A stretch of 64,000 nt of DNA from Aggregatilinea lenta. Lineage in GTDB: Bacteria; Chloroflexota; Anaerolineae; Aggregatilineales; Aggregatilineaceae. Shown piece by piece: positions 1 through 64,000 of this stretch (positions within the stretch are counted from its first letter, which is position 1; each line of letters opens with the position of its first letter). The stretch lies in assembly GCF_003569045.1 (NCBI RefSeq), contig NZ_BFCB01000003.1, forward strand, positions 1-64,000, read 5' to 3'. The notes under the pieces are model-generated. The model did not search any database and was not told where the DNA came from. It was given only the letters and a program-made list of their open reading frames with translations. Position numbers and translations under genes: made by a program.

Positions 1-73
1 GGCTTATCCACCCGTGATACGGAGAAATTGGCGCTCTCGCAGTGCCCCCCTTCTTCTCGTAGGCAGCACCCTC

Positions 74-221
74 AAAGAGGCTGCTGTGTGTTGGTGGCTT
101 TGGCGGTGGGGGTCCACCCGGTCCCTTCTCGAACCCGGTCGTTAAGCCCACCCGCGCCGATGGTACTTGGAGCGTAGGCTCCTGGGAGAGTAGGTCGTCG
201 CCAACACTCACCAGCCTCTTT
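74..221 (+). other. 5S precursor processing stem
   Basis: Bases 74-94 and 201-221 form an inverted repeat of 21 positions with two mismatches, starting with AAAGAGGCTG on the left and ending with CAGCCTCTTT on the right. It extends the terminal helix of 5S rRNA by about 17 bp on each side, as expected for a precursor stem cut by RNase III or RNase M5-type enzymes. Pairing is seen directly; processing is inferred. Confidence 0.7.
91..206 (+). rRNA. rrf: 5S ribosomal RNA
   Basis: The segment has the typical 5S layout: complementary ends (TTGGTGGC and GTCGCCAAC), a central CCCGGTCGTTAAGCCCACC stretch matching the conserved CCGAACTCRGAAGTTAAGC region, and GATGGTACT followed by GGGAGAGTAGGTC near the 3' end. 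It is about 116 nt, the usual size. Ends are judged from pairing and may be off by a few bases. Bases 1-90 show no 23S 3' end that I can recognise and are probably the 23S-5S spacer. Confidence 0.93.
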
Positions 222-411
222 GCTTGCCCCCACCCCCTTTCGTTCAATCTGTAATCCAACCTCACCGGTTTCGTACAGCGCCCATTAATCGACGGTTATA
301 CCCGTTCCGGATGGTGTATACTCTGTTTGGGAACGCGATTGCGGCTCGATCGTTGAACGACAGCCGTGACGGCTAAATATGGGTTGGATAGCAGCGAACG
401 GGAGGTGACGT

Positions 412-3400
412 GTGGCGCGACGGATCACTCTAGGGGTGCTGCTGGCTGTGGGAGTTCTGCTTCTGGCCGGGTGTCGTGCCAGGCTCGACACGGTGGAGCT
501 GACCTCTACGCCGACCCAGGCGCCCACGTCCGTGGCAGCACAGCCTACGACGACTGCCACCACCCCGGCGTCCCCAACTGCACTCGCCACTGAAGCTGCC
601 GACACCGCTACACCGACCGCGCTCCCTCCAACCGAGACGCCGACTTCCCTGCCACCCACTGCCACCGCAACCGGCACGCCGACGCCCGAACCAACGGAAG
701 TCGCGGCGCTGCCGACGTACACGCCCTACCCCACCTATACGCCGTTCCCAACTTATACACAGCCGCCGACTGCGACCTTTACCGCAACGTCGACGTTCAC
801 TGCTACCCCGACGAACACGCTCTATCCGACCTATACGCCCTACCCGACCTACACCCAGCCCGCCACGCTGACGCCGAGCGCAACGCGGCCCCTGTCCACG
901 CCGATCGCGATCGTATCCTCGACGCCCAACGGCACGGCCACCGCGCAGATCGGCACATTGATCGCGGACGCCGTCAAGGGCACGTTGACCGCGCAGCCGA
1001 CGAATACGGCCACGCCAACTTTGACGCCCACCGCGACGTTGACGCCGTCTGCGACCCGGCCCATGTCCACACCGATCGCAATTATTTCCTCGACGCCGAC
1101 TCTCACGGCAAGCGCGACGCTAACGCCGTCCGCGACTTATACATCCAGTCCGTCGATTACGCCGACCGCAACGCGGCTCCCATCCACCCCGATCGTGATC
1201 ATTTCTTCGACGCCGAACGGCACGGCCACGGCGCACTTTGGGACGCAGGTGGCGCAGGCCGTCGAGGGTACGCTCACGGCGCAGCCGACGAGGACTGCCG
1301 CGCCGAGCTTCACGCCCAGTGCGACCCTGACGCCGTCCGCAACCTACACGCACACGCCAACCTTCGTGCCTTCGGCAACCCATACACCCAGTCCGTCGAT
1401 TACGCCGAGCGCAACGCGACTCCCATCCACCCCAATCGCGATCATTTCTTCGACGCCGAACGGCACGGCCACGGCACGTTTCGGGACGCAGGTGGCGCAG
1501 GCCGTCGAAGGTACGCTTACGGCGCAGCCGACGAGCACCGTTACTCCGTCTCTGACCGCTAGTGCGACGCTGATCCCGTCTGCTACTTATACGCGCACGC
1601 CGACCTTTGTGCCTTCGGCAACCTATACACCTAGCTCGACGATCACACCGTCTGCAACGCAGCCCACGGCCACCGCGATTGCCGTGGTGTCCGGCACGCC
1701 GAACGGCACGGCGACCGCGCAGATTGAGACGTTGATCGCGCAGGCGGTTGCAGGTACGCTGACCGCGCAGCCGACGGATACCCCGACGCCTACTTACACG
1801 CCGAGCGCGACGCTGACGCCCTACCCGACCTATACGCCCTATCCCACCTACACCATGCCGCCCACATTCGCCCCGACGGTTACGACGGCGATCATCGTCA
1901 TCACGTCGACGCCAAACCCAGCGGCCACGGCGCAGTTCGGTACGGCGGTGGCCCAGTCGGTGGCTGGCACGCTGACCGCACAGCCGACTCAAACGCGGGT
2001 TCCGTCGCTGACGCCGACGCGTACGCCCACTGTCACCCCGACGCAGCAGGCGCTGGGTTTGCCTGCCCTGACCGATACACGCGTCCCGCCGTCCCCCACA
2101 CGTACGGCCACACAGCAAGCGACCATGACGCTGGGCGCGCCGACCGGTGCCGTGACGCTTACGCCCGTCCCGACGCGCCTGTTTGTGCTGGAGGACTTCG
2201 GGCTGATCTTCGACTACCCGATCGGATGGGATATGCCGGAGCGCGCGACCGAGTATTCGGCGGTCGGCAGCCCGGACGGCGACGATCCTGACATGTTCAT
2301 CGTGTTCATGCGCGGCGATCCGGAGGATCTCGGCCAGGCGGAGCTTTCGGGCAGCGCCAATCCCGACGAAGCGCTGCACAACTTGTTCTACGGCATCGAC
2401 ATCGAGGTGACGCAGACAGACCGCTACGACGTGCGTGCCTGGGAGGCCGCTGGCCAGAGCGAGGGCATCGGCGTGCACTGCATACTGTTCGAGTATGGCG
2501 ACGAGTGGATCATCGTCGCCGGTGTTGCGCCCGTTGCGGACTTCGAGCAGTTCGAGGCGACGATCTTCACTCCGCTGGTGGCGTCGCTCACGATTCTCGA
2601 AAAGCCGGTGCTGCCAACGCCCACGCCGACCCTGACCGCGCTGCCGCTGAGTCCCACGCCGTCGGCGGCTGGCCCATCCCCGACCGTGCCCTCAACACCG
2701 GCGCGGCCCAGTCCCACTTATGTCGCGGCAGCCCCGTCGCCGACGTCGTCGATCCCCACGCCGCCGCCAACGCGCACTTCATCCACGCCGACGCAGCGCC
2801 CCAGCGTCACCTGGACGCCGCCCGTACTGACTCTTACGCCGAGCGGAACCGCGAATCTGCCCGCCACGGCGACGTCGATCATCCAGACGGCGACGGCGCA
2901 GGCCGCCGCGTCTATGCCGACGCTGAACGCGATGGCGTTGACGGGCACGCAGTTGGGCACCGAGCTGGCGATGCTGCCCTCGCCGACCTTCACCGTCACG
3001 CCAACATTCTTCGCATCGCAAGAACCGACCCGTACCCCCTCATTCACCCCGCTGGCCAGCCCGACGCGCACGCCTGACCTCGGCGCGACGGCCACGAGCT
3101 ATGTGAGCCGCGTTACGGCGACGGCGGCGGCACAGGTCACGGGCATTGGACACTACATCAACGCGAGCCTCGGCGTTGAGTTCGACGTGCCGGAGGGCTG
3201 GCGCCAGCCGTACGCGTTCTCGGACAATGCGCTGACCATGATGGACGATGGCGCGGAGATTTACCTCTACCGGGGCACGGACGCCTACTTCGCCGCGCAG
3301 TGGGGCATCCCGCCGGATGAAGACGATCCGCTGGCGGCGGCGCAGGCCGTGGCCGACGAGATCGCCGGCACGGTCGAGCCATACGACGACCTGGACCTAC

Positions 3401-4875
3401 CCGGCGCGCAGTTGATCGGGGAGCCGGGCGATCCGCGCGGCACGCTGATCTTCCTGGCGCTGGACGATGGCACGTGGCTGATCGTCTCGGCCAGCTTCCC
3501 CGAAGATGAGTTCGATGTGGCGCAGGCGGACGTACTCCAGCCGCTGCTGGACTCGCTGGCCGTCTCGGACTACCGCCCCGCGCCGCCCACGCTCACTCCG
3601 TCGCCAACCGCTTCGCCGACGCCGACGGTCTCCCCCACACCACAGCCCACCCGGACGCCCGTGCCCACCCTGACGCTGCTTGAGCTGGCGGACGGCACGC
3701 TAGCCCTGACCCCGATCGAGAATCCGCCTGCCGGGCTGCGTTACCTCGTGCCGGAGACCTGGATCCGCTTCTACCTTGAAGACGAAGAGGGCATACGGGG
3801 CGATGAACTTTACGCCGATCCTGAGGACCGTGACCGCGCCGAGCCGCTGTCGCCCACGCTGCGCGTCGTGCGGACCTGGGACACCGGCTTCGAGGCGGAA
3901 ACGCCGGAAGACTATGTGCGGGATCTTGGAAACCTCAACGCAGCCATCGAGCCGTACGAGGGTTTGGATTATCCTGCGGTGTGGTTTTATGACCGGGTGC
4001 AGGATGGCGACAGCGCAGATATGCTGGGTATTGCCTACTTCCTTCAGCTTGGCGATGACGACTGGCTGACCGTCTTGCTGTCTGCGCCGGGCTACACGCA
4101 GGACGACGTGGATGCGCTGGACGAGGGCCTGATGCGCCCGATCCTGGAGTCGTTCGAGGTGGTGGACGTGCAGACCGCGCCGTATGCGACGTGGACTCCT
4201 GGCGCGGCGACGCTGGTGCCGACCGCTGCCGCCAGCCCTGGCACGCCGACTTTGACACCATCGCCCAGCGCCAGTTCTGCTCCCACGCTGACCCCGTCGC
4301 CCAGCACCCTGCCGCCGACACGCACGCCGATTCTGATGACTGTGTCGCCTGGCCCGACTCGCCCCGTCACCGTGATCCAGGTGGACCTGGCCCGCTTCGA
4401 GAGCGAGGCGCTCGGCCTGGCGTTCGACGCGCCAGTTGGGTGGACGCTGGACACACCCGACGAGGCGTTCAGCATCGTTTTGATGTATTCGAACGCGGAG
4501 GACGTGGAGACGGGCATCCCGACCGCGCCCGCCGTCAGCGTGCTGCGCGGTGACGGCGACACGTTGGACCTGCACGACAGCGACACGCCGATCGAGGCGC
4601 TGGCCCTGATCCTCGGCGTGGACGCGGACGACGTCGAGCCGTACGACGCGCTGGACTTCCCTGCGGCCCGTTACGAGATCGACTCGGAGGGCCTGCTGTC
4701 GCAGTTGACGATGATCCGGCTTGCGCCGGACGATTGGGTTCTGGTGGTGCTGGCCGCGACCGACGCCGACACCCTCGCGCTCATGGACGAAATCGTGGGC
4801 GTGCCGCTGCTGCGCTCGCTGACGCTGTACGAGCCGCCTCCCGCGACGGCGGAGGCTACCGAGGACACAGGCTGA
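412..4875 (+). CDS. Giant TPT-rich lipoprotein with four repeated C-terminal domains
   Basis: The 1487-aa product begins at GTG 412, with GGAGGTGA at 401-408 as ribosome site. The N-terminus is a lipoprotein signal (hydrophobic run, then LLAGC), so it should be anchored outside the membrane at Cys21. Residues 25-580 are Thr/Pro/Ser/Ala linker holding a roughly 37-aa cassette (STPIAIISSTPNGTATA, then GTLTAQPT) in about five full and one truncated copies. Four related globular domains follow at about 590-733, 911-1053, 1096-1253 and 1323-1476. Each starts with a [GL]xxFDxPxGW-like motif and ends in a W[LI]xV strand before more TPT linker. The domain resembles PsbP-like or stress-type lipoprotein modules of Chloroflexota, but I cannot name it firmly. 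A surface-displayed role is inferred; ligand unknown. Confidence 0.88.
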   Translation: MARRITLGVLLAVGVLLLAGCRARLDTVELTSTPTQAPTSVAAQPTTTATTPASPTALATEAADTATPTALPPTETPTSLPPTATATGTPTPEPTEVAALPTYTPYPTYTPFPTYTQPPTATFTATSTFTATPTNTLYPTYTPYPTYTQPATLTPSATRPLSTPIAIVSSTPNGTATAQIGTLIADAVKGTLTAQPTNTATPTLTPTATLTPSATRPMSTPIAIISSTPTLTASATLTPSATYTSSPSITPTATRLPSTPIVIISSTPNGTATAHFGTQVAQAVEGTLTAQPTRTAAPSFTPSATLTPSATYTHTPTFVPSATHTPSPSITPSATRLPSTPIAIISSTPNGTATARFGTQVAQAVEGTLTAQPTSTVTPSLTASATLIPSATYTRTPTFVPSATYTPSSTITPSATQPTATAIAVVSGTPNGTATAQIETLIAQAVAGTLTAQPTDTPTPTYTPSATLTPYPTYTPYPTYTMPPTFAPTVTTAIIVITSTPNPAATAQFGTAVAQSVAGTLTAQPTQTRVPSLTPTRTPTVTPTQQALGLPALTDTRVPPSPTRTATQQATMTLGAPTGAVTLTPVPTRLFVLEDFGLIFDYPIGWDMPERATEYSAVGSPDGDDPDMFIVFMRGDPEDLGQAELSGSANPDEALHNLFYGIDIEVTQTDRYDVRAWEAAGQSEGIGVHCILFEYGDEWIIVAGVAPVADFEQFEATIFTPLVASLTILEKPVLPTPTPTLTALPLSPTPSAAGPSPTVPSTPARPSPTYVAAAPSPTSSIPTPPPTRTSSTPTQRPSVTWTPPVLTLTPSGTANLPATATSIIQTATAQAAASMPTLNAMALTGTQLGTELAMLPSPTFTVTPTFFASQEPTRTPSFTPLASPTRTPDLGATATSYVSRVTATAAAQVTGIGHYINASLGVEFDVPEGWRQPYAFSDNALTMMDDGAEIYLYRGTDAYFAAQWGIPPDEDDPLAAAQAVADEIAGTVEPYDDLDLPGAQLIGEPGDPRGTLIFLALDDGTWLIVSASFPEDEFDVAQADVLQPLLDSLAVSDYRPAPPTLTPSPTASPTPTVSPTPQPTRTPVPTLTLLELADGTLALTPIENPPAGLRYLVPETWIRFYLEDEEGIRGDELYADPEDRDRAEPLSPTLRVVRTWDTGFEAETPEDYVRDLGNLNAAIEPYEGLDYPAVWFYDRVQDGDSADMLGIAYFLQLGDDDWLTVLLSAPGYTQDDVDALDEGLMRPILESFEVVDVQTAPYATWTPGAATLVPTAAASPGTPTLTPSPSASSAPTLTPSPSTLPPTRTPILMTVSPGPTRPVTVIQVDLARFESEALGLAFDAPVGWTLDTPDEAFSIVLMYSNAEDVETGIPTAPAVSVLRGDGDTLDLHDSDTPIEALALILGVDADDVEPYDALDFPAARYEIDSEGLLSQLTMIRLAPDDWVLVVLAATDADTLALMDEIVGVPLLRSLTLYEPPPATAEATEDTG
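895..1990 (+). repeat. In-gene tandem cassette array (about 111 bp unit, spaced)
   Basis: Within the lipoprotein gene a cassette coding for STPIAIxSSTPNGTATA plus an 18-20-residue tail ending GTLTAQPT recurs near 895, 1180, 1424, 1660 and 1881, with a truncated copy near 1068. Copies at 1180 and 1424 are nearly identical at DNA level. TPT linker of variable length separates them. The pattern fits expansion by unequal recombination. Confidence 0.8.
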
Positions 4876-5064
4876 TCGCCGGATCTGACACGGTTGGTAA
4901 GCTTCCGCGCGACACATCGATCATTCCTCTCTTACACGGTACAATTCGGGGTTACCATGCACGGAAGACTCGCTGGCGCTCCGGCGGATCTTTTTGCGCC
5001 TCCACCCGTTTGCGCTATCGCCGTGCGGCCTGGGCGGATAGCTGCCTTATGTCAGGAGTAATCT

Positions 5065-5961
5065 GTGACTGCACCGTTGGATTTTCTCAGTAACCCGCCA
5101 GCCATTGTGACAGACGCCGCGTGCGATCTGCCCCCGGCATGGTTTGAACAGTACGACATTCACGTTGCGCCGCTCAAGATTCTGTTTGGTGAAGAAAGCT
5201 TCCGCAGCGGGGTCGATATCACGCACGCGGAATTCTATGAGCGGTTGGCGCGCAAAGACGTACATCCTACAACGACGCAGCCTACGGTCAACGATTTTGT
5301 CGAAATTTACACCCCCCTGCTGGAACGGCGCGTGCCGGTGCTGTCGATCCACATCAGCGAGGGGTTGAGCGGCACGGTCAACGTGGCGCGTTTGGCCGCC
5401 CAGCAGATGCCGCCCGGTGCGGTGACCGTCTGGGACAGCGGCACCCTGTCGTCGGCGCTGGGGCTTCACGTCATGATGGCGGCGCGGGCTGCGCGTGCGG
5501 GACAATCTGTCGAGGCTATTCTGCCGCTGCTCAAGCTGACGCACGAGCAGGTCGACCTGCTGTTCACGGTCGGGGATTTGTCGTACCTGCATCGCGGCGG
5601 GCGCATCGGCTCCGTGCGCTACCAGATTGGTCAGGTGCTGCATATCAAGCCGATCATTACCGTCAGCAAAGAGGGCGACACGGCGGGCACGTACGTCTCG
5701 AAAGGCCGCGCGCGCAGCATGAGCAAGGCGATTGACCAGTTCGTGGAGATTGTCGCCGGGGTTGTGGGCGAGGGCAATAAGCTGCGCGCTATTTCGTTGT
5801 ATGGCGACGACGACACGCTGGCGACCCAGCTCAACGCCGCGCTGGCGCAGCGCTTCGACTGCGTGACGCTGGACAAGCTTCCGACTGCGCCGGTGCTCGG
5901 CGTGCACGTCGGGCCGGAAGCGCTCGGCCTCGGTTTTGCCGGAGGCGACTGGCCGTTTTAG
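5065..5961 (+). CDS. DegV family protein (fatty-acid-binding, FakB-like)
   Basis: The 298-aa product has the DegV family order: VTDAACDLP at about 14-22, a TTTQPT segment near 70, SIHISEGLSGT near 95, VWDSGTLSSALG near 125 and GDLSYLHRGGRIG near 170. DegV/FakB proteins bind a fatty acid and present it to the FakA kinase; no fakA gene is in view, so the partner is unknown. It starts at GTG 5065 with AGGAG at 5054-5058. Length is normal. It probably has its own transcription unit, since 189 bp separate it from the lipoprotein gene. Confidence 0.9.
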   Translation: MTAPLDFLSNPPAIVTDAACDLPPAWFEQYDIHVAPLKILFGEESFRSGVDITHAEFYERLARKDVHPTTTQPTVNDFVEIYTPLLERRVPVLSIHISEGLSGTVNVARLAAQQMPPGAVTVWDSGTLSSALGLHVMMAARAARAGQSVEAILPLLKLTHEQVDLLFTVGDLSYLHRGGRIGSVRYQIGQVLHIKPIITVSKEGDTAGTYVSKGRARSMSKAIDQFVEIVAGVVGEGNKLRAISLYGDDDTLATQLNAALAQRFDCVTLDKLPTAPVLGVHVGPEALGLGFAGGDWPF

Positions 5962-6117
5962 CGGCGTGGTATGGACGCCCTGACCGGGCGGACGCGCAAA
6001 GCTCATAACACGCTCTTGTGTCGCGCGGACGCTGGCCGCCCGCCCGACTTGCTTTGCAAGCCTGGGAACGGATGATAAGATAAAGACACGAGGCATCACA
6101 GGTAGGAGGCCGCTTCA

Positions 6118-6402
6118 ATGAGCATGGAACTTCCGGTGACCCCAGGCGCTGCCCCCGACGCTCCTGTCGAGGATCGGCTGGCGAGCCTGATTGAGAACCT
6201 CTCGTCCTACATCGAGTTCTATCACGGCGGATCGGTCAAGCTGATCCGGTTCGACGGCAAGGTCGCGCAGGTTGAGTTCGGCGGCGCGTGCGAGGGCTGC
6301 CCGCTCTCGCTGAACACCTTGCACGGCTGGATCGCCGGGACGATTCGCCAGTTCTTCCCCGACATCGTGATTGAGGAAGCTCCGGTCGTTTCCGGCGGTT
6401 AG
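6118..6402 (+). CDS. NifU-like C-terminal domain Fe-S protein
   Basis: This 94-aa protein is a single NifU C-terminal (Nfu-type) domain. The GACEGCPLS segment holds the CxxC pair that bridges a labile [4Fe-4S] cluster between two monomers. Known members carry or deliver clusters to apo-enzymes. The ATG at 6118 follows AGGAGG at 6104-6109. A possible promoter (TTGCAA near 6054, TAAGAT near 6076) lies upstream but is weak. The gene stands alone and ends in a strong terminator. Confidence 0.88.
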   Translation: MSMELPVTPGAAPDAPVEDRLASLIENLSSYIEFYHGGSVKLIRFDGKVAQVEFGGACEGCPLSLNTLHGWIAGTIRQFFPDIVIEEAPVVSGG

Positions 6403-6427
6403 ACTGCTCGATTTTCGTGCCTGGCAA

Positions 6428-6457
6428 ACGCTCTGCCACTGGCAGGGCGTTTTTTTT
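6428..6457 (+). terminator. Intrinsic terminator after NifU-like gene
   Basis: A 10-bp stem (ACGCTCTGCC with GGCAGGGCGT, one G-T pair) with a 3-base loop is followed by eight T. It ends 35 bases before the EamA start, so the transporter needs its own promoter or readthrough. Confidence 0.9.
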
Positions 6458-6491
6458 GGTTGGATGCCTGCGGTAAGGAGCGCCCCGCGCA

Positions 6492-7409
6492 ATGAAAAAC
6501 TGGCTTTTCTTCGGCCTGCTGGGAGTGATCTGGGGATCGTCGTTTTTGCTGATCAAGGTCGCGGTGGACGACCTGACGCCGCTGCCGCTGGTGACCATCC
6601 GCATCGGGCTGGCGGCGCTGTTCATGGCCGCGTTCCTGGCGCTGACGCACCGGCATTGGCCGCAGAACCGGCGCGAGCGTGCGGCGCTGATCTTCGTGGG
6701 TGTGATGAATACCGCCGTGCCGTTCTCTTTGATCACGTGGGGCGAAAAGGATATCGACAGCGGGCTGGCGACGGTGCTCAACGCCACGACGCCGCTGTTC
6801 ACGCTGGTCATCGCCCACCTGGCGCTGGCCGACGAGCGCATCATACCGCAGAAGCTGCTTGGCCTGTTGGCCGGGTTCGGGGGGGTCGCCCTGCTCGCCA
6901 GCCGCAGCGCGGAATCGATCAGCCCCAACCCCGTCAGCGGGCAGGTCGCGGTGCTGGTCGCCTCGGCGAGTTACGCCATGTCGGCGGTGGTCATTCGCCG
7001 CTATTTGCGCGGCGTGGAGCCGATCACCATCGCGGGCGGATCGCTGATTGTCGGCGCGCTGGTGATGGTTGTCGTCACGCCGCTGGCGGTGCCCTTGCCG
7101 GATCTGGACAGCATTGGCACGCAGACGGTGCTGGCGGTGCTCACGCTGGCGCTGTTGAACACGGTGGTGGCCTACTTCCTGTTCTACCACCTGATCGACG
7201 TGTGGGGCGCGACGCGCACGACGCTGGTCACGTACGTGATGCCGCCCATCGGGCTGACGTTGGGCGCGATCTTCCTCGACGAGACGGTGGACTGGAAGAT
7301 CGTCGCGGGTGCGGCGCTGATCCTGGCCGGGATCGTAGCCGCCAACTGGCACAAGCGCACGCCTGCGCCGCCGTCGCCTGTCGCGGCGCGGTCCGCTGGC
7401 ACGGACTGA
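6492..7409 (+). CDS. EamA/DMT family transporter
   Basis: The 305-aa protein has about ten hydrophobic helices arranged as two EamA repeats. The first has the hallmark start FFGLLGVIWGSSFLLIKVA; the second begins near residue 150 at SGQVAVLVASASYAMSAVV. Family members move small metabolites such as amino acids across the inner membrane; the substrate cannot be told from sequence. The tail TPAPPSPVAARS is short and hydrophilic. It is followed after 13 bases by the next gene, so the two are probably co-transcribed. Confidence 0.92.
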   Translation: MKNWLFFGLLGVIWGSSFLLIKVAVDDLTPLPLVTIRIGLAALFMAAFLALTHRHWPQNRRERAALIFVGVMNTAVPFSLITWGEKDIDSGLATVLNATTPLFTLVIAHLALADERIIPQKLLGLLAGFGGVALLASRSAESISPNPVSGQVAVLVASASYAMSAVVIRRYLRGVEPITIAGGSLIVGALVMVVVTPLAVPLPDLDSIGTQTVLAVLTLALLNTVVAYFLFYHLIDVWGATRTTLVTYVMPPIGLTLGAIFLDETVDWKIVAGAALILAGIVAANWHKRTPAPPSPVAARSAGTD

Positions 7410-7422
7410 AGGGGCGGATCGC

Positions 7423-8280
7423 ATGGCCGGAATCATCGTGGGACTGTTTGGCGCAGCGGCGACCTGGGGCGCGATCGCGGCGGTGCGCGAAGGCCGCCGT
7501 CACGGGGCGGCGCAAACGCTGATCGACCGGCTTCAGGAGGCGGACCCGGCCTGCACCTGTTTTTATGTCGGGGCGGGGCGCGCCTCGGTCGAGACGATCA
7601 ACGGCGCGCGGTCCCGGCGGGAGCCGTTTGTCATCGCGCTCAGTCCGTCGCGCGTGGGGCTGTACCCGCTGAACCCCGATCTGCCGCCGCGCGTCGAGTT
7701 CGCCCCTGCCGAGCTGCGCTGGTTCGGGCGTCCGAAGAAATATTCGCCCAATACCAACGAGATCTGGCTGCACGTCGAGCATGCGGGTGGCTGGCAGCGG
7801 TTGGTGCTGCGTCTGCCCCGCGCCCAGATGCAGGCGCTCGTTCGCGCGCTGAAGGGGGTTGCCACGCCGGAGCAGGTCACCGCCTACCGCCGCCGCCGCC
7901 CGTACATCCACGCGGGTCCGCTGTTCGCTGCGCCCGCCGCGCAGGATATGCTCGGCGCGTGGGTGCTCGGCGCGCCGGGCAGCCTCTACCTGACGCCGTC
8001 GCATCTCGTCGTGCTGGACGGGACGGCGGTGCGGCGCACGATCGCGCTGGAGCGGGTGCAGAAGATCGCGGCGGTGCGGCGGCTGGATCAACCCGGCACG
8101 GCGGGATTGGTGCGCTTTGAGGCGGACGGCGAGCAGCTCGCGTTCGCGCTGGAGGACCACGACACGTTCGCGGAGGCGCTGGCCGAGGCCGCGCGGCGTA
8201 CGCTCGAAGACCCGGTGCAGTGGCAGCGCAAAAAGAAAAAGCCGGACGCGCTCGACGCCCTGGACGACGAGGACGAGTAG
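7423..8280 (+). CDS. Membrane-anchored protein with two PH-like modules
   Basis: The 285-aa product is not one I recognise by name. Residues 1-22 form a hydrophobic N-terminal segment, followed by a soluble region. Two segments look like duplicated beta-rich modules with a closing helix, as in bacterial PH-like folds: about 35-145 (ending in a PRAQMQALVRALKG helix) and about 160-265 (ending DTFAEALAEAARRTL). The tail is strongly charged, with KKKKP and EDE runs. It starts 13 bases after the EamA stop and probably shares its operon. The PH-like reading is inference from predicted strand-helix pattern. Confidence 0.75.
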   Translation: MAGIIVGLFGAAATWGAIAAVREGRRHGAAQTLIDRLQEADPACTCFYVGAGRASVETINGARSRREPFVIALSPSRVGLYPLNPDLPPRVEFAPAELRWFGRPKKYSPNTNEIWLHVEHAGGWQRLVLRLPRAQMQALVRALKGVATPEQVTAYRRRRPYIHAGPLFAAPAAQDMLGAWVLGAPGSLYLTPSHLVVLDGTAVRRTIALERVQKIAAVRRLDQPGTAGLVRFEADGEQLAFALEDHDTFAEALAEAARRTLEDPVQWQRKKKKPDALDALDDEDE

Positions 8281-8320
8281 AGGCCATTTAGATTTTTGAG
8301 CGAGATAAGGTTCGGCAAGA

Positions 8321-8379
8321 GAAACCTCACCCCACTCGCTTTCGCTCGTTTCCCCTCTCCAATCCGATTGGAGGGGGGT
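8321..8379. repeat. Dispersed repeat family A (full copy)
   Basis: This intergenic stretch holds ACCTCACCCCACTCGC, CTCGTTTCCCCTCTCC and the palindrome TCCAATCCGATTGGA followed by a G run. Read on the minus strand it matches 58138-58198 over about 60 bases. Shorter relatives sit at 14008-14052, 21912-21955, 29399-29439 and 60094-60110. The rest of the 8281-8562 gap shows nothing else clear. Confidence 0.8.
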
Positions 8380-8562
8380 CCACTACAGTGCTCTTGACAT
8401 AACACCGATTTGGCCGGTACCGGCACAAAAGTGCAGAAAGCTCTAGCCACGCTTTCTCCGCCCTGCCCGCCCACCGGCGGGCAAGCGTATTGCGCATTTC
8501 CTCCGCTAAACGCGTATATTCCCTAAAGGGAGTTGTACCTGGTAACGTGTGGAGGATCCCGA

Positions 8563-10293
8563 ATGTACCGAAAACTCGTCTTGCTTCTGATCGTCGTGCT
8601 GTTGGTGCCGGGCGCGGCCAGCGCCCAGGGGCCGGAACCGGATCGCGGCAGTTTAGGCGATTCCTACTATCCGGCGTTGGGGAACAGCGGCTACGACGCG
8701 CTGCATTACACTATCGATCTCTCGACCGAGCTGCAAGGCAACGACCTCGCCGCGACGGTCACGATGGACGCCCAGGCGACCGAGGCGCTGGACCGGTTCA
8801 ACCTGGACTTCCAGGGCTTCACCATCGAGTCGCTGCTGCTCGACGGCGAGCCGGTTGACTACGAGCGCGATGGTACGGAGCTGGTGATCGTGCCCGCCGA
8901 GCCACTGGCAGCGGGTGAAGACTTCACACTGACCACCACCTACGCGGGCACGGCGGAAACCATCACGTCCAGCGCGATTCCCGTCGCGCTCGGCTGGCAG
9001 AATTTTGGAGATGGCGTGCTGGTCGCCAGCGAGCCGTCCGGCGCGCAGGGCTGGTATCCGGTCAACAACCACCCGCTCGATAAGGCGACCTATACCTTCC
9101 GCATCACCGTACCCAATCCCTACGTGGTGGCGGCCAACGGCCTGTTGACAGAACAGATCGATAACGGCGACGACACGACGACTTACGTGTGGGAAACCGA
9201 GTATCCCGTGGCGAGCTACCTCGTGACGGTCGGCATCGACCAGTTTGCCGTTCAGGAGCAGGAAGGCCCCAACGGGCTGCCGATCCGCAACTACTTCCCG
9301 GTCGACATGGCCGAGCAAGGGGAGCAGGCGTTCGCGCGCACGCCGGACATGATCGCATTCTACGAGAGCATCTTCGGCCCGTATCCCTTCGAGGCGTACG
9401 GCGTTTACGTGGCCGACACTGGCCTGGACTTCGCGCTGGAGACACAGACGCTGACCCTGTTCGCGCGCAACTGGCTCACCAGCGGCGATGTGGACGAGGC
9501 GGCCTCGCATGAGCTGGCGCACCAGTGGTTCGGGAACAGCGTCAGCCTGGCGAAGTGGGAAGACATCTGGCTGAACGAGGGCTTTGCCACGTATGCGTCG
9601 TGGCTGTGGGCCGCGCATAACGCAGGAGAATCCGCCCTGGATAACATAGTGTCGAACGTTTATGACGCGATTCAGCAGTTCGAGACGGCGGCGGAACCGC
9701 AGGGAGTATTGAACTATCGGGTCACCAAGCAGGGGCTGCTCGATCTGTTGAACGACAAGCCCGCCGATTTCACCCTGCCTGCCGAGGATGTGATTGCGCT
9801 GGCCCGGCTGCTGCTGGTCGATCAGCCGTCGGATGAGGTGGAATCAATGATCGCGCAGATGCCCACCGGAGATATCACGCGCGACGAGCTGATCCAGTTC
9901 TTGACGCTGCTGAACTTCGACCGGGTGCCGCTTGGTCCCAATGAGGTCTGGGCCCTGGCGACGACCTTCGGCGTCGAGTCCTCCTACCCGCAGTACGTGG
10001 ATTCGCCGCGTCTGGTGTGGGCCGCGCCTGGCGTGGCAGCGCCGGATGACCTGTTCAATGTGGGTGTGTACTATCGCGGCGCGCTGGTGCTGCATGCGCT
10101 GCGGCAAGAAGTGGGTGACGACGCGTTCTTCGAGATCTTGCGCAGCTACTATGACCAGTACCAGTACGGCAACGCCACCATCGAAGACTTCATCGCGGTA
10201 GCGAACGACGCCAGCGGCCAGGACGTGACCGACCTGCTCAATGCGTGGCTCTACGCACCGCTGGTGCCGGAGCTTCCCGGCGTGACGGCGTAG
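8563..10293 (+). CDS. Secreted M1-family zinc aminopeptidase-like protein
   Basis: The start is ATG 8563, preceded by GGAGG at 8550-8554; the open frame extends 30 bases further to a TTG that lacks a site. Residues 1-22 are a signal peptide ending ASA. HELAHQWFG near 315-323 is the HExxH zinc site, and NEGFATY about 18 residues later supplies the third ligand Glu, both M1 hallmarks. ALETQTL sits where GAMEN normally lies. YYRGALVLHALR near 505 would give the catalytic Tyr. Between the zinc site and that Tyr there is an insert of roughly 110 residues not usual for the core. Role: trimming N-terminal residues from peptides outside the cell. Confidence 0.88.
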   Translation: MYRKLVLLLIVVLLVPGAASAQGPEPDRGSLGDSYYPALGNSGYDALHYTIDLSTELQGNDLAATVTMDAQATEALDRFNLDFQGFTIESLLLDGEPVDYERDGTELVIVPAEPLAAGEDFTLTTTYAGTAETITSSAIPVALGWQNFGDGVLVASEPSGAQGWYPVNNHPLDKATYTFRITVPNPYVVAANGLLTEQIDNGDDTTTYVWETEYPVASYLVTVGIDQFAVQEQEGPNGLPIRNYFPVDMAEQGEQAFARTPDMIAFYESIFGPYPFEAYGVYVADTGLDFALETQTLTLFARNWLTSGDVDEAASHELAHQWFGNSVSLAKWEDIWLNEGFATYASWLWAAHNAGESALDNIVSNVYDAIQQFETAAEPQGVLNYRVTKQGLLDLLNDKPADFTLPAEDVIALARLLLVDQPSDEVESMIAQMPTGDITRDELIQFLTLLNFDRVPLGPNEVWALATTFGVESSYPQYVDSPRLVWAAPGVAAPDDLFNVGVYYRGALVLHALRQEVGDDAFFEILRSYYDQYQYGNATIEDFIAVANDASGQDVTDLLNAWLYAPLVPELPGVTA

Positions 10294-10322
10294 CGCCGCC
10301 TCGTTGCAGTCCCCGATTTACC

Positions 10323-10361
10323 CGGCGGGGCGGTGCCCGGTGCATGCGCCCCGCCGTTTTT
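10323..10361 (+). terminator. Intrinsic terminator after M1 aminopeptidase
   Basis: A stem CGGCGGGGCG with CGCCCCGCCG at 10347-10356, loop 14, is followed by TTTTT. It separates the aminopeptidase from the propeller-cytochrome gene. Confidence 0.85.
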
Positions 10362-10587
10362 CATTCCGTTCGAACTCCTCTTCGGTGTTATGCCAGCCCT
10401 TTTAGATCGGAAAACTGGCTGAATCTTTGCCACATTAAAACGACTAACATTAAAATAAATATTGGAAGCCGGAGATGCGCGAGGGCTTCCACAAACACAG
10501 CCACTGCATCCACGCTGCGAACCACTCAGTCGTTCACAAGCGGATACCTGTCACATACTCGTGTTTGCGCCCTCCCCGTTTGACGCA

Positions 10588-10601
10588 AACGTTCGAACGT
10601 T
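10588..10601. promoter_or_regulatory. 14-bp perfect palindrome in leader of PQQ gene
   Basis: AACGTTCGAACGTT is a perfect palindrome 14 bases before the AAGGAGG ribosome site of the next gene. Placement in the leader suits a repressor operator, but the binding protein is unknown. The rest of the 10362-10631 gap is AT-richer than its surroundings (ACATTAAAATAAATATT near 10448), as expected of a promoter region, with no small gene seen. Confidence 0.4.
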
Positions 10602-10631
10602 GTGGAACGAAACACAAGGAGGCTTAAGTTC

Positions 10632-12509
10632 GTGTTTACTCCCCGTACAAAAGTGACTGCAGTTTTACTGTTAGTTGTGGCGCTGGTGGCCGCAGGTGTT
10701 GTGCCGCAGCGCATTGCCGCTCAAGGCGACGATCCGGTTCCGCCGGATGTTGCCGCCAACCTGACCGGTTGGGCGCTGCCCAACTATGACTATTCAAATA
10801 CCCGCGCGACCACCGGCTCGGACATCAACGCGTCGAACGTGGCTACGCTGGGCCAGGCCTGGACCTACGCGATCAACGGCGGATCGGATTACGGCGCAGC
10901 AGCGACGAATCCGGTGGTGCTGGATGGCATCGTGTACTTCCAGGATCTGTCGAGCAACGTTTACGCCGTGAGCATGGACGAGGGCAGCGAGATCTGGCGT
11001 ATCGCGTTCGACATCCCCAATATCGGTCCCAACGGCGTAGCGGTCGGCTATGACAAGGTGTTCGCCGTCCTGCCGGACTCGGTCGTGGCGCTGAGCACCA
11101 GCGACGGCTCGACGCTGTGGACGACCACCGTGCGCACGCAGAACGATTCCGAAGGTGTCACCATTCAGCCCCTGGTCTGGAACGGCATGGTCTACCTGAG
11201 CACCGTGCCCGGCAGCGCCAGCGATAACTTCTACGCGGGCGGCGTCGGCGGCATCCTCTACGCGCTGAACCAGGACACGGGTGAGATCGTCTGGGGCTGG
11301 GACACGGTCGATTCCGAAGACCTGTGGGGCAACGCCGAGATCAACAGCGGCGGCGGCGCGTGGTATCCGCCCGCCATCGATCAGGATACCGGCCAGATCT
11401 ACTTCAGTGTGGCGAATCCCGCGCCCTGGCCCGGCACTGAGGAGTTCCCCAACGGCAGCAGTCGCCCCGGCGACAACCTGTACTCGAACTCCCTGGTGGC
11501 CCTGGACGCCGCGTCTGGCTCGCTGACGTGGTACAACCAGGTGCGCCCGCATGACCTGTTTGACCTCGACCTGCAGATCTCGCCCATCCTGGGCACGGCG
11601 ACCATCAACGGCGAAGAGCGCAGTGTGGTCTACACGTCCGGTAAGCTGGGCCGCGTCTATGCGATGGATCGCACGACTGGCGACCTGCTGTGGAACGTGG
11701 CGGTCGGCACGCACAAGAACGACGACGTGCTGGAAGTGCCCGAAGGCCAGACGATCGAAGTTGCGCCTGGTCCGCTGGGCGGCGTCGAAACGCCGATGGC
11801 AATGGCGGACGGCGTGCTGTACGTGCCGGTGGTCAACATGCCGGTGAGTTACAGCGCGACCGCGCTGGACGGCTCGACCTTCGACCTCAGCAAGTCCACG
11901 GGCGAGCTGGTGGCGATCGACGTGAATACCGGCGCGATCCTGTGGGACAAGAGCTACTCGACCATGAACATCGGCGCGGCGACGGTGGTCAATGACCTCG
12001 TATTCACCGCCACGATGGACGGCATGATCTACGCCTATGACCGGACCTCCGGCGACGAGGTGTGGTCGTACCAGGCCCCCGCCGGGATCAACGGCTGGCC
12101 CGCCGTGGTCGGCGACACGATCGTCTGGCCCGCTGGCATGGGCGACGCGCCGGTCCTGCTGGCGCTGCAGGTCGGCCTGACCGAACCGGGCGCGGCGGCG
12201 ACCCCATCCGCGACGGAGGCGGCGACCGACGGTATGGCGACTCAGGAAGCGGCGGCGACCGAGACGAGCGGCGACACGTCCGGGCTGGACGGCGAGGCGT
12301 TGGTCGCGGAGCGGTGTACGACCTGCCACACGGCGGAGCGCATCGACAATGCCTCCAAGTCCGCTGAAGACTGGGCGGCGACCGTGGACCGCATGATCAG
12401 CTACGGCGCGCAGCTCGACGACGCCGAGCGCCAGGCCGTGATCGACTATCTGGCCGCGACGCACGGCGCAGATGGTGAAGGCGATTCGGGCGGGTTTAGC
12501 GGCCCGTAG
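10632..12509 (+). CDS. PQQ-type beta-propeller protein fused to C-terminal cytochrome c
   Basis: The start is taken at GTG 10632 because AAGGAGG at 10616-10622 lies 9 bases upstream; an upstream in-frame GTG at 10602 would contain that site. The 625-aa product has a signal peptide ending RIAAQ, then propeller repeats of the quinoprotein dehydrogenase type (GIVYFQDLSSNVYAVS, GKLGRVYAMDRTTGDLLW, DGMIYAYDRTSGDEVW). A Thr/Ala linker leads to a small cytochrome domain with CTTCH near residue 561. Such fusions oxidise alcohols or sugars in the periplasm and pass electrons to the heme. I see no adjacent Cys pair typical of PQQ alcohol dehydrogenases, so substrate and even activity are open. Confidence 0.85.
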   Translation: MFTPRTKVTAVLLLVVALVAAGVVPQRIAAQGDDPVPPDVAANLTGWALPNYDYSNTRATTGSDINASNVATLGQAWTYAINGGSDYGAAATNPVVLDGIVYFQDLSSNVYAVSMDEGSEIWRIAFDIPNIGPNGVAVGYDKVFAVLPDSVVALSTSDGSTLWTTTVRTQNDSEGVTIQPLVWNGMVYLSTVPGSASDNFYAGGVGGILYALNQDTGEIVWGWDTVDSEDLWGNAEINSGGGAWYPPAIDQDTGQIYFSVANPAPWPGTEEFPNGSSRPGDNLYSNSLVALDAASGSLTWYNQVRPHDLFDLDLQISPILGTATINGEERSVVYTSGKLGRVYAMDRTTGDLLWNVAVGTHKNDDVLEVPEGQTIEVAPGPLGGVETPMAMADGVLYVPVVNMPVSYSATALDGSTFDLSKSTGELVAIDVNTGAILWDKSYSTMNIGAATVVNDLVFTATMDGMIYAYDRTSGDEVWSYQAPAGINGWPAVVGDTIVWPAGMGDAPVLLALQVGLTEPGAAATPSATEAATDGMATQEAAATETSGDTSGLDGEALVAERCTTCHTAERIDNASKSAEDWAATVDRMISYGAQLDDAERQAVIDYLAATHGADGEGDSGGFSGP

Positions 12510-12585
12510 CCGAACCGGTTGACTCCTGGGTGACCAGGACCGGGCGGAAAACGGGGCCCCCGGCCTGGATCAACCGCGCAAAATG

Positions 12586-12614
12586 AACGGGCAGCGCATC
12601 GTGGCTGCCCGTTT
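12586..12614. terminator. Bidirectional terminator between convergent genes
   Basis: AACGGGCAGC pairs with GCTGCCCGTT across a 8-base loop, with T runs beyond on the plus side and CATTTT on the minus side. It lies between the stops of the propeller-cytochrome gene and the facing aminotransferase gene. Confidence 0.75.
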
Positions 12615-12644
12615 CTGGTTTCTGCTACCGGTGAAAATACGCGG

Positions 12645-13865
12645 CTACGCCATGCGCAGCACCGGGCGGATGCGCTCCAGCGCCCAGTCGATCTCGTCCT
12701 GCGTGACGATCAGCGGCGGGGCGAAGCGGATGATGTTGGCGTGCGTCTCTTTCGCCAGCACGCCCGCGTGCATCAGCGCCTCACAGAAGCGCCGCGCGCC
12801 GCCCGCCTCCGGCTTCAGCTCCACACCGATCATCAGGCCCTTGCCGCGCACCTCGCGCACGTGCGGGCTGTTGATCTCCGCGAGCTGCTCCTGGAAGTAC
12901 TGGCCCATCGCCGCCGCGTTTTCGATCATGCCCTCCTCGACCAGCACGTCGAGTGCGGCACGACCGACCGCCGCCGCCAAGGGATTGCCGCCGAACGTGC
13001 TGCCGTGGTCGCCGGGGTTGAACACGCCTAGCACGTCCCGGCTCGACAGCACCGCCGAGATCGGGTAATAGCCGCCGGAGAGCGCCTTGCCGATGGTTAC
13101 CATGTCGGGCTGGACGTCCTCATGGTCGCAGGCGAACAGCTTGCCGGTACGCCCCAATCCGGTCTGGATCTCATCTGCGACGAACAGCACGTTGTGCCGC
13201 GTGCAGATTTCGCGCACCCGCCGCAGGTAACCGTCTGGCGGCACGATCACGCCGCCCTCGCCCTGGATCGGCTCGACCATGAACGCGACCGTGTTAGGCG
13301 TGATGGCTGCTTCCAACGCCGCCGCGTCGCCATAGGGGATGACGGTGAAGCCGGGCGTAAACGGGCCGAAGCCCGCGCGATAGTGTTCTTCCGTGCTGAA
13401 GCTGATGGTCGAGATGGTGCGCCCGGCGAAGTTGCCCGCGCAGGCGATGATCTCCGCCTGTCCATCCGGCACGCCCTTGACCGTATAGCCCCACTTGCGC
13501 GCGGCCTTCAGCGCCGTTTCGACCGCTTCCGCGCCCGTGTTCATGGGCAGCATCATCTCGAAGCCGGTCAGCTCGCACACCTGCTGGTAAAACGGGCCGA
13601 GCTGGTCGTTGTGGAACGCGCGGCTGGTCAGCGGCAAACGGCCCGCCTGCTCGATCAGCGCGGCGCGGATGCGCGGGTGGGCATGGCCCTGGTTCACGGC
13701 GCTGTAGGCGCTCAGGCAGTCCATGTAGCGGTTGCCCTCCACATCCCAAACCCACACGCCCTGGCCTTCGCTGAGCACGACTTCCAGCGGCTTGTAGTTG
13801 TGCGCGCCATAGCGTTCTTCAAGCGTGATGAAGTCTTTTGTCGTTAAGTCTATTGCCTTGCTCAT
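12645..13865 (-). CDS. rocD: Ornithine--oxo-acid aminotransferase
   Basis: The 406-aa protein is a class-III PLP aminotransferase. [19 protein letters not shown] at the N-terminus and [16 protein letters not shown] near 55 are typical of ornithine delta-aminotransferase; the PLP lysine lies in [15 protein letters not shown] near 265; [11 protein letters not shown] is also conserved. It converts ornithine and 2-oxoglutarate to glutamate semialdehyde and glutamate. The start is ATG 13865 after AAGGACA; the frame stays open further upstream without family similarity. A TATAAT (complement 13920-13925) may be the -10 element. A proline dehydrogenase further along (62 kb) feeds the same intermediate. 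Confidence 0.93.
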
Positions 13866-13919
13866 AAGCTGTCCTTTGTCAGTCCGCTGTGCGATGTGAC
13901 GACGGTTTGCTGCATTATG

Positions 13920-13925
13920 ATTATA
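13920..13925 (-). promoter_or_regulatory. Possible -10 element of rocD
   Basis: The minus strand reads CGTATAATC, a full -10 consensus about 55 bases before the start codon. No good -35 hexamer lies 16-18 bases upstream, so support is modest. Confidence 0.35.
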
Positions 13926-14007
13926 CGAGTTTGGTCCGGTCCATTCGCAGACCATATAGTACCGCACGGCGGGTACGGCGCGTGATCCGTAGGCGAGGGG
14001 CAACGCG

Positions 14008-14094
14008 ACCTCACCCCCGGCCCCTCTCCAATCAGGTTGGAGACGGGAGACAAGCACGATCTCACGATCCGTAGGGCGGAGCTTGCTCCACCCG
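14008..14094. repeat. Family A partial repeat followed by family B palindrome
   Basis: 14008-14052 reads GACCTCACCCCCGGCC, then CTCTCC and a TCCAATCAGGTTGGA hairpin. Next, 14071-14094 is a family B palindrome (GTAGGGCGGAGC, TT, GCTCCACCC). The 13866-14244 gap holds these, the rocD promoter and no gene that I can see. Confidence 0.75.
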
Positions 14095-14244
14095 GTTTTT
14101 GCCTTGGTCCCCTTCCACCACATAAGCCGAGGGAAAGGGTCAGGGGATGGGAAGCATGGCGCCGCCCTGTAACTTGCTGTGCGCTGGCTCGTGGCGGTAC
14201 ACTACACGTTAATATTTATCCGACCGTGACGCCAGGATCGGGCC

Positions 14245-16068
14245 ATGACCGCCATCCCCAACCCGTACAACCCGCTCAATCCCACCGAGCACCCGGCATA
14301 CTTCGTGAACCGCGTGGAGACGTTCGCGTTCTTCCGGCAGAACCTGGCCGGAGCGGCGTATGGGCGGGCGCTGGCGTTGATCGGGCGGCGCGGACTGGGC
14401 AAGACGTCCATGCTCTACCAACTGCCGGGGCAGCTCGACGAGCGTTACGTGGTGTGCCTGGTGGCGCTGGCGAATGTGCCGCTGGCGGACGAGGAATCGT
14501 TCATCCTGGCGCTGGCCGAGGACATCCGCCTCGCGCTCGATCTGGCCGGGTCCAGCACCTACCGCCTGCCGGACTGGCCGCCGGACGCGGACGAGGGCGA
14601 GGAACCGATCTCGATCCGGTCGTGGTTCGAGCTGATCTTCCTCGACATTGCCGTCTCCGCGCTGCGCGGGCGTACGCTCGTGCTGGCGCTGGACGACGCG
14701 CACCTGCTGTTCCAGGCGATCCAGCACGGGGCGCTGCCCGGCGACGTGTGGGACTACCTGGGCAACCTGATGGTGACGCATCCGCGTGTGGAGCTGATCG
14801 TCTCGCTCGACGCGGCGTACGAGGATCAGGCGCTGGCGACGACGCTGCTGGGCGATCCGGTGCTGCATACGCGCCTCAGCGAATTGACGCGCGAGGATGC
14901 GGCGACCCTGGTCCAGCAGCCGCTCGAAGGTGTGGCGCACTACGACGAGGGCGTCGTGGCGCAGATTCTGGCGTTGGCGGGCGGGCATCCGTTTCTGCTG
15001 CACTCCGTCTGCCGCCTGCTGTTCCGTCGCTCTGAGGAGCGCAACCACAACGGCCCGATCACCGAGCACGACCTCGTCGCCGTGCAGGACGCCGCGCTGG
15101 AGCAGGCCAGCGAGATCTTCGATCCGTTGTGGCAGGGTATGACGCAGAACGAGCGGCTGGCACTGTCGGCACTGGTCGCGCTGCACCGGGACTATCCCGA
15201 CGCGGGCGCGACGCTGGAGGATCTGCACGCCTGGGCCGGCGCGCGCGGTTATACGCCCAACGCCACGCAGCTCGCTGCCGCGCTGCGCAGCCTGGACTAT
15301 AAGGGACTGGTGCACCTGGACATGCAGGGGCGCTATCTGCTGCCCGCCGGACTGATCGCGGGGTGGGTGGCGGCCAATTCGACGATCGAGATGCAGCCGG
15401 TGGAGCAGCCCGGCTCGTCGCGCTACGTGCCCGTGCTGGGACTGGCCGCCGCAGTGCTGATCGTCGCGGCGCTGGGCGCAGCGGCGTTCCTGGGCGCCTT
15501 TGACAGCGGCGATGGCGACGAAAGTGGCGCGCCGTCTGGCGGTCCGACCGCAACGCTCGCGCTCAACCTGGAAGCCACGCGCCAGTCCGACTTCGCCACG
15601 CAGACCGAAATCGCCCGTCCGACGCTGACGCTGACGCCGACTCTCACCGCGACACCCAGCCTGACTGTGACGCCTTCCCCGACGCCTACGGACACGCCGC
15701 AGCCCTCCGCAACCGCGACGCTGACGGCCTCCCCGGAGCCGAGCGCGACCGACACGCCCGCCGATACGCCGGAACCGAGCAATACACCGCGCCCGACCGC
15801 GACGCGCACCCCGTCCGCTACCGATGAGCCGTCCGAGACGCCGACCGAGACGCTGACCCCTAGCGACACGCCGGAACCGAGTGATACGCCGACCGCCACC
15901 GACACGCGGACGCCCACGGCGACGCGCACCCCCTCCGCGACCCGCACGCCAAGCATCACGCCCACCGATACGGCGACGCGGCGTCCCACAGCGACCCGCA
16001 CGCCCTCCGCAACGCCCAGTGTGCGACCGTCGCCCATCGCCACGCGCATTCTGCCCATTCTGCCGTAA
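14245..16068 (+). CDS. AAA-type ATPase with TM anchor and outer TPT tail
   Basis: The 607-aa protein starts NPYNPLNPTEHPAYFVNR, an opening common in Orc1/STAND-like ATPases. Walker A is GRRGLGKTS near 49-57 and Walker B is LVLALDDAH near 150. A helical winged-helix-like part ends near 385. A single TM segment (VLGLAAAVLIVAALGAAAFLGAF, about 396-419) is followed by about 180 residues of Thr/Pro/Ser repeat. The ATPase would be inside and the tail outside. Such NTPases often act as signal-responsive switches; the role here is not known. The ribosome site is weak (GCCAGGATCGG). Confidence 0.82.
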   Translation: MTAIPNPYNPLNPTEHPAYFVNRVETFAFFRQNLAGAAYGRALALIGRRGLGKTSMLYQLPGQLDERYVVCLVALANVPLADEESFILALAEDIRLALDLAGSSTYRLPDWPPDADEGEEPISIRSWFELIFLDIAVSALRGRTLVLALDDAHLLFQAIQHGALPGDVWDYLGNLMVTHPRVELIVSLDAAYEDQALATTLLGDPVLHTRLSELTREDAATLVQQPLEGVAHYDEGVVAQILALAGGHPFLLHSVCRLLFRRSEERNHNGPITEHDLVAVQDAALEQASEIFDPLWQGMTQNERLALSALVALHRDYPDAGATLEDLHAWAGARGYTPNATQLAAALRSLDYKGLVHLDMQGRYLLPAGLIAGWVAANSTIEMQPVEQPGSSRYVPVLGLAAAVLIVAALGAAAFLGAFDSGDGDESGAPSGGPTATLALNLEATRQSDFATQTEIARPTLTLTPTLTATPSLTVTPSPTPTDTPQPSATATLTASPEPSATDTPADTPEPSNTPRPTATRTPSATDEPSETPTETLTPSDTPEPSDTPTATDTRTPTATRTPSATRTPSITPTDTATRRPTATRTPSATPSVRPSPIATRILPILP

Positions 16069-16203
16069 GGCTGCACGCACCGCCTATTATCTTCTGCCGT
16101 TTGGGCCACGGAATATTGCCGCCTGCCTCAGTAGCGTCACATAAGAAAGCGGTCTATATTTTCAGTCATACTTACCATAAAACCGTTAGTGGGGAGAACA
16201 AAG

Positions 16204-17286
16204 ATGGACCTCATCGATAGGCTTCGTGAACTTTCCGTCCAAATTCCAAAGCAGCAGCAGTACATTTCAACTGAAGAAGCGACCAAAAACGCGCTCGTGA
16301 TGCCGTTTATCAATGCGCTTGGATATAACGTTTTTGATCCCACGGAAGTGACACCCGAACTGGTTGCCGATGTCGGCACGAAGAAGGGTGAAAAGGTCGA
16401 TTACGCTGTTTTGAAGGACAGCAGCCCGATCATCTTGTTTGAAGTGAAGTGCTGCGGCGTCGATCTGAACAACGTGCATGCTTCGCAGCTCTATCGTTAC
16501 TTTTCTGTCACCGCCGCCCGTTTTGGCATTTTGACGGATGGCATCAATTACCATTTTTATTCGGATCTGGACGCTCCCAACAAGATGGATGCCAAGCCGT
16601 TTTTCGTGTTTAACATGCTTGACTTTGACGAAGGCACCGTGGACGAACTTAAGAAGTTCACAAAGTCCGCCTTCGATGTTGATGACATCCTCTCAACGGC
16701 CAACGAACTCAGATACAAGCGCGAAATTAAAGCAATAATGGCGGTTGAGTTTAACGGCCCATCCGAAGAATTTGTCCGTTTTTTCGCTTCGCGGGTGTAT
16801 TCGCGCCGTTTGACGCAAACGGTGCTGGAAGACTTCACGGAGATTACAAAGCAGGCATTTAGGGCGTTCCTCAATGAACGCATTGAAAGCCGCCTCAAGT
16901 CCGCACTTGACAGCGAAGCGCAAGAGATTGTCCCAGAACAATCGAAGCCCACTGAAGCCAATGAAAAGGCCGAGGAAGAGATAGAGCAAGACGGGGTTGT
17001 GACGACGTCGGATGAAAAGGACGCCTATATGATTGTCAAGTCCATTCTGCGTGAGGTTGTCGACGTGAAGCGTATCGCCATGCGAGATGTCCAGACCTAT
17101 TGCAGCGTTCTGCTAGACGATAACAACCGCAAGCCAATTTGCCGGTTCCGCTTCAACAACAAGACTCAGAAGTATCTGGGGATTCCGACCGCTGATAAGC
17201 AGGAGGAAAGGATACCGATCGACGATCTGGATGATATTTTTAAGTATGCCGACCAGTTGAAGACTGTTGTCAACCTCTATCTTTAG
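16204..17286 (+). CDS. Orphan HsdR N-terminal-domain protein (PD-(D/E)xK nuclease-like)
   Basis: The start is ATG 16204 with GGGGAG at 16191-16196; product 360 aa. Residues 20-140 match the type I restriction HsdR N-terminal domain: ISTEEATKNALVMPFINALGYNVFDP, then VDYAVLKD and IILFEVKC, giving the D...ExK nuclease core. The middle is helical and charged. The last 90 residues (about 275-360: DAYMIVKSILREVV to YADQLKTVVNLYL) look like a separate domain, perhaps DNA-binding. No helicase, HsdM or HsdS lies nearby, so this is not a full restriction system. Base composition is visibly less GC-rich than its neighbours, suggesting transfer. A defence or DNA-repair role is possible but unproven. Confidence 0.85.
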   Translation: MDLIDRLRELSVQIPKQQQYISTEEATKNALVMPFINALGYNVFDPTEVTPELVADVGTKKGEKVDYAVLKDSSPIILFEVKCCGVDLNNVHASQLYRYFSVTAARFGILTDGINYHFYSDLDAPNKMDAKPFFVFNMLDFDEGTVDELKKFTKSAFDVDDILSTANELRYKREIKAIMAVEFNGPSEEFVRFFASRVYSRRLTQTVLEDFTEITKQAFRAFLNERIESRLKSALDSEAQEIVPEQSKPTEANEKAEEEIEQDGVVTTSDEKDAYMIVKSILREVVDVKRIAMRDVQTYCSVLLDDNNRKPICRFRFNNKTQKYLGIPTADKQEERIPIDDLDDIFKYADQLKTVVNLYL

Positions 17287-17306
17287 GCGTGATCCGCGAA
17301 TACACA

Positions 17307-17345
17307 AACGGGCGGCCTCCATACATCGGGAGCCGCCCGTTTTTT
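17307..17345. terminator. Terminator between HsdR-N and FHA genes
   Basis: AACGGGCGGC pairs with GCCGCCCGTT, loop 15, followed by six T on the plus strand; on the minus strand the stem is followed by TTTGTG. It serves the convergent HsdR-N and FHA genes. Confidence 0.85.
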
Positions 17346-17372
17346 GCTTGATTCTCGCGTCCTGGACGGGGG

Positions 17373-17738
17373 TTAAAACGGCAGATCGTCGTCGTCCAGC
17401 GAGGGCGGCATGAAGCTGGCGACCGGCTCGACGCGCAGCCACGTCCGCCCAATACGGAACAGCTCGCCCGGCATCACCTCGACGCGCCCGCTGATCTTTT
17501 CGCCGCGCACGTAGGTGCCGTTGGTACTGCGCAGGTCTTCCAGCCAGAAGTGATCGCCGTCATAGCCGAGCACGGCGTGCTCGCGCGAGACCTGGCTGTC
17601 GTAGTTCAGGCAGACGTCGCTGCCTTCGCGCCGTCCGATGGTGAGTTCGGTGGGTTCGCCGGGGTCCAGCAGCGTCTCGAAAGGCAGCACCGCGCCGTCC
17701 TGCGGCCCGCTCATAATGGCAATAATGATTTCTTCCAT
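17373..17738 (-). CDS. FHA domain protein
   Basis: The 121-aa product is almost entirely one forkhead-associated domain: TIGRREGSD near 34-42, SREHAVLG near 52, and LRSTNGTYVRG near 70, the residues that bind phosphothreonine. The C-terminus is acidic (DDDD). ATG 17738 is chosen because GGAGGA precedes it by 9 bases; a longer open frame runs on in a shadow frame of the kinase gene. It starts 20 bases after the stop of the giant kinase gene, so the two form an operon. It is plausibly the reader of that kinase's phosphorylation; this is inference. Confidence 0.92.
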   Translation of the reverse strand: MEEIIIAIMSGPQDGAVLPFETLLDPGEPTELTIGRREGSDVCLNYDSQVSREHAVLGYDGDHFWLEDLRSTNGTYVRGEKISGRVEVMPGELFRIGRTWLRVEPVASFMPPSLDDDDLPF

Positions 17739-17758
17739 GTGGATGCGTCCTCCGTTCC

Positions 17759-20700
17759 TTACTCGCCCTCGTCGTTTAGATGCTGGCGCGCTTCGGTGCG
17801 CTTTTCGCGCGAGGGCTTGTGTGACGGATCGATCTCCAGGGCCTTGCTGAAGGCGCGCATGGCGTCTTCCCACCGCTGGAGCTGGATGAGCGCTTCGCCC
17901 CGGTTGTGCCAGAACCACACATCGTTGGGGGCGATGCGCGTCGCTTCTTCGTAACAGGCCAGCGCCTCGGTCCAGCGATCGAGGGCGGCAAAAGCCAGCC
18001 CGCGCCCGTTCCAGGCCCAGGCATAGTCGGCGGAAATCGCCAGTGCCTGTTGGTACGCTTTCAACGCGTCCTCGTGGCGATCCAGACGGCGCAGCACCTG
18101 GCCCTTGCGCGCCCAGGCCGCGTCGTTGGTCGGCTCGATGTCCAGCGCGCGCTCGATGACGTCCAGCGCATCGTCGCGGCGGCTCAGAGCCAGCAGCGGC
18201 TCGATCTGGTTGATCCAGTACCACACGCTGCTGGGATCTTCTTCGGCGGCGCGTTCATAACTGCTCAGCGCTTCTTCGCGCTTGTCCATCGCTTCCAGCG
18301 CCAGGCCGCGCCCGTTCCACGCCCAGGCGTAGTGCGGTTCCAGTTTGAGCGCCTGATCGTAGGCGGCGACGCTCTCTTTGTAGCGCCCCAGACGGCGCAG
18401 CGCCTGCCCGTGCTTGGCCCAGCTTTCGGCATGGTCCCGGTTCAGCCGCAGCGCGCGTTCCAACGGCACGAGCGCATCCTCATAACGGTGCATGATGATC
18501 AGCTCGTCAGCCTGGTTATACCAAAACCAGACGTCATCTGGCTGCAAATTGGCCGCCCGGCGGAAGCATGCCAGCGCTTCCTCGTGCCGCCCCAGCGCGC
18601 TGAGCGCCAGCCCGCGCCCGTTCCAGGCCCAGGCATAATCGGGCGACAGCTCGACCGCACGGCTGTAATTGGCGAGCGCTTCTTCGTAGCGCCCCATGCG
18701 GCGCATCGCCTGACCCTGCTTGGCCCACGCCCGCACGTAGCGCGGATCGACGTCCAGCGCGCGGCGCAGGGCTTCCAGCGCCTCGTCGTGACGCTTGAGG
18801 AAGACCAGTGTGTCGCCTTTGTTGTACCAGTAGAGCGGGTTTTGCGGTTCGGCCATCGCCGCGCGTGTATAGGCTTCGACCGCCTCGTTGTAGCGCGCGA
18901 GGATTTCCAGCGCGACGCCGCGCTCGTTCCAGGCCCACGCGTAGCCGGGGTCCAGCTTGACCGCGCGCGCCAGGTACGAGAGCGCCTTTTGCGGGTCGTC
19001 CATGTGGCGGTAGGTGTTGCCCAGCCGCGCCCAACTGCGCGCGTGCTCCGGGTTGACCTGAATCGCGCGTTCCAGCAGCGGGATGGATTCCGCATAGCGT
19101 TCTTGCAGCACCAGCAGGTTACCCTGGTTGTACCAGTGCCACACGTCGTCGGGCGCGATCTCGGCGGCGCGGTGGTACATCTCCAGCGCCTCTTCATAGC
19201 GCGCCAGCCGTTCGAGCACGATGCCGCGCCCGTTGACGGCCCAGGCGTAATCGGGCTTGAGCGCCAGCGCGTGATCGTAGGCTTCCAGCGCAGGCTCGTA
19301 GCGTTCCAAATAGCGATAGACCTGCCCCAGCTTGGCCCACGAATAGGCGTGCTGCGGCGCGACGCGGGTCGACTGCTGCGCGGGCGCGAGCGCCTGCCGG
19401 TAGCGGCCCAACTCGACCAGCATTTCGGCCTGGTTATACCAGTGCCACACCTCGCCGGGCTGGTGGCGCGCCGCCTGCTCGAAGGCTTCCAGCGCTTCGT
19501 CCAGGCGCAGCATCGCTTTCAGCGTCAGGCCCTTGCCGTTCCACGCCCAGGCGTAGGGCGGGTTGAGTTCCAGCGCGCGATTGTAGGCGTTGAGCGCTTC
19601 GGGGAAGCGCTCGGTGGCGCGCAGCACCTGGCCGCGCTTGGCCCAGCTTTCGGCGTGGTTAGGGTCGATTTCCAGCGCGCGGTCGAGCGCGGCCATCGCC
19701 GTGTCGTAATCGCGCAGGGCGTGCAGCGCCTCAGCCTGGTTGTACCACGCCCAGACGTTGCCGGGCTGGAGTTCGGTCGCGGTCTGGTGGGCGGCCAGCG
19801 CGCGCTCGATCTGGTTCAGCCGTTCGAGCACCTGCCCCTTACCGGTCCACGCCCACGCGAAGCGCGGGTTGAGTTCCAGCGCGCGGTCGTAGCTGCCCAG
19901 GGCCTCCTCGTAGCGCGCCAGCAGGCGCAGCGTGCGGCCCTTGCGCGCCCACGCCCATGCCGACTTCGGCTCCAGGTCCAGCACGCGGTCGTAGGCGATC
20001 AGCGCTTCGTCGGCGTAGCCCAGCTCGGTCAGGCTGTAGCCCTTGTCCATCAATTCGCGCAGCTCGAGTGCCGGACCGCTTAGCTCCATGTCCGGCGGCT
20101 TGCCGGTGAGCGCCTCGTACTGCGCGGCGAGCACGTCCACCAGCTCGCCCCAGGTTTGAGGCCGGTCGGCGGGGTCTTTTTCCAGACACTTGAGCGTCAG
20201 CGCGCGCACGTCGTCGGGGATGTCGAGCCGCGTGTCGGGGAAGCACGGCTCCTCGTTCAGGTGCGCGTTGACCCACTCCGGGAAGCGCTTCACGTCGAAG
20301 ATTGTCTGGCGCGTGAGCATCTCGAACAGCACGCAGCCGAACGCGTAAATATCGGAGCGCAGATCGACTGCCTCGGAGCGGCACTGCTCCGGCGACAGGT
20401 AGGGGGCCGTGCCCACGATTGCGCCGTCGCGCGTCAGGCGGCTCGAATCGCCGTTGACCTCTTCGGCGGGCGGAATGTCTTCCAGGTCCAGCGAGCGCAC
20501 CAGCCCGAAGTCGGTGACTTTGGCGATGCCGTCGTGCCGCACCAGGATGTTGGCGGGCTTCAGGTCGCGGTGGACCAGTCCCGGCACCAGCCGGACGGCG
20601 TGCTGCATGCCGAGCGCGACGTGCAGCGCGAATTCCAGCGCGGTCGGCAGGTCGATGCGGTTGTGCCGGATCCAGCTGCGCAGGTCGGGGCCAAGCCCCT

Positions 20701-21769
20701 CCGGGCCGGAAATGTGCTCCAGAATGATGTGCGGGCGGCCCTCGAACTTTTGCACGCGGCGCGCCTGCACGATGTGGCGGTGCTTTTCGAGCCGGATCCA
20801 CGTCAGGGCTTCCTGCGTGAAGCGCGCGACGGCGTTTTCGTTGGTCAGGAAGCGGCTCTGGAAGGTCTTCAGCGCGACGGCCTTGCGGTCCTCGTGGTCG
20901 TAGCACAGGTAGACGATGCCCATGCCGCCGCGCAGCACCTGCGCGACTTCGTAGCGGTCATCGATCTTGTCGCCATAATCGAAGTCGCCCTCGTCTACCC
21001 CCTGGCGCAGCGGGAGTTGGGCCGCCGGGAGCGGGCCGCGCGCGCCCTGCGTCTCTTCCACCTCGACGTGAAACACTTCCGAGCGGTCGGAGCGGGTTTC
21101 GCTCAGCGCGGCGTGTTCGTCGGCGGACAGCACGCCGGACTCGACCTCGCGCGGTTCTTCGCTGCGCGTGGCGATCATGTCCGGGTACATCTCGGTCGCC
21201 ATCTCCGGGTCGGGTGAGGGAGTGCGGTCCGGCATCGGCGTGGCGTCGTCCGTTTGCGGCGGCGCGACGTACCACAGCGCGAGCAGCTGCGCCTCGTCGC
21301 TGAGGCTTTCGACCGGGCTGCCCTGCTCCATTTCGGCCACGGCCCACAGCGCCACGGAGATGTTGCGCCGCGAGGGGGCAGCGCGCGCCATGCGCACGGT
21401 CCACTGCACGTACGCCTCGAAGGCGTTCAGGGCGTGTTCGTGGTCGGAGGGAGTGCCCGCCAGCTCGGCGGCGCGCCGGTACGCCTGGATCGTCTTGCCC
21501 ACGTAGTAAACGCGCATGCGGCGATCCGGCTCGGACAACGAGAGCTGCGCGCACAGATCGCCAATCCCCAGATAGTCGTAGGCGTGCAGCACATCCCGGC
21601 GCAGCGCGAGCCGCCCCAGGCGGCGCACTTCGTCGTTCGGATCGCTGGCGAAGGGATCGGTCTGGTCAGCTTTGCGCCGCCGGGAAAGCAGCTTATGTTC
21701 CTGCTCGGTCGGCAGGGCCAGCGGCGGAATACCAGACTGTGGGACGGGTGGCAGATTATTCGCGGCCAT
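17759..21769 (-). CDS. Giant Ser/Thr protein kinase with 22 TPRs
   Basis: Taking ATG 21769, the product has 1336 aa; no clear ribosome site helps, and in-frame starts exist up to 21889. Residues 1-270 are a helical and acidic region. The kinase domain (about 272-546) shows RGGMGIVYLCY, VALKTF, VHRDLKPANILV, VTDFGLVRS and GTAPYLSPEQ, so all catalytic residues are present. From about 575 to 1315 come 22 TPRs in a strict order of three types: WAKxGQxLR, AWAWNGRGLAL and VWxWYNQ. The three-TPR block occurs seven times. No TM segment is seen, so it is cytoplasmic. The TPR array should bind partner proteins. The FHA gene follows in the same operon. Confidence 0.9.
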   Translation of the reverse strand: MAANNLPPVPQSGIPPLALPTEQEHKLLSRRRKADQTDPFASDPNDEVRRLGRLALRRDVLHAYDYLGIGDLCAQLSLSEPDRRMRVYYVGKTIQAYRRAAELAGTPSDHEHALNAFEAYVQWTVRMARAAPSRRNISVALWAVAEMEQGSPVESLSDEAQLLALWYVAPPQTDDATPMPDRTPSPDPEMATEMYPDMIATRSEEPREVESGVLSADEHAALSETRSDRSEVFHVEVEETQGARGPLPAAQLPLRQGVDEGDFDYGDKIDDRYEVAQVLRGGMGIVYLCYDHEDRKAVALKTFQSRFLTNENAVARFTQEALTWIRLEKHRHIVQARRVQKFEGRPHIILEHISGPEGLGPDLRSWIRHNRIDLPTALEFALHVALGMQHAVRLVPGLVHRDLKPANILVRHDGIAKVTDFGLVRSLDLEDIPPAEEVNGDSSRLTRDGAIVGTAPYLSPEQCRSEAVDLRSDIYAFGCVLFEMLTRQTIFDVKRFPEWVNAHLNEEPCFPDTRLDIPDDVRALTLKCLEKDPADRPQTWGELVDVLAAQYEALTGKPPDMELSGPALELRELMDKGYSLTELGYADEALIAYDRVLDLEPKSAWAWARKGRTLRLLARYEEALGSYDRALELNPRFAWAWTGKGQVLERLNQIERALAAHQTATELQPGNVWAWYNQAEALHALRDYDTAMAALDRALEIDPNHAESWAKRGQVLRATERFPEALNAYNRALELNPPYAWAWNGKGLTLKAMLRLDEALEAFEQAARHQPGEVWHWYNQAEMLVELGRYRQALAPAQQSTRVAPQHAYSWAKLGQVYRYLERYEPALEAYDHALALKPDYAWAVNGRGIVLERLARYEEALEMYHRAAEIAPDDVWHWYNQGNLLVLQERYAESIPLLERAIQVNPEHARSWARLGNTYRHMDDPQKALSYLARAVKLDPGYAWAWNERGVALEILARYNEAVEAYTRAAMAEPQNPLYWYNKGDTLVFLKRHDEALEALRRALDVDPRYVRAWAKQGQAMRRMGRYEEALANYSRAVELSPDYAWAWNGRGLALSALGRHEEALACFRRAANLQPDDVWFWYNQADELIIMHRYEDALVPLERALRLNRDHAESWAKHGQALRRLGRYKESVAAYDQALKLEPHYAWAWNGRGLALEAMDKREEALSSYERAAEEDPSSVWYWINQIEPLLALSRRDDALDVIERALDIEPTNDAAWARKGQVLRRLDRHEDALKAYQQALAISADYAWAWNGRGLAFAALDRWTEALACYEEATRIAPNDVWFWHNRGEALIQLQRWEDAMRAFSKALEIDPSHKPSREKRTEARQHLNDEGE
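17800..19985 (-). repeat. Seven-fold 306-bp (three-TPR) super-repeat inside kinase gene
   Basis: The region coding the TPR array repeats at 34 codons and, at higher order, at 102 codons. The Trp-rich phrases AWAWNGRG and VWxWYNQ recur at fixed spacing seven times. DNA-level similarity between blocks is visible in the repeated GTTCCAGGCCCAGGC-like stretches, but blocks have diverged. Confidence 0.85.
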
Positions 21770-21911
21770 AAATGAATGTGTGTTCAGTGCCTGCTTGCGG
21801 TCGCCCTGGACAGGGCCAGCCTGTGCGCAGGACATCACCGCTGAATTGGTAAAAGGGTTTCCTGGGAGGGTGGGTCGGGTACGGTTCAACGAGAACGCGG
21901 TGATCGTCGAG

Positions 21912-21989
21912 ACCTCACCCCCGACCCCTCTCCAATCAAGTTGGAGAGGGGAGACACACGCTTTTTGTAGGGGCGGCTTGCTCCGCCCG
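21912..21989. repeat. Family A repeat followed by family B palindrome
   Basis: 21912-21955 holds ACCTCACCCCCGACCC, CTCTCC and the TCCAATCAAGTTGGA hairpin. 21968-21989 is a family B palindrome (GTAGGGGCGG, CTTGCT, CCGCCC) followed by TTTTT. The order A then B is the same as at 14008-14094. The gap 21770-22080 shows no other feature. Confidence 0.78.
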
Positions 21990-22080
21990 TTTTTCCCTTC
22001 CCGCCATCTGCGGGCAGTGTCGTGGCTACACAGCAGAGGGCATAAATACGCCCCCTTAATGGGCTGTCTCCGCTCCGCGT

Positions 22081-24483
<2,403 letters not shown>

Positions 24484-24596
24484 AATGAACTCTTTTCCCG
24501 CTCGTTTGCGATTGGCTTCCAAGTATACCAGGAGACCAAAAGCTCGCATGTTTTGTTAATACAGCATGGTAATCCCCGTGATCGCGCGTGGGGACG

Positions 24597-25355
24597 TTAA
24601 AGCATCACCTTGCCCCCATCCACGTTGATCGCCTGCCCGGTCAGGTAGGCGGCGGCGTCGGAGCACAGGAACAGTACCAGCCCCGCAACGTCGCCCGGCG
24701 TGCCGAGCCGTTTCTGGGGGATGTCTTCAAGCCATTTAGCCATCTGCGCGGCGTTGCTGCGCAGCGCGGCGGTCATCTCCGTTTCGATCACGCCGGGGCA
24801 CACCGCGTTCACACGGATATTATAGGCCGCGAACTCCCGCGCGCACTCGCGCGTCAGGCCGATCAGCCCGGCTTTGCTGGCGACGTACGGCGCGCGGTTA
24901 GCAATGGGGATGTTGTGCCCGGCGATGGAGGCGATGTTGACGATGACCCCGCCGCCCGCATCGCGCATGACGGTTCCGGCGCTTTGGGCGGTGTAAAATG
25001 CGGCGCTCAGGTTGACGTCGAGCGTTTGCTGCCACTGCGCGACGGTCATCTCGAAGAACGGCGCTTTGTGCTCGATCCCGGCGTTGTTCACGACGATGTC
25101 CAGCCGTCCCAGGTCGCGCACAATGGCCGCGACCATGTCCTGCACCGCCTGCGGATCACCCACGTCCGTGACGTAGGCCCGCGCGCCGTCGAGCGTTCCC
25201 GCGACGGCTCCGGCACGCCCGGCGTCGATGTCGTTGATCGCCAGGGTCGCGCCCGACGCGGCCAGCGCCTCCGCGATGACTTTGCCGATGCCACGGCCCG
25301 CGCCGGTCACCAGCGCGATCTTGCCCGATAGATCTACCGTAAATGTGCTCATCAT
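24597..25355 (-). CDS. SDR family oxidoreductase (FabG-like)
   Basis: The 252-aa product is a classical short-chain dehydrogenase: TGAGRGIG near 17-24 for NAD(P) binding, NNAGIEHK near 90, the catalytic Ser in NIASIAG near 140 and YVASK near 156. The tail GQAINVDGGKVML is typical of FabG-like proteins. It reduces or oxidises a carbonyl/alcohol; substrate unknown. ATG 25355 (or the adjacent ATG 25352) follows AAAAGG. Confidence 0.92.
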   Translation of the reverse strand: MMSTFTVDLSGKIALVTGAGRGIGKVIAEALAASGATLAINDIDAGRAGAVAGTLDGARAYVTDVGDPQAVQDMVAAIVRDLGRLDIVVNNAGIEHKAPFFEMTVAQWQQTLDVNLSAAFYTAQSAGTVMRDAGGGVIVNIASIAGHNIPIANRAPYVASKAGLIGLTRECAREFAAYNIRVNAVCPGVIETEMTAALRSNAAQMAKWLEDIPQKRLGTPGDVAGLVLFLCSDAAAYLTGQAINVDGGKVML

Positions 25356-25375
25356 ATGACCTTTTCTGTAAACGA

Positions 25376-25399
25376 GGGATCAGGGAATAGGGAATGGGG
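25376..25399 (+). repeat. G-quadruplex-type G-run repeat, left copy
   Basis: Four G runs (GGG, GGG, GGG, GGGG) are separated by 4, 4 and 3 bases in AGGGATCAGGGAATAGGG and its extension. An inverted partner lies at 25550-25573. Together they bracket a gap with two family B palindromes (25459-25482 and 25497-25517). Confidence 0.75.
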
Positions 25400-25458
25400 A
25401 TTAGTAGATTCCCCGATTCACTCCCGTGAATTTTCCCGTGCGTTCGCTGCTGCTTTTC

Positions 25459-25517
25459 GTAGGGGTAGGGTTTGCCCTACCCGTTTTTCGCGCAGCGGGC
25501 GGAGCAAGCTCCGTCCC
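25459..25517. repeat. Two adjacent family B palindromes
   Basis: 25459-25482 pairs GTAGGGGTAGGG with CCCTACCC across TTTG and is followed by GTTTTT. 25497-25517 pairs GGGCGGAGC with GCTCCGTCC. Both belong to the palindrome family also seen at 35571-35633, 53363-53390 and 60145-60227. Confidence 0.75.
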
Positions 25518-25549
25518 TCCAGAGCGCACCTGATCGTGCCTTCTCTATT

Positions 25550-25573
25550 CCCTAATCCCTATTCCCCATTCCC
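25550..25573 (-). repeat. G-quadruplex-type G-run repeat, right inverted copy
   Basis: On the minus strand four G runs (GGG, GGGG, GGG, GGG) are spaced by 3, 4 and 4 bases. It is an inverted relative of 25376-25399. It overlaps the end of the glycosyltransferase gene and supplies its last codons and its TAG stop at 25559-25561. Confidence 0.75.
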
Positions 25574-27070
25574 TAACGTTGCCCCTTGCTCGATGCGGTA
25601 CAGCGCCATCTCCGACAGCCCGCCGGGACGTTCGACCGCCAGCACGATTGACTTTGGCTCCGGCAGTTGGGACGGATCGATGTACGACAGATCGTCCGCC
25701 GCGACGTACAGCGGCCCCTCCGCCGCGCGCGCCTCGACCATCTGCATCAGCGCGTCGAAGTTCGTGCCGTCCCAGTACACCGCCGGGCACTCGACGACGC
25801 GCGAAGCGGCGGCGAGGCGCAGGGTTTGGCAGTTGCCCACCAGCCCGATCGCAGGCAGCGGATCGTCCGTGGTGCTCAGCCACGCCCCGATCTCGGTCGC
25901 GCCATATCCGGCGGCTTCGTGCTCGATATACTCGTTCGGATCGTTGCCGTACAGCGGCAGCGCGGGCGGGTCGTTCCAGGCGTCGCGCAGGAACGGCCCC
26001 GCGACCACCGCGATCCAGGCCGCGACACCGGCATACACCAGCCACTGCGCGCGCGGCCAGCGCACGATGACCAGCCCCAGCCCGACCGCCAGCGGCAGCA
26101 GCACCCAGGGAACCTGATTCATCGCGTAGCGCGAGTTGATGTTATAGCCAAACAAAATCGCGCCGCCGCCGCTCATGCCCAGCGCCAGCAGTGCCAGCAG
26201 CGCCGGACGCGGTTTGCGCGCCAGCCAGTACAGGCCGCCCGCCAGTGATCCAACGATCACCGGCCAGCCCAGGTACGCCGCGTCGATTGCCAGCACGACA
26301 TCCAGGTTGGTGCGCGTGCGCTTCAGCAGACTCTGGTCCACGCCGCCCGTGAACGTATCCGCCAGCCCGAAGTAGTTGTAGCCCTTGATCCACAGCAGCA
26401 GCTCCAGCGGACCCCATACCGCGCAGAATACCGCGACCACGATTGCACCCAGCGTGATCCGCCTGCGCGGTGTCAGGCCCCGCGCGAGGATCAGCGCGAC
26501 GACCGGCAGCGGCAGCCAGACCACGCCCGGCGCTTTGGCCAGCAGCACCAGCGCCAGCATGCCACCGAGCGCCCCCGCAATCCACGCCGAGCCAGTACGC
26601 ATCAGGCGCCACGCCAGCCATACGGCGGCGGTGCTGAACGCGATCAGCAGCGGATCGGCCAGGGCCATGCGGTCGTAAAACAGCAGGTAGGGGGCCGCGA
26701 TCCACAGCGCCAATCCCACCATGGCCGCGCGGTGCGACGCGGTGAAGGCGCGCACCAGTCCATAAAACGCCGCCGCGCCCAGCAGCCCGACGACGACCGT
26801 GCCCGCGCGCGTGGTCCACCCCGCGACCTGGGCATCCACGCCCACGAACGCATTGAACCACACGCGGAAGAAGCGTCCGTGTGCCGCTGAAGCCAGCACC
26901 TGACCCTCCAGTGCTCGCTGCGCTGTTTCGATGTGGAAGCTCTCGTCCACGAACAGCGGCAGGGCGCTCAAGTGATGCAGCCGGGTGAAGGCATAGACCA
27001 GCAGCGCGAGACAGACCTGGAGAAGACGCCCGGCGGAGGGAGTGAAGGATCGGGAAATCGTACGCGGCAT
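25559..27070 (-). CDS. Membrane glycosyltransferase, GT39/ArnT-like
   Basis: The 503-aa product has about ten TM helices in the first 390 residues and a soluble C-terminal part. LPLFVDESFHIETAQRALEG near 38-57 carries the acidic DE motif after the first helix that is typical of GT-C lipid-linked sugar transferases of the PMT/GT39 group. It would use a polyprenyl-phosphate sugar on the outer face; the acceptor is unknown. ATG 27070 is the first Met before the hydrophobic part; no convincing ribosome site. The last residues (LGNGE) are coded by the G-run repeat, so the natural C-terminus may have been replaced. Confidence 0.82.
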   Translation of the reverse strand: MPRTISRSFTPSAGRLLQVCLALLVYAFTRLHHLSALPLFVDESFHIETAQRALEGQVLASAAHGRFFRVWFNAFVGVDAQVAGWTTRAGTVVVGLLGAAAFYGLVRAFTASHRAAMVGLALWIAAPYLLFYDRMALADPLLIAFSTAAVWLAWRLMRTGSAWIAGALGGMLALVLLAKAPGVVWLPLPVVALILARGLTPRRRITLGAIVVAVFCAVWGPLELLLWIKGYNYFGLADTFTGGVDQSLLKRTRTNLDVVLAIDAAYLGWPVIVGSLAGGLYWLARKPRPALLALLALGMSGGGAILFGYNINSRYAMNQVPWVLLPLAVGLGLVIVRWPRAQWLVYAGVAAWIAVVAGPFLRDAWNDPPALPLYGNDPNEYIEHEAAGYGATEIGAWLSTTDDPLPAIGLVGNCQTLRLAAASRVVECPAVYWDGTNFDALMQMVEARAAEGPLYVAADDLSYIDPSQLPEPKSIVLAVERPGGLSEMALYRIEQGATLGNGE

Positions 27071-27119
27071 GGTGAAGGATTGGGCCGGGCCGGCGCGGTG
27101 TGCGCGGGAGGCGGTCGGA

Positions 27120-29180
27120 TTAGTCTTCGGGTAGCGCGACAAAGCACTCTCCTGCGGCAATGTCACAGGTTGCCAGCGGGGCCGAGTCGCCCGCGTAATG
27201 CACGGTGAACGTGGCGTCCGGCTGGTCCGCAATCCAGAAATAGCGCGATTCCATGCCCGGCTGGTACCAGCCCAGGAAGTGCGGACAGTCGCCGGAGTCC
27301 GGGGCGCTGCGCGTGACGTCGGCCCGCACGATCTGGTAGCACGACTGGTTCGGCATGGCGACGAGGTTGGCGCTGCTGACGCGCCACAGCCCGGCCTGGA
27401 AGTTATGCGCCGTGCCGTCGCTCTGGGTCTGGGTGAAGACGATCTGGCTGATGTTCTGCGGCTGGCCGGAAACGTTGATCAGCAGGAACTGGTTGTCGTC
27501 GTACAGCAAGCGCAGCGCCGGTTCCGCCGTGGGGTTGAGAGCAGCGACACGTGTCGGCGACGGCGCGTTCCCGGTGGGCGTGGACGACGGTGCGGCGCCG
27601 GTCGCCGGTATGTCGCTCGCGGCTGGCGTGTTGGTCGGCGGCGCGGTGGGCTGCAGCGTGGCGGGCAGTCCGGTGGGTACGGCGAGCGCCGGGGCCGTCG
27701 GGGTGTTCCCGGCGGTGGCGGTGCTGCCGGTGCTTTGGGGTTGGACTGTGCTCGTGGACGCCGCCGTGCGGCTGGGGCTGAGGCGTACGGTGGGTTCCGC
27801 CGTCCGTTCTTCGGTCAGGTCGGCGGTGGACAACCCGGCGATGATCGCCTGCGGACTGCCGCCCTCGGCGGTGGACTCATCCTTGCCGGGGCCGCCCAGG
27901 AACCACGCGGCGACCAGCGCGCCCGTCAGCAGCACGATCGACACCAGCAGCACGCCGATCCGACGCCGCCGGGGGTGGGGGCGCGCGGTGATGCTGGCGC
28001 GCAGCTCGTCGTCGGGATGTGTCGGAGAACGGAACGGTACGGCGTCCGGCCCGGTCATGCCCAGATCGCGCGGGTCGGCATAGTTGTCCAGCATCGAGGT
28101 CAGCGCGTCCTCGTCGATGCCGAGCTGATCTTCGGGCAGGTCGCGGACCGTTTCTTCTTCCTTGCGCGCCTTGTACCGCGCGAAGCGCTGCGCCAGCGCG
28201 CCCGGCTCCGGCGTGGGGTTCGTTTCGGATGGGTCGGGCGTCATGCTCGGTCGTTGGCCGAACCACGGCGTCGGCTCGGTGTCGCCGGACACTGCGAATG
28301 GCGGCGCGTGGGTTGCGGCCACCTTGCCGTACCCCGAATGCTGGAGCGCGCGCTCCAGCGCATCCACTAAATCGCTCCCGGTCGGGTAGCGGTGCTCCGG
28401 CTTCTTGTCCAGCGCGCGCATGATCACCGATTCGATTTCTGGCGGGAGCTGGGGGTTATAGAGCGTCATGGGCGGCGGCGCTTCGTTGAGGTGCTTGAGC
28501 GCCACGCTCATCGCGGAGGGATCGTCGAATGGGACCTTTCCGGCCAGCATCTCGTACAGCACCACGCCCAGCGAATAGAGGTCGCTCTGGGGGACCGCCT
28601 GCGCGGACGAGACCGCCTGCTCCGGTGCAATGTAGTGCGCGCTGCCGAACGTGTCGCCCGTGGTGCCTTCGTGCACGCTCAGCGCCAGGCCGAAGTCCAT
28701 GAGGATCGCGCGCCCAGTGTGCTGTTCGAGCATGATGTTCGAGGGCTTGATGTCGCGGTGGATGACGCCTTGCTCGTGCGCGTAGTCGAGCGCGCCCGCC
28801 AGGTCCCGCACGATGCGCAGGATCTCCGGCACAGGGATGAAGGTGCGGCGCTCGATGTAGCCGTTGAGGTGGCTGCGCAGGTCTTCGCCTTCGAGGAAGA
28901 CCATCGCCATATAATAGATGCCCTCGCTGCGCCCGAACTGGTAGACGCCGACGATGTTCGGGTAGCGGAGCCGGGCGATGGCGCGCGCCTCGATCTGGAA
29001 GCGGCGCGTGTATTCTTCTTCGGTAGTGGTCGCGAAGTCACTGCTGATGACCTTGACGGCGGCGTAGCGGTCGAGGTTCTCGTCGTAGCCCCGGTACACG
29101 CGCGACATCCCACCCCGCCCCAGCAGGTTGAGGATGGTGTAGTCGCCAAGCTTCTTCCCGACCAGGGGATCCGCAGACAT
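27120..29180 (-). CDS. Transmembrane Ser/Thr protein kinase (PknB-like)
   Basis: The 686-aa product has an N-terminal kinase domain (about 12-270) with GRGGMSRVYRGYD, AAVKVI, VIHRDIKPSNIML, MDFGLALS and APEQ, all catalytic motifs intact. A juxtamembrane region leads to one TM helix near 402-420 (IGVLLVSIVLLTGALVAAWFL). Outside follow a Thr/Pro/Ser linker and a C-terminal beta-rich domain of about 140 residues (FLLINVSGQPQNISQIVF, then CYQIV, CPHFLGWY and CDIAAGEC), with four Cys that could form disulfides. This suggests an outside sensor controlling an inside kinase. It ends 50 bases before the glycosyltransferase start. Confidence 0.92.
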   Translation of the reverse strand: MSADPLVGKKLGDYTILNLLGRGGMSRVYRGYDENLDRYAAVKVISSDFATTTEEEYTRRFQIEARAIARLRYPNIVGVYQFGRSEGIYYMAMVFLEGEDLRSHLNGYIERRTFIPVPEILRIVRDLAGALDYAHEQGVIHRDIKPSNIMLEQHTGRAILMDFGLALSVHEGTTGDTFGSAHYIAPEQAVSSAQAVPQSDLYSLGVVLYEMLAGKVPFDDPSAMSVALKHLNEAPPPMTLYNPQLPPEIESVIMRALDKKPEHRYPTGSDLVDALERALQHSGYGKVAATHAPPFAVSGDTEPTPWFGQRPSMTPDPSETNPTPEPGALAQRFARYKARKEEETVRDLPEDQLGIDEDALTSMLDNYADPRDLGMTGPDAVPFRSPTHPDDELRASITARPHPRRRRIGVLLVSIVLLTGALVAAWFLGGPGKDESTAEGGSPQAIIAGLSTADLTEERTAEPTVRLSPSRTAASTSTVQPQSTGSTATAGNTPTAPALAVPTGLPATLQPTAPPTNTPAASDIPATGAAPSSTPTGNAPSPTRVAALNPTAEPALRLLYDDNQFLLINVSGQPQNISQIVFTQTQSDGTAHNFQAGLWRVSSANLVAMPNQSCYQIVRADVTRSAPDSGDCPHFLGWYQPGMESRYFWIADQPDATFTVHYAGDSAPLATCDIAAGECFVALPED

Positions 29181-29398
29181 ATGGGTTTCTCACGGTTGGG
29201 CGACAAGCGGAGATCACGTTTACGCACACGCGTCTACATGTGCCCTTTAAGTATAGCGTAGGTGCGCCGTGCCGACGAAGTCCGCCGGTACTACCTTGAG
29301 CGGGCGCATCCACACCAGATCGGTCTGTGTCAGGTGAGTACAGCGGGTTTTGAGCGGGCCGGGTCGCGCGGTGTCAGGCGACCCCGGCGGCGCGTGCA

Positions 29399-29439
29399 GC
29401 CCCTCTCCAACGCGGTTTGTACACGCGGGTGGAGAGGGA
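29399..29439. repeat. Family A-like hairpin repeat
   Basis: GCCCCTCTCCAACGCG and CGCGGGTGGAGAGGG form an interrupted hairpin resembling the central part of family A. It is the only feature seen in the 29181-29469 gap. Confidence 0.5.
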
Positions 29440-29469
29440 CCGGGAGGGTGCGCGCTGTGAAGCCCGGAA

Positions 29470-30270
29470 CTAACGTTCCTGCACGCTGACCATGCGGATC
29501 AGGCTGCTGAGCGCCTGGGTCGTCACGTCCGGCTGCTCGATCATCGGCATATGACCCGCGTTCTCGACCTCCACAAGCTGCACGCCGGAGATCAGCGTCG
29601 CCATCGCGCGGGCGGTGTCCGGCTCGACGATCTTGTCCTCTGCGCCCGCAACGATCACCGCCGGGACGGACAGCTCGCGCAGCGTCTCGGTCGAATCCGG
29701 GCGCAGGGCCATGCCGCGCAGCGCCCCGGCGATGGCCGAGGGCGATGTGTTGACCATGATGTCGTACACCGACTGCGCCAGCGGCGACGTGCCATCCACG
29801 TCCGGCGCGAAGATCTGGCTCATCATGCTGAAGGCCGTGTCTGCGCTGCCGTTTTCCATTGCCAGCTCGGCGCTTTCGCGGCGCTGGATGCGCTTCTCTG
29901 CGCTATCCGCCAGTGGATGTGTGGCGACCAACCCGACGCCCGTGATGCGTTCTGGGGCCAGGCGCAGCGCGGCCATGAGGATGTAGCCGCCCATGCTGTG
30001 ACCGACCCATACCGCGCGCGGCACGTCCAGCCGGTCCAGCAGGGCCAGCACGTCGCTCGCCAGCAGGTCCATCGTGTAGTCGCCTTCCGTAGCCGGGCTT
30101 TGACCGTGCCCGCGCAGGTCCGGCGTGATGACGCGCGCGCTGCTGCTCAACGCACCCTGCTGCGCCTGCCAGATGGTGTGATCGAACGGGAAGCCGTGCA
30201 GCAGCACGACGGGCAGTCCCTGTCCGCGTTCTTCGTAGTACAACTCAACCGTATTGACTGGTCCGCTCAT
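29470..30270 (-). CDS. Alpha/beta hydrolase
   Basis: The 266-aa product has the alpha/beta hydrolase order: LLHGFPFDHTIW near 24 (oxyanion region), PDLRGHGQS near 50, the nucleophile in VGHSMGGY near 90, an Asp in VAGAEDKIV near 212 and the His in NAGHMPMIE near 240. The closest family type is a non-haem peroxidase-like or esterase; substrate unknown. ATG 30270 follows AAGGAG. Confidence 0.9.
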   Translation of the reverse strand: MSGPVNTVELYYEERGQGLPVVLLHGFPFDHTIWQAQQGALSSSARVITPDLRGHGQSPATEGDYTMDLLASDVLALLDRLDVPRAVWVGHSMGGYILMAALRLAPERITGVGLVATHPLADSAEKRIQRRESAELAMENGSADTAFSMMSQIFAPDVDGTSPLAQSVYDIMVNTSPSAIAGALRGMALRPDSTETLRELSVPAVIVAGAEDKIVEPDTARAMATLISGVQLVEVENAGHMPMIEQPDVTTQALSSLIRMVSVQER

Positions 30271-30456
30271 TCTATCGCTCCTTCACGTTCGGTATCCGGT
30301 AAGCCCCTCGTTCTTCGCAGATCATACTAAAAACGGCGCGATGTTGAGATCGCGCCGCACAAATGTACGGATCGACGCCGTTATGAGGTAAAATTGCAGA
30401 CGCTCTGCCCGCTGCCAAACGGGCCGGGCCACCGTCCAACCGGCCACCAGACTCGT

Positions 30457-32649
30457 ATGAATGCCACCGAAATTCTCAAAGGCTCTGTCGAGCGCATTAC
30501 CTATTACAGTGAGGAAACCGGCTACTGCGTGCTGCGCCTACTGCCCGACAAGGCCCGCCGCGCCACCGATCTGGTGACGGTCGTCGGCGCCATGCCGGAG
30601 CTTCAGCCGGGTGAAACGCTGCGCCTGGAAGGCGAGTGGACCACGCACCCGCGCCACGGGCGGCAGTTCCGCGCGGAGACGGTGGTCCAGATCCTGCCAA
30701 CCAGCGTCGATGCGATCAGCCGCTATCTGGGCAGCGGGCTGATCAAGGGCGTGGGGCCGGTGACGGCCAAGCGCATCGTGGACCACTTCGGCCCGGCTAC
30801 GCTCGACATCCTCGACAGCAATCCCGAACGCCTCATCAACGTGCCCGGCGTGGGCAAGCACCGCGCGGCGCTGATCGCGCAGGCTTGGGTCGAGCAGCAG
30901 CAGATCAAAGAGGTGATGCTGTTCCTGCAGGGGCACGGCGTCTCGTCCGGGCTGGCGGTGAAGATCTACAAAACGTACGGCGACCAGTCGATCGGCATCG
31001 TCAGCCGCGACCCGTACCGTCTCGCGCGCGACATCTTTGGCATCGGCTTCCGCACCGCCGACAAGATCGCTCAGGATCTGGGCCTACCGCCCGATTCCCC
31101 CGCGCGCATCGCGGCGGGCGTGGTCTTCAGCCTGCAAGAGGCGACCAACGAGGGCCACGTCTACGTGCCGCGCGACGAGCTGGCGACTGCCGCCGCCGCC
31201 ATACTGGACGTGCCGCCGGAGATGGCGGAAACGGCCATCGCGACGCTGCTCCAACGCGGCGAGATCTATACCGAGACGATCCCCGACGGCTTGGGGCACG
31301 TCGAGGCGATCTACCTGCCGCCGATGTTCTACAGCGAAAAGGGTGCAAACGCGCGGATGAAGCTGATGGTCGAGACGCCGCAGTCCCGGCTGGCGGATCT
31401 GATGGCGATTGACCTGGAATCGCTGATCGCGTCGCTGTCGGCCCGGCGCGAGATCACGCTCACCGCCCAGCAACGCGAGGCGGTCCGGCTGGCGCTGACG
31501 CACAAGGTCAGCGTGCTGACCGGCGGCCCTGGCACGGGCAAGACGACCACGCTGCACGCCGCCATCGCCGTGCTGGACCGCACCAATCACCGCTTTATGC
31601 TCGCCTCCCCGACCGGGCGCGCGGCCAAGCGCCTCAGCGAAGCGACAGGCCATCCCGCTCGCACCATTCACCGCATGCTCGGCTTCAGCCCGTCCGACAT
31701 GGCCTTCCTGCACGACGAAAACAACCCGCTCGACACCGACATGCTGATCGTGGACGAGGCGTCGATGATTGACCTCGTGCTGTTCTACAACCTGCTGAAG
31801 GCGATCAAGCCGGACACGCACCTCGTCCTGGTGGGCGATGTGGACCAGCTGCCCAGTGTCGGTGCGGGCGACGTGCTGCGCGACGTGATCCGCAGCGGCG
31901 TCGGCCCCGTGACGCACCTGGACGTGATCTTCCGGCAGGCGGGCAACAGCCAGATCATCCCCAACGCGCACCGCATCAACCGGGGCGAGCTGCCGGACAT
32001 GAGCAACCAGAGCGACGACTTCTTCGTGTTCAGCGAAGATGAGCCGGACGCGGCGGCGGCGCTGCTGGTGGACGTGGTGCAGAACCGCATCCCGTCACGT
32101 TTCGGGCTGGACCCGCTGCGCGACATCCAGGTGCTCGCGCCGATGTATCGCGGGGCGGCGGGCGTCTCGGCGCTGAACAACGTGCTGCAAGAGACGCTCA
32201 ACCCGTCGAATGGGCGCATCGCCGAGCGGCGGCTGGCCGGGCGCTTGTTCCGCGTGGGCGACAAAATCATCCAGACGCGCAACAACTACGAAAAAGACGT
32301 GTTCAACGGCGACATCGGGCGCGTGCACAGCTTCGACATGACCAACCAGATCATGGTCATCGCCTTCGAGGACCGCTTCGTGAAGTATGACTGGTTCGAC
32401 GCCGACGAGCTGACGCACGCCTACTGCATCAGCGTGCATCGCTCGCAGGGCAGCGAATACCCGTGCGTGGTGATGCCGGTCGTCACGCAGCATTACATGA
32501 TGCTCCAGCGCAACCTGCTCTACACCGCCGTCACGCGCGCCAAGAAGCTGGTGGTGCTAGTCGGCACGCGCAAGGCGGTCGCCATCGCCGTCAACAACGA
32601 CAAGGTCGCGCGCCGCTGGAGCGCGCTCGATTGGCGGCTGCGTTCCTGA
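30457..32649 (+). CDS. recD2: RecD-like DNA helicase RecD2
   Basis: Starting from ATG 30457 the product is 730 aa, the RecD2 size. The N-terminus (ILKGSVERITYYSEETGYCVLRL) is the OB-like domain; tandem helix-hairpin-helix elements follow (LINVPGVGKHRAALIAQAW). The SF1B core has GGPGTGKTT near 356, LIVDEASMID, VGDVDQLPSVGAGDVL and the C-terminal HRSQGSEYPCVV and YTAVTRAKK. RecD2 is a 5'-3' helicase that works without RecBC in repair. The frame opens at 30394, but family similarity begins at 30457. A TAAAAT at 30389-30394 may be a -10 element; no ribosome site is clear. Confidence 0.93.
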   Translation: MNATEILKGSVERITYYSEETGYCVLRLLPDKARRATDLVTVVGAMPELQPGETLRLEGEWTTHPRHGRQFRAETVVQILPTSVDAISRYLGSGLIKGVGPVTAKRIVDHFGPATLDILDSNPERLINVPGVGKHRAALIAQAWVEQQQIKEVMLFLQGHGVSSGLAVKIYKTYGDQSIGIVSRDPYRLARDIFGIGFRTADKIAQDLGLPPDSPARIAAGVVFSLQEATNEGHVYVPRDELATAAAAILDVPPEMAETAIATLLQRGEIYTETIPDGLGHVEAIYLPPMFYSEKGANARMKLMVETPQSRLADLMAIDLESLIASLSARREITLTAQQREAVRLALTHKVSVLTGGPGTGKTTTLHAAIAVLDRTNHRFMLASPTGRAAKRLSEATGHPARTIHRMLGFSPSDMAFLHDENNPLDTDMLIVDEASMIDLVLFYNLLKAIKPDTHLVLVGDVDQLPSVGAGDVLRDVIRSGVGPVTHLDVIFRQAGNSQIIPNAHRINRGELPDMSNQSDDFFVFSEDEPDAAAALLVDVVQNRIPSRFGLDPLRDIQVLAPMYRGAAGVSALNNVLQETLNPSNGRIAERRLAGRLFRVGDKIIQTRNNYEKDVFNGDIGRVHSFDMTNQIMVIAFEDRFVKYDWFDADELTHAYCISVHRSQGSEYPCVVMPVVTQHYMMLQRNLLYTAVTRAKKLVVLVGTRKAVAIAVNNDKVARRWSALDWRLRS

Positions 32650-32749
32650 TCCCGTCGCTCCGGCATGATTTTTGCGCGCCCGCTGCGTATAACCGGATAA
32701 CGTCCGGCACGGCATAGACCGGGGCGCTTCGGCCCCGACGAGGTGCGCG

Positions 32750-33706
32750 ATGCGGCGATTGGCTGGCTTTTCCCTCCTGATACTGACCCTCCTCCTCAGT
32801 CCGATCCTGACGGCCCGCGCGCAGCAGACGCACGACAGCCTGACCGTGAACGGCGTCGAGCGCACGTATACGCTCTACGTGCCGCCCACCTATGACGGGG
32901 CGGAGCCGTGGCCGCTGGTCGTGGGGCTGCACGGACGCGGTGGCAGCGGCGCGGGCTTCGCCGCACAGCTCGACCTGAACCCCATCGCGCGCGACAACGA
33001 CTTTATTACCGTGTATCCCGACGGCATCAACCGGGAATGGAATTATGCGGAGGGCACGCCCGAATGGATCGGGCCGGAGACGGATGACGTCGCGTTTCTG
33101 GCGGCGCTGGTGGACGCGCTGGCGGAAGACTTCGCCATCGACCGCGCGCGCGTGTACGTCGCCGGGTTCTCGAACGGCGGCTTCATGACGCAGCGGCTGG
33201 CGTGCGAGGTGCCCGACCAGTACGCGGCCTTCGCCGTGATCAGCGCCGGGTTCTACCCCGGCCTGGACCAGTGGTGCGCGACGTCCGCGCCGACGCCGAT
33301 CCTGTTCATGCACGGCACGGCGGACGTGGTCGTGCCCTGGACGGGCACCCTGCAGGGGCAGTTCGTGCTGTCCATGCCCGTCGAGGACACGGTCGCCTAC
33401 TGGGCCGGACACGATGGCTGCTCGCCCGATGAAGTTACGCACGAAACGCTGGACAGCGTCGAGGAGAGCGGCGAGGCGCTGACCTCGGTCATTTACTTCC
33501 ACTTCGGCGGCTGCGACGACGACACGGAGGTCGTGCTCTACGCGGTGGAGGGCGGCGGACATAACGTGCCGGGCACCTCCGCCATGACGCCTGGCGGCGT
33601 GCTGGGCAACATCACCCACGACGTGCACGCGGGCGAGGCGATCTGGACGTTCTTCGAGCCGCACGCGCTAGAGACGCCGGCGTCCGGCTCGGCAATTCGA
33701 CCCTGA
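32750..33706 (+). CDS. Secreted PHB-depolymerase-family (LpqC-like) esterase
   Basis: The 318-aa product has a signal peptide (about 1-23, ending TARA). The mature protein shows LVVGLHGRGGSGAGF near 55, the nucleophile in VAGFSNGGFMTQRLA near 137-143, FMHGTADVVVPW with the acid, and the His in GGGHNVPG near 270. This is the LpqC/poly(3-hydroxybutyrate) depolymerase esterase family, which also includes feruloyl and acetyl-xylan esterases. It probably cleaves ester links outside the cell. It lies 100 bases after recD2 with its own start signal. Confidence 0.88.
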   Translation: MRRLAGFSLLILTLLLSPILTARAQQTHDSLTVNGVERTYTLYVPPTYDGAEPWPLVVGLHGRGGSGAGFAAQLDLNPIARDNDFITVYPDGINREWNYAEGTPEWIGPETDDVAFLAALVDALAEDFAIDRARVYVAGFSNGGFMTQRLACEVPDQYAAFAVISAGFYPGLDQWCATSAPTPILFMHGTADVVVPWTGTLQGQFVLSMPVEDTVAYWAGHDGCSPDEVTHETLDSVEESGEALTSVIYFHFGGCDDDTEVVLYAVEGGGHNVPGTSAMTPGGVLGNITHDVHAGEAIWTFFEPHALETPASGSAIRP

Positions 33707-33720
33707 AACACAAAGGACCG

Positions 33721-33750
33721 TTGTGCTTGTGCATTGTGCAATTGTGCAAT
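33721..33750 (+). promoter_or_regulatory. Four-fold TTGTGC repeat upstream of binding-protein gene
   Basis: TTGTGC occurs four times with spacers of 0, 1 and 2 bases. It lies about 165 bases before the binding-protein start. It may bind a regulator or may be simple repeat expansion. Confidence 0.3.
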
Positions 33751-33916
33751 CGGCCTGTTGCAGGGATGGGGGATGGCGAGTATGATGTTTAAGCAGGCTT
33801 TTCCAAGCGATAACCTGTTCTTAACCCGTGCTTATCGGGTGTTTCACCCTGGCGCAGTAGCTTCTCTTTGCAACTCGAGCATCGCTTTTCAAACAGTCCC
33901 CTAAGGAGGAACTCAT

Positions 33917-35296
33917 ATGCGTAAACTCAGTGTGTTCGTAGCATTGGTACTGGTCATTGCTTTGGCCGTACCGGTTTTGGGCGTCAGCGCCCAAGGCGAT
34001 GAAGGCTTCGTCCACACGTTCGATCTTCCCGCCGAACCGGCAGCCGATGGCCCCCTGGCCGGGGTTGATCCGAGTGGGCAGACGATCACCTGGTGGCACC
34101 AGCACAGCGGCCAGCGTGAAGAATTCATCAACAGCATGATTGATGAGTTTAATGCCGGTAACCCGTGGGGCATTACGGTTGAAGGCTCGCTCCAGGGCGG
34201 TTACGGCGACATCTACCAGAAAATGATTGCGGCGATCCCCACCGGCGACGTGCCGAACCTCGTTGTGGCCTACCAGAATAATGCCCAGGCGTACTACCAG
34301 GCGGGTGGCCTCGTGGAAGATATGGACGTCTACGTGACCGATTCGCAGTGGGGCCTCAACGAGGCCGAAGTCGCGGACTTCATCCCCGGCTTCTACACCC
34401 AGGACTACACCTCGGACGGGTCGGCCCGTATCGGCTTCCCGCCCAACCGCTCGACCGAATCGCTGTACTACAATGCGACCGCCCTGGCCGAGCTGGGCTA
34501 CGATGCCCCGCCCGCGACCTGGCAGGAATTCCACGACATGGCCTGCGCGTTCACCGAGCAGGGTTGGAGCGGTTACGAAGGCGATGACACTATCGGCTAC
34601 ACCGTCCGCACCGATGCATCCTTCATCGCGGCGGGGACCTTTGCCGCTGGCGGCGAGATCTACAGCGACGGCGAGTTCGACTTCACCAGCCCCGCGACGG
34701 TGGACTTCATCCAGTTCATGGTCGACCTCTACAACGAGGGCTGCGCCGAACTGGTCGCTGAGCAGTACGGCGACCAGAACAACTACATCGCGGGCCGCGC
34801 CCTGTTCTACACCGGCTCGTCCTCCGGTCTGCCTTACATCAAGTCGGGCATCGAAGATGCATTCGCCGAGCCGTTCGAGTGGCACGTGGGCTACATCCCC
34901 TACGCCGACGTCCCGGTCCAGAACATCTACGGCGCGTCTGTGAGCATCCCCAAGACCACGCCCGAAGGCGAACTGGCTGCGTGGCTGTTCGTGCGCTGGT
35001 TTACCGAGCCGGAACAGCAGGCGCGTTGGGCCGAGATCAGCAGCTACTTCCCGGTGCGTTTCTCGACCGCCGAAGGCATGGGCTCGCTGTTTGAAGACTT
35101 CCCGCAGTACGAAGACGCGTGGAATGTGATCCAGGGCGAAACTGCGGTTGAGCCTCAGGTTGCCAGCTACGACGTGGTGCGTGACGAAATGGCCGCCACG
35201 TTCGACGAGCTGCTGGCGGGCGGTGGCGACGTTCAGACGGCCCTGGCCGACCTGACCGCCGAAGCCAACGACATCCAGGCGTCCTTCTCCGAGTAG
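33917..35296 (+). CDS. ABC transporter extracellular substrate-binding protein (sugar type)
   Basis: The 459-aa product belongs to family 1 of extracellular binding proteins. Residues 1-26 are a signal peptide (VLGVSAQ). TITWWHQHSGQREEFINSMIDEFNAGNP near 55 and GRALFYTGSSSGLPYIKSGI near 290 are typical of carbohydrate or glycerol-3-phosphate binders. A lipobox Cys is absent, so attachment is unclear. AAGGAGG at 33903-33909 gives a strong start. No permease or ATPase gene is adjacent, and a terminator follows immediately, so it is an orphan here. Confidence 0.92.
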   Translation: MRKLSVFVALVLVIALAVPVLGVSAQGDEGFVHTFDLPAEPAADGPLAGVDPSGQTITWWHQHSGQREEFINSMIDEFNAGNPWGITVEGSLQGGYGDIYQKMIAAIPTGDVPNLVVAYQNNAQAYYQAGGLVEDMDVYVTDSQWGLNEAEVADFIPGFYTQDYTSDGSARIGFPPNRSTESLYYNATALAELGYDAPPATWQEFHDMACAFTEQGWSGYEGDDTIGYTVRTDASFIAAGTFAAGGEIYSDGEFDFTSPATVDFIQFMVDLYNEGCAELVAEQYGDQNNYIAGRALFYTGSSSGLPYIKSGIEDAFAEPFEWHVGYIPYADVPVQNIYGASVSIPKTTPEGELAAWLFVRWFTEPEQQARWAEISSYFPVRFSTAEGMGSLFEDFPQYEDAWNVIQGETAVEPQVASYDVVRDEMAATFDELLAGGGDVQTALADLTAEANDIQASFSE

Positions 35297-35327
35297 TCGG
35301 CTGCCGTCAGCACGACCCGAATCACGA

Positions 35328-35357
35328 AAAGGCCGTCCCACCGGGGCGGCCTTTTTT
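35328..35357 (+). terminator. Intrinsic terminator after binding-protein gene
   Basis: GGCCGTCCC pairs with GGGCGGCC (one G-T pair), preceded by AAA and followed by six T. Confidence 0.9.
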
Positions 35358-35388
35358 GTTTGGGCGGGGCAGGGTGGACTCAAAGGCA

Positions 35389-35633
35389 GGGCAGGTTACA
35401 AACCTGCTCCTACAAGGGCTGGCCCATTGACAACCGGGATAACTCAAAACGGCAAATACTGTAGGGATGGGTTTAAGTAATCTGTCGAACGAAACTGGCG
35501 TTTGGGTGGTGTGCGGTTCACCTCACCCCTTTTCCCCTGGCATCAACGCAAAACGCGAGCGGTTGTACCCGTAGGGGTAGGGCTTGCCCTACCCGGCTTC
35601 TCTCTCAACGGGCGGGGCAAGCCCCGCCCCTAC
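35389..35633. repeat. Cluster of three family B palindromes
   Basis: 35389-35413 pairs GCAGGTT with AACCTGC and ends CTCCTAC. 35571-35594 pairs GTAGGGGTAGGG with CCCTACCC. 35610-35633 pairs GGGCGGGGC with GCCCCGCCC and ends CTAC. A family A fragment (CCTCACCCCTTTTCCCC) lies at 35521-35537. The 35358-35780 gap contains no gene I can support. Confidence 0.75.
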
Positions 35634-35780
35634 GAAGGGCCGTGTTCCCCTCGGAAATGCTTAACTTAATGTATATGGGGCCGGGGGTGAGGTCGCGCCA
35701 GGAACCGGCGGCAACAAAAAGGGCGTATCGCATTTCGCCATACGCCCCGGTACGTAATGATCGCGTTGCAGTGCGATGCA

Positions 35781-37757
35781 TCAGCGCGCGGCGTGACCCT
35801 GCGGCTGCGGCTCGCCCTGGCACGGATCGTCCAGGCAGGCGGGTAGCATCACGGAGAACGTGCTGCCGACGCCGCTGCGGCTGTCGACCCAGATCCGGCC
35901 CGCGTGCTGCTCGACGATGCTCTTCACGATGGACAGGCCCAGTCCGGTCCCGGAGAAATGATCGATGGCCTGGTCGGTACGGTAGAACTTGTCGAAGATG
36001 TAAGGCTGGTCCTTTTTGGGGATGCCGATGCCGGTGTCTTCGACACGTAGCACCAAAAAGTCGCCGTTCTGCTCGATCGAAACCCGGATGTCGCCGTTTT
36101 CCGGCGTGTACTTGATCGCGTTTTCGACCAGATTGTTGGTGAGCTGCTTGAGGCGCGGCGGGTAGCCCAGCACGGGCGGCAGCGTGCCCGGCACAGTGAC
36201 GTCGATGTGGTGATGCTTGGCTTCCCACTGGTGGCGCTGCCCTTCGACTGCGTCGCGCACGATCGTGTCCATGTGGGCCAGCTCGCGGTCCTTGTCGAAG
36301 CCCGCCTCGATCTTGCCCAGCTCGAGCAGGTCGGTGATTAGCGAGGCAATCGACTCCACGCTGGCGTGGATGCGCCCCACAAATTCCCGCTGGTTGTCGT
36401 TCAGCGGCCCCACGCGCGAGAGCAGCTCGACGTAGCCCAGAATCGCCGTCAGTGGCGAGCGCAGATCGTGCGACACCGCCGTGACGAAGTCGCCCTTAAT
36501 GCGGTCCAGTTCCTTCAGGTGCGTGATGTCCTGCATCACCGCGACCTTGCCGACCAGCTCCACCTGGCTGAGCTGGGCGTTCAGGTAACGCCCGTCCTCG
36601 TCCAGCCGGATCTCGCTGCTCAGGCTGCGGCGGGTGGACGGATCTTTCTGGAACAGGTCCTGTACCTCGGCGTGCCGGATGACCTCGGTCAGCGGTTGGC
36701 CAATGAAATCGTCGCGCTCGATGTCGAACGTGCGCTGGGCCGACGGGTTGCAGAACAGAATGTTGTCCTGCGTGTCGGTCACCACGATCACGTCTTCGGT
36801 GTCGCGCAGGATCGCATCGAGCGTATCGCGTTCGTGCTGCACGGTGGCATACAGCCGCGCGTTGCCGATGGCGATCGCGGAGAAGTCCGCCAGGACGCGC
36901 AGCAGTTGCAGCGCGTGGGGCTCGAACGCGCGGCTGATGTCCTGGTTCGACACTTCCAGCACGCCGATCACCTGGCCGCGCAGCAGCAGCGGGATGTACA
37001 TCACGTCGCGCACGAGGTAGTGGGTCTTGATCTTGTGCAGCGCGTCGCCTGAAATCACCAATGGATCGCCGGTTTTGACCACCTGACCTGCGAGGCTGTC
37101 CGCGACAGGCAGGCGGAACGAGTCGCTGGTCTCGTTCAGCTTCTCCGACGAGGCGTACAGGTACAGCTCGCCCGACTGCTCGTCTACCAGCAGCAGGTTA
37201 CCGCGCTCGACCTTCGCCAGCCGTACCGCGGCCTGCACGATCTGGTTCAGCACCTCTTGCAGGTCGAGCAGCGACGTTACACGCTTGCCGATCTGTACCA
37301 GCGTATCCAGCTCGTGCAGGCGCTGTTCGAGCTGCAAGTTCGTTTCCATCAACTGCGCCGGGATCTGGCGGGTGATCTGCCGCGTCCAGTGCTCGCGCAG
37401 AACGCGCTGCATGGCGCTGAGCAGGTCGTCGGGGTTGAACGGCTTGATCATGTAGTCGTTTACACCCAGGCGCAGGGCCTGGACGGCCATCTCTTCGGAC
37501 CCTTCCGCCGTGATCAGGATGAACGGCAGATCGATGCTGTCCTGGCGCAGGGCCGCCAGCATTTCCAGGCCGGTCCACTTCGGCATCAGGTAGTCCGCGA
37601 TGATCAGGTCGGGCCGCAGATCGCGCGCGAGGGTGTAGCCCTCTACGCCGTTTGCCGCCGTCAAGACGTCGTAGCCTTCCGCACGTAGAACCGAGTCCGC
37701 CAGGAATTGGCGAACCTCGGCTGCATCATCGACAAGGAGTATTCGTTCACCGGCCAA
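35781..37757 (-). CDS. Hybrid sensor histidine kinase (REC-GAF-PAS-HisKA-HATPase)
   Basis: The 658-aa cytoplasmic protein starts with a receiver (1-120, phospho-acceptor Asp55 in IIADYLMP, Lys in MIKPF). A short coiled coil, a GAF domain (about 160-310) and a PAS domain (about 318-420) follow. HisKA carries the His in TAVSHDLRSPLTA near 429. HATPase has NNLVENAIKYTP, DTGIGIP and GTGLGLSIVKS. Its start reads TTG with GGAGAT upstream; no ATG lies near, so the TTG is accepted. It is last in a run of four sensory genes and probably passes phosphate to the neighbouring regulators. Confidence 0.9.
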   Translation of the reverse strand: MAGERILLVDDAAEVRQFLADSVLRAEGYDVLTAANGVEGYTLARDLRPDLIIADYLMPKWTGLEMLAALRQDSIDLPFILITAEGSEEMAVQALRLGVNDYMIKPFNPDDLLSAMQRVLREHWTRQITRQIPAQLMETNLQLEQRLHELDTLVQIGKRVTSLLDLQEVLNQIVQAAVRLAKVERGNLLLVDEQSGELYLYASSEKLNETSDSFRLPVADSLAGQVVKTGDPLVISGDALHKIKTHYLVRDVMYIPLLLRGQVIGVLEVSNQDISRAFEPHALQLLRVLADFSAIAIGNARLYATVQHERDTLDAILRDTEDVIVVTDTQDNILFCNPSAQRTFDIERDDFIGQPLTEVIRHAEVQDLFQKDPSTRRSLSSEIRLDEDGRYLNAQLSQVELVGKVAVMQDITHLKELDRIKGDFVTAVSHDLRSPLTAILGYVELLSRVGPLNDNQREFVGRIHASVESIASLITDLLELGKIEAGFDKDRELAHMDTIVRDAVEGQRHQWEAKHHHIDVTVPGTLPPVLGYPPRLKQLTNNLVENAIKYTPENGDIRVSIEQNGDFLVLRVEDTGIGIPKKDQPYIFDKFYRTDQAIDHFSGTGLGLSIVKSIVEQHAGRIWVDSRSGVGSTFSVMLPACLDDPCQGEPQPQGHAAR

Positions 37758-37803
37758 GATCAGTCGATCTCCATCATCCAGCTATCACCTCAAGATGCGA
37801 TTC

Positions 37804-38982
37804 TCAACCATCCGTGGGCTGTGGCGGTCGGGACAGGCGCGTCATAACGGTCAGCATCTGCTTGACCTGCTTGTTGAGGTCCAGCAGGCGCTCGCTGGCG
37901 CGCGGCGGCACGTGCCCTTCCTTGCCATAAGCCAGTCGCGTGAGTTCCGCTTCGATCACCGTCAGGGACGACGTCATCGTCTGGAGCTGGCGCTCGTGCT
38001 CGGCGAAGCGCGTCTGCCAGTCGCGCGTGACTGTTTCCAGGGCGCGGGCGCGGTGCTTCACCATGTCGAACAGGCGCAGGTTGACGATGCCGATCGCCAT
38101 ATAGTCGCTCAAGATGCGCAGCAGCCGCACGCGGTGAGCGTCGAAAGGGGCGTCGCTGGTGCGGCTGCCGACCGCCAGCACGCCGACGGCGGTCGTCTGG
38201 ATCACCAGCGGCAGGTACGTGACGGCCTGTACGTCGTTGGGCAGTTGGAACCGGCGCAGACTCTCGCCTTCCATCGTCAGCACCTCGCGCGAGGCCAGCA
38301 CCAGATCCGCCAGCGGATCTTGCACCGGGCTGCCGACCCGGTCCGCCAGCGAGAGCTGCAAATTGTGCCCCGTGCGCAGGATCAGCTTGCCGCTCGTTTC
38401 GTCGCGCAGCATCAGCACGGCATAATCGGCAGCGCTGAGCTGCGTGGCCGCCGTCAAGATTTGCTCGAACAGCTCGTGCTGGTCGCGCAGGGCGGTCATG
38501 GCCTGCCCGATGCGGTAGAGATGGTCCAGCTCCTGCTCCCGCGTTTCGATCTGCCCCTCGGCGCTGTCGATGCGCGCGGTGAGCGTCTCGTGCTGGCGGC
38601 GCAGGTGCGTATCGGCCAGGCCGCGCTCGACCGTGGCCAGCACTTCGGCTTCGCGCACCGGGCGGGTCAGGTAGTCGGTTGCGCCCAGCCGGAAGGCTTC
38701 GACGATCCCCTTTTCGCTGCCCTTGTCGGCCAGCACGATCAGCGGGCCGCGATACCCCTGCGACTTGAGGCCGATCAGCATGTCGCGCCCGGTCAGACCG
38801 GCCAACTGCAAGTCGAGCAGCACCAGATCAGGCTGATACTGGTGCAGCTTCATCAGGCCATCCGGTCCGTCGGCGGCTTCGACCACCTGATAGCTGTTCG
38901 CATCAAACACGTGCTCGCGCAGCAGGGATCGTTCGTCGGGATCATCGTCAATGAGTAGGATGACGTCACGTTGGGGCGTCAT
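37804..38982 (-). CDS. Response regulator with GAF domain and partly altered receiver
   Basis: The 392-aa product has a receiver (5-125) with acidic pocket DDD at 12-14 and Asp57, a coiled coil (about 125-175), a GAF domain (about 180-320) and a C-terminal helical region. In the receiver the usual switch Thr/Ser is Ala (IVLADKG) and the conserved Lys of KP is Arg (YLTRPV), so signalling may be modified. No DNA-binding domain is seen. It precedes the hybrid kinase by 46 bases in the same direction. Confidence 0.85.
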   Translation of the reverse strand: MTPQRDVILLIDDDPDERSLLREHVFDANSYQVVEAADGPDGLMKLHQYQPDLVLLDLQLAGLTGRDMLIGLKSQGYRGPLIVLADKGSEKGIVEAFRLGATDYLTRPVREAEVLATVERGLADTHLRRQHETLTARIDSAEGQIETREQELDHLYRIGQAMTALRDQHELFEQILTAATQLSAADYAVLMLRDETSGKLILRTGHNLQLSLADRVGSPVQDPLADLVLASREVLTMEGESLRRFQLPNDVQAVTYLPLVIQTTAVGVLAVGSRTSDAPFDAHRVRLLRILSDYMAIGIVNLRLFDMVKHRARALETVTRDWQTRFAEHERQLQTMTSSLTVIEAELTRLAYGKEGHVPPRASERLLDLNKQVKQMLTVMTRLSRPPQPTDG

Positions 38983-39119
38983 AGCCGGTAACTGCTCCTC
39001 TACGGGTTTTAAATGCCTTGCCCCCGCCTGGCGCTTCTATTATATCTTAATTGTAGAACAAGGATGAATGTGGCGCAGGTACTACGCCTGAGCGTGTGGG
39101 AGCCTGTGGTCCCCGGCGG

Positions 39120-40010
39120 TTATCCGGCTGCTTTCCAGGCGTTGAGCAGAGCTGCTTTGAGCGTGCTGGGCGTGTCGAAGGTCCCGTCGCTGCTCATTAC
39201 CTGGCCGATTTTCACCTGTAGGCGCTCATCGGCAGGCGGATCTCCGGCAGAGTCGGCAGATCGGAACGGATAAAAGAGCTGGATCGACTGCGCCAGCCGG
39301 GTCTCGACGCGCTGCCGCAGCGCGGGGAGGCGACTGGCATCGGCCAGGGCGAGAAAATCATAGGCGCTGAGTTGTCCGGCGCAGTCTTCGCTGCCGCCGG
39401 TTTCGCGCAGGGCATTGTGCAGGATGAGGCCCACCGTGCGCAGCACGTCGTCCGCAGCCAGGAAGCCGTACTGCTCGCGGAAACGCTCGATGCCGCTCAA
39501 CGAGACGATCAGCGCGGCCCAGGGCTGGCTGCTTTGCACCGTATTATGCAGCATTTCGTCCACGAGCGCGCCTTCGGCCAACCCGGTGATCGGGTTGCTG
39601 CAGCCGGGCCGGTGTGTGCGCCGCAGCGCGTTGCGGACGCGCAGCCGCAGCTCGTGAATGTCGAACGGTTTGGTGATGTAATCCACGACGCCGATTTCGA
39701 GGCCGTTGAGCCGGTCGGTGCGGTCGCGGCGGTCGGTGAGGAAAATAATCGGGACGGACTTGGTGCGGTGGCCGTGGCGCAGTCGGCGGCACACTTCGTA
39801 GCCGTCGATGTCGGGCAGGCGGACGTCGAGCAGAATCAGGTCGGGCGGGTCTTCGCTCGTCAGAGCGACGGCATCCTCACCCCAGGCCGCCGTGTATGAC
39901 TCGTATCCCTGCGCCCGGAAGTAGGCACTGAGCATTTCGGACAGGTCGAGATCGTCCTCGACGATCAGGATGTACGGGTGCTCGCGTTCGGCTGTTTCCT
40001 CGTTGCCCAT
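39120..40010 (-). CDS. Response regulator with degenerate GGDEF domain
   Basis: The 296-aa product has a normal receiver (12-130; ED at 18-20, Asp62 in ILLDVRLPD, ITKPF) and a C-terminal GGDEF-like fold starting at NPITGLAEGALVDEML. The catalytic loop reads AYDFL in place of GG(D/E)EF, so diguanylate cyclase activity is unlikely. It may act as a c-di-GMP or protein binding module. It lies between the roadblock gene and the GAF regulator. Confidence 0.85.
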   Translation of the reverse strand: MGNEETAEREHPYILIVEDDLDLSEMLSAYFRAQGYESYTAAWGEDAVALTSEDPPDLILLDVRLPDIDGYEVCRRLRHGHRTKSVPIIFLTDRRDRTDRLNGLEIGVVDYITKPFDIHELRLRVRNALRRTHRPGCSNPITGLAEGALVDEMLHNTVQSSQPWAALIVSLSGIERFREQYGFLAADDVLRTVGLILHNALRETGGSEDCAGQLSAYDFLALADASRLPALRQRVETRLAQSIQLFYPFRSADSAGDPPADERLQVKIGQVMSSDGTFDTPSTLKAALLNAWKAAG

Positions 40011-40128
40011 CGCAGAGCGCCTCGTGTCCAGTCACAACCAGCAGTAGTCCGGCCCGGTAACAAAGTCCTGCAAAACGATTCAAATGGGCGGCCCGGAGCG
40101 GAAGCCGCTCCCAAGGGGCAGCGCCGCT

Positions 40129-40500
40129 TTATAACAGCTTTTCGAGTTCCTTGACGGCGCGCGACATGTCCAGGAAGATCAGACCCAGCTTGGCATGTTC
40201 GCGCGCAAGCACCGTCAGCACGGCGTCTTCGCCGATGGAGCTGAGGATCACGTAGCCGCGCTCGCCTTTGACATAGACCTGCTCCAGGCTGCCGCGGCGC
40301 AGCTCGGTCGAGATGCGCTCGCCCAGCGACAGCATCGCTGCCGACATGGCCGACACGCGGTCTTCTTCGATATTGCCCGGTAGGGACGATGCGATGCTCA
40401 AGCCATCCACGCTGACAATCGCCGCGGCTTCAACATCGGGTGAGCTTACCTGCAAATCCCGCAATCGCTCGACTAACTGCTCGTTCCGTGATTTAGCCAC
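40129..40500 (-). CDS. Roadblock/LC7 domain protein
   Basis: The 123-aa product is a single roadblock/LC7 domain: VEAAAIVSVDGLSIASSLP, AMSAAMLSLGERI, and GYVILSSIGEDAVLTVLA. MglB-type members act as GTPase-activating partners or dimerising platforms. No Ras-like GTPase gene is adjacent. It starts at GTG 40500 with AGGAGA upstream. It opens the four-gene sensory run. Confidence 0.9.
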   Translation of the reverse strand: MAKSRNEQLVERLRDLQVSSPDVEAAAIVSVDGLSIASSLPGNIEEDRVSAMSAAMLSLGERISTELRRGSLEQVYVKGERGYVILSSIGEDAVLTVLAREHAKLGLIFLDMSRAVKELEKLL

Positions 40501-40681
40501 GCCACTTCTCCTGACGCATGGAAAGAGGGTTCAAAATGCAAGTCCCGCACCTACTGAGGGATGAAGAGTTACCTGTCCGCGAGGGCGGTTAGCAAGCTCA
40601 CGTTGTCGCGTACTGTAGCACAGCCGATATTTTGCGTCAAGCGAGGGAAAGCCGCGCTGCGTGGGACGAGCCGCGAGAAAC

Positions 40682-40704
40682 AAAAAATCCGCCCCAAGGC
40701 GGAT
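40682..40704 (-). terminator. Terminator of tRNA-Gln
   Basis: On the minus strand ATCCGCC pairs with GGCGGAT across a 4-base loop and is followed by T's. It begins 8 bases after the tRNA end. Confidence 0.85.
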
Positions 40705-40711
40705 CGAAAGA

Positions 40712-40785
40712 CTGGGGAGGCAGGATTCGAACCTGCGAATGGCGGCTCCAAAGGCCGCTGCCTTAAACCCCTTGGCGACTCCCCA
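40712..40785 (-). tRNA. tRNA-Gln (anticodon TTG)
   Basis: On the minus strand a full cloverleaf can be drawn: acceptor TGGGGAG with CTCCCCA, D arm GCC/GGC, anticodon stem GCGGC/GCCGC around the loop CTTTGGA (anticodon TTG), and T arm GCAGG TTCGAAT CCTGC. Discriminator is G. CCA is not encoded. The shape and acceptor follow bacterial tRNA-Gln. Confidence 0.96.
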
Positions 40786-40862
40786 ACACGCGGGCCATTA
40801 TAGCATAGCGGTGTGAGGGCGGGCAAGACTCCATTCGGCGCGGGAGCCGCGCCGTGGCCTCG

Positions 40863-40874
40863 CCGTTAACGGCT
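40863..40874. promoter_or_regulatory. Palindrome upstream of recA
   Basis: GCCGTTAACGGC followed by TAAATTT lies about 100 bases before recA. A similar GCCGTGACGGCTAAATAT sits at 363-380 upstream of the lipoprotein gene. No LexA box that I recognise is present. Operator function is a guess. Confidence 0.25.
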
Positions 40875-40970
40875 AAATTTAAGGTGTGGGGCTAGCAGAC
40901 TTGCCCGGCGTAGAGTACACTCAGCGCATACCAACCCTTCCCACTTGAGCGAATACAGAGGATACGACGC

Positions 40971-41987
<1,017 letters not shown>

Positions 41988-42076
41988 CCGCCTGGAGCGG
42001 GCGTTAGCGGGCGAGGTGCTGCTGTCGCAGCGCCCTTTTGACGGGTACAACGCGAAAGTGCATACGTTGTCGTAGA

Positions 42077-42111
42077 AACCGGGGCAGTCGCGTCCCGGTT
42101 TTTTTGTTTTT
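42077..42111 (+). terminator. Intrinsic terminator after recA
   Basis: AACCGGG pairs with CCCGGTT, loop 10, followed by seven T, G and five T. A second weaker hairpin (GGTGCTG with CAGCGCC, then CTTTT) lies just upstream at about 42028-42055. Confidence 0.9.
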
Positions 42112-42199
42112 CTGTCCCTGTGCGTGACGCGCCACACGGCGATTCTTAGGGACGAGGATACTGTATTTGTGTAAAGGGACACTCGCTGGCATAATATGC

Positions 42200-42205
42200 T
42201 ATAAT
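42200..42205 (+). promoter_or_regulatory. Extended -10 promoter inside recA-recX spacer
   Basis: TGCTATAAT is a perfect extended -10 element (TGn plus TATAAT). No good -35 hexamer is found at 16-18 bases, which extended -10 promoters can tolerate. The predicted start is near 42212. No coding frame follows for 500 bases. Confidence 0.7.
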
Positions 42206-42211
42206 GCGGGG

Positions 42212-42534
42212 AATAGTACACCACGGTTACGCTGTGGAACTCGGAAATCAAGCCATAACTGCACCCATCTACCGGATGGATGACAACTGCGAGCAAACTC
42301 CCACGTCGGAGCGATGTGGGCTAACCCGGACAGTCTGGGCTTAAGGTAGAGAAAGGGATCACCGCCAACCCTCCTCCATTGACGAGGCGGAAAAATCGCC
42401 CAGGCACCCGTGCCGATGTTGTAAATCGTCCCTGCCCTTGCGCAGGGTATACCATGAGGTTGACCGGTAAGGGAATGCAGATAGTCACCGTAAGACGGGA
42501 TCTGTGAAGCGTCTCATAGAGATCACCCTTTTTT
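42212..42534 (+). ncRNA. Candidate structured non-coding RNA, family not recognised
   Basis: From the promoter at 42200 to a T6 terminator at 42529-42534 the sequence folds into consecutive hairpins: CCATC/GATGG (42265-42279), CCCACGTC/GATGTGGG (42300-42320), CCCGGA/TCTGGG (42325-42339), CCGCC/GGCGG (42362-42390), GGCA/TGCC (42403-42413), CCCTGC/GCAGGG (42430-42447) and GGGATCT/AGATC-CCC (42497-42528). No coding frame with protein character exists on either strand. It lacks the conserved cores of RNase P RNA (GAGGAAAGTCC), tmRNA, SRP RNA and common riboswitches. Size about 320 nt. Function unknown. Confidence 0.55.
42497..42534 (+). terminator. Terminator of the candidate RNA
   Basis: GGGATCT pairs with AGATC and CCC around one bulged A, followed by TTTTTT. 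The loop is long (16 bases), so strength is moderate. Confidence 0.6.
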
Positions 42535-42661
42535 CTGCCGCAGCGGCGGCGTCTCGGACTGTAGTGCTGGTGCAAGGGTGTGATCGCTTTTTCAGATAGA
42601 TGAATGTGGCTCGAACCTCCATAGTCGGTCCACATGACGACGAGTTCCAATAAAACAGCGA

Positions 42662-42701
42662 ACAGCCGTGGCTGTCCTTGCCGACGGCTGTTTTTGTTTT
42701 T
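42662..42701 (+). terminator. Second terminator upstream of recX
   Basis: ACAGCCGT pairs with ACGGCTGT across a 14-base loop, followed by TTTTTGTTTTT. It ends about 12 bases before the recX start, so recX transcription by readthrough from recA would have to pass it. This may be a regulated leader for recX-rny. Confidence 0.8.
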
Positions 42702-42712
42702 GGGGACATAGG

Positions 42713-43402
42713 GTGAGCCGAACCATCACCGCGCTTGAACCTCAGAAGCGCGACCAGGAGCGGGTGAACGTCTACCTGGATGGCGAGTTCGTGTTTGGAC
42801 TGCCACTGGTCGACGCCGCCAGGCTGCACGTCGGGCAATCACTGTCCGAGGATGAAATCGTGGCGCTGCGCGGCATTGATGCCGTGGCGCGCGCGGTGGA
42901 TCGTGCGGTCCGTCTTCTGGCTCGCCGCCCCTACAGCACAGCCGAGCTTCGACGCTACCTGACAAAGAAGGAAGTTGCGCCTCCGGTCATCGATGAGACG
43001 CTTGACCGGCTGGAGCAATCGGGCTATGTAGACGACCAGGCCTTCGCGCGCTTTTGGATCGAGGATCGCATGCGGTTCAAGCCTCGCGGCTTGCGCGCGC
43101 TGCGGTACGAGCTTCACCAGAAGGGCATCGCCTCAAGCCTTATCGAAGCGGCGCTTGCCGAGGTGGACCCCGGCGAAGCGGCGTATCAGGCAGCACAGGA
43201 GCGGCTATCCCGGCTGCGCGGCCAGTCAAAGCGCGATGTGCGCACGGCGCTGGGCGCGTTCCTGGTGCGGCGCGGGTTTAACTACGATGTCGCCCGCGAC
43301 GCGGTAACACGGACTATCACTGAACTTGAAGACCATGAACCCGACTATTTTTTGAACGATGAGAACACCGATAATGGACTAGAAGACCCATACGAGGAGT
43401 AG
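42713..43402 (+). CDS. recX: Regulatory protein RecX
   Basis: The 229-aa product has the helical RecX repeats: ARRPYSTAELRRYLTKKEVAPPVIDETLDRLEQSGYVDD, FARFWIEDRMRFKPRGLRALRYELHQKGI and the third repeat near 155-205. RecX binds RecA filaments and limits RecA. The start is GTG 42713, where family similarity begins (ITALEPQKRDQERVNVYLDGEF); the frame is open earlier inside the terminator hairpin. Its stop lies 4 bases before rny, and the rny ribosome site sits in its last codons. Confidence 0.93.
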   Translation: MSRTITALEPQKRDQERVNVYLDGEFVFGLPLVDAARLHVGQSLSEDEIVALRGIDAVARAVDRAVRLLARRPYSTAELRRYLTKKEVAPPVIDETLDRLEQSGYVDDQAFARFWIEDRMRFKPRGLRALRYELHQKGIASSLIEAALAEVDPGEAAYQAAQERLSRLRGQSKRDVRTALGAFLVRRGFNYDVARDAVTRTITELEDHEPDYFLNDENTDNGLEDPYEE

Positions 43403-43406
43403 CGCC

Positions 43407-44936
43407 ATGGAGATCGTGTATGCCCTGATTGGGCTAGCGATTGGCGTTGCGCTGGGCGCAGGGGGCCTGTACGTATACGAAACAACACAGGGCAAAAACC
43501 GCAAGCGCCTGGCCGAAGAAGAAGCCGACCGTCTGGTACAAGATGCGCAGAATCAGGCCAAACAACTCGTTGTAGAGGCCAAAGACGAAGCGCACGACAT
43601 CCAGCGAGAAGCTGAAGAAAACGCCAAAAAACGTCGTGCTGAACTAGATCGAGAAAGTGACCGGCTCACGAAACGCCGTGATGATCTGGACGCCCGCTAC
43701 GAGCGGCTGGATCTACGTGAGCAAAACCTGAACAAGCGGCAAAGCAAGCTCGATAAGCGGCAAAACGAGCTGACCACCATGTATGACGAGCAGAAGGCCG
43801 AGCTGGAACGCGTGGCTGAAATGACGCGCGAAGAAGCCCGGCAGGAGCTGCTGTCGATCGTCGAGGAAGAGACGCGCAACGACATGGCGCGCCGCATCCG
43901 CGAAATCGAGGAAGAAACCAAGATCGAGGCGGATCGCCGCGCGCGCGACATCATCGCGCTGGCGATCCAGCGGATCGCCTCCGAGCAGGTGAACGAGATC
44001 GCCGTCAGCGTCGTGCCGCTGCCGACCGATGAAATGAAGGGCCGCATCATTGGCCGCAACGGGCGTAACATCCGCTCGTTCGAGCAGGCGACCGGCGTGG
44101 ACGTGGTCGTGGACGACACGCCCGAAGCCGTGACCATCTCCAGCTTCGATCCCATCCGGCGTGAAGTCGCGCGCCGCACGATGGAAAAGCTGGTGCTGGA
44201 CGGGCGCATCCATCCCGCGCGGATCGAAAAGCTGGTATCCGACTCGCGCAAGGAAGTGGAGCGCATCGTGCGTGAAGAGGGCGAGCGCGCTGCCTACGAG
44301 GCGGGCGTGCCCGGCCTGCACAGCGAGATCATCAAGCTGCTGGGCCGCTTGAAGTTCCGTACCAGCTACGGCCAGAACCAGCACGGCCACGCCATCGAAA
44401 CGGCGCACATCGCCGGGATGATCGCGGCGGAGCTGGGCGCGGACGTCTCGATCGCCAAGGCAGGCGGCCTGCTGCACGACATCGGCAAGGCCGTGGACCA
44501 CGAGATCGAGGGTACGCACGCGCAGATCGGCGCCGACTTCGCCAAGCGCTTTGGCGTGGGTCCGCGCATCGTGAACGCCATCGCCAGCCACCACCACGAG
44601 GTGGAGCAGGAATACGTCGAGTCGATCATCGTCGAGGCGGCAGATGCCATCTCCGGCGCGCGGCCCGGCGCACGTCGCGAAAGCCTGGACACGTACATCC
44701 GGCGCGTCAAGGCGCTGGAAGACATCGCGAAGGAATTCGAAGGCGTCGATCAGAGCTTCGCGCTGCAAGCTGGGCGCGAGGTGCGCATCATGGTCAAGCC
44801 GGACGAGATTGACGATCTGGCCGCGATGCGGCTGGCGCGCGACATCTCGCGCCGCATCGAAGAGACGATGCAGTATCCCGGCCAGATCAAGGTAACCATC
44901 ATCCGCGAAACGCGCGCGGTGGATTACGCCAAGTAA
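43407..44936 (+). CDS. rny: Ribonuclease Y
   Basis: The 509-aa product has an N-terminal TM segment (1-25), a long charged coiled coil (about 30-180), a KH domain (GRIIGRNGRNIRSFEQATGVD near 212) and an HD domain with HAIETAHIAG and GLLHDIGKAVDHE (metal-binding HD near 352). It is the membrane-bound endonuclease that begins mRNA decay. GAGGAG in the end of recX is its ribosome site, so translation of the two is probably coupled. Confidence 0.96.
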   Translation: MEIVYALIGLAIGVALGAGGLYVYETTQGKNRKRLAEEEADRLVQDAQNQAKQLVVEAKDEAHDIQREAEENAKKRRAELDRESDRLTKRRDDLDARYERLDLREQNLNKRQSKLDKRQNELTTMYDEQKAELERVAEMTREEARQELLSIVEEETRNDMARRIREIEEETKIEADRRARDIIALAIQRIASEQVNEIAVSVVPLPTDEMKGRIIGRNGRNIRSFEQATGVDVVVDDTPEAVTISSFDPIRREVARRTMEKLVLDGRIHPARIEKLVSDSRKEVERIVREEGERAAYEAGVPGLHSEIIKLLGRLKFRTSYGQNQHGHAIETAHIAGMIAAELGADVSIAKAGGLLHDIGKAVDHEIEGTHAQIGADFAKRFGVGPRIVNAIASHHHEVEQEYVESIIVEAADAISGARPGARRESLDTYIRRVKALEDIAKEFEGVDQSFALQAGREVRIMVKPDEIDDLAAMRLARDISRRIEETMQYPGQIKVTIIRETRAVDYAK

Positions 44937-44963
44937 GCCAACGCGCCCCAAAACCGGAACCAG

Positions 44964-44997
44964 ACGGCGGACCCGTGCACACGAGTCCGCCGTTTTT
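44964..44997 (+). terminator. Intrinsic terminator after rny
   Basis: ACGGCGGAC pairs with GTCCGCCGT, loop 12, followed by TTTTT. Confidence 0.88.
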
Positions 44998-45032
44998 ATT
45001 TGCGTTCGTTTTGGTTGAGGTGGTCTCTGCCC

Positions 45033-45488
45033 TCAGCGCGAGGCCAGGGCGAAGAGGTGCGGCGTCACCGCGTGGCCGAGCGCTGTCGCCAGGTGGCGCG
45101 GCCCCCGGATGATCAGCGGCGGCTCCGGCAGCCACGGGTAGTGGAGCAGATGCTCCGGCGTCGTGATCATCACGCGCGTGGCGTTGAGGCCGTCCAACAG
45201 CCCGAAGCCGCCCGCCCGCATGATGCTCATCACCAGTTGCAGCACGCCTTCCGTCCACGAGGCTGCGTTGAAGATCAGTTCTGCCCGGCGGAACGTGTGC
45301 GTTCCTTCCAGACCCGGCGCTACCAGCTCGACGGACCCGCCGTCGGCGCATGTGATTGCGAACCATCCACGGCGGACAGCCCGCACGTCGTAGTCGGCGC
45401 GCGCCAGCACGCGGCGCACGGCCTCCCGGTTGCCGGTGGCGATGCGGCCATCGGCGGCATGGCAGACGAGTAGCATACTGCGCTGCAC
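45033..45488 (-). CDS. Hypothetical protein
   Basis: The 151-aa product is not recognised. It starts at GTG 45488, supported by AAGGAGG (complement 45498-45505) ten bases upstream; an ATG four codons in is an alternative. The sequence alternates predicted strands and helices without TM segments: MLLVCHAADGRIATGNREAV at the start, and MITTPEHLLHYPWLPEPPLIIRG near 105. No catalytic motif is evident. It stands alone, convergent with rny. Confidence 0.65.
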   Translation of the reverse strand: MQRSMLLVCHAADGRIATGNREAVRRVLARADYDVRAVRRGWFAITCADGGSVELVAPGLEGTHTFRRAELIFNAASWTEGVLQLVMSIMRAGGFGLLDGLNATRVMITTPEHLLHYPWLPEPPLIIRGPRHLATALGHAVTPHLFALASR

Positions 45489-45977
45489 GGCGTTTCAACC
45501 TCCTTCAGTCGGCCTCAAAGTGGCACGACAAGCTGACCGGTTGATACACACAGGATAGCTCAGGTGTTCTATTCGCCCAAGTTTTGGATCGTGGCAAACA
45601 GCACGGTAGAAGCGAGACGCCAGGGGCCTATATCTGGGGATCGTGAACCGATCCAAAGCCCCATATGTACGGCTTTTTGGACGTGTGTCAGATCGGTAAA
45701 AAACGGACTCGGCAAGCGATTCGGCAGCCTCAAAAAAGGCCACGATGAGGGGGTATGCGTTGGGTCAAAAAGGCAGGTATATCGGGTCGTAATTGCGCTC
45801 CTTTTGTCTGCAACAGCATCCTAAAGGCTATCACAACTTCGGGAATTGTAAAGCATGAAACGTCTGCGCGATCCTGACGGCGGCGCAGGGTCATGGATCC
45901 CTCGTGCTTTAATTTTCGCTGGCGGCGGCTATACTAAACGGCACGTCCGCATACGTCTTGACCGGAGGGGAGCGCCG
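45489..45977. other. Long gene-free gap with hairpins
   Basis: The gap is less GC-rich than its surroundings. Near 45622-45665 two nested hairpins can be drawn: GGGGC with GCCCC outside and GGATCG with GATCC inside, then GGCTTTTTGG. Further on, TATACT at 45930-45935 may be a -10 element for the AIM24-type gene. No coding frame with protein character was found. It could hold a small RNA. Confidence 0.35.
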
Positions 45978-46670
45978 ATGCAAGCCGAGATTCTGTACCG
46001 TCCCGCGTATTCGATGTGTATCATCACGCTCACGCCGGAAGAAGAGATCCGGGTCGAAGCCGGATCGATGGTGAGCATGACGGAGGGCGTCACCATCCAG
46101 ACGCGCATGGAAGGCGGGCTGTTCAACAGCCTCAAGCGATCCTTGCTCGGTGGGGAGAGCTTCTTCCTCAACGTGTTCCAGGCGCCCGCTTTTGGCGGCC
46201 AGATCAATCTGGCGCCCGTGCTGCCCGGCGACATGATGATCCTGAAGATGGAAGATGACTCGCTGCTGGTCCAAAGCGGCTCGTATGTCGCCTCGTCGAT
46301 GGGCATCGAGGTGGACGCAACCTGGGGCGGCGCGCGGACCTTCTTCGCCAGCGAGGGCCTGATCATGCTGCGCGCGCGCGGCTATGGTCTGCTGGTGCTG
46401 TCCAGCTATGGCGCGATCCACCCCATCGAGCTGGTCGCCGGGCAGCGTTACACTGTGGACACCGGTCACCTCGTCGCGTTCACGGAGGGTATGGGCTTCA
46501 ACGTGCGCACCGTCGGCGGGCTGCGGTCGAGCGTGCTCAGCGGCGAAGGGCTGGTGGTCGATCTGGTGGGGCCGGGCCGCGTCTACATGCAGACCCGTTC
46601 CGAGGACGCGTTCATGAGCTGGCTGCGGCCCTACATGGACCAGCACGACAAAGACAGAGAACAGAAATAA
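45978..46670 (+). CDS. AIM24/TIGR00266 family protein
   Basis: The 230-aa product matches the AIM24 (TIGR00266) family: VEAGSMVSMTEGVTIQTRMEGG near 27, LLGGESFFLNVFQAP near 58, a beta-rich core with SYVASSMGIEVD, and HLVAFTEGMGFNVRTVGG near 162. These form a trimeric beta-solenoid-like fold; function in bacteria is unclear. The start at ATG 45978 follows GGAGGGGAG and gives the family length; the frame opens earlier. Confidence 0.88.
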   Translation: MQAEILYRPAYSMCIITLTPEEEIRVEAGSMVSMTEGVTIQTRMEGGLFNSLKRSLLGGESFFLNVFQAPAFGGQINLAPVLPGDMMILKMEDDSLLVQSGSYVASSMGIEVDATWGGARTFFASEGLIMLRARGYGLLVLSSYGAIHPIELVAGQRYTVDTGHLVAFTEGMGFNVRTVGGLRSSVLSGEGLVVDLVGPGRVYMQTRSEDAFMSWLRPYMDQHDKDREQK

Positions 46671-46703
46671 ACCGGGACGTCAGGCAACCGCTGCCCGTCC
46701 GTC

Positions 46704-46732
46704 TTGGGGGCGCGTCGCGCACCCTGTATAAT
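46704..46732 (+). promoter_or_regulatory. Promoter of epimerase gene
   Basis: TTGGGG at 46704-46709 and TATAAT at 46727-46732 are separated by exactly 17 bases. The predicted start lies near 46739, about 37 bases before the ATG. Confidence 0.6.
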
Positions 46733-46775
46733 GGCATAGAGTCACCACTGCACACTTGGACTAAAGGACGACCGC

Positions 46776-47798
46776 ATGATCCACGCACTGATCACCGGCG
46801 GAGCCGGGTTCATCGGCAGCCATCTCGCCGAGAAGCTGCTGGCCCAGGGCCAACAGGTCACGATCATCGACAACCTGACCACCGGGCGCTTCGAGAACAT
46901 CGAGCCGCTGACGCAGAATCCCAACTTCCACTACGCGATTGAGGACATCCGCCACGCGGCGGTAATGGACCGGCTGGTCAGCGAGTGCGACGTGATCTAC
47001 CATCTCGCGGCGGCGGTGGGCGTGTTTGCCATCGTGCACAGCCCGATCGATACGCTGGAAATCAACGTCGGCGGCACGGAAGTCGTGCTGCAAACGGCAC
47101 GGCGCTACCGCAGGCGCGTGCTGATCGCGTCCACGTCCGAGGTGTACGGCAAGGGCGTGCGCGTGCCGTTCAACGAGGATGACGACCGCATCCTGGGGCC
47201 GACGACCAAGAGCCGTTGGAGCTATGCCGCCTCCAAGGAACTGGACGAGTTCCTGGGGCTGGCCTATCACAAGGCGGTCGGCCTGCCGGTGACCATCTTC
47301 CGGCTGTTCAACACGGTGGGGCCGCGTCAGGTGGGCAATTACGGCATGGTCGTGCCGCGCTTCGTGCGCTGGGCGATGGCCGGCGAGCCGATCCAGATCT
47401 ACGGCGACGGGCAGCAGAGCCGCTGCTTCGCCAACGTGCACGACGTGGTGAGCGCGATCGTCGCGCTGGGGGCCAGCCGCAAGGTGGACGGGCAGGTTTA
47501 TAACATCGGCAACAACCAGGAAGTCACGATCGAGGCTCTGGCGGAGATCGTCAAGCAGCGTACGGGTAGCACGTCGCCGATCGTGTACGTGCCCTACGAG
47601 GAAGCCTACGAGGCCGGGTTCGAGGACATGCGCCGCCGCGTGCCGGACGTCAGCAAGATCAAGGCGACGGTGGGCTGGGAGCCAGTGACCTCGCTTGACG
47701 CGACCATCGACCAGATCATCGACTATTTCCAGAACCACCCGATCCAGCCGGATAAGCTGAAGACCGGCAGCATTCCCCCGGTGGCAGCGGGCGACTAG
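46776..47798 (+). CDS. NAD-dependent epimerase/dehydratase (extended SDR)
   Basis: The 340-aa product has TGGAGFIGSHLAE near 8-20 for NAD binding, the catalytic Ser in IASTSEVYGKG near 120 and YAASK near 150. ILGPTTKSRWSYAASK and LFNTVGPRQVGNYGMVVPRF are typical of UDP-glucose 4-epimerase or UDP-glucuronate decarboxylase-like enzymes. It probably makes a nucleotide sugar for surface polysaccharide. AAGGACG is the ribosome site. Its stop overlaps that of the facing gene by 2 bases. Confidence 0.9.
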   Translation: MIHALITGGAGFIGSHLAEKLLAQGQQVTIIDNLTTGRFENIEPLTQNPNFHYAIEDIRHAAVMDRLVSECDVIYHLAAAVGVFAIVHSPIDTLEINVGGTEVVLQTARRYRRRVLIASTSEVYGKGVRVPFNEDDDRILGPTTKSRWSYAASKELDEFLGLAYHKAVGLPVTIFRLFNTVGPRQVGNYGMVVPRFVRWAMAGEPIQIYGDGQQSRCFANVHDVVSAIVALGASRKVDGQVYNIGNNQEVTIEALAEIVKQRTGSTSPIVYVPYEEAYEAGFEDMRRRVPDVSKIKATVGWEPVTSLDATIDQIIDYFQNHPIQPDKLKTGSIPPVAAGD

Positions 47799-48403
47799 AC
47801 CTGCGCGGGGACACGGGCGAAGATGCGCATGCTGTCCTCTTCGTCGCGGATCAGCGCGGAGGGGTCGAAGCGCAGCGCGGCGGCGGCCATCCACAGGTCG
47901 CCGATCGCGCCCGCTGCGTTGAACATAATCGCGAGCGTTGGCCACTGCGCCAGCCCAACCGGGAGGAACAGCGCGATAGCGATGCCCACCAACGAGAGCA
48001 CGATCAGTGGGGCGAGCGCGATGGCGACGAACTCGTTGCGGCGGAACAGCCCGCCGTCTGAGGTGGCGAACAGCACCAGCAGCTTGACGCCGTAGCGTGG
48101 GCGGTGGCCCATGTAGGTGATCATCAGCCCATGCACCCATTCGTGCAGCGGCAGCACGAGCAGCGCCAGCGCGATCCCGATGCCGGTAGGGAGATCGTCG
48201 GGCAGCGCGTCGATCACCAGCGGCGCGCCGAGGCGATGGTAGGCGCGCAACAGACCGAGCACGATCGCGCCGCTCAGCACGAGCGGGATCAGCGACAGGA
48301 TGTTGAGCCACAGCAGACGTCCGCGCTGGTTGATGCTCAGGTAGCTGACCTCGCGGTACTGCGCGGGCAGGTTGGTGACCGGATTGGCGGCGCGGCTGCG
48401 CAT
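47795..48403 (-). CDS. DUF3267 family putative membrane zincin protease
   Basis: The 202-aa product has four hydrophobic segments and HEWVHGLMI near 105-113, an HExxH motif in a membrane segment, as in the DUF3267 (putative zincin peptidase) family. A catalytic role is inferred from the motif. ATG 48403 is chosen because GGAG precedes it by 6 bases and because the longer frame runs through a terminator hairpin at 48427-48465. Its TAG and the epimerase TAG overlap in the sequence CTAG. Confidence 0.82.
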   Translation of the reverse strand: MRSRAANPVTNLPAQYREVSYLSINQRGRLLWLNILSLIPLVLSGAIVLGLLRAYHRLGAPLVIDALPDDLPTGIGIALALLVLPLHEWVHGLMITYMGHRPRYGVKLLVLFATSDGGLFRRNEFVAIALAPLIVLSLVGIAIALFLPVGLAQWPTLAIMFNAAGAIGDLWMAAAALRFDPSALIRDEEDSMRIFARVPAQV

Positions 48404-48426
48404 GGATCGCTCCATTGGTGGACGAT

Positions 48427-48465
48427 AAAAAACCAGGACGCTCATTTTACCGGGCGTCCTGGTTT
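48427..48465 (-). terminator. Terminator of hemerythrin gene
   Basis: On the minus strand AACCAGGACG pairs with CGTCCTGGTT, followed by TTTT. It separates the hemerythrin gene from the DUF3267 gene. Confidence 0.85.
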
Positions 48466-48624
48466 CATTGTAGATGGAAGCGGGAGGTGGGGGCAAACGC
48501 AAGCCTACTGGGAGTATGGACCCGGTATGGTACACCGGGCGGCAGACTCGAGATGCACCAGGAGCCTATGCCCTGGTGAACGTCTGCTTTTTGATCGCCG
48601 CGCTGCTGGGGGATGCTGGCCTCG

Positions 48625-49131
48625 CTAGTGCCGCAGGTGCAGGTCGGGCCGCCGCGTCCAGCGCGCCATGAGCGGGCAGACGTGCGTTTCCTCGTAGGCC
48701 AGGTGCGCCCGCAGCGCGTCTGCCAGCCGCCGCAGGTCGTTATTCAGCACGTCCGGCTCCACCGCGGCCAGATCCAGGATCGCTGCATGAAAGCGGTCAA
48801 TCAGTTCCGACAGCTCGTCGTGCTCGGCGTTGAGCCGCGCGACGATGGCCGCGTCCAGCCCTTCGTCTTGCAGCAGCGGGAACATGCCCTCCGTTTCGAT
48901 GGAGTGGTGCAGGTGCAGATACTGCGTGTACTGCGTCCCGGCCTGGATCAGCGCGCGAGTGTGTTGCGCCGTGTCCGGGCCGTCGAGTTTCCCATCACCG
49001 CGCAGTAGATCCTCGACGTAGCCCAGGATCGCGGCGAGCTGGTCGCGGAACATGTCGTGTACGGCGAGGAATTCCTGCACGAACGGGCTGCGGAGCTGGT
49101 CTTCGGTGGCGCCTTCATAGGGCGGGTTCAT
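48625..49131 (-). CDS. Hemerythrin domain protein
   Basis: The 168-aa product has the four-helix hemerythrin pattern with metal ligands: HDMFRDQL near 25, HLHHSIETEGMFP near 73, NAEHDELSELIDRFH near 101 and HLAYEETHVCPL near 143. It would bind a di-iron site for oxygen or NO sensing or iron handling. The upstream leader holds a 36-bp palindrome. Confidence 0.9.
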   Translation of the reverse strand: MNPPYEGATEDQLRSPFVQEFLAVHDMFRDQLAAILGYVEDLLRGDGKLDGPDTAQHTRALIQAGTQYTQYLHLHHSIETEGMFPLLQDEGLDAAIVARLNAEHDELSELIDRFHAAILDLAAVEPDVLNNDLRRLADALRAHLAYEETHVCPLMARWTRRPDLHLRH

Positions 49132-49208
49132 GGTATTTCCCCATCGGTACGGTGAGATCGGGCGCGCCCGATCTGGCGGCGAAGGTGGGAAAAAGCAGCG
49201 AAAAGCGC

Positions 49209-49244
49209 ATCAGGCTCTGGCGACATGTCACCGGAGCCTGATAA
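49209..49244. promoter_or_regulatory. 36-bp near-perfect palindrome in hemerythrin leader
   Basis: ATCAGGCTCTGGCGACAT is followed directly by ATGTCACCGGAGCCTGAT, an inverted copy with two G-T-type mismatches. It lies between the divergent hemerythrin and HTH genes, about 80 bases before the hemerythrin start. On the minus strand T-rich sequence follows it, so it could act as a leader hairpin as well as an operator. Confidence 0.5.
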
Positions 49245-49329
49245 TGATGCTATTGTAACATGTTTTCGGGCAGGTCAACTGCAAGGACTTCCTTTTTATA
49301 CCTTATTATTCCCTATAAATGGGAGTTTA

Positions 49330-49358
49330 TTGACAGATTAGGGACTATTACGTACTAT
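49330..49358 (+). promoter_or_regulatory. Consensus promoter of HTH gene
   Basis: TTGACA at 49330-49335 and TACTAT at 49353-49358 are spaced by 17 bases. The predicted transcription start coincides with the A of the ATG at 49366, so the mRNA should have no leader. Confidence 0.8.
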
Positions 49359-49365
49359 AAGAGCC

Positions 49366-49815
49366 ATGAACGAACCCAAAGAGTACTATTCTACAGACGA
49401 GGTTGCGGCGTTGTTGGGCCTGCATGTCAGGACCATTCGACGCTTTATCCGCGAAGGCAAGCTCAGAGCCACGCGGGTTGGAAAGCAGTTCCGGATCGCA
49501 GAAAGTGACCTCAGTAAGCTGGTCGGTTCCGATGGAGAAACGAAACCCGCCAGGTCACAAAACCGCCGCCGACATATCGTGGCTTTAACAACGGTAGACA
49601 TTGATGCAGTTGGACCTGCGGAGCGGGAACGCCTCGTAAATCTGCTCGGTGGCGCTTTTAAATCCCTGGACAACGAGCAGACCAGCCGACGGTTTGACGC
49701 AATTTATTACGAAGAGGAGCGGCGGCTGCGGCTCCTTATCAACGCTGACCTCGATGTCACAACTGCGGTGCTCGGCATGATCCGAGTTGTGCTAGAAGAG
49801 ATGGAAAACGGCTGA
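49366..49815 (+). CDS. HTH (MerR/excisionase-type) DNA-binding protein
   Basis: The 149-aa product opens with EYYSTDEVAALLGLHVRTIRRFIREGKLRATRVGKQFRI, the helix-turn-helix of excisionase-type (helix_turn_helix_17) proteins. Residues 70-149 form a second domain of unknown type (LLINADLDVTTAVLGMIRVVLEEMENG). No ribosome site precedes the ATG, in line with the leaderless promoter. A hydrolase gene begins 9 bases after its stop; it probably regulates that operon. Confidence 0.88.
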   Translation: MNEPKEYYSTDEVAALLGLHVRTIRRFIREGKLRATRVGKQFRIAESDLSKLVGSDGETKPARSQNRRRHIVALTTVDIDAVGPAERERLVNLLGGAFKSLDNEQTSRRFDAIYYEEERRLRLLINADLDVTTAVLGMIRVVLEEMENG

Positions 49816-49824
49816 GATACGACC

Positions 49825-50718
49825 ATGCAAGAAATAACGCATACGGCGTCCCCCGTCTTTAAGTCGGCGCACGCTGAAAGTGAAGTCCTGAACCGCTATA
49901 AAGAGCACCTTCGCTTGTGGCCTGTCCCCAACGAGCAGTCGTATATCCCAACGCGTCAGGGCAATACGTTCGTTGTGGCGAGTGGGCCGAAGAGCGCTCC
50001 GCCCATCGTTCTGCTGCACGGCACGATGTCCAATGCGGCGTCATGGATGCGCGAGGTTACAACATGGGCGAAGGAATTCCGGGTTTATGCGGTCGATGTT
50101 ATCGGTGACGCAGGGTTGAGCGCCCCTTCCCGCCCGTCATTTGCCTCGGACGCGCACGCGTTGTGGCTGAGTGACGTGCTGGATGGCCTGGACGTGCCTA
50201 GCGCTTCGGTTATCGGAACCTCGATGGGCGGCGCGATCGCTCTGGACTTTGCGATGCGCCTACCCGAGCGTGTGGACAATCTGGTCCTCATATGTCCCGG
50301 GGGTGTTGCCGATAAAAGTATTATCTGGTGGGCACTCCCGCTTTTGCTGCTTGGCCCCTGGGGCGCTCGAAAAGTCAGAGAGAGAATCATCGGCAAGTTC
50401 CCCGAACCGGAGTCGGATGAGGCGAAAAAGTTCGCTGAACTTACGGATTTAACCTTTAAAAACATGGTTCCCCGGACGGAGAACCTGCCATCGTTCACGG
50501 ACGAGCAGCTCGCCCGGCTGACGATGCCGGTATTCGTCCTGCTGGGTGGTCGAGACGTGACGATGGATTCTGACGTGATCAAGCGCCGGTTTGAACGGCA
50601 TATCCCGCACGCCGAAATTCTGCTGGATCCGAATGCACGTCATTATCTGGGCGATCGGTCGGCGGCGATTGCGCAATTCCTGCGCCGTGCGTATTCGGCA
50701 GACGATGCCGTGGAATAA
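49825..50718 (+). CDS. Alpha/beta hydrolase
   Basis: The 297-aa product has IVLLHGTMSNAASWM near 54, VYAVDVIGDAGLS near 88, the nucleophile in VIGTSMGGAIALDF near 130, an Asp in LLGGRDVTMDSD near 230, and a C-terminal His in NARHYLGDR near 270. Substrate unknown. It is the second gene of the HTH operon. Codon use is a little less GC-rich than around it. Confidence 0.88.
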   Translation: MQEITHTASPVFKSAHAESEVLNRYKEHLRLWPVPNEQSYIPTRQGNTFVVASGPKSAPPIVLLHGTMSNAASWMREVTTWAKEFRVYAVDVIGDAGLSAPSRPSFASDAHALWLSDVLDGLDVPSASVIGTSMGGAIALDFAMRLPERVDNLVLICPGGVADKSIIWWALPLLLLGPWGARKVRERIIGKFPEPESDEAKKFAELTDLTFKNMVPRTENLPSFTDEQLARLTMPVFVLLGGRDVTMDSDVIKRRFERHIPHAEILLDPNARHYLGDRSAAIAQFLRRAYSADDAVE

Positions 50719-50774
50719 GGCCGCACCACAGCCATCACCTTGGCCGGAACCGGTCGTTATCGAATCCGCCAAAC

Positions 50775-50815
50775 AAACCGAGGCCTATCGACATGACAGG
50801 CCTCGGTTTATCGTT
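50775..50815. terminator. Bidirectional terminator between hydrolase and copA
   Basis: AAACCGAGGCCT pairs with AGGCCTCGGTTT across an 11-base loop; T-rich sequence follows on both strands. It serves the convergent hydrolase and copA genes. Confidence 0.85.
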
Positions 50816-50850
50816 TGATGCTGTACCGTTGTTGCAGCGCGGATCCGGCG

Positions 50851-53289
50851 TCAGTTCAGCTTGAAGTTGCGCAGGCGCAGCGAGTTGCCCACCACGAAGA
50901 TGTCGCTGAAGGCCATCGCCGCCGCCGCCAGGATCGGGTTAAGCTGCCGGAACAGCTCCGGCGCGGCATCCACCGGGGCGAGCACGCCCGCCGCGACCGG
51001 GATCAGGATGACGTTGTAGGCGAAGGCCCAGAACAGGTTCTCCTTGATGCCGCGCACGGTGCGCTTGCTGAGCCGGATGGCGCGGGCCACGCCGCGCACG
51101 TCGCCGCTGATCAGCGTCACGTCCGACGCCTCAATGGCAACATCCGTGCCCGTGCCGATGGCGATGCCCACGTCCGCCTGGGCCAGCGCGGGCGCGTCGT
51201 TGATGCCGTCGCCGACCATGCCCACCATGAACCCTTCGTCCTGAAGCTGCTTGACGTAAGCGGCCTTGTCGCCGGGCTTGACCTCGGCAAAGACGCGGTC
51301 GATACCCACTTCCTGCGCGATGGCGTCGGCGGTCGCCTGGTTGTCGCCGGTCATCATAACCACCGTCAGGCCCATCTCGTGCAGCCGCTGCACCGCTTCT
51401 GCCGATCCGTCCTTGATGGTGTCGGCCACGGCGATCACGGCGCTGGCCTGCCCGTCCACGGCCAGCCACATCGCGGTTTTGGCTTCCGCTTGAAGGCGGT
51501 TCGCTTCCGCTTCCAACCCGTTCAGGTGCACGTTTTCGGCGGCCATCAGCGCGACGTTGCCCATCAGCACCGCATGCCCATCGACCTCGGCGCGCACGCC
51601 CTGCCCGGTCACGGACTGGAACTGCTGCGGCACGGCCAACGCCAGATGACGCTCGTCCGCCGCGCGCACGATGGCTTCGCCCAGCGGGTGTTCGCTGCGG
51701 CGCTCGGCGGTCGCGGCCAGGGCCAGCAGCGCGGATTCGTCCAGTACCGCCGCGTGGCTGACCACGATATCCGTCACGCTCGGTTCGCCGCGTGTCAGCG
51801 TACCGGTCTTGTCCAGCACGACGGCGGTCAGCTTATGCGCGCGCTCCAATGATTCGCTGTTCTTGAACAGGATGCCGTTCTCCGCGCCCTTGCCCATGCC
51901 GACGATGATCGCGGTTGGCGTGGCGAGGCCCATCGCGCACGGGCAGGCGATGACCAGCACGGCGATCATGCGCACCAGCGAGGCGGTGAAGTCGCCCGTG
52001 CCGATCATCCACACGGCGAAGGTCAGCACGGCGATGGACACCACCGCCGGGACGAAGATCGCGGAGATCTGGTCGGCCAGCCGCTGGATGGGCGCTTTGC
52101 TGCCCTGCGCCTGTTCGACCAGCCGCACGATCTGCGCCAACGCCGTTTCGCGCCCGACGCGCGTCGCCTCGAAGACGAGCGTGCCCTGCTTGTTGATCGT
52201 CGCGCCGATGACCGGGGTTCCCGCGCTCTTTTCGACCGGCAGGCTCTCGCCCGTGATCATGCTCTCGTCCACGGCGCTCGTGCCGTCCACCACGGTCCCA
52301 TCGACCGGGATCTTCTCGCCGGGGCGTACGATGACGTGGTCGCCTACACTCACCTGCTCGACGGGGATGTCGATTTCTTCGCCGTCGCGGATCACGCGCG
52401 CCGTTTTTGCGCGCAGGCCCATCAACTCCTTGATCGCGCGGCTGGTGCGGCCCTTGGCGTAGGACTCAATCAGCGTGCCGAGCGTGATCAGCGTGATGAT
52501 GGCGGCGGCGGTCTCAAAATAGACGTGCCCGCTAATGAAGCCGAGCGTGACGACGATGCTGTAGAAATAGGCCACACTCGACCCCATCGCTACCAGCACA
52601 TCCATGTTGGCCGAGCCGTTGCGCAGCGACTTATAGCCGCCCGTGTAATATTCGCGCCCGGTGTAGAACTGAACCGGCGTCGCCAGCGCCCAGAACATAT
52701 AGTTGACCCACGACGCGTGCGCCCATTCCCCCAGCAGGCTGAAGTCGCGCGCCATACTCATGATCAGCAGCGGCAGCGTGAAGACGAGGCCGACCGTCAG
52801 GCGCGTGATATTGTGCCGGATCTCGGCGCGGCGTGCGGCCTGCTCGGCGTCTTCCAGCTCGTCTTCATCCTCGGCCTGGACCACGCCGTAGCCCGCTTTT
52901 TCGACGGCGGCGACCAGCGCCTCGCGGCTGATGCCCGGCGCGGCCTTGACCAGCGCGTGCTCGCTGGCGAAGTTCACGTCCGCGTTCAGCACGCCATCCA
53001 CCTTGCGCAGCGCGCGCTGCACGTTGGCCGCGCAGTTGGTACACGTCATGCCGGTGATCGCCAGATCGACCGTCTGCTCCGGCACGTCATAACCGGCTTT
53101 GCGCACGCGTGCGATGATGTCGCCCGGCTTCAGCAGGCTGTCGTCGTAGGTGAGCGTCAGCTTTTCGCTGGCGAAGTTAACGTTAGCTTCCTGCACGCCG
53201 TCCAGCTTGCGCACGCTGCGCTCGACGGTTGCCACGCAGTTGGCGCAGGTCATGCCGGTGACGGGAAGGTTGAGTGATTTGTCTGCCAT
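50851..53289 (-). CDS. copA: Copper-exporting P-type ATPase
   Basis: The 812-aa P1B-ATPase has two N-terminal heavy-metal domains with CxxC (MTCANC near 15, MTCTNC near 84), eight TM helices, the CPC metal site in [15 protein letters not shown] near 448, the phosphorylation site DKTGTLT near 493 and [10 protein letters not shown] near 690. It pumps Cu(I) out of the cytoplasm. It is third in the csoR-copZ-copA run, with a family B palindrome in the 123-bp gap before it. Confidence 0.95.
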
Positions 53290-53362
53290 CGTGTGTTCCT
53301 ATGGGGCGGGTGAGCCTGGCCCCGAATCGTTGGGTGATGAATGTGGGTGCGGCAGGTGGTCC

Positions 53363-53390
53363 GTAGGGGCGTATTGCAATACGCCCCTAC
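53363..53390. repeat. Perfect 28-bp family B palindrome
   Basis: GTAGGGGCGTATTG is followed by its exact reverse complement. It lies between copZ and copA. A near-identical copy is at 60145-60172, and both are followed by CCGG(A/G)TC. Confidence 0.85.
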
Positions 53391-53412
53391 CGGATCTGCA
53401 CGAGAGGGTGAG

Positions 53413-53622
53413 TTAGTTCGCCGCCGGGGGATAGTTGATCTCGACCAGCAGGTCGTTGATCTGCTCCCAGGTCGCCGGATTGTCCCACTCGACGGTCACC
53501 GTGCGGGTGTCCTTGTCGGCCTCGACGCGCTGCACGCCCGCCAGATCGCTGACTTCGTTCTTGATGGTCATGACGCAGTGACCGCAGGAAATGTTGGGGA
53601 CTTCAAAGGTCTTGCTGGACAT
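53413..53622 (-). CDS. copZ: Copper chaperone (CopZ-like HMA protein)
   Basis: The 69-aa product is one heavy-metal-associated domain with the metal site ISCGHC near 11-16. The metal motif CGHC is typical of CopZ-like proteins. It should carry Cu(I) to CopA and CsoR. AAGGAG precedes the ATG by 8 bases. Confidence 0.9.
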   Translation of the reverse strand: MSSKTFEVPNISCGHCVMTIKNEVSDLAGVQRVEADKDTRTVTVEWDNPATWEQINDLLVEINYPPAAN

Positions 53623-53686
53623 GTGATTGGCTCCTTGAACTGACGTTGTGAATACGATGAGAGATAGTGCGTAAAACCGGGTTGGT

Positions 53687-53965
53687 TCAGGGCTTGTTGG
53701 TCTGGCGGAACACCTCGGTGATTTCGCCCAGGACGCGCTCGCGGTCGTCGGGATCGTCGCCGCGCATGGCGGTCGTGACGCACGTATGCAGGTGCGAATC
53801 GAGGATGTTTTCGCTCACGCGCGACAGCGCCGTTTGGGCCGCCTGGATCTGCTTGATCACATCGATGCAGTAACGCTCGTCTTCGAGCATTCGTACGATG
53901 CCGTTGATGTGCCCCGAAACACTCTTGAGGCGGTGAATCGCATCGGCGCGGGTGGTGTCGTCCAT
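53687..53965 (-). CDS. csoR: CsoR-type copper-sensing repressor
   Basis: The 92-aa product has the all-helical CsoR/FrmR pattern: RLKSVSGHINGIVRMLEDERYCIDVIKQI with Cys33, then DSHLHTCV giving His and Cys, the W-X-Y metal-site trio of CsoR. Apo-CsoR represses; Cu(I) releases it. It is first in the cop operon with GGAG 8 bases upstream of the ATG. Confidence 0.93.
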   Translation of the reverse strand: MDDTTRADAIHRLKSVSGHINGIVRMLEDERYCIDVIKQIQAAQTALSRVSENILDSHLHTCVTTAMRGDDPDDRERVLGEITEVFRQTNKP

Positions 53966-53982
53966 AACCAGTGCTCCAATCC

Positions 53983-54012
53983 TTGCCCCACCCCCCTGGG
54001 GGAGGGGGTATC
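53983..54012 (-). promoter_or_regulatory. CsoR-type operator
   Basis: A GC-tract pseudo-palindrome runs from TTGCCCCACCCCC through GGGGGAGGGGG to TATC, like known CsoR operators with a C run facing a G run between AT-flanked ends. It covers the region just downstream of the predicted transcription start. Confidence 0.7.
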
Positions 54013-54021
54013 AATGCCCCT

Positions 54022-54050
54022 ATGATAGCGCCGCAGTCTGCACCTGTCAA
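54022..54050 (-). promoter_or_regulatory. Promoter of csoR-copZ-copA
   Basis: On the minus strand TTGACA (54050-54045) and TATCAT (54027-54022) are spaced by 17 bases. The start would be near 54015, directly beside the CsoR operator. Confidence 0.8.
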
Positions 54051-54194
54051 TTGAGATGTGAGGAATTGCATACCAGGACCAGTCGATTGGCCCGCGCGGA
54101 TCGGCGGTTCAAAACAGGAGAGATGAGAGCAGTCCGCCCCGCGCCGAACCGGGTACAATTCCCGGCGGTCCCTGACGCGAAGAGGTCCCCATCG

Positions 54195-55454
54195 ATGGAG
54201 AATCACCGCCGTCCCATGCCGGACGCGCTGCGCGGTCCGGCACGCAACACGTTTATCTTCGTCCTGGTGACGATGTTTCTTAATGCGGTCGGCTTCGGGC
54301 TGCTGAACCCGGTCGCGCCGTTTTTGGTCTCCGACTATGTGACGAATCCAGCCGACAAGGGCCTGATGGTCGGCTGGATGATCTCGCTTTACGCCATCTG
54401 CCAGTTTCTGGCCGCGCCCGGTTTGGGCGCATTGAGCGACCGCATGGGCCGCCGCACGATCCTGTTGATCTGCCTGGCGGGATCGGCGGTGGGCTACCTG
54501 ATCACGGGCATCGGCGGGGCGCTGTGGGTGCTGTTCCTGGGGCGCATCATCGATGGGCTGACGGGCGGCAACGTGGGAGTCATTTACGCCACCGTCGCGG
54601 ACGTTACGTCGCCGCGCGAGCGCAGCAAATACTTCGGCTGGTTGGGCGCGGCGGGCGGCATCGGCTTCATCCTGGGACCGGCCATCGGCGGGCTGGCGTC
54701 CGGCCTGGGGCATACTGCTCCGCTGTACGTGGCGGCGCTGGTGACCTTTGGCAACCTGATCCTGGGCGTGCTTTACATGCCAGAGACGCTGCCGCCTGAA
54801 AAGCGCGCGCAGCAAGTCAGCCTGGCGCGGCTCAATCCGTTCGGCGTACTGGGCAAGGTGCTGGCGATCCCGCAGCTGCGCTGGCTGCTGGCGGCGTGGT
54901 TCCTGTATAACCTGCCGTTCGCGGCGCTGCAAGCCAATCTCGGGCTGTATGCCATCGACACGTTGGGCTGGGATTCCGCCGGGACCAGCTCGATTTACGT
55001 CGTGGTGGGCCTGATGAACATCACGACGCAGGGGCTGCTGTTAGGGTGGCTGCACCGCCGCTTTGGCGACAAGCGCGTGGTGATGGGCGGGATGCTGCTG
55101 CAGATCGTGGGCTATATGGTGATCGCGTCGGTGCTGGTGGCGAAGACGTCCGTCGTGCTCTACCTGGGCATCCTGTTCTTTTCGTCGGGCAACGGGCTGA
55201 TTATCCCCTCGATGAACGGCCTGTTCTCGCGCGCCGCGACCGCGCAATCACAGGGACAGGTTCAGGGTGGCGGCCAGTCGGTGCAGTCGCTGGCGCGCAT
55301 CGGCGGGCCGCTGATGGGCGGCGAATCGTACGACCGTTTCGGCCATGCCGCGCCGTACCTGTCCGGTGTGGCGCTGGTGCTGGCGGCGCTCGCCACGGTC
55401 AGCACTGCGATCCCCGCACGAGAACTGGAACCCGTTCCGGCGGGAGCGGACTGA
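54195..55454 (+). CDS. MFS transporter (drug-efflux, TetA-like)
   Basis: The 419-aa product has about 12 TM helices. GALSDRMGRRTILL near 80 is MFS motif A, and the second half has a similar WLHRRFGDKRVVMGG loop. The order resembles TetA-type drug/H+ antiporters. Substrate unknown. ATG 54195 is preceded by AGAGG; the open frame reaches back to 53952 through the csoR promoter, without similarity. Confidence 0.9.
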   Translation: MENHRRPMPDALRGPARNTFIFVLVTMFLNAVGFGLLNPVAPFLVSDYVTNPADKGLMVGWMISLYAICQFLAAPGLGALSDRMGRRTILLICLAGSAVGYLITGIGGALWVLFLGRIIDGLTGGNVGVIYATVADVTSPRERSKYFGWLGAAGGIGFILGPAIGGLASGLGHTAPLYVAALVTFGNLILGVLYMPETLPPEKRAQQVSLARLNPFGVLGKVLAIPQLRWLLAAWFLYNLPFAALQANLGLYAIDTLGWDSAGTSSIYVVVGLMNITTQGLLLGWLHRRFGDKRVVMGGMLLQIVGYMVIASVLVAKTSVVLYLGILFFSSGNGLIIPSMNGLFSRAATAQSQGQVQGGGQSVQSLARIGGPLMGGESYDRFGHAAPYLSGVALVLAALATVSTAIPARELEPVPAGAD

Positions 55455-55491
55455 TCCGGCGCGATCGCAGTGTCGAGACGGCTGCCGACCA

Positions 55492-55515
55492 AAAAGCCCC
55501 CGCGCGGGGGCTTTT
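55492..55515. terminator. Bidirectional terminator
   Basis: AAAAGCCCCCGC is followed directly by its reverse complement ending CTTTT, a perfect 24-bp inverted repeat. It separates the convergent MFS gene and the secreted unknown. Confidence 0.85.
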
Positions 55516-55542
55516 GTGTGCTATGCAGTGCGTGCCGGATAT

Positions 55543-56604
55543 TTAGCCCGTTTCGCCCTGGACCTGGGTAGCATCCCCGGCCAGCACGACCATGCCCGCA
55601 TGCGGAATGACGCCACACGTCCAGCCGTCGTACAGGCCGGAGTCCAACACGGAGACGGCGCGCGGCTGCGTCGCAGCGTCCAGATACCACAGCGTGCCCT
55701 CGCCCTTGAGGCAGATGGTTACCGGGTGCTCGAAGGGAATCACCGCCGCTCCGTTCGCCATGCCGGAGACGTCAACCGCCTGGAGCACGGTTTGGTCCAG
55801 CACACCCGAATCACCGATCTCAGACGGCGTGTTGCCGTACAGGAATTCGCCGTTCCGTGCGATCACGCGGCAGTAGACGTTGCCGTCCGGCACGGTGCCA
55901 TCCGCCACGTCTGCCTTCGCGATTGGGTCCGTTTCGCTGCCGATGAGCTGGCACAGCGGGGCCTGGGCGCGAGCGTGATCTTCAGCCGTGGCGAGATATT
56001 CTGTCGGAGCCGGTTTCACCACTGCACCTGTTTCCTCCGGCGCGGGCGGATCGCCGTAAAGAACGGTGCCGCGCCAGACGCGCTCGGTATAGTGCCCATC
56101 AAAGGGTGTCAAAGGATCACCCAGGCAGCTTGCGCTTCCGCCGGAGAACGCCAGATCGCCATTATCGAAGGACAGCGTCGTGTATCCACGATAGCGGGTG
56201 GCCAGACCCCCGGAACCGCCCTGTGTGCCGGAATAGATCAGGATGCCGTAGGTTTGCCCGGCGGGGATAGTCAGCCCGCCGACATGGAGGGAGTAGAGCG
56301 TCTGGATGAACCCACTGCCGCCCGTAATAGTTTCCGAACCGAGCAGCGTCCAGACCGCGGCATTGTCTTCTGATCCGGCGAAGGTTCCGGGCTTGTAGTA
56401 CACGCGGACGTTGGCCGTACCGACAAAATTAGTTTCGAAGCCGGTGATATAGATGTCTTCGGTCAGAGCGGTAAGGTCGAAAAATGTGCCCTCGCAGCCG
56501 CCGTCACTGGTGACGTTAGTCGAGAGTGAACCTGTCGCGGCGGAGACGAGGCTGTAACCAGCCAGGGAGAAAAGTGCCAGGACGATGAGTAGTCGCTTGT
56601 TCAT
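55543..56604 (-). CDS. Secreted hypothetical protein
   Basis: The 353-aa product has a signal peptide (1-23, ending VSA) and then a beta-rich region (about 30-180) with GSCLG-type Cys and many Gly/Thr/Tyr: VRVYYKPGTFAG, GLTIPAGQTYGILIYSG. A second part (about 200-345, from CQLIGSETDP) is also beta-rich, with CRVIARNGEFLYGN. No name is supported. GGGAGG gives the start. Confidence 0.75.
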   Translation of the reverse strand: MNKRLLIVLALFSLAGYSLVSAATGSLSTNVTSDGGCEGTFFDLTALTEDIYITGFETNFVGTANVRVYYKPGTFAGSEDNAAVWTLLGSETITGGSGFIQTLYSLHVGGLTIPAGQTYGILIYSGTQGGSGGLATRYRGYTTLSFDNGDLAFSGGSASCLGDPLTPFDGHYTERVWRGTVLYGDPPAPEETGAVVKPAPTEYLATAEDHARAQAPLCQLIGSETDPIAKADVADGTVPDGNVYCRVIARNGEFLYGNTPSEIGDSGVLDQTVLQAVDVSGMANGAAVIPFEHPVTICLKGEGTLWYLDAATQPRAVSVLDSGLYDGWTCGVIPHAGMVVLAGDATQVQGETG

Positions 56605-56972
56605 GTTCCCTCCCGCATCACTGCATGAGAATAATGAAATCCAAACGATAGAGGGTAATATCTGACATACATATTTTATGCATTAATAAATTCCGCGCCA
56701 GTGAGTAAGAAGACTCTGTTACTTCTGTGAACGATCCGCTTTTGTTTGGGGTTGGCGGACGCGCTGCGCGGCTGGACACATCGATCTATGACAGCCCGCG
56801 CGATATCGTGTGAGCTTTTTGCCTTTCTAATCGGATCCGGGCCTGCTAAACTGTATGAATGATCGGGCAGCGGATGTCTAAGATCATGTGACAGCCTGAA
56901 TATCGTCACTGAGATATATTTCACAAGAGCAGTATAGTTGGCGTACTTTGAAGGACCCTATAAGGAGACATC
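56605..56972. other. Intergenic region between divergent genes
   Basis: The gap is AT-rich around 56650-56700 (TATTTTATGCATTAATAAA), as expected for promoters of the two divergent genes. TATAGT at 56933-56938 may be a -10 element for the DHODH-like gene. No small gene or repeat was seen. Confidence 0.4.
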
Positions 56973-57962
56973 ATGGCGAATCTCTCGACGACGTATATGG
57001 GGATTGAACTCAAAAATCCCTTGATTGTGGCCGCCAGTTCGATTTCGAATCAGGTGGATAGAGTGAAACGCGCCGAAGAATATGGTGCAGGCGCACTTGT
57101 GATTCGCTCGATCTTCGAAGAGCAGATCCATGCCGACGGCATGACCATGCAGGACTTTATGGAGCGCCTGGCGAACATCTCGCCGGAGATCCAGTCCTCG
57201 TTTTATCCGCCCGTGGAACACGGCGGCCCGCGCGAGCATATGATGTGGGTGGAAAAGACCCGCCGCGCCGTCAGCATGCCGATCTTCGCCAGTCTGAACG
57301 CCGTGAATCCCGGCGCGTGGGTTGAATATGCCAAGCAGCTTGAAGAAACCGGCATCGACGGTCTGGAAGTCAACTACTACACCGTCAACGCCGATATCAA
57401 CCGCACCGGCAACGACATGGAAAAGGCGCTGTACGACATCGTCTCCGGCGTGAAAGACGCGGTGAAGATTCCCGTGGCGGTCAAGTTGGGCGCGGCCTAC
57501 ACCTCGATTGCGAACGTGATCAGCGAGCTGGACAAGCGCGGCGCCAATGCGGTGGTGCTGTTCAACCGCTTCCTGCAGCCGGACATCGACATCGATACGG
57601 AAGAACTGACCAACCACATGACTTACAGCCATCCCGAAGAGATGCGTATGCCGCTGCGCTGGGTGGCCCTGCTGTATGGCCGCATCAAGCTCGACATGGC
57701 GCTGAACACGGGCGTGCACTCCGGGCGCGACATTGCCCGCGCGATGCTGGCCGGCGCGACGACCGTCCAGGTGGCGTCGGCGCTGCTGGAAAACGGCCTG
57801 CCCTACATCTCCACGATGCTGATGGACCTGCAGGGCTGGATGAGCGAGAAGGGCTACGACTCGGTGGATGAGTTCCGTGGCAACCTCAGCCAGCAGAACG
57901 TCGAGGACCCGTTCGGCTTCGAGCGCGCGCAGTACATGAAGCTGCTGCTCGCGCAGGAATAA
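56973..57962 (+). CDS. Dihydroorotate dehydrogenase-like flavoprotein
   Basis: The 329-aa product has the class 1 DHODH-like barrel: TTYMGIELKNPLIVAASSIS at the start, the substrate-side loop LEVNYYTVNADI near 135, VAVKLGAAYTSI near 170, and TTVQVASALLENG near 265 for FMN phosphate. The usual NxSCPN motif reads EVNYYTVN here, so the enzyme is a DHODH-like protein and not a proven PyrD. TAAGGAGA gives the start. Confidence 0.85.
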   Translation: MANLSTTYMGIELKNPLIVAASSISNQVDRVKRAEEYGAGALVIRSIFEEQIHADGMTMQDFMERLANISPEIQSSFYPPVEHGGPREHMMWVEKTRRAVSMPIFASLNAVNPGAWVEYAKQLEETGIDGLEVNYYTVNADINRTGNDMEKALYDIVSGVKDAVKIPVAVKLGAAYTSIANVISELDKRGANAVVLFNRFLQPDIDIDTEELTNHMTYSHPEEMRMPLRWVALLYGRIKLDMALNTGVHSGRDIARAMLAGATTVQVASALLENGLPYISTMLMDLQGWMSEKGYDSVDEFRGNLSQQNVEDPFGFERAQYMKLLLAQE

Positions 57963-57992
57963 GCCGCACGCGGTTTAACACCGTATACGATA

Positions 57993-58023
57993 CAGGCCGG
58001 ATCGCGTCACGATCCGGCCTGTT
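57993..58023 (+). terminator. Hairpin terminator after DHODH-like gene
   Basis: ACAGGCCGGATCG pairs with CGATCCGGCCTGT across five bases, followed by TGTATTT, a weak U run. Confidence 0.7.
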
Positions 58024-58125
58024 GTATTTCTCGCTGAAGCGAACTCACGGAGCCGCACACGTTCTTCTAGAGCGTGTTATGCACTCGTGTGTCATTACCG
58101 GCCAAAACAGCGCTGTGTCAAGGGC

Positions 58126-58198
58126 ACCTCACCCCCTGGCGCCCTTTCCAATCCGATTGGAGAGGGGGAAACGAGCGCTAGCGAGCGGGGGTGAGGTT
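58126..58198. repeat. Dispersed repeat family A (full copy with inverted ends)
   Basis: ACCTCACCCCC at 58126-58136 pairs with GGGGGTGAGGT at 58187-58197. Inside are TCCAATCCGATTGGA and CGAGCGCTAGCGAGCG. About 60 bases match 8321-8379 read in reverse. The 57963-58232 gap has no gene. Confidence 0.85.
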
Positions 58199-58232
58199 TC
58201 TTTTATTTGTTCAAAGAAGTTTACAGTCGTCG

Positions 58233-59354
58233 CTAATCCCCGCCGCCGAACAGGCTGTTGATCACGTCCGGGGCGGTCGGGGGGATCTGCGCGACGGCAA
58301 GGTTTTCGTCTACGTGCGCGGCGGTGCGCATGCCGACCAGCGCCGTGGTGACGCCGGGTGTCGAGCGGGCGAACTGAATCGCGCGCTGGGCGTCCGTCTC
58401 GACGTTCGGGAAATAGGGCGACAGGTCCGCCATGAACGGCGTTGCCAGCAGCCCCTGCTTGAGCGTCGCGCCGGTCATCACCGTCAGGCCGAGCTGGTTG
58501 GCGGCCTCGATGGGATTCAAGAACTCCTCGCCCACCTGCTGCGTGGTGAAGGAATACGCCTCGGTCATCATCAGGTTGTACGGCATCTGCACGTAGCAGA
58601 AGTGATTCTGCTCCCCCGCAACCTCGAATGCGAGGCTCATCAGCTCCGCCAGCGACAGGAAATCCGGCGCGTTGGGCGACACGCGCAGTGCACTCCAGGT
58701 GGAGACGCCGTAGGCCGCGATCTCGCCGCGCTCGACTGCCGCTTCGAGCGTCTCGAAGGCGTCGAGCATGCGGCGGCGGAAAGTGTCGTGCGTGTTGGTA
58801 AGCGCCTGCGTTTCGGGGTTGTGCAGGCAGTAGACGTCGATGGTGTCCACGTCCAGGTTGCGGCGGCTGAGCGCGATCATCTCGTCCAGAAAGCCGGGCG
58901 CGAGACAGTGATGGTAGTTGGCTGCGAAGTCGTTGGGATGCGCCAGACCGGTTTCGATGAACCGGTCGTAGACCCACTTGCGCGAGTCGGTGGGCGGTGC
59001 GCCGTCGAAGGGCACGAAGCCGCCTTTGGTGGCGATCACCACCTCCTCGCGCTTCACATCGCCGCGTTTGATCGCCGCGCGCAGCCCCTGCCCGACCGCG
59101 CGCTCGCTGCGCTGGTGGCGCGCGTTGATCGCCGTATCAATAACGTTGCAGCCCCCTGCCAGCGCGCGTTCCACGGCGGCCTGATAGGCGGCATCGGTCG
59201 CGTCGTCTGGCTCGCCCACGAGCGTGCCCATCCCCAGTCCGGAGACGGTCAGACTGTCGCTGGTCAGCCGGAAGTGCCCCTCCGCCGTGCGACCGCCCAT
59301 ACGCCGTGCGTAAGCGGCAGTTGCGTCCGGCGTGGCACATCCGCGTTGGCTCAT
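58233..59354 (-). CDS. Aldo/keto reductase family protein
   Basis: The 373-aa product has an aldo/keto reductase barrel: VSGLGMGTLVG near 32, NVIDTAINARHQRSERAVGQGLR with the catalytic Asp and Arg region, VVIATKGGFVP with the Lys, VDTIDVYCLHNPE with the His, and TPGVTTALVGMRTAAHVDENL for NADP. Substrate unknown. It starts at ATG 59354 overlapping the previous gene by 4 bases (ATGA), so translation is coupled. Confidence 0.88.
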   Translation of the reverse strand: MSQRGCATPDATAAYARRMGGRTAEGHFRLTSDSLTVSGLGMGTLVGEPDDATDAAYQAAVERALAGGCNVIDTAINARHQRSERAVGQGLRAAIKRGDVKREEVVIATKGGFVPFDGAPPTDSRKWVYDRFIETGLAHPNDFAANYHHCLAPGFLDEMIALSRRNLDVDTIDVYCLHNPETQALTNTHDTFRRRMLDAFETLEAAVERGEIAAYGVSTWSALRVSPNAPDFLSLAELMSLAFEVAGEQNHFCYVQMPYNLMMTEAYSFTTQQVGEEFLNPIEAANQLGLTVMTGATLKQGLLATPFMADLSPYFPNVETDAQRAIQFARSTPGVTTALVGMRTAAHVDENLAVAQIPPTAPDVINSLFGGGD

Positions 59355-59953
59355 AATGTGAAGCGCGCCGCCGCGAGCGGATCGCAATCGTAGGCCAGCA
59401 CGTCGGCGGCGCCGGTCTGGAGCCATTCGTCCAGCGTGGGTGCGTCGGCGTCTTTGCCGGACAGGATCGGCGCTTCAACCGGCCACTCGATGCCGATCGC
59501 CGGGTCGTTCCAACGGATGCCACCCTCACCCTTGGGGTTATAGAGCGCCGTGCACTTATATTGTAGCTCGGCCACGTCGGACAGCACGCAGAACCCGCGC
59601 GCGAAGCCGGGCGGGGCCCAGATCATGCGCTTGTTCTCGTCGCTGACCTCGCAGCCGTACCACTGGCCGAGCGTGGGCGATCCCTTGCGGATGTCCACCG
59701 CGACCAGAAACACGCTGCCGATCGTGACGCGCATCAGCTTCGCCAGGGGGCGGTCCCACTGGAAGTGCAACCCGCGCACCACGCCCCGCACCGAGCGCGA
59801 ATGGTTGTCCTGCACGAACTCGTACGGGATGCCCAGCGCCGCGAACGCGTCCTTGCGGTACGACTCCATGAAGAACCCGCGCTGATCGGGAAACGTGCGC
59901 GGCACAATGACTTTGATCTCGTCCAGGTGGACGCTTTCAATTTCAAACGGCAC
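59351..59953 (-). CDS. rfbC: dTDP-4-dehydrorhamnose 3,5-epimerase (RmlC-like)
   Basis: The 200-aa cupin has RTFPDQRGFFMESYRKDAF, the catalytic His region RGLHFQ near 64, VFLVAVDIRKGSPTLGQWYG and PPGFARGFCVLSD, all RmlC signatures. It epimerises a keto-sugar on the way to dTDP-rhamnose or a related sugar. It starts at GTG 59953 after AAGGACG. No rmlA, B or D gene is adjacent. Confidence 0.9.
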   Translation of the reverse strand: MPFEIESVHLDEIKVIVPRTFPDQRGFFMESYRKDAFAALGIPYEFVQDNHSRSVRGVVRGLHFQWDRPLAKLMRVTIGSVFLVAVDIRKGSPTLGQWYGCEVSDENKRMIWAPPGFARGFCVLSDVAELQYKCTALYNPKGEGGIRWNDPAIGIEWPVEAPILSGKDADAPTLDEWLQTGAADVLAYDCDPLAAARFTL

Positions 59954-60093
59954 GATCTTCGTCCTTGCCTGTATTCAGAACAGACCTGCTACCACACGGT
60001 TTGCGCGCACCGTGATCTCACACGCGCCCCATTCTATCCGGCCCTGCACTGCTTGGCGAGTGGGTGGGCCGGGAATCCGCCAAAGCAAACGCG

Positions 60094-60227
60094 ACCTCAC
60101 CCCTTGGCCCGTGAAACGAAAAGTCGGGTCGGGCGGGGTCGATTGTAGGGGCGTATCGCAATACGCCCCTACCGGGTCGATCCGGCTGTGGAAGGGCAAA
60201 ACTGGGGCAATTCATGAATTGCCCCTA
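60094..60227. repeat. Repeat cluster: family A fragment and two family B palindromes
   Basis: 60094-60110 reads GACCTCACCCCTTGGCC. 60145-60172 is a 28-bp palindrome near-identical to 53363-53390. 60204-60225 is a perfect 22-bp palindrome (GGGGCAATTCA and its reverse complement), followed by CTAC like the others. The 59954-60277 gap has no gene. Confidence 0.8.
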
Positions 60228-60277
60228 CACCCGAGTGCGTTTTACGTTCCAGCGAGCCGCTAACGGCTAACCGCTGC

Positions 60278-61537
60278 CTAGTGATATTCCTTGTACTCGC
60301 TTGGAACTGGCTCCGCGCCATCCCATACGATACGGCGGAAGTGGTTCGGGTCGGTGTTACCCTCGGAATTGATCAGCAGCACGTGTGAGTGGCGGTCAAG
60401 CTTCAACTGCTCGCGAACCTCGCGCAGCTCTTCGCGCTCCATGATGAACATCAGCGCGCCGAGCGACACCGCGCCCGATTCGCCAGAGATAATGAACGGA
60501 TCGCCCGACAGCGGCACGCCGTAGACGCGCATGCCCTTCGCGGCGACGTATTCCGGGCATTCCATGAACATGTCGGCACAGTCCCACAAGATGTCCCACG
60601 CAATGGGGCTGGGGTCGCCGCAGGCTAACCCGGCCATCATCGTGTCCAGGTCGCCGGGGAAGCTGCGCGGCGTGCCGTCGCCCGCCTCGGCGGAGCGGTA
60701 GCAGCACGCGGCGGTGCGCGGCTCGACCACGACCGAGATGGGCTTCTCCGGGCCGAACAACTGCGCGTAGAACCCGATCACCGACGCGGCCAGCGCGCCG
60801 ACGCCTGCTTGCACGAAGAGGTGTGTCGGCTTGATGATGCCCTGCGCGGCGAACTGTTCCTGCGCCTCGACCAGCATGGTGGTGTAGCCCTGCATCACCC
60901 AGCGCGGCACGTCCTGGTAACCTTCCCATGACGTATCCGAGATCACCTGCCAGCCGTTGGCGCGCGCGTCGCTCTCGACCTGGCGCACGGCGTCGTCATA
61001 GGTTCCGTCCACGATGCGCACTTCCCCGCCGTTGGTTTTGATGGCATTGATGCGTGCCTGGCTGGTGGTCTTGTGCACGTAGATCACGGCTCGATAGCCG
61101 AGCGCCCGCGCGGCCCAGGCGACGCCGCGCCCGTGATTGCCGTCCGTGGCGGCGGCGAAGGTGATCTCGCCCAGACGCTCGCGCATTGCGTCCGAGGTCA
61201 GGTCGGCAAACGAGAGATCGACATCTTCCATGTCCAGGCGCTGGCGCACGAAGTTATAGATCGCAAACGAGCCGCCCAGTACCTTGAACGAGTTGAGCGT
61301 CAGCCGGACCGATTCGTCCTTCACCCAGATCCCGCCGAGGTTCAGCATCTGCGCCAGATTGGACAGGCTCTTGAGGGGACTCATGCGATAGCCGGGGATC
61401 TGGCGGTGAAAACTGCGCGCGGCCTGGCTGATGCCGGGCGGAATCACGCTGTCGAGTGCCGCGCTGGACGTGAAGGCCGCCGCGCGCGGATTGGCGATCC
61501 AGTGGACGGGAAAATGCGGGTCGTCGTTGTATTGCAT
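60278..61537 (-). CDS. dpaL: Diaminopropionate ammonia-lyase
   Basis: The 419-aa product is a fold-type II PLP enzyme. The PLP lysine lies in LNSFKVLGGSFAIY near 85; ATDGNHGRGVAWAARALG near 130 and VQAGVGALAASVIG near 262 match diaminopropionate ammonia-lyase. It splits 2,3-diaminopropionate into pyruvate and ammonia. ATG 61537 is chosen; a TTG five codons earlier lies directly against AAGG and is unlikely. It is followed by PRODH upstream on the same strand, suggesting amino-acid breakdown. Confidence 0.88.
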   Translation of the reverse strand: MQYNDDPHFPVHWIANPRAAAFTSSAALDSVIPPGISQAARSFHRQIPGYRMSPLKSLSNLAQMLNLGGIWVKDESVRLTLNSFKVLGGSFAIYNFVRQRLDMEDVDLSFADLTSDAMRERLGEITFAAATDGNHGRGVAWAARALGYRAVIYVHKTTSQARINAIKTNGGEVRIVDGTYDDAVRQVESDARANGWQVISDTSWEGYQDVPRWVMQGYTTMLVEAQEQFAAQGIIKPTHLFVQAGVGALAASVIGFYAQLFGPEKPISVVVEPRTAACCYRSAEAGDGTPRSFPGDLDTMMAGLACGDPSPIAWDILWDCADMFMECPEYVAAKGMRVYGVPLSGDPFIISGESGAVSLGALMFIMEREELREVREQLKLDRHSHVLLINSEGNTDPNHFRRIVWDGAEPVPSEYKEYH

Positions 61538-61587
61538 GATGTTTTGTTTCAACCTTATTCACTCAAAACCGGATGGAGGATACCGCC

Positions 61588-62517
61588 TCAGCGGCGGAAG
61601 AAATTGCTGAGTATGAACCAGACGTTCGCGGGACGCTCGGCCAGCCGCCGCATAAAGTACGGGTACCACTGCGTGCCGTAAGGCACGTACAGCCGGATGC
61701 GGTAGCCATCGTCGCGGATCTGCTGCTGGAGCCGGGCGCGAATGCCGTACAGCATCTGGAACTCGAAGCAGGTCGAGGGGATGCTCTGCGCGCGGATGTG
61801 CGCCTGCGCCGCGCGGATCATGGCCTCGTCATGCGTGGCGATACCCAGGTACGCGCCCTGTTCGCAGTGCGCCGCGCTGAGGAACTGCTGCGTCAGGTGC
61901 ACGTAGTTGGCGTCCACGTCGGTCTTTTCGGCGAAGGCGCGGTCCGGCGGCTCCTTGTACGCACCCTTACACAGTCGCACGAACGATCCTTCCGCCGCCA
62001 GCGCACGCAGATCCGCGTCGCTGCGGTACAGGTACGCCTGGATCACGATGCCCACGTTGTCGAAGCCCTCGGCGCGCAGCGTGCGGAAGACGTCCAGCGT
62101 CGCGTCGGTCGTGTCGGAGCCTTCCATGTCGATCGTGATGTGGTTGCCATGCCCGCGCGCGCAGGTCAGGATGCGCCGCAGGTTGTCCAGGCACAGCGCC
62201 TCGCTGACGCCCAGACCGAGCTGCGTCAGCTTGAGCGAGGCCGTCGCGTTGACGTCCTCGGCGGCGATGCAATCCAACATCGTGACGTAGGCATCAGCGG
62301 CTTCACGGGCGCTGGCCTCGTCGAAGACGCTTTCGCCCAGGTAGTCGAGCGTGACATCCATCCCCTTTTGGTTGAGGTTCCGCACGACGATCATCGCGTC
62401 GTCGAGGGTGTCCCCCGCCACGAAGCGATAGGCGGTGCGCTGAGCGATGCCCAACCGCATCACCCAGGATTTGGCCCACGTGGCTTGAGCCAGATAAAGA
62501 AGCAGCGAACGCAGCAT
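61588..62517 (-). CDS. putA: Proline dehydrogenase
   Basis: The 309-aa monofunctional PRODH barrel has VTLDYLGESV near 55, ITIDMEGSDTTDATLDVF near 128, VQAYLYRSDADL near 160, VRLCKGAYKEP near 180, and YVPYGTQWYPYFMRRLAERPANVWF near the end, which binds proline and FAD. It makes pyrroline-5-carboxylate. The next gene downstream on the same strand is DpaL. The gene symbol is the usual one for the activity; the second (P5CDH) domain of PutA is absent. Confidence 0.93.
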   Translation of the reverse strand: MLRSLLLYLAQATWAKSWVMRLGIAQRTAYRFVAGDTLDDAMIVVRNLNQKGMDVTLDYLGESVFDEASAREAADAYVTMLDCIAAEDVNATASLKLTQLGLGVSEALCLDNLRRILTCARGHGNHITIDMEGSDTTDATLDVFRTLRAEGFDNVGIVIQAYLYRSDADLRALAAEGSFVRLCKGAYKEPPDRAFAEKTDVDANYVHLTQQFLSAAHCEQGAYLGIATHDEAMIRAAQAHIRAQSIPSTCFEFQMLYGIRARLQQQIRDDGYRIRLYVPYGTQWYPYFMRRLAERPANVWFILSNFFRR

Positions 62518-62665
62518 AATATAGTTTACCCTTCAAGACGCCAAACGGACGCCAGACAATGCGCTCTATTGTAAGCCTTCCGTCGAGGTGCTCACAAGAG
62601 TGTATTCGGCAGCAACCGTGCGCCGAAAAGCATGATTTACGCGCTGCGCCGGGGTGGGGGCGCGG

Positions 62666-63535
62666 TCAGGAGGCGGCGTCTTCGGTGGCGGGGATGGGGG
62701 TCGGCACCGGTGTATCCTGGGGGGTGGCGGTGGGTCGCGGGTGGTCTTCGCCGGGCGGTGGGGCGGCAGCATCGCGCGAGATGCCGGGCACGGCCAGCGC
62801 CAGCTCGTAAGCCTGCTCGTCCGGGCCGATGACCTGCACGCGGTTGACCGTGTCGCGCAGCACGCCCCAGATCTCCTCGACGGGTTCGCCGTGCAGCCAG
62901 CGCGCCTCGCCGTTGGCGACCAGATCGGCGGGCGTAAAGTCGAGGTCTTCCGGCCAGTACCAATGCGGCAGCCGGTCGTCGCGCTCGATAGGATAAGCGC
63001 TCACCCAGCCGGCCCACGGCAATACCAGGACCGGCGTCTCGCTGAGTTGTTCGCACCGCGCAAGGATGGTGTCGAAGCCGTTGGCGGGCCAGTTGCTCGA
63101 CCGCTGCACGGTGTGCAGCTCGTCGTAGAGGTATATCGACACGGTCTGGGTGACGCCGGTGCCCGCCTCTGCCGGGATCAGCTCGTCTTCCCAGGTATAG
63201 AATCCGCGATTGATGATGTCTTGCAGGAATACACGCATCGTGTCGTCGGTGGCGCGCGCTTCGAGGACCTGTTCCTGGCCGCTGCCGCCGCTTGTGACCC
63301 ACACCACGCGGCCATCGCCCCACAGCGTGCAGGGCGGGATCGCGTTCAGGCTCTCGGCAGGGGTGGCACTGGTGCCGCGCGCGTCCAGTCGCACGATGAT
63401 CGTGCCGGGGTCGCGGTCCCAATCCATGCGATCCAGGCTCCCGTCGGACGCGGTATCGTCCGGGCGGACACTGCCGCAGCCCGCCAGGAGCGCGCCCAGC
63501 GTGGCGACTGCGATCAGGAACATGTAACGGCGCAT
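62666..63535 (-). CDS. Hypothetical lipoprotein
   Basis: The 289-aa product has a lipoprotein signal with LLAGC near 16-20. The mature part is beta-rich with GDGRVVWVTSGG near 74, an RGFYTWEDELIP segment near 112, and a Pro/Thr tail (HPRPTATPQDTPVPTPIPA). It is typical of uncharacterised Chloroflexota lipoproteins; function unknown. GGGAG precedes the ATG. Confidence 0.82.
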   Translation of the reverse strand: MRRYMFLIAVATLGALLAGCGSVRPDDTASDGSLDRMDWDRDPGTIIVRLDARGTSATPAESLNAIPPCTLWGDGRVVWVTSGGSGQEQVLEARATDDTMRVFLQDIINRGFYTWEDELIPAEAGTGVTQTVSIYLYDELHTVQRSSNWPANGFDTILARCEQLSETPVLVLPWAGWVSAYPIERDDRLPHWYWPEDLDFTPADLVANGEARWLHGEPVEEIWGVLRDTVNRVQVIGPDEQAYELALAVPGISRDAAAPPPGEDHPRPTATPQDTPVPTPIPATEDAAS

Positions 63536-63746
63536 GGTTATCTCCCGGTACTACGCCCCAGCGTTTATTCTAGCTGCATTCTAGCCTGAGGCCCTGTTCA
63601 CCACAAGCGCCTATTGGTCCCATGACGCGCCCCGCTGCACGCGCTCAATTGCTGGCGCGGCGGCGGGCGTGCTAAGGTTTGGATAGATAGGGTGACTCAA
63701 AAAGTAGGCCATACAGGTAACGAATGGGCTGCAAGGAGGACCGTGC

Positions 63747-64000
63747 ATGAAGACCATTTTCGCGCTGTTTGACACCTATGAGGACGCGAAGGCCGCCGTC
63801 GAAGGGCTGCTGGAGCGTGACTTTACGCCCGACCAGATCAACGTGGTGCTGCAAGCGCCAGTGGCGAAGACCGGCCAGGAGTCGGGTGACGGCTCGGCGA
63901 CGCTCGACCGGCTGACCCGCGAGGAGCAGCCTGTGCTGCTTTCTGGCAGCGGGCCGGTGATCGCGGCGGGCGATCTGGCGACGATGCTGGTCAAGTCGGC
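63747..64000 (+). CDS. General stress protein domain protein (YflT-like), partial
   Basis: The product runs off the window after 84 residues. MKTIFALFDTYEDAKAAVEGL and the TPDQINVVL turn resemble the general stress protein 17M-like (YflT) domain. A hydrophobic Gly/Ala segment begins near residue 67 (SGSGPVIAAGDL). AAGGAGG at 63733-63739 gives the start. Confidence 0.7.
   Translation, partial: MKTIFALFDTYEDAKAAVEGLLERDFTPDQINVVLQAPVAKTGQESGDGSATLDRLTREEQPVLLSGSGPVIAAGDLATMLVKS

Follow-up and report, generated by a model that had tools for sequence, protein, structure and literature searches.

A kinase with a seven-block TPR array of three repeat types, and its FHA and ClpC-like neighbours: a candidate phosphothreonine signalling module in Chloroflexota

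Introduction

What would a bacterial Ser/Thr kinase do with 22 tetratricopeptide repeats (TPRs) behind its catalytic domain, and with an FHA gene on one side and a ClpC-like gene on the other? The question is raised by the window, which is the whole 64,000-nucleotide stretch of Aggregatilinea lenta DNA that we analysed. A first-pass annotation had read the TPR array as a unit of three repeat types present seven times, had attributed it to duplication of 306-bp blocks that each make one binding surface, and had proposed that the kinase and the adjacent FHA protein form a self-contained pair. Judging by titles and the starts of abstracts, we found no paper recognisable as dealing with this kinase, and the set of kinase, FHA and Clp proteins points to a signalling route of its own, so far unstudied. 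Loci (L), genomes (G), contigs (C) and families (f) are cited by our working labels.

Results

Gene limits and domain layout

The mechanical open reading frame (ORF) of the kinase starts at TTG 21889 and has 1376 residues; the alignment of its relatives starts at ATG 21769, and the coding sequence is taken here from that ATG to the stop at 17759, giving 1336 aa. The features of the locus are:

17759..21769, minus strand: Ser/Thr kinase; from the N terminus, a helical domain, a disordered linker, the kinase domain and 22 TPRs
21260..21769, minus strand: N-terminal helical domain of about 170 aa, without a Pfam match in the window's member
20990..21268, minus strand: linker, predicted disordered (pLDDT mostly below 50), rich in Thr-x-x-Asp/Glu
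21086..21100, minus strand: ETRSD motif in the linker, candidate site of autophosphorylation and FHA docking
20156..20932, minus strand: protein kinase domain with a full set of catalytic residues
19961..20062, minus strand: TPR 0, cap repeat, not part of the A-B-C pattern
19655..19960, minus strand: TPR block 1 (A-B-C)
19349..19654, minus strand: TPR block 2 (A-B-C)
19043..19348, minus strand: TPR block 3 (A-B-C)
18737..19042, minus strand: TPR block 4 (A-B-C), the most divergent block
18431..18736, minus strand: TPR block 5 (A-B-C)
18125..18430, minus strand: TPR block 6 (A-B-C)
17819..18124, minus strand: TPR block 7 (A-B-C)
17373..17738, minus strand: FHA-only protein of 121 aa, 20 bases from the kinase stop
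22081..24549, minus strand: ClpC-like AAA+ unfoldase (822 aa) that has a Clp_N domain and an LGF loop

The kinase domain (Pfam Pkinase, 112 bits) is of the Hanks Ser/Thr type, with the VAIK Lys, αC Glu, HRD Asp and DFG Asp all present, and K341, E360, D442, N447 and D460 (numbered on the 1376-residue ORF) are kept in 38 of 38 aligned kinases, a count made on ORFs of more than 1250 aa with L076 removed by hand and with f7 and fragments outside it. It is PknB-like, its two top structural matches being PknB with its substrate GarA. The N-terminal domain drew two weak single-member Pfam matches among 12 members, the 50 listed matches to a model of this domain plus the kinase are all kinases by title, and its profile matched 23 of 396 genomes of the class, every one in the window's order. 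A defence system was set aside as a candidate, the PADLOC matches of the kinase being to kinase and TPR models at large.

Elsewhere in the window, a second Ser/Thr kinase gene lies near the module (27120-29180, minus strand, 686 aa), a convergent ORF directly after the FHA gene (16189-17286) carries the HSDR_N domain of type I restriction R subunits, and a direct repeat array with a period of about 243 bp occupies 1139-1837.

Periodicity and origin of the array

From 20062 down to 17819 the kinase gene encodes 22 gapless 34-residue TPRs, one cap followed by seven A-B-C blocks. Mean amino-acid identity between repeats is 0.458 at lag 3 against 0.31 at lag 1 and 0.30 at lag 2, and it declines little along the array, from 0.46 at lag 3 to 0.42 at lag 18. 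With the cap excluded, identity is 0.454 within types and 0.316 between them, a difference that none of 20000 permutations of the type labels reached, and the nearest neighbour of each of the 21 block repeats is a repeat of the same type, in protein and DNA alike. The lag-3 peak and these neighbours confirm a three-type unit present seven times. The repeats also cluster by type and not by adjacency, the outcome that the first-pass annotation had itself set as the test of 306-bp block duplication, and that origin is upheld.

The block duplications look old and without recent homogenisation. Identity at third codon positions is 0.485 between repeats of the same type and 0.452 between repeats of different types, and because these positions are nearly as diverged within types as between them, the 306-bp duplication is probably ancient. 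Recent tandem duplication is ruled out by the identity of the block DNA copies, 53-63%, which is also why Tandem Repeats Finder left the array unreported, and by the output of that program, which within the array gave only a 45-base row of period 21 (19264-19308).

In generic 34-residue arrays from other Chloroflexota (L128-L145, L148-L151) there was neither a comparable excess at lag 3 nor an A-B-C phase. The same held for five further TPR proteins encoded by the window's genome, a weak control because their repeats are 40-42 residues long. Outside the order, the phase was sought in 400 genomes drawn from the phylum, of which 20 matched the block profile (E<=1e-25); two of these were the window's genome, one belonged to the same order, and the remaining loci fetched decoded as unphased TPRs, except that L131 and L133 gave no repeats.

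Conservation among relatives

At E<=1e-60 the kinase is carried by 41 of 61 genomes, the window's own counted (f1 15/18, f2 6/9, f4 5/5, f7 7/9, f8 8/8), and by none of the 12 genomes of families f3, f5 and f6 together. A scan of 84,980 species with short peptide patterns, which can miss distant members, yielded 37 confirmed loci, all titled Chloroflexi, Anaerolineae or a lower rank of Chloroflexota, some of them Aggregatilineales or Phototrophicales.

Repeats were decoded with type profiles trained on the window's protein alone and with their order left free. Among 51 unique sequences (the window's own counted; exact duplicates and ORFs under 700 aa excluded, including L031, L064 and L075, where the ORF at the match start is short or broken), 39 decoded as 22 repeats, 38 of them strictly as seven ABC blocks after the cap and one, L050, with a single B called A. 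L036, L037 and L060 have 21 repeats plus one 33-residue unit. Six members of f7 have 13-18 repeats in a less regular phase, and since this family has fewer blocks, seven are not essential everywhere. The arrays of L038, L083 and L085 are short, the last two running off their contigs.

The array is old and stable. In an alignment of 31 non-redundant orthologs outside f7, no sequence has more than one gap and a single column is inserted. Compared between species, a block finds its best match in the block of the same number in 2827 of 3255 cases (ORFs of more than 1250 aa without L076, 38 sequences reduced to 31 below 90% identity), so that each block has been kept as itself while the type signature is still common. 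Repeat trees that concatenate the repeats over 31 species treat related species as independent, which inflates their supports. The L038 kinase, on a draft contig, has 7 TPRs only: repeats 0-4 are joined in phase to repeats 20-21 at a type-B site, with 15 repeats lost in phase. A real loss of this kind would show recombination between repeats of the same type; it may instead be an assembly artefact.

Type-defining residues and predicted fold

Over the 31 species the types are best separated by positions 6, 5, 12, 9, 34 and 3. Positions 2, 5, 6, 9, 12 and 13, which we take to be the inner-face, or groove, positions of a TPR, carry on average 1.11 bits of divergence, and the other positions 0.28 (Mann-Whitney p 1.3e-4); strong differences also occur at positions 34 and 3, both outside this chosen set. 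Type A is marked by A5, K/R6, Q9 (70%) and R12 (99%), type B by W2, N5 (83%) and G6, and type C by W2, Y5 (67%), N6 (90%) and D/E9. TPRs in general often have Asn at position 6, which makes part of the type-C signature generic. Inner-face positions in TPRs at large vary with the ligand; in this kinase, positions 2, 5, 6, 9 and 12 rank with those that orthologs conserve best (entropy 0.28-0.90), and position 13 does not (1.60).

The array is predicted to form a regular superhelix (mean pLDDT 95.8, pTM 0.68), and on this model it is continuous in the manner of OGT. The best match by Z is the TPR domain of OGT, 1w3b (Z 33.6, 388 residues aligned, 3.4 Å), and the two closest folds by Z are both OGT TPR domains. 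Ordered by Foldseek E-value, long eukaryotic TPR proteins of the CTR9/SKI type come first and OGT stands at rank 12, the CTR9/SKI-type matches ahead of it having lower TM-scores. No Asn ladder at position 6 extends across most of the TPRs; N6 is confined to type C.

One could read the three-TPR periodicity as purely structural, with the three types packing so as to set the pitch of the superhelix and with no repeated ligand site, and the type differences at positions 34, 3 and 24 and the regularity of the predicted fold would suit that reading. The strongest type signal speaks against it, lying as it does at positions 6, 5, 12 and 9, and so does the manner in which SPINDLY binds its substrate; we regard a purely structural periodicity as unlikely. 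According to PMC9715652, Asn residues at positions 5 and 6 of SPINDLY, together with Y299 and R408, contact the substrate backbone, and by the 34-residue spacing Y299 would fall at position 5 and R408 at position 12. From the type residues, these contacts and the OGT-like model, we infer as the best reading a groove that would hold an extended polypeptide. The proposal that each block makes one binding surface is supported by the type-defining residues that recur at groove positions in every block, but the blocks are not interchangeable, each pairing with its counterpart across species.

The linker and the FHA protein

The linkers of 29 aligned proteins (ORFs of more than 1250 aa without L076, L055 and L082, f7 outside the count) contain 69 T..[DE] sites against 39.2 ± 5.2 in shuffled sequence, and every one of the 29 has such a site, the motif being kept while the linker sequence diverges among relatives. 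T..[ILV] and S..[DE] are depleted (10 against 34.7 and 35 against 54.1 when shuffled). In ten taxa with less than 60% array identity the T..[DE] excess persists (27 against 13.5 ± 3.2, reached in 0 of 2000 shuffles), and [DE]T[RQ]x[DE] occurs in 19 of the 29 linkers. The share of Asp and Glu at linker Thr+3 is 0.34, compared with 0.19 in the linker overall, 0.12 at linker Ser+3 and 0.18 at Thr+3 outside the linker; it is also raised at Thr-2 (0.30), Thr-4 (0.28) and Thr+4 (0.25). Acidic Thr+4 numbers 50 sites against 39.3 (z 2.0), and TxxE alone has z 1.7. Six f7 linkers hold 1-4 T..[DE] sites each, as raw counts without a shuffled control.

PMC6468809 divides FHA domains into pTxxD and pTxxI/V classes, and the linker motif, if phosphorylated as we suppose, would be a ligand of the pTxxD class. 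The FHA protein scores 68.5 bits against Pfam FHA, the phosphothreonine-reader domain, and the R, S, R, H and N of its phosphothreonine site are invariant in 46 of 46 sequences. Together with the kinase linker, these residues support, at the level of sequence, the earlier proposal that the protein reads phosphothreonine.

Linkage and fusion with FHA and Clp_N

Linkage was counted over loci with exact duplicates dropped and fragments kept (L085 and L086 are two contigs of one genome). Of the 54 loci that extend far enough, 49 have an FHA gene within 700 bp downstream of the kinase, often overlapping or nearly abutting it, and the linkage that the first-pass annotation had noted in the window is thus kept in relatives. 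In L075 the distance is 922 bp, and no FHA gene is near the kinase in L018, L081, L082 and L084. The genomes of the last three encode an FHA protein 49-54% identical elsewhere; in that of L018 (G010) the best FHA protein is 46% identical and adjoins a Clp_N gene, which makes it the FHA paralogue of the FHA-Clp_N pairs described below.

The product of the ClpC-like gene has a Clp_N domain and two AAA modules and falls below the ClpB, ClpA and ClpV1 cut-offs. Of 43 collected Clp sequences, 32 could be read at the loop site, and 31 of these have [LIVM]GF; we take [LIV]GF to be the ClpP-docking motif. With Clp_N, two AAA modules and the loop, the protein has the feature set of a ClpC/ClpA-type protease ATPase, and the window's genome has one ClpP match. 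In 40 of 49 loci the 1 kb upstream of the kinase holds a ClpC relative; it is not adjacent in the other nine (L017, L019, L020, L033, L038, L060, L064, L070 and L114), four of which come from one genus.

The same parts recur as fusions. Both f6 genomes (L156, L167) have a kinase-Clp_N fusion with an FHA gene directly after it (by tblastn, and by Pfam for L156), and the single f5 genome has one 560-residue ORF that joins Pkinase, Clp_N and FHA (L169:3216-4895). That these parts appear as an operon, as kinase-Clp_N and as kinase-Clp_N-FHA argues for joint action. With a ClpC-like third member in most loci and these fusions in f6 and f5, the notion of a self-contained kinase-FHA pair is probably wrong.

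Around these loci we also observed, in a row at L156:3231-8919, the kinase-Clp_N fusion, the FHA gene, a diverged kinase that carries zinc ribbons, and a protein of 938 aa. The FHA paralogue was paired with a Clp_N gene in 8 of the 8 such loci looked at (L160-L166, L168), and the Clp_N protein beside it carries TCAD9, a term absent from PMC7159879, in the four that were Pfam-tested (L161, L163, L164, L168). In the window's own genome, a 654-aa ORF with Clp_N and TCAD9 follows the FHA paralogue (L161:4286-6247; contig C4, 245285-247246).

The neighbours might be there through operon inheritance alone, the FHA protein reading the substrates of other kinases. In favour of that explanation are the 25 Pkinase matches over the cut-off and the 24 FHA matches in the genome, and the relatives that lack an adjacent ClpC or FHA gene; we nonetheless think it rather improbable, given the kinase-Clp_N-FHA chain in a single ORF, the richness of the kinase linker in Thr-x-x-Asp/Glu, and the presence of an FHA relative in 41 of 41 genomes positive for the kinase (E<=1e-60) against 6 of 20 negative ones, at a cut-off (E<=1e-13) that also admits a paralogue.

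Discussion

Anatomy, conservation, linkage and motif enrichment are the observed basis of the module. We propose that the ClpC-like unfoldase, the Ser/Thr kinase and the FHA reader form a three-gene cytosolic module, and to the scheme as a whole, from groove through linker and FHA protein to ClpC, we give a probability of about 0.5. The TPR array would fold as an OGT/SPINDLY-like superhelix whose inner face repeats a polar and aromatic contact set seven times, and it may hold an extended segment of a client protein close to the kinase domain. In its disordered linker the kinase would autophosphorylate the threonines of Thr-x-x-Asp/Glu motifs, the small FHA protein would dock on the phosphorylated linker, on phosphorylated clients or on both, and the ClpC-like ATPase might then handle the marked clients downstream, which is the weakest step. 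That the array instead binds a repetitive non-protein ligand, for instance a nucleic acid or a glycan with each block taking one unit, is quite improbable: seven equivalent sites with aromatic W2 and Y5, basic K/R6 and R12, and Asn, and the RNA-binding IFIT TPR proteins at ranks 42 and 50 of the structural matches, would fit such a ligand, but acidic D/E9 and E12 keep the groove from being strongly basic, and the two closest folds by Z belong to OGT, whose known ligands are proteins.

A further step, which we put forward tentatively and consider doubtful, is that the three-gene module carries out phosphothreonine-gated Clp degradation, in which the groove would thread clients, Thr-x-x-Asp/Glu sites would be marked, the FHA protein would read them as an adaptor and a dedicated ClpC would unfold them. 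If true, the clients threaded through the seven-site groove of an OGT-like kinase would be unfolded or disordered proteins, and the pathway would be a bacterial analogue of a kinase, phospho-degron reader and protease, its parts brought together by gene linkage in some families and, in others, by fusion of the kinase to Clp_N or to both Clp_N and FHA. As kinase, FHA reader and Clp_N are tied together by operon, by a two-domain fusion beside an FHA gene and by a three-domain fusion, the three arrangements would make phospho-gated proteolysis in Chloroflexota directly testable. The array is also a testable solenoid case, in which seven near-equivalent ligand sites on a kinase would have arisen by duplication of blocks, not of single repeats, and the seven-block array then stayed fixed across four families of one order.

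Among known systems, PknG with GarA/OdhI in actinobacteria comes close: that kinase too is disordered at its N terminus, ends in a TPR domain and has a small FHA protein as a separate partner, and PMC8546545 describes phosphothreonine sites in the disordered region of PknG that recruit its FHA protein; DgcB, according to PMC6733907, uses its own N-terminal phosphopeptide. Unlike PknG, the kinase described here has a helical domain before the linker, 22 TPRs in three-type blocks and a linked ClpC-like gene, and, unlike GarA/OdhI with their N-terminal ETTS phospho-motif, its FHA protein starts without a tail and reaches 30.5 bits where the OdhI cut-off is 200. The superhelix of OGT and SPINDLY is the best structural match by Z and shares groove residues at positions 5, 6 and 12; here it would be attached to a protein kinase, and the continuous Asn ladder gives way to contacts that rotate through three TPR types.

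In the threonine phosphorylation pathway of type VI secretion (PpkA, Fha, ClpV), a kinase and an FHA protein likewise act together. That secretion system includes a Clp-family ATPase. In contrast to it, the Clp protein here scores 688 bits against a ClpV1 cut-off of 884.95, the FHA protein 29.2 against a TagH cut-off of 120.25, and the [LIVM]GF loop is kept. In Listeria, phosphorylation of ReoM reportedly gates degradation by ClpCP, and PrkA is presumably membrane-located, with neither a TPR array nor an FHA partner. Like the module proposed here, PrkA-ReoM-ClpCP is a Ser/Thr kinase pathway linked to ClpC, and, unlike the kinase here, PrkA is a PASTA kinase, according to PMC7286690. In layout the array resembles the PLS-class pentatricopeptide proteins in being built from triplets of repeat types. 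Those proteins, of the PPR family and with RNA as ligand, likewise form arrays in which such a triplet repeats.
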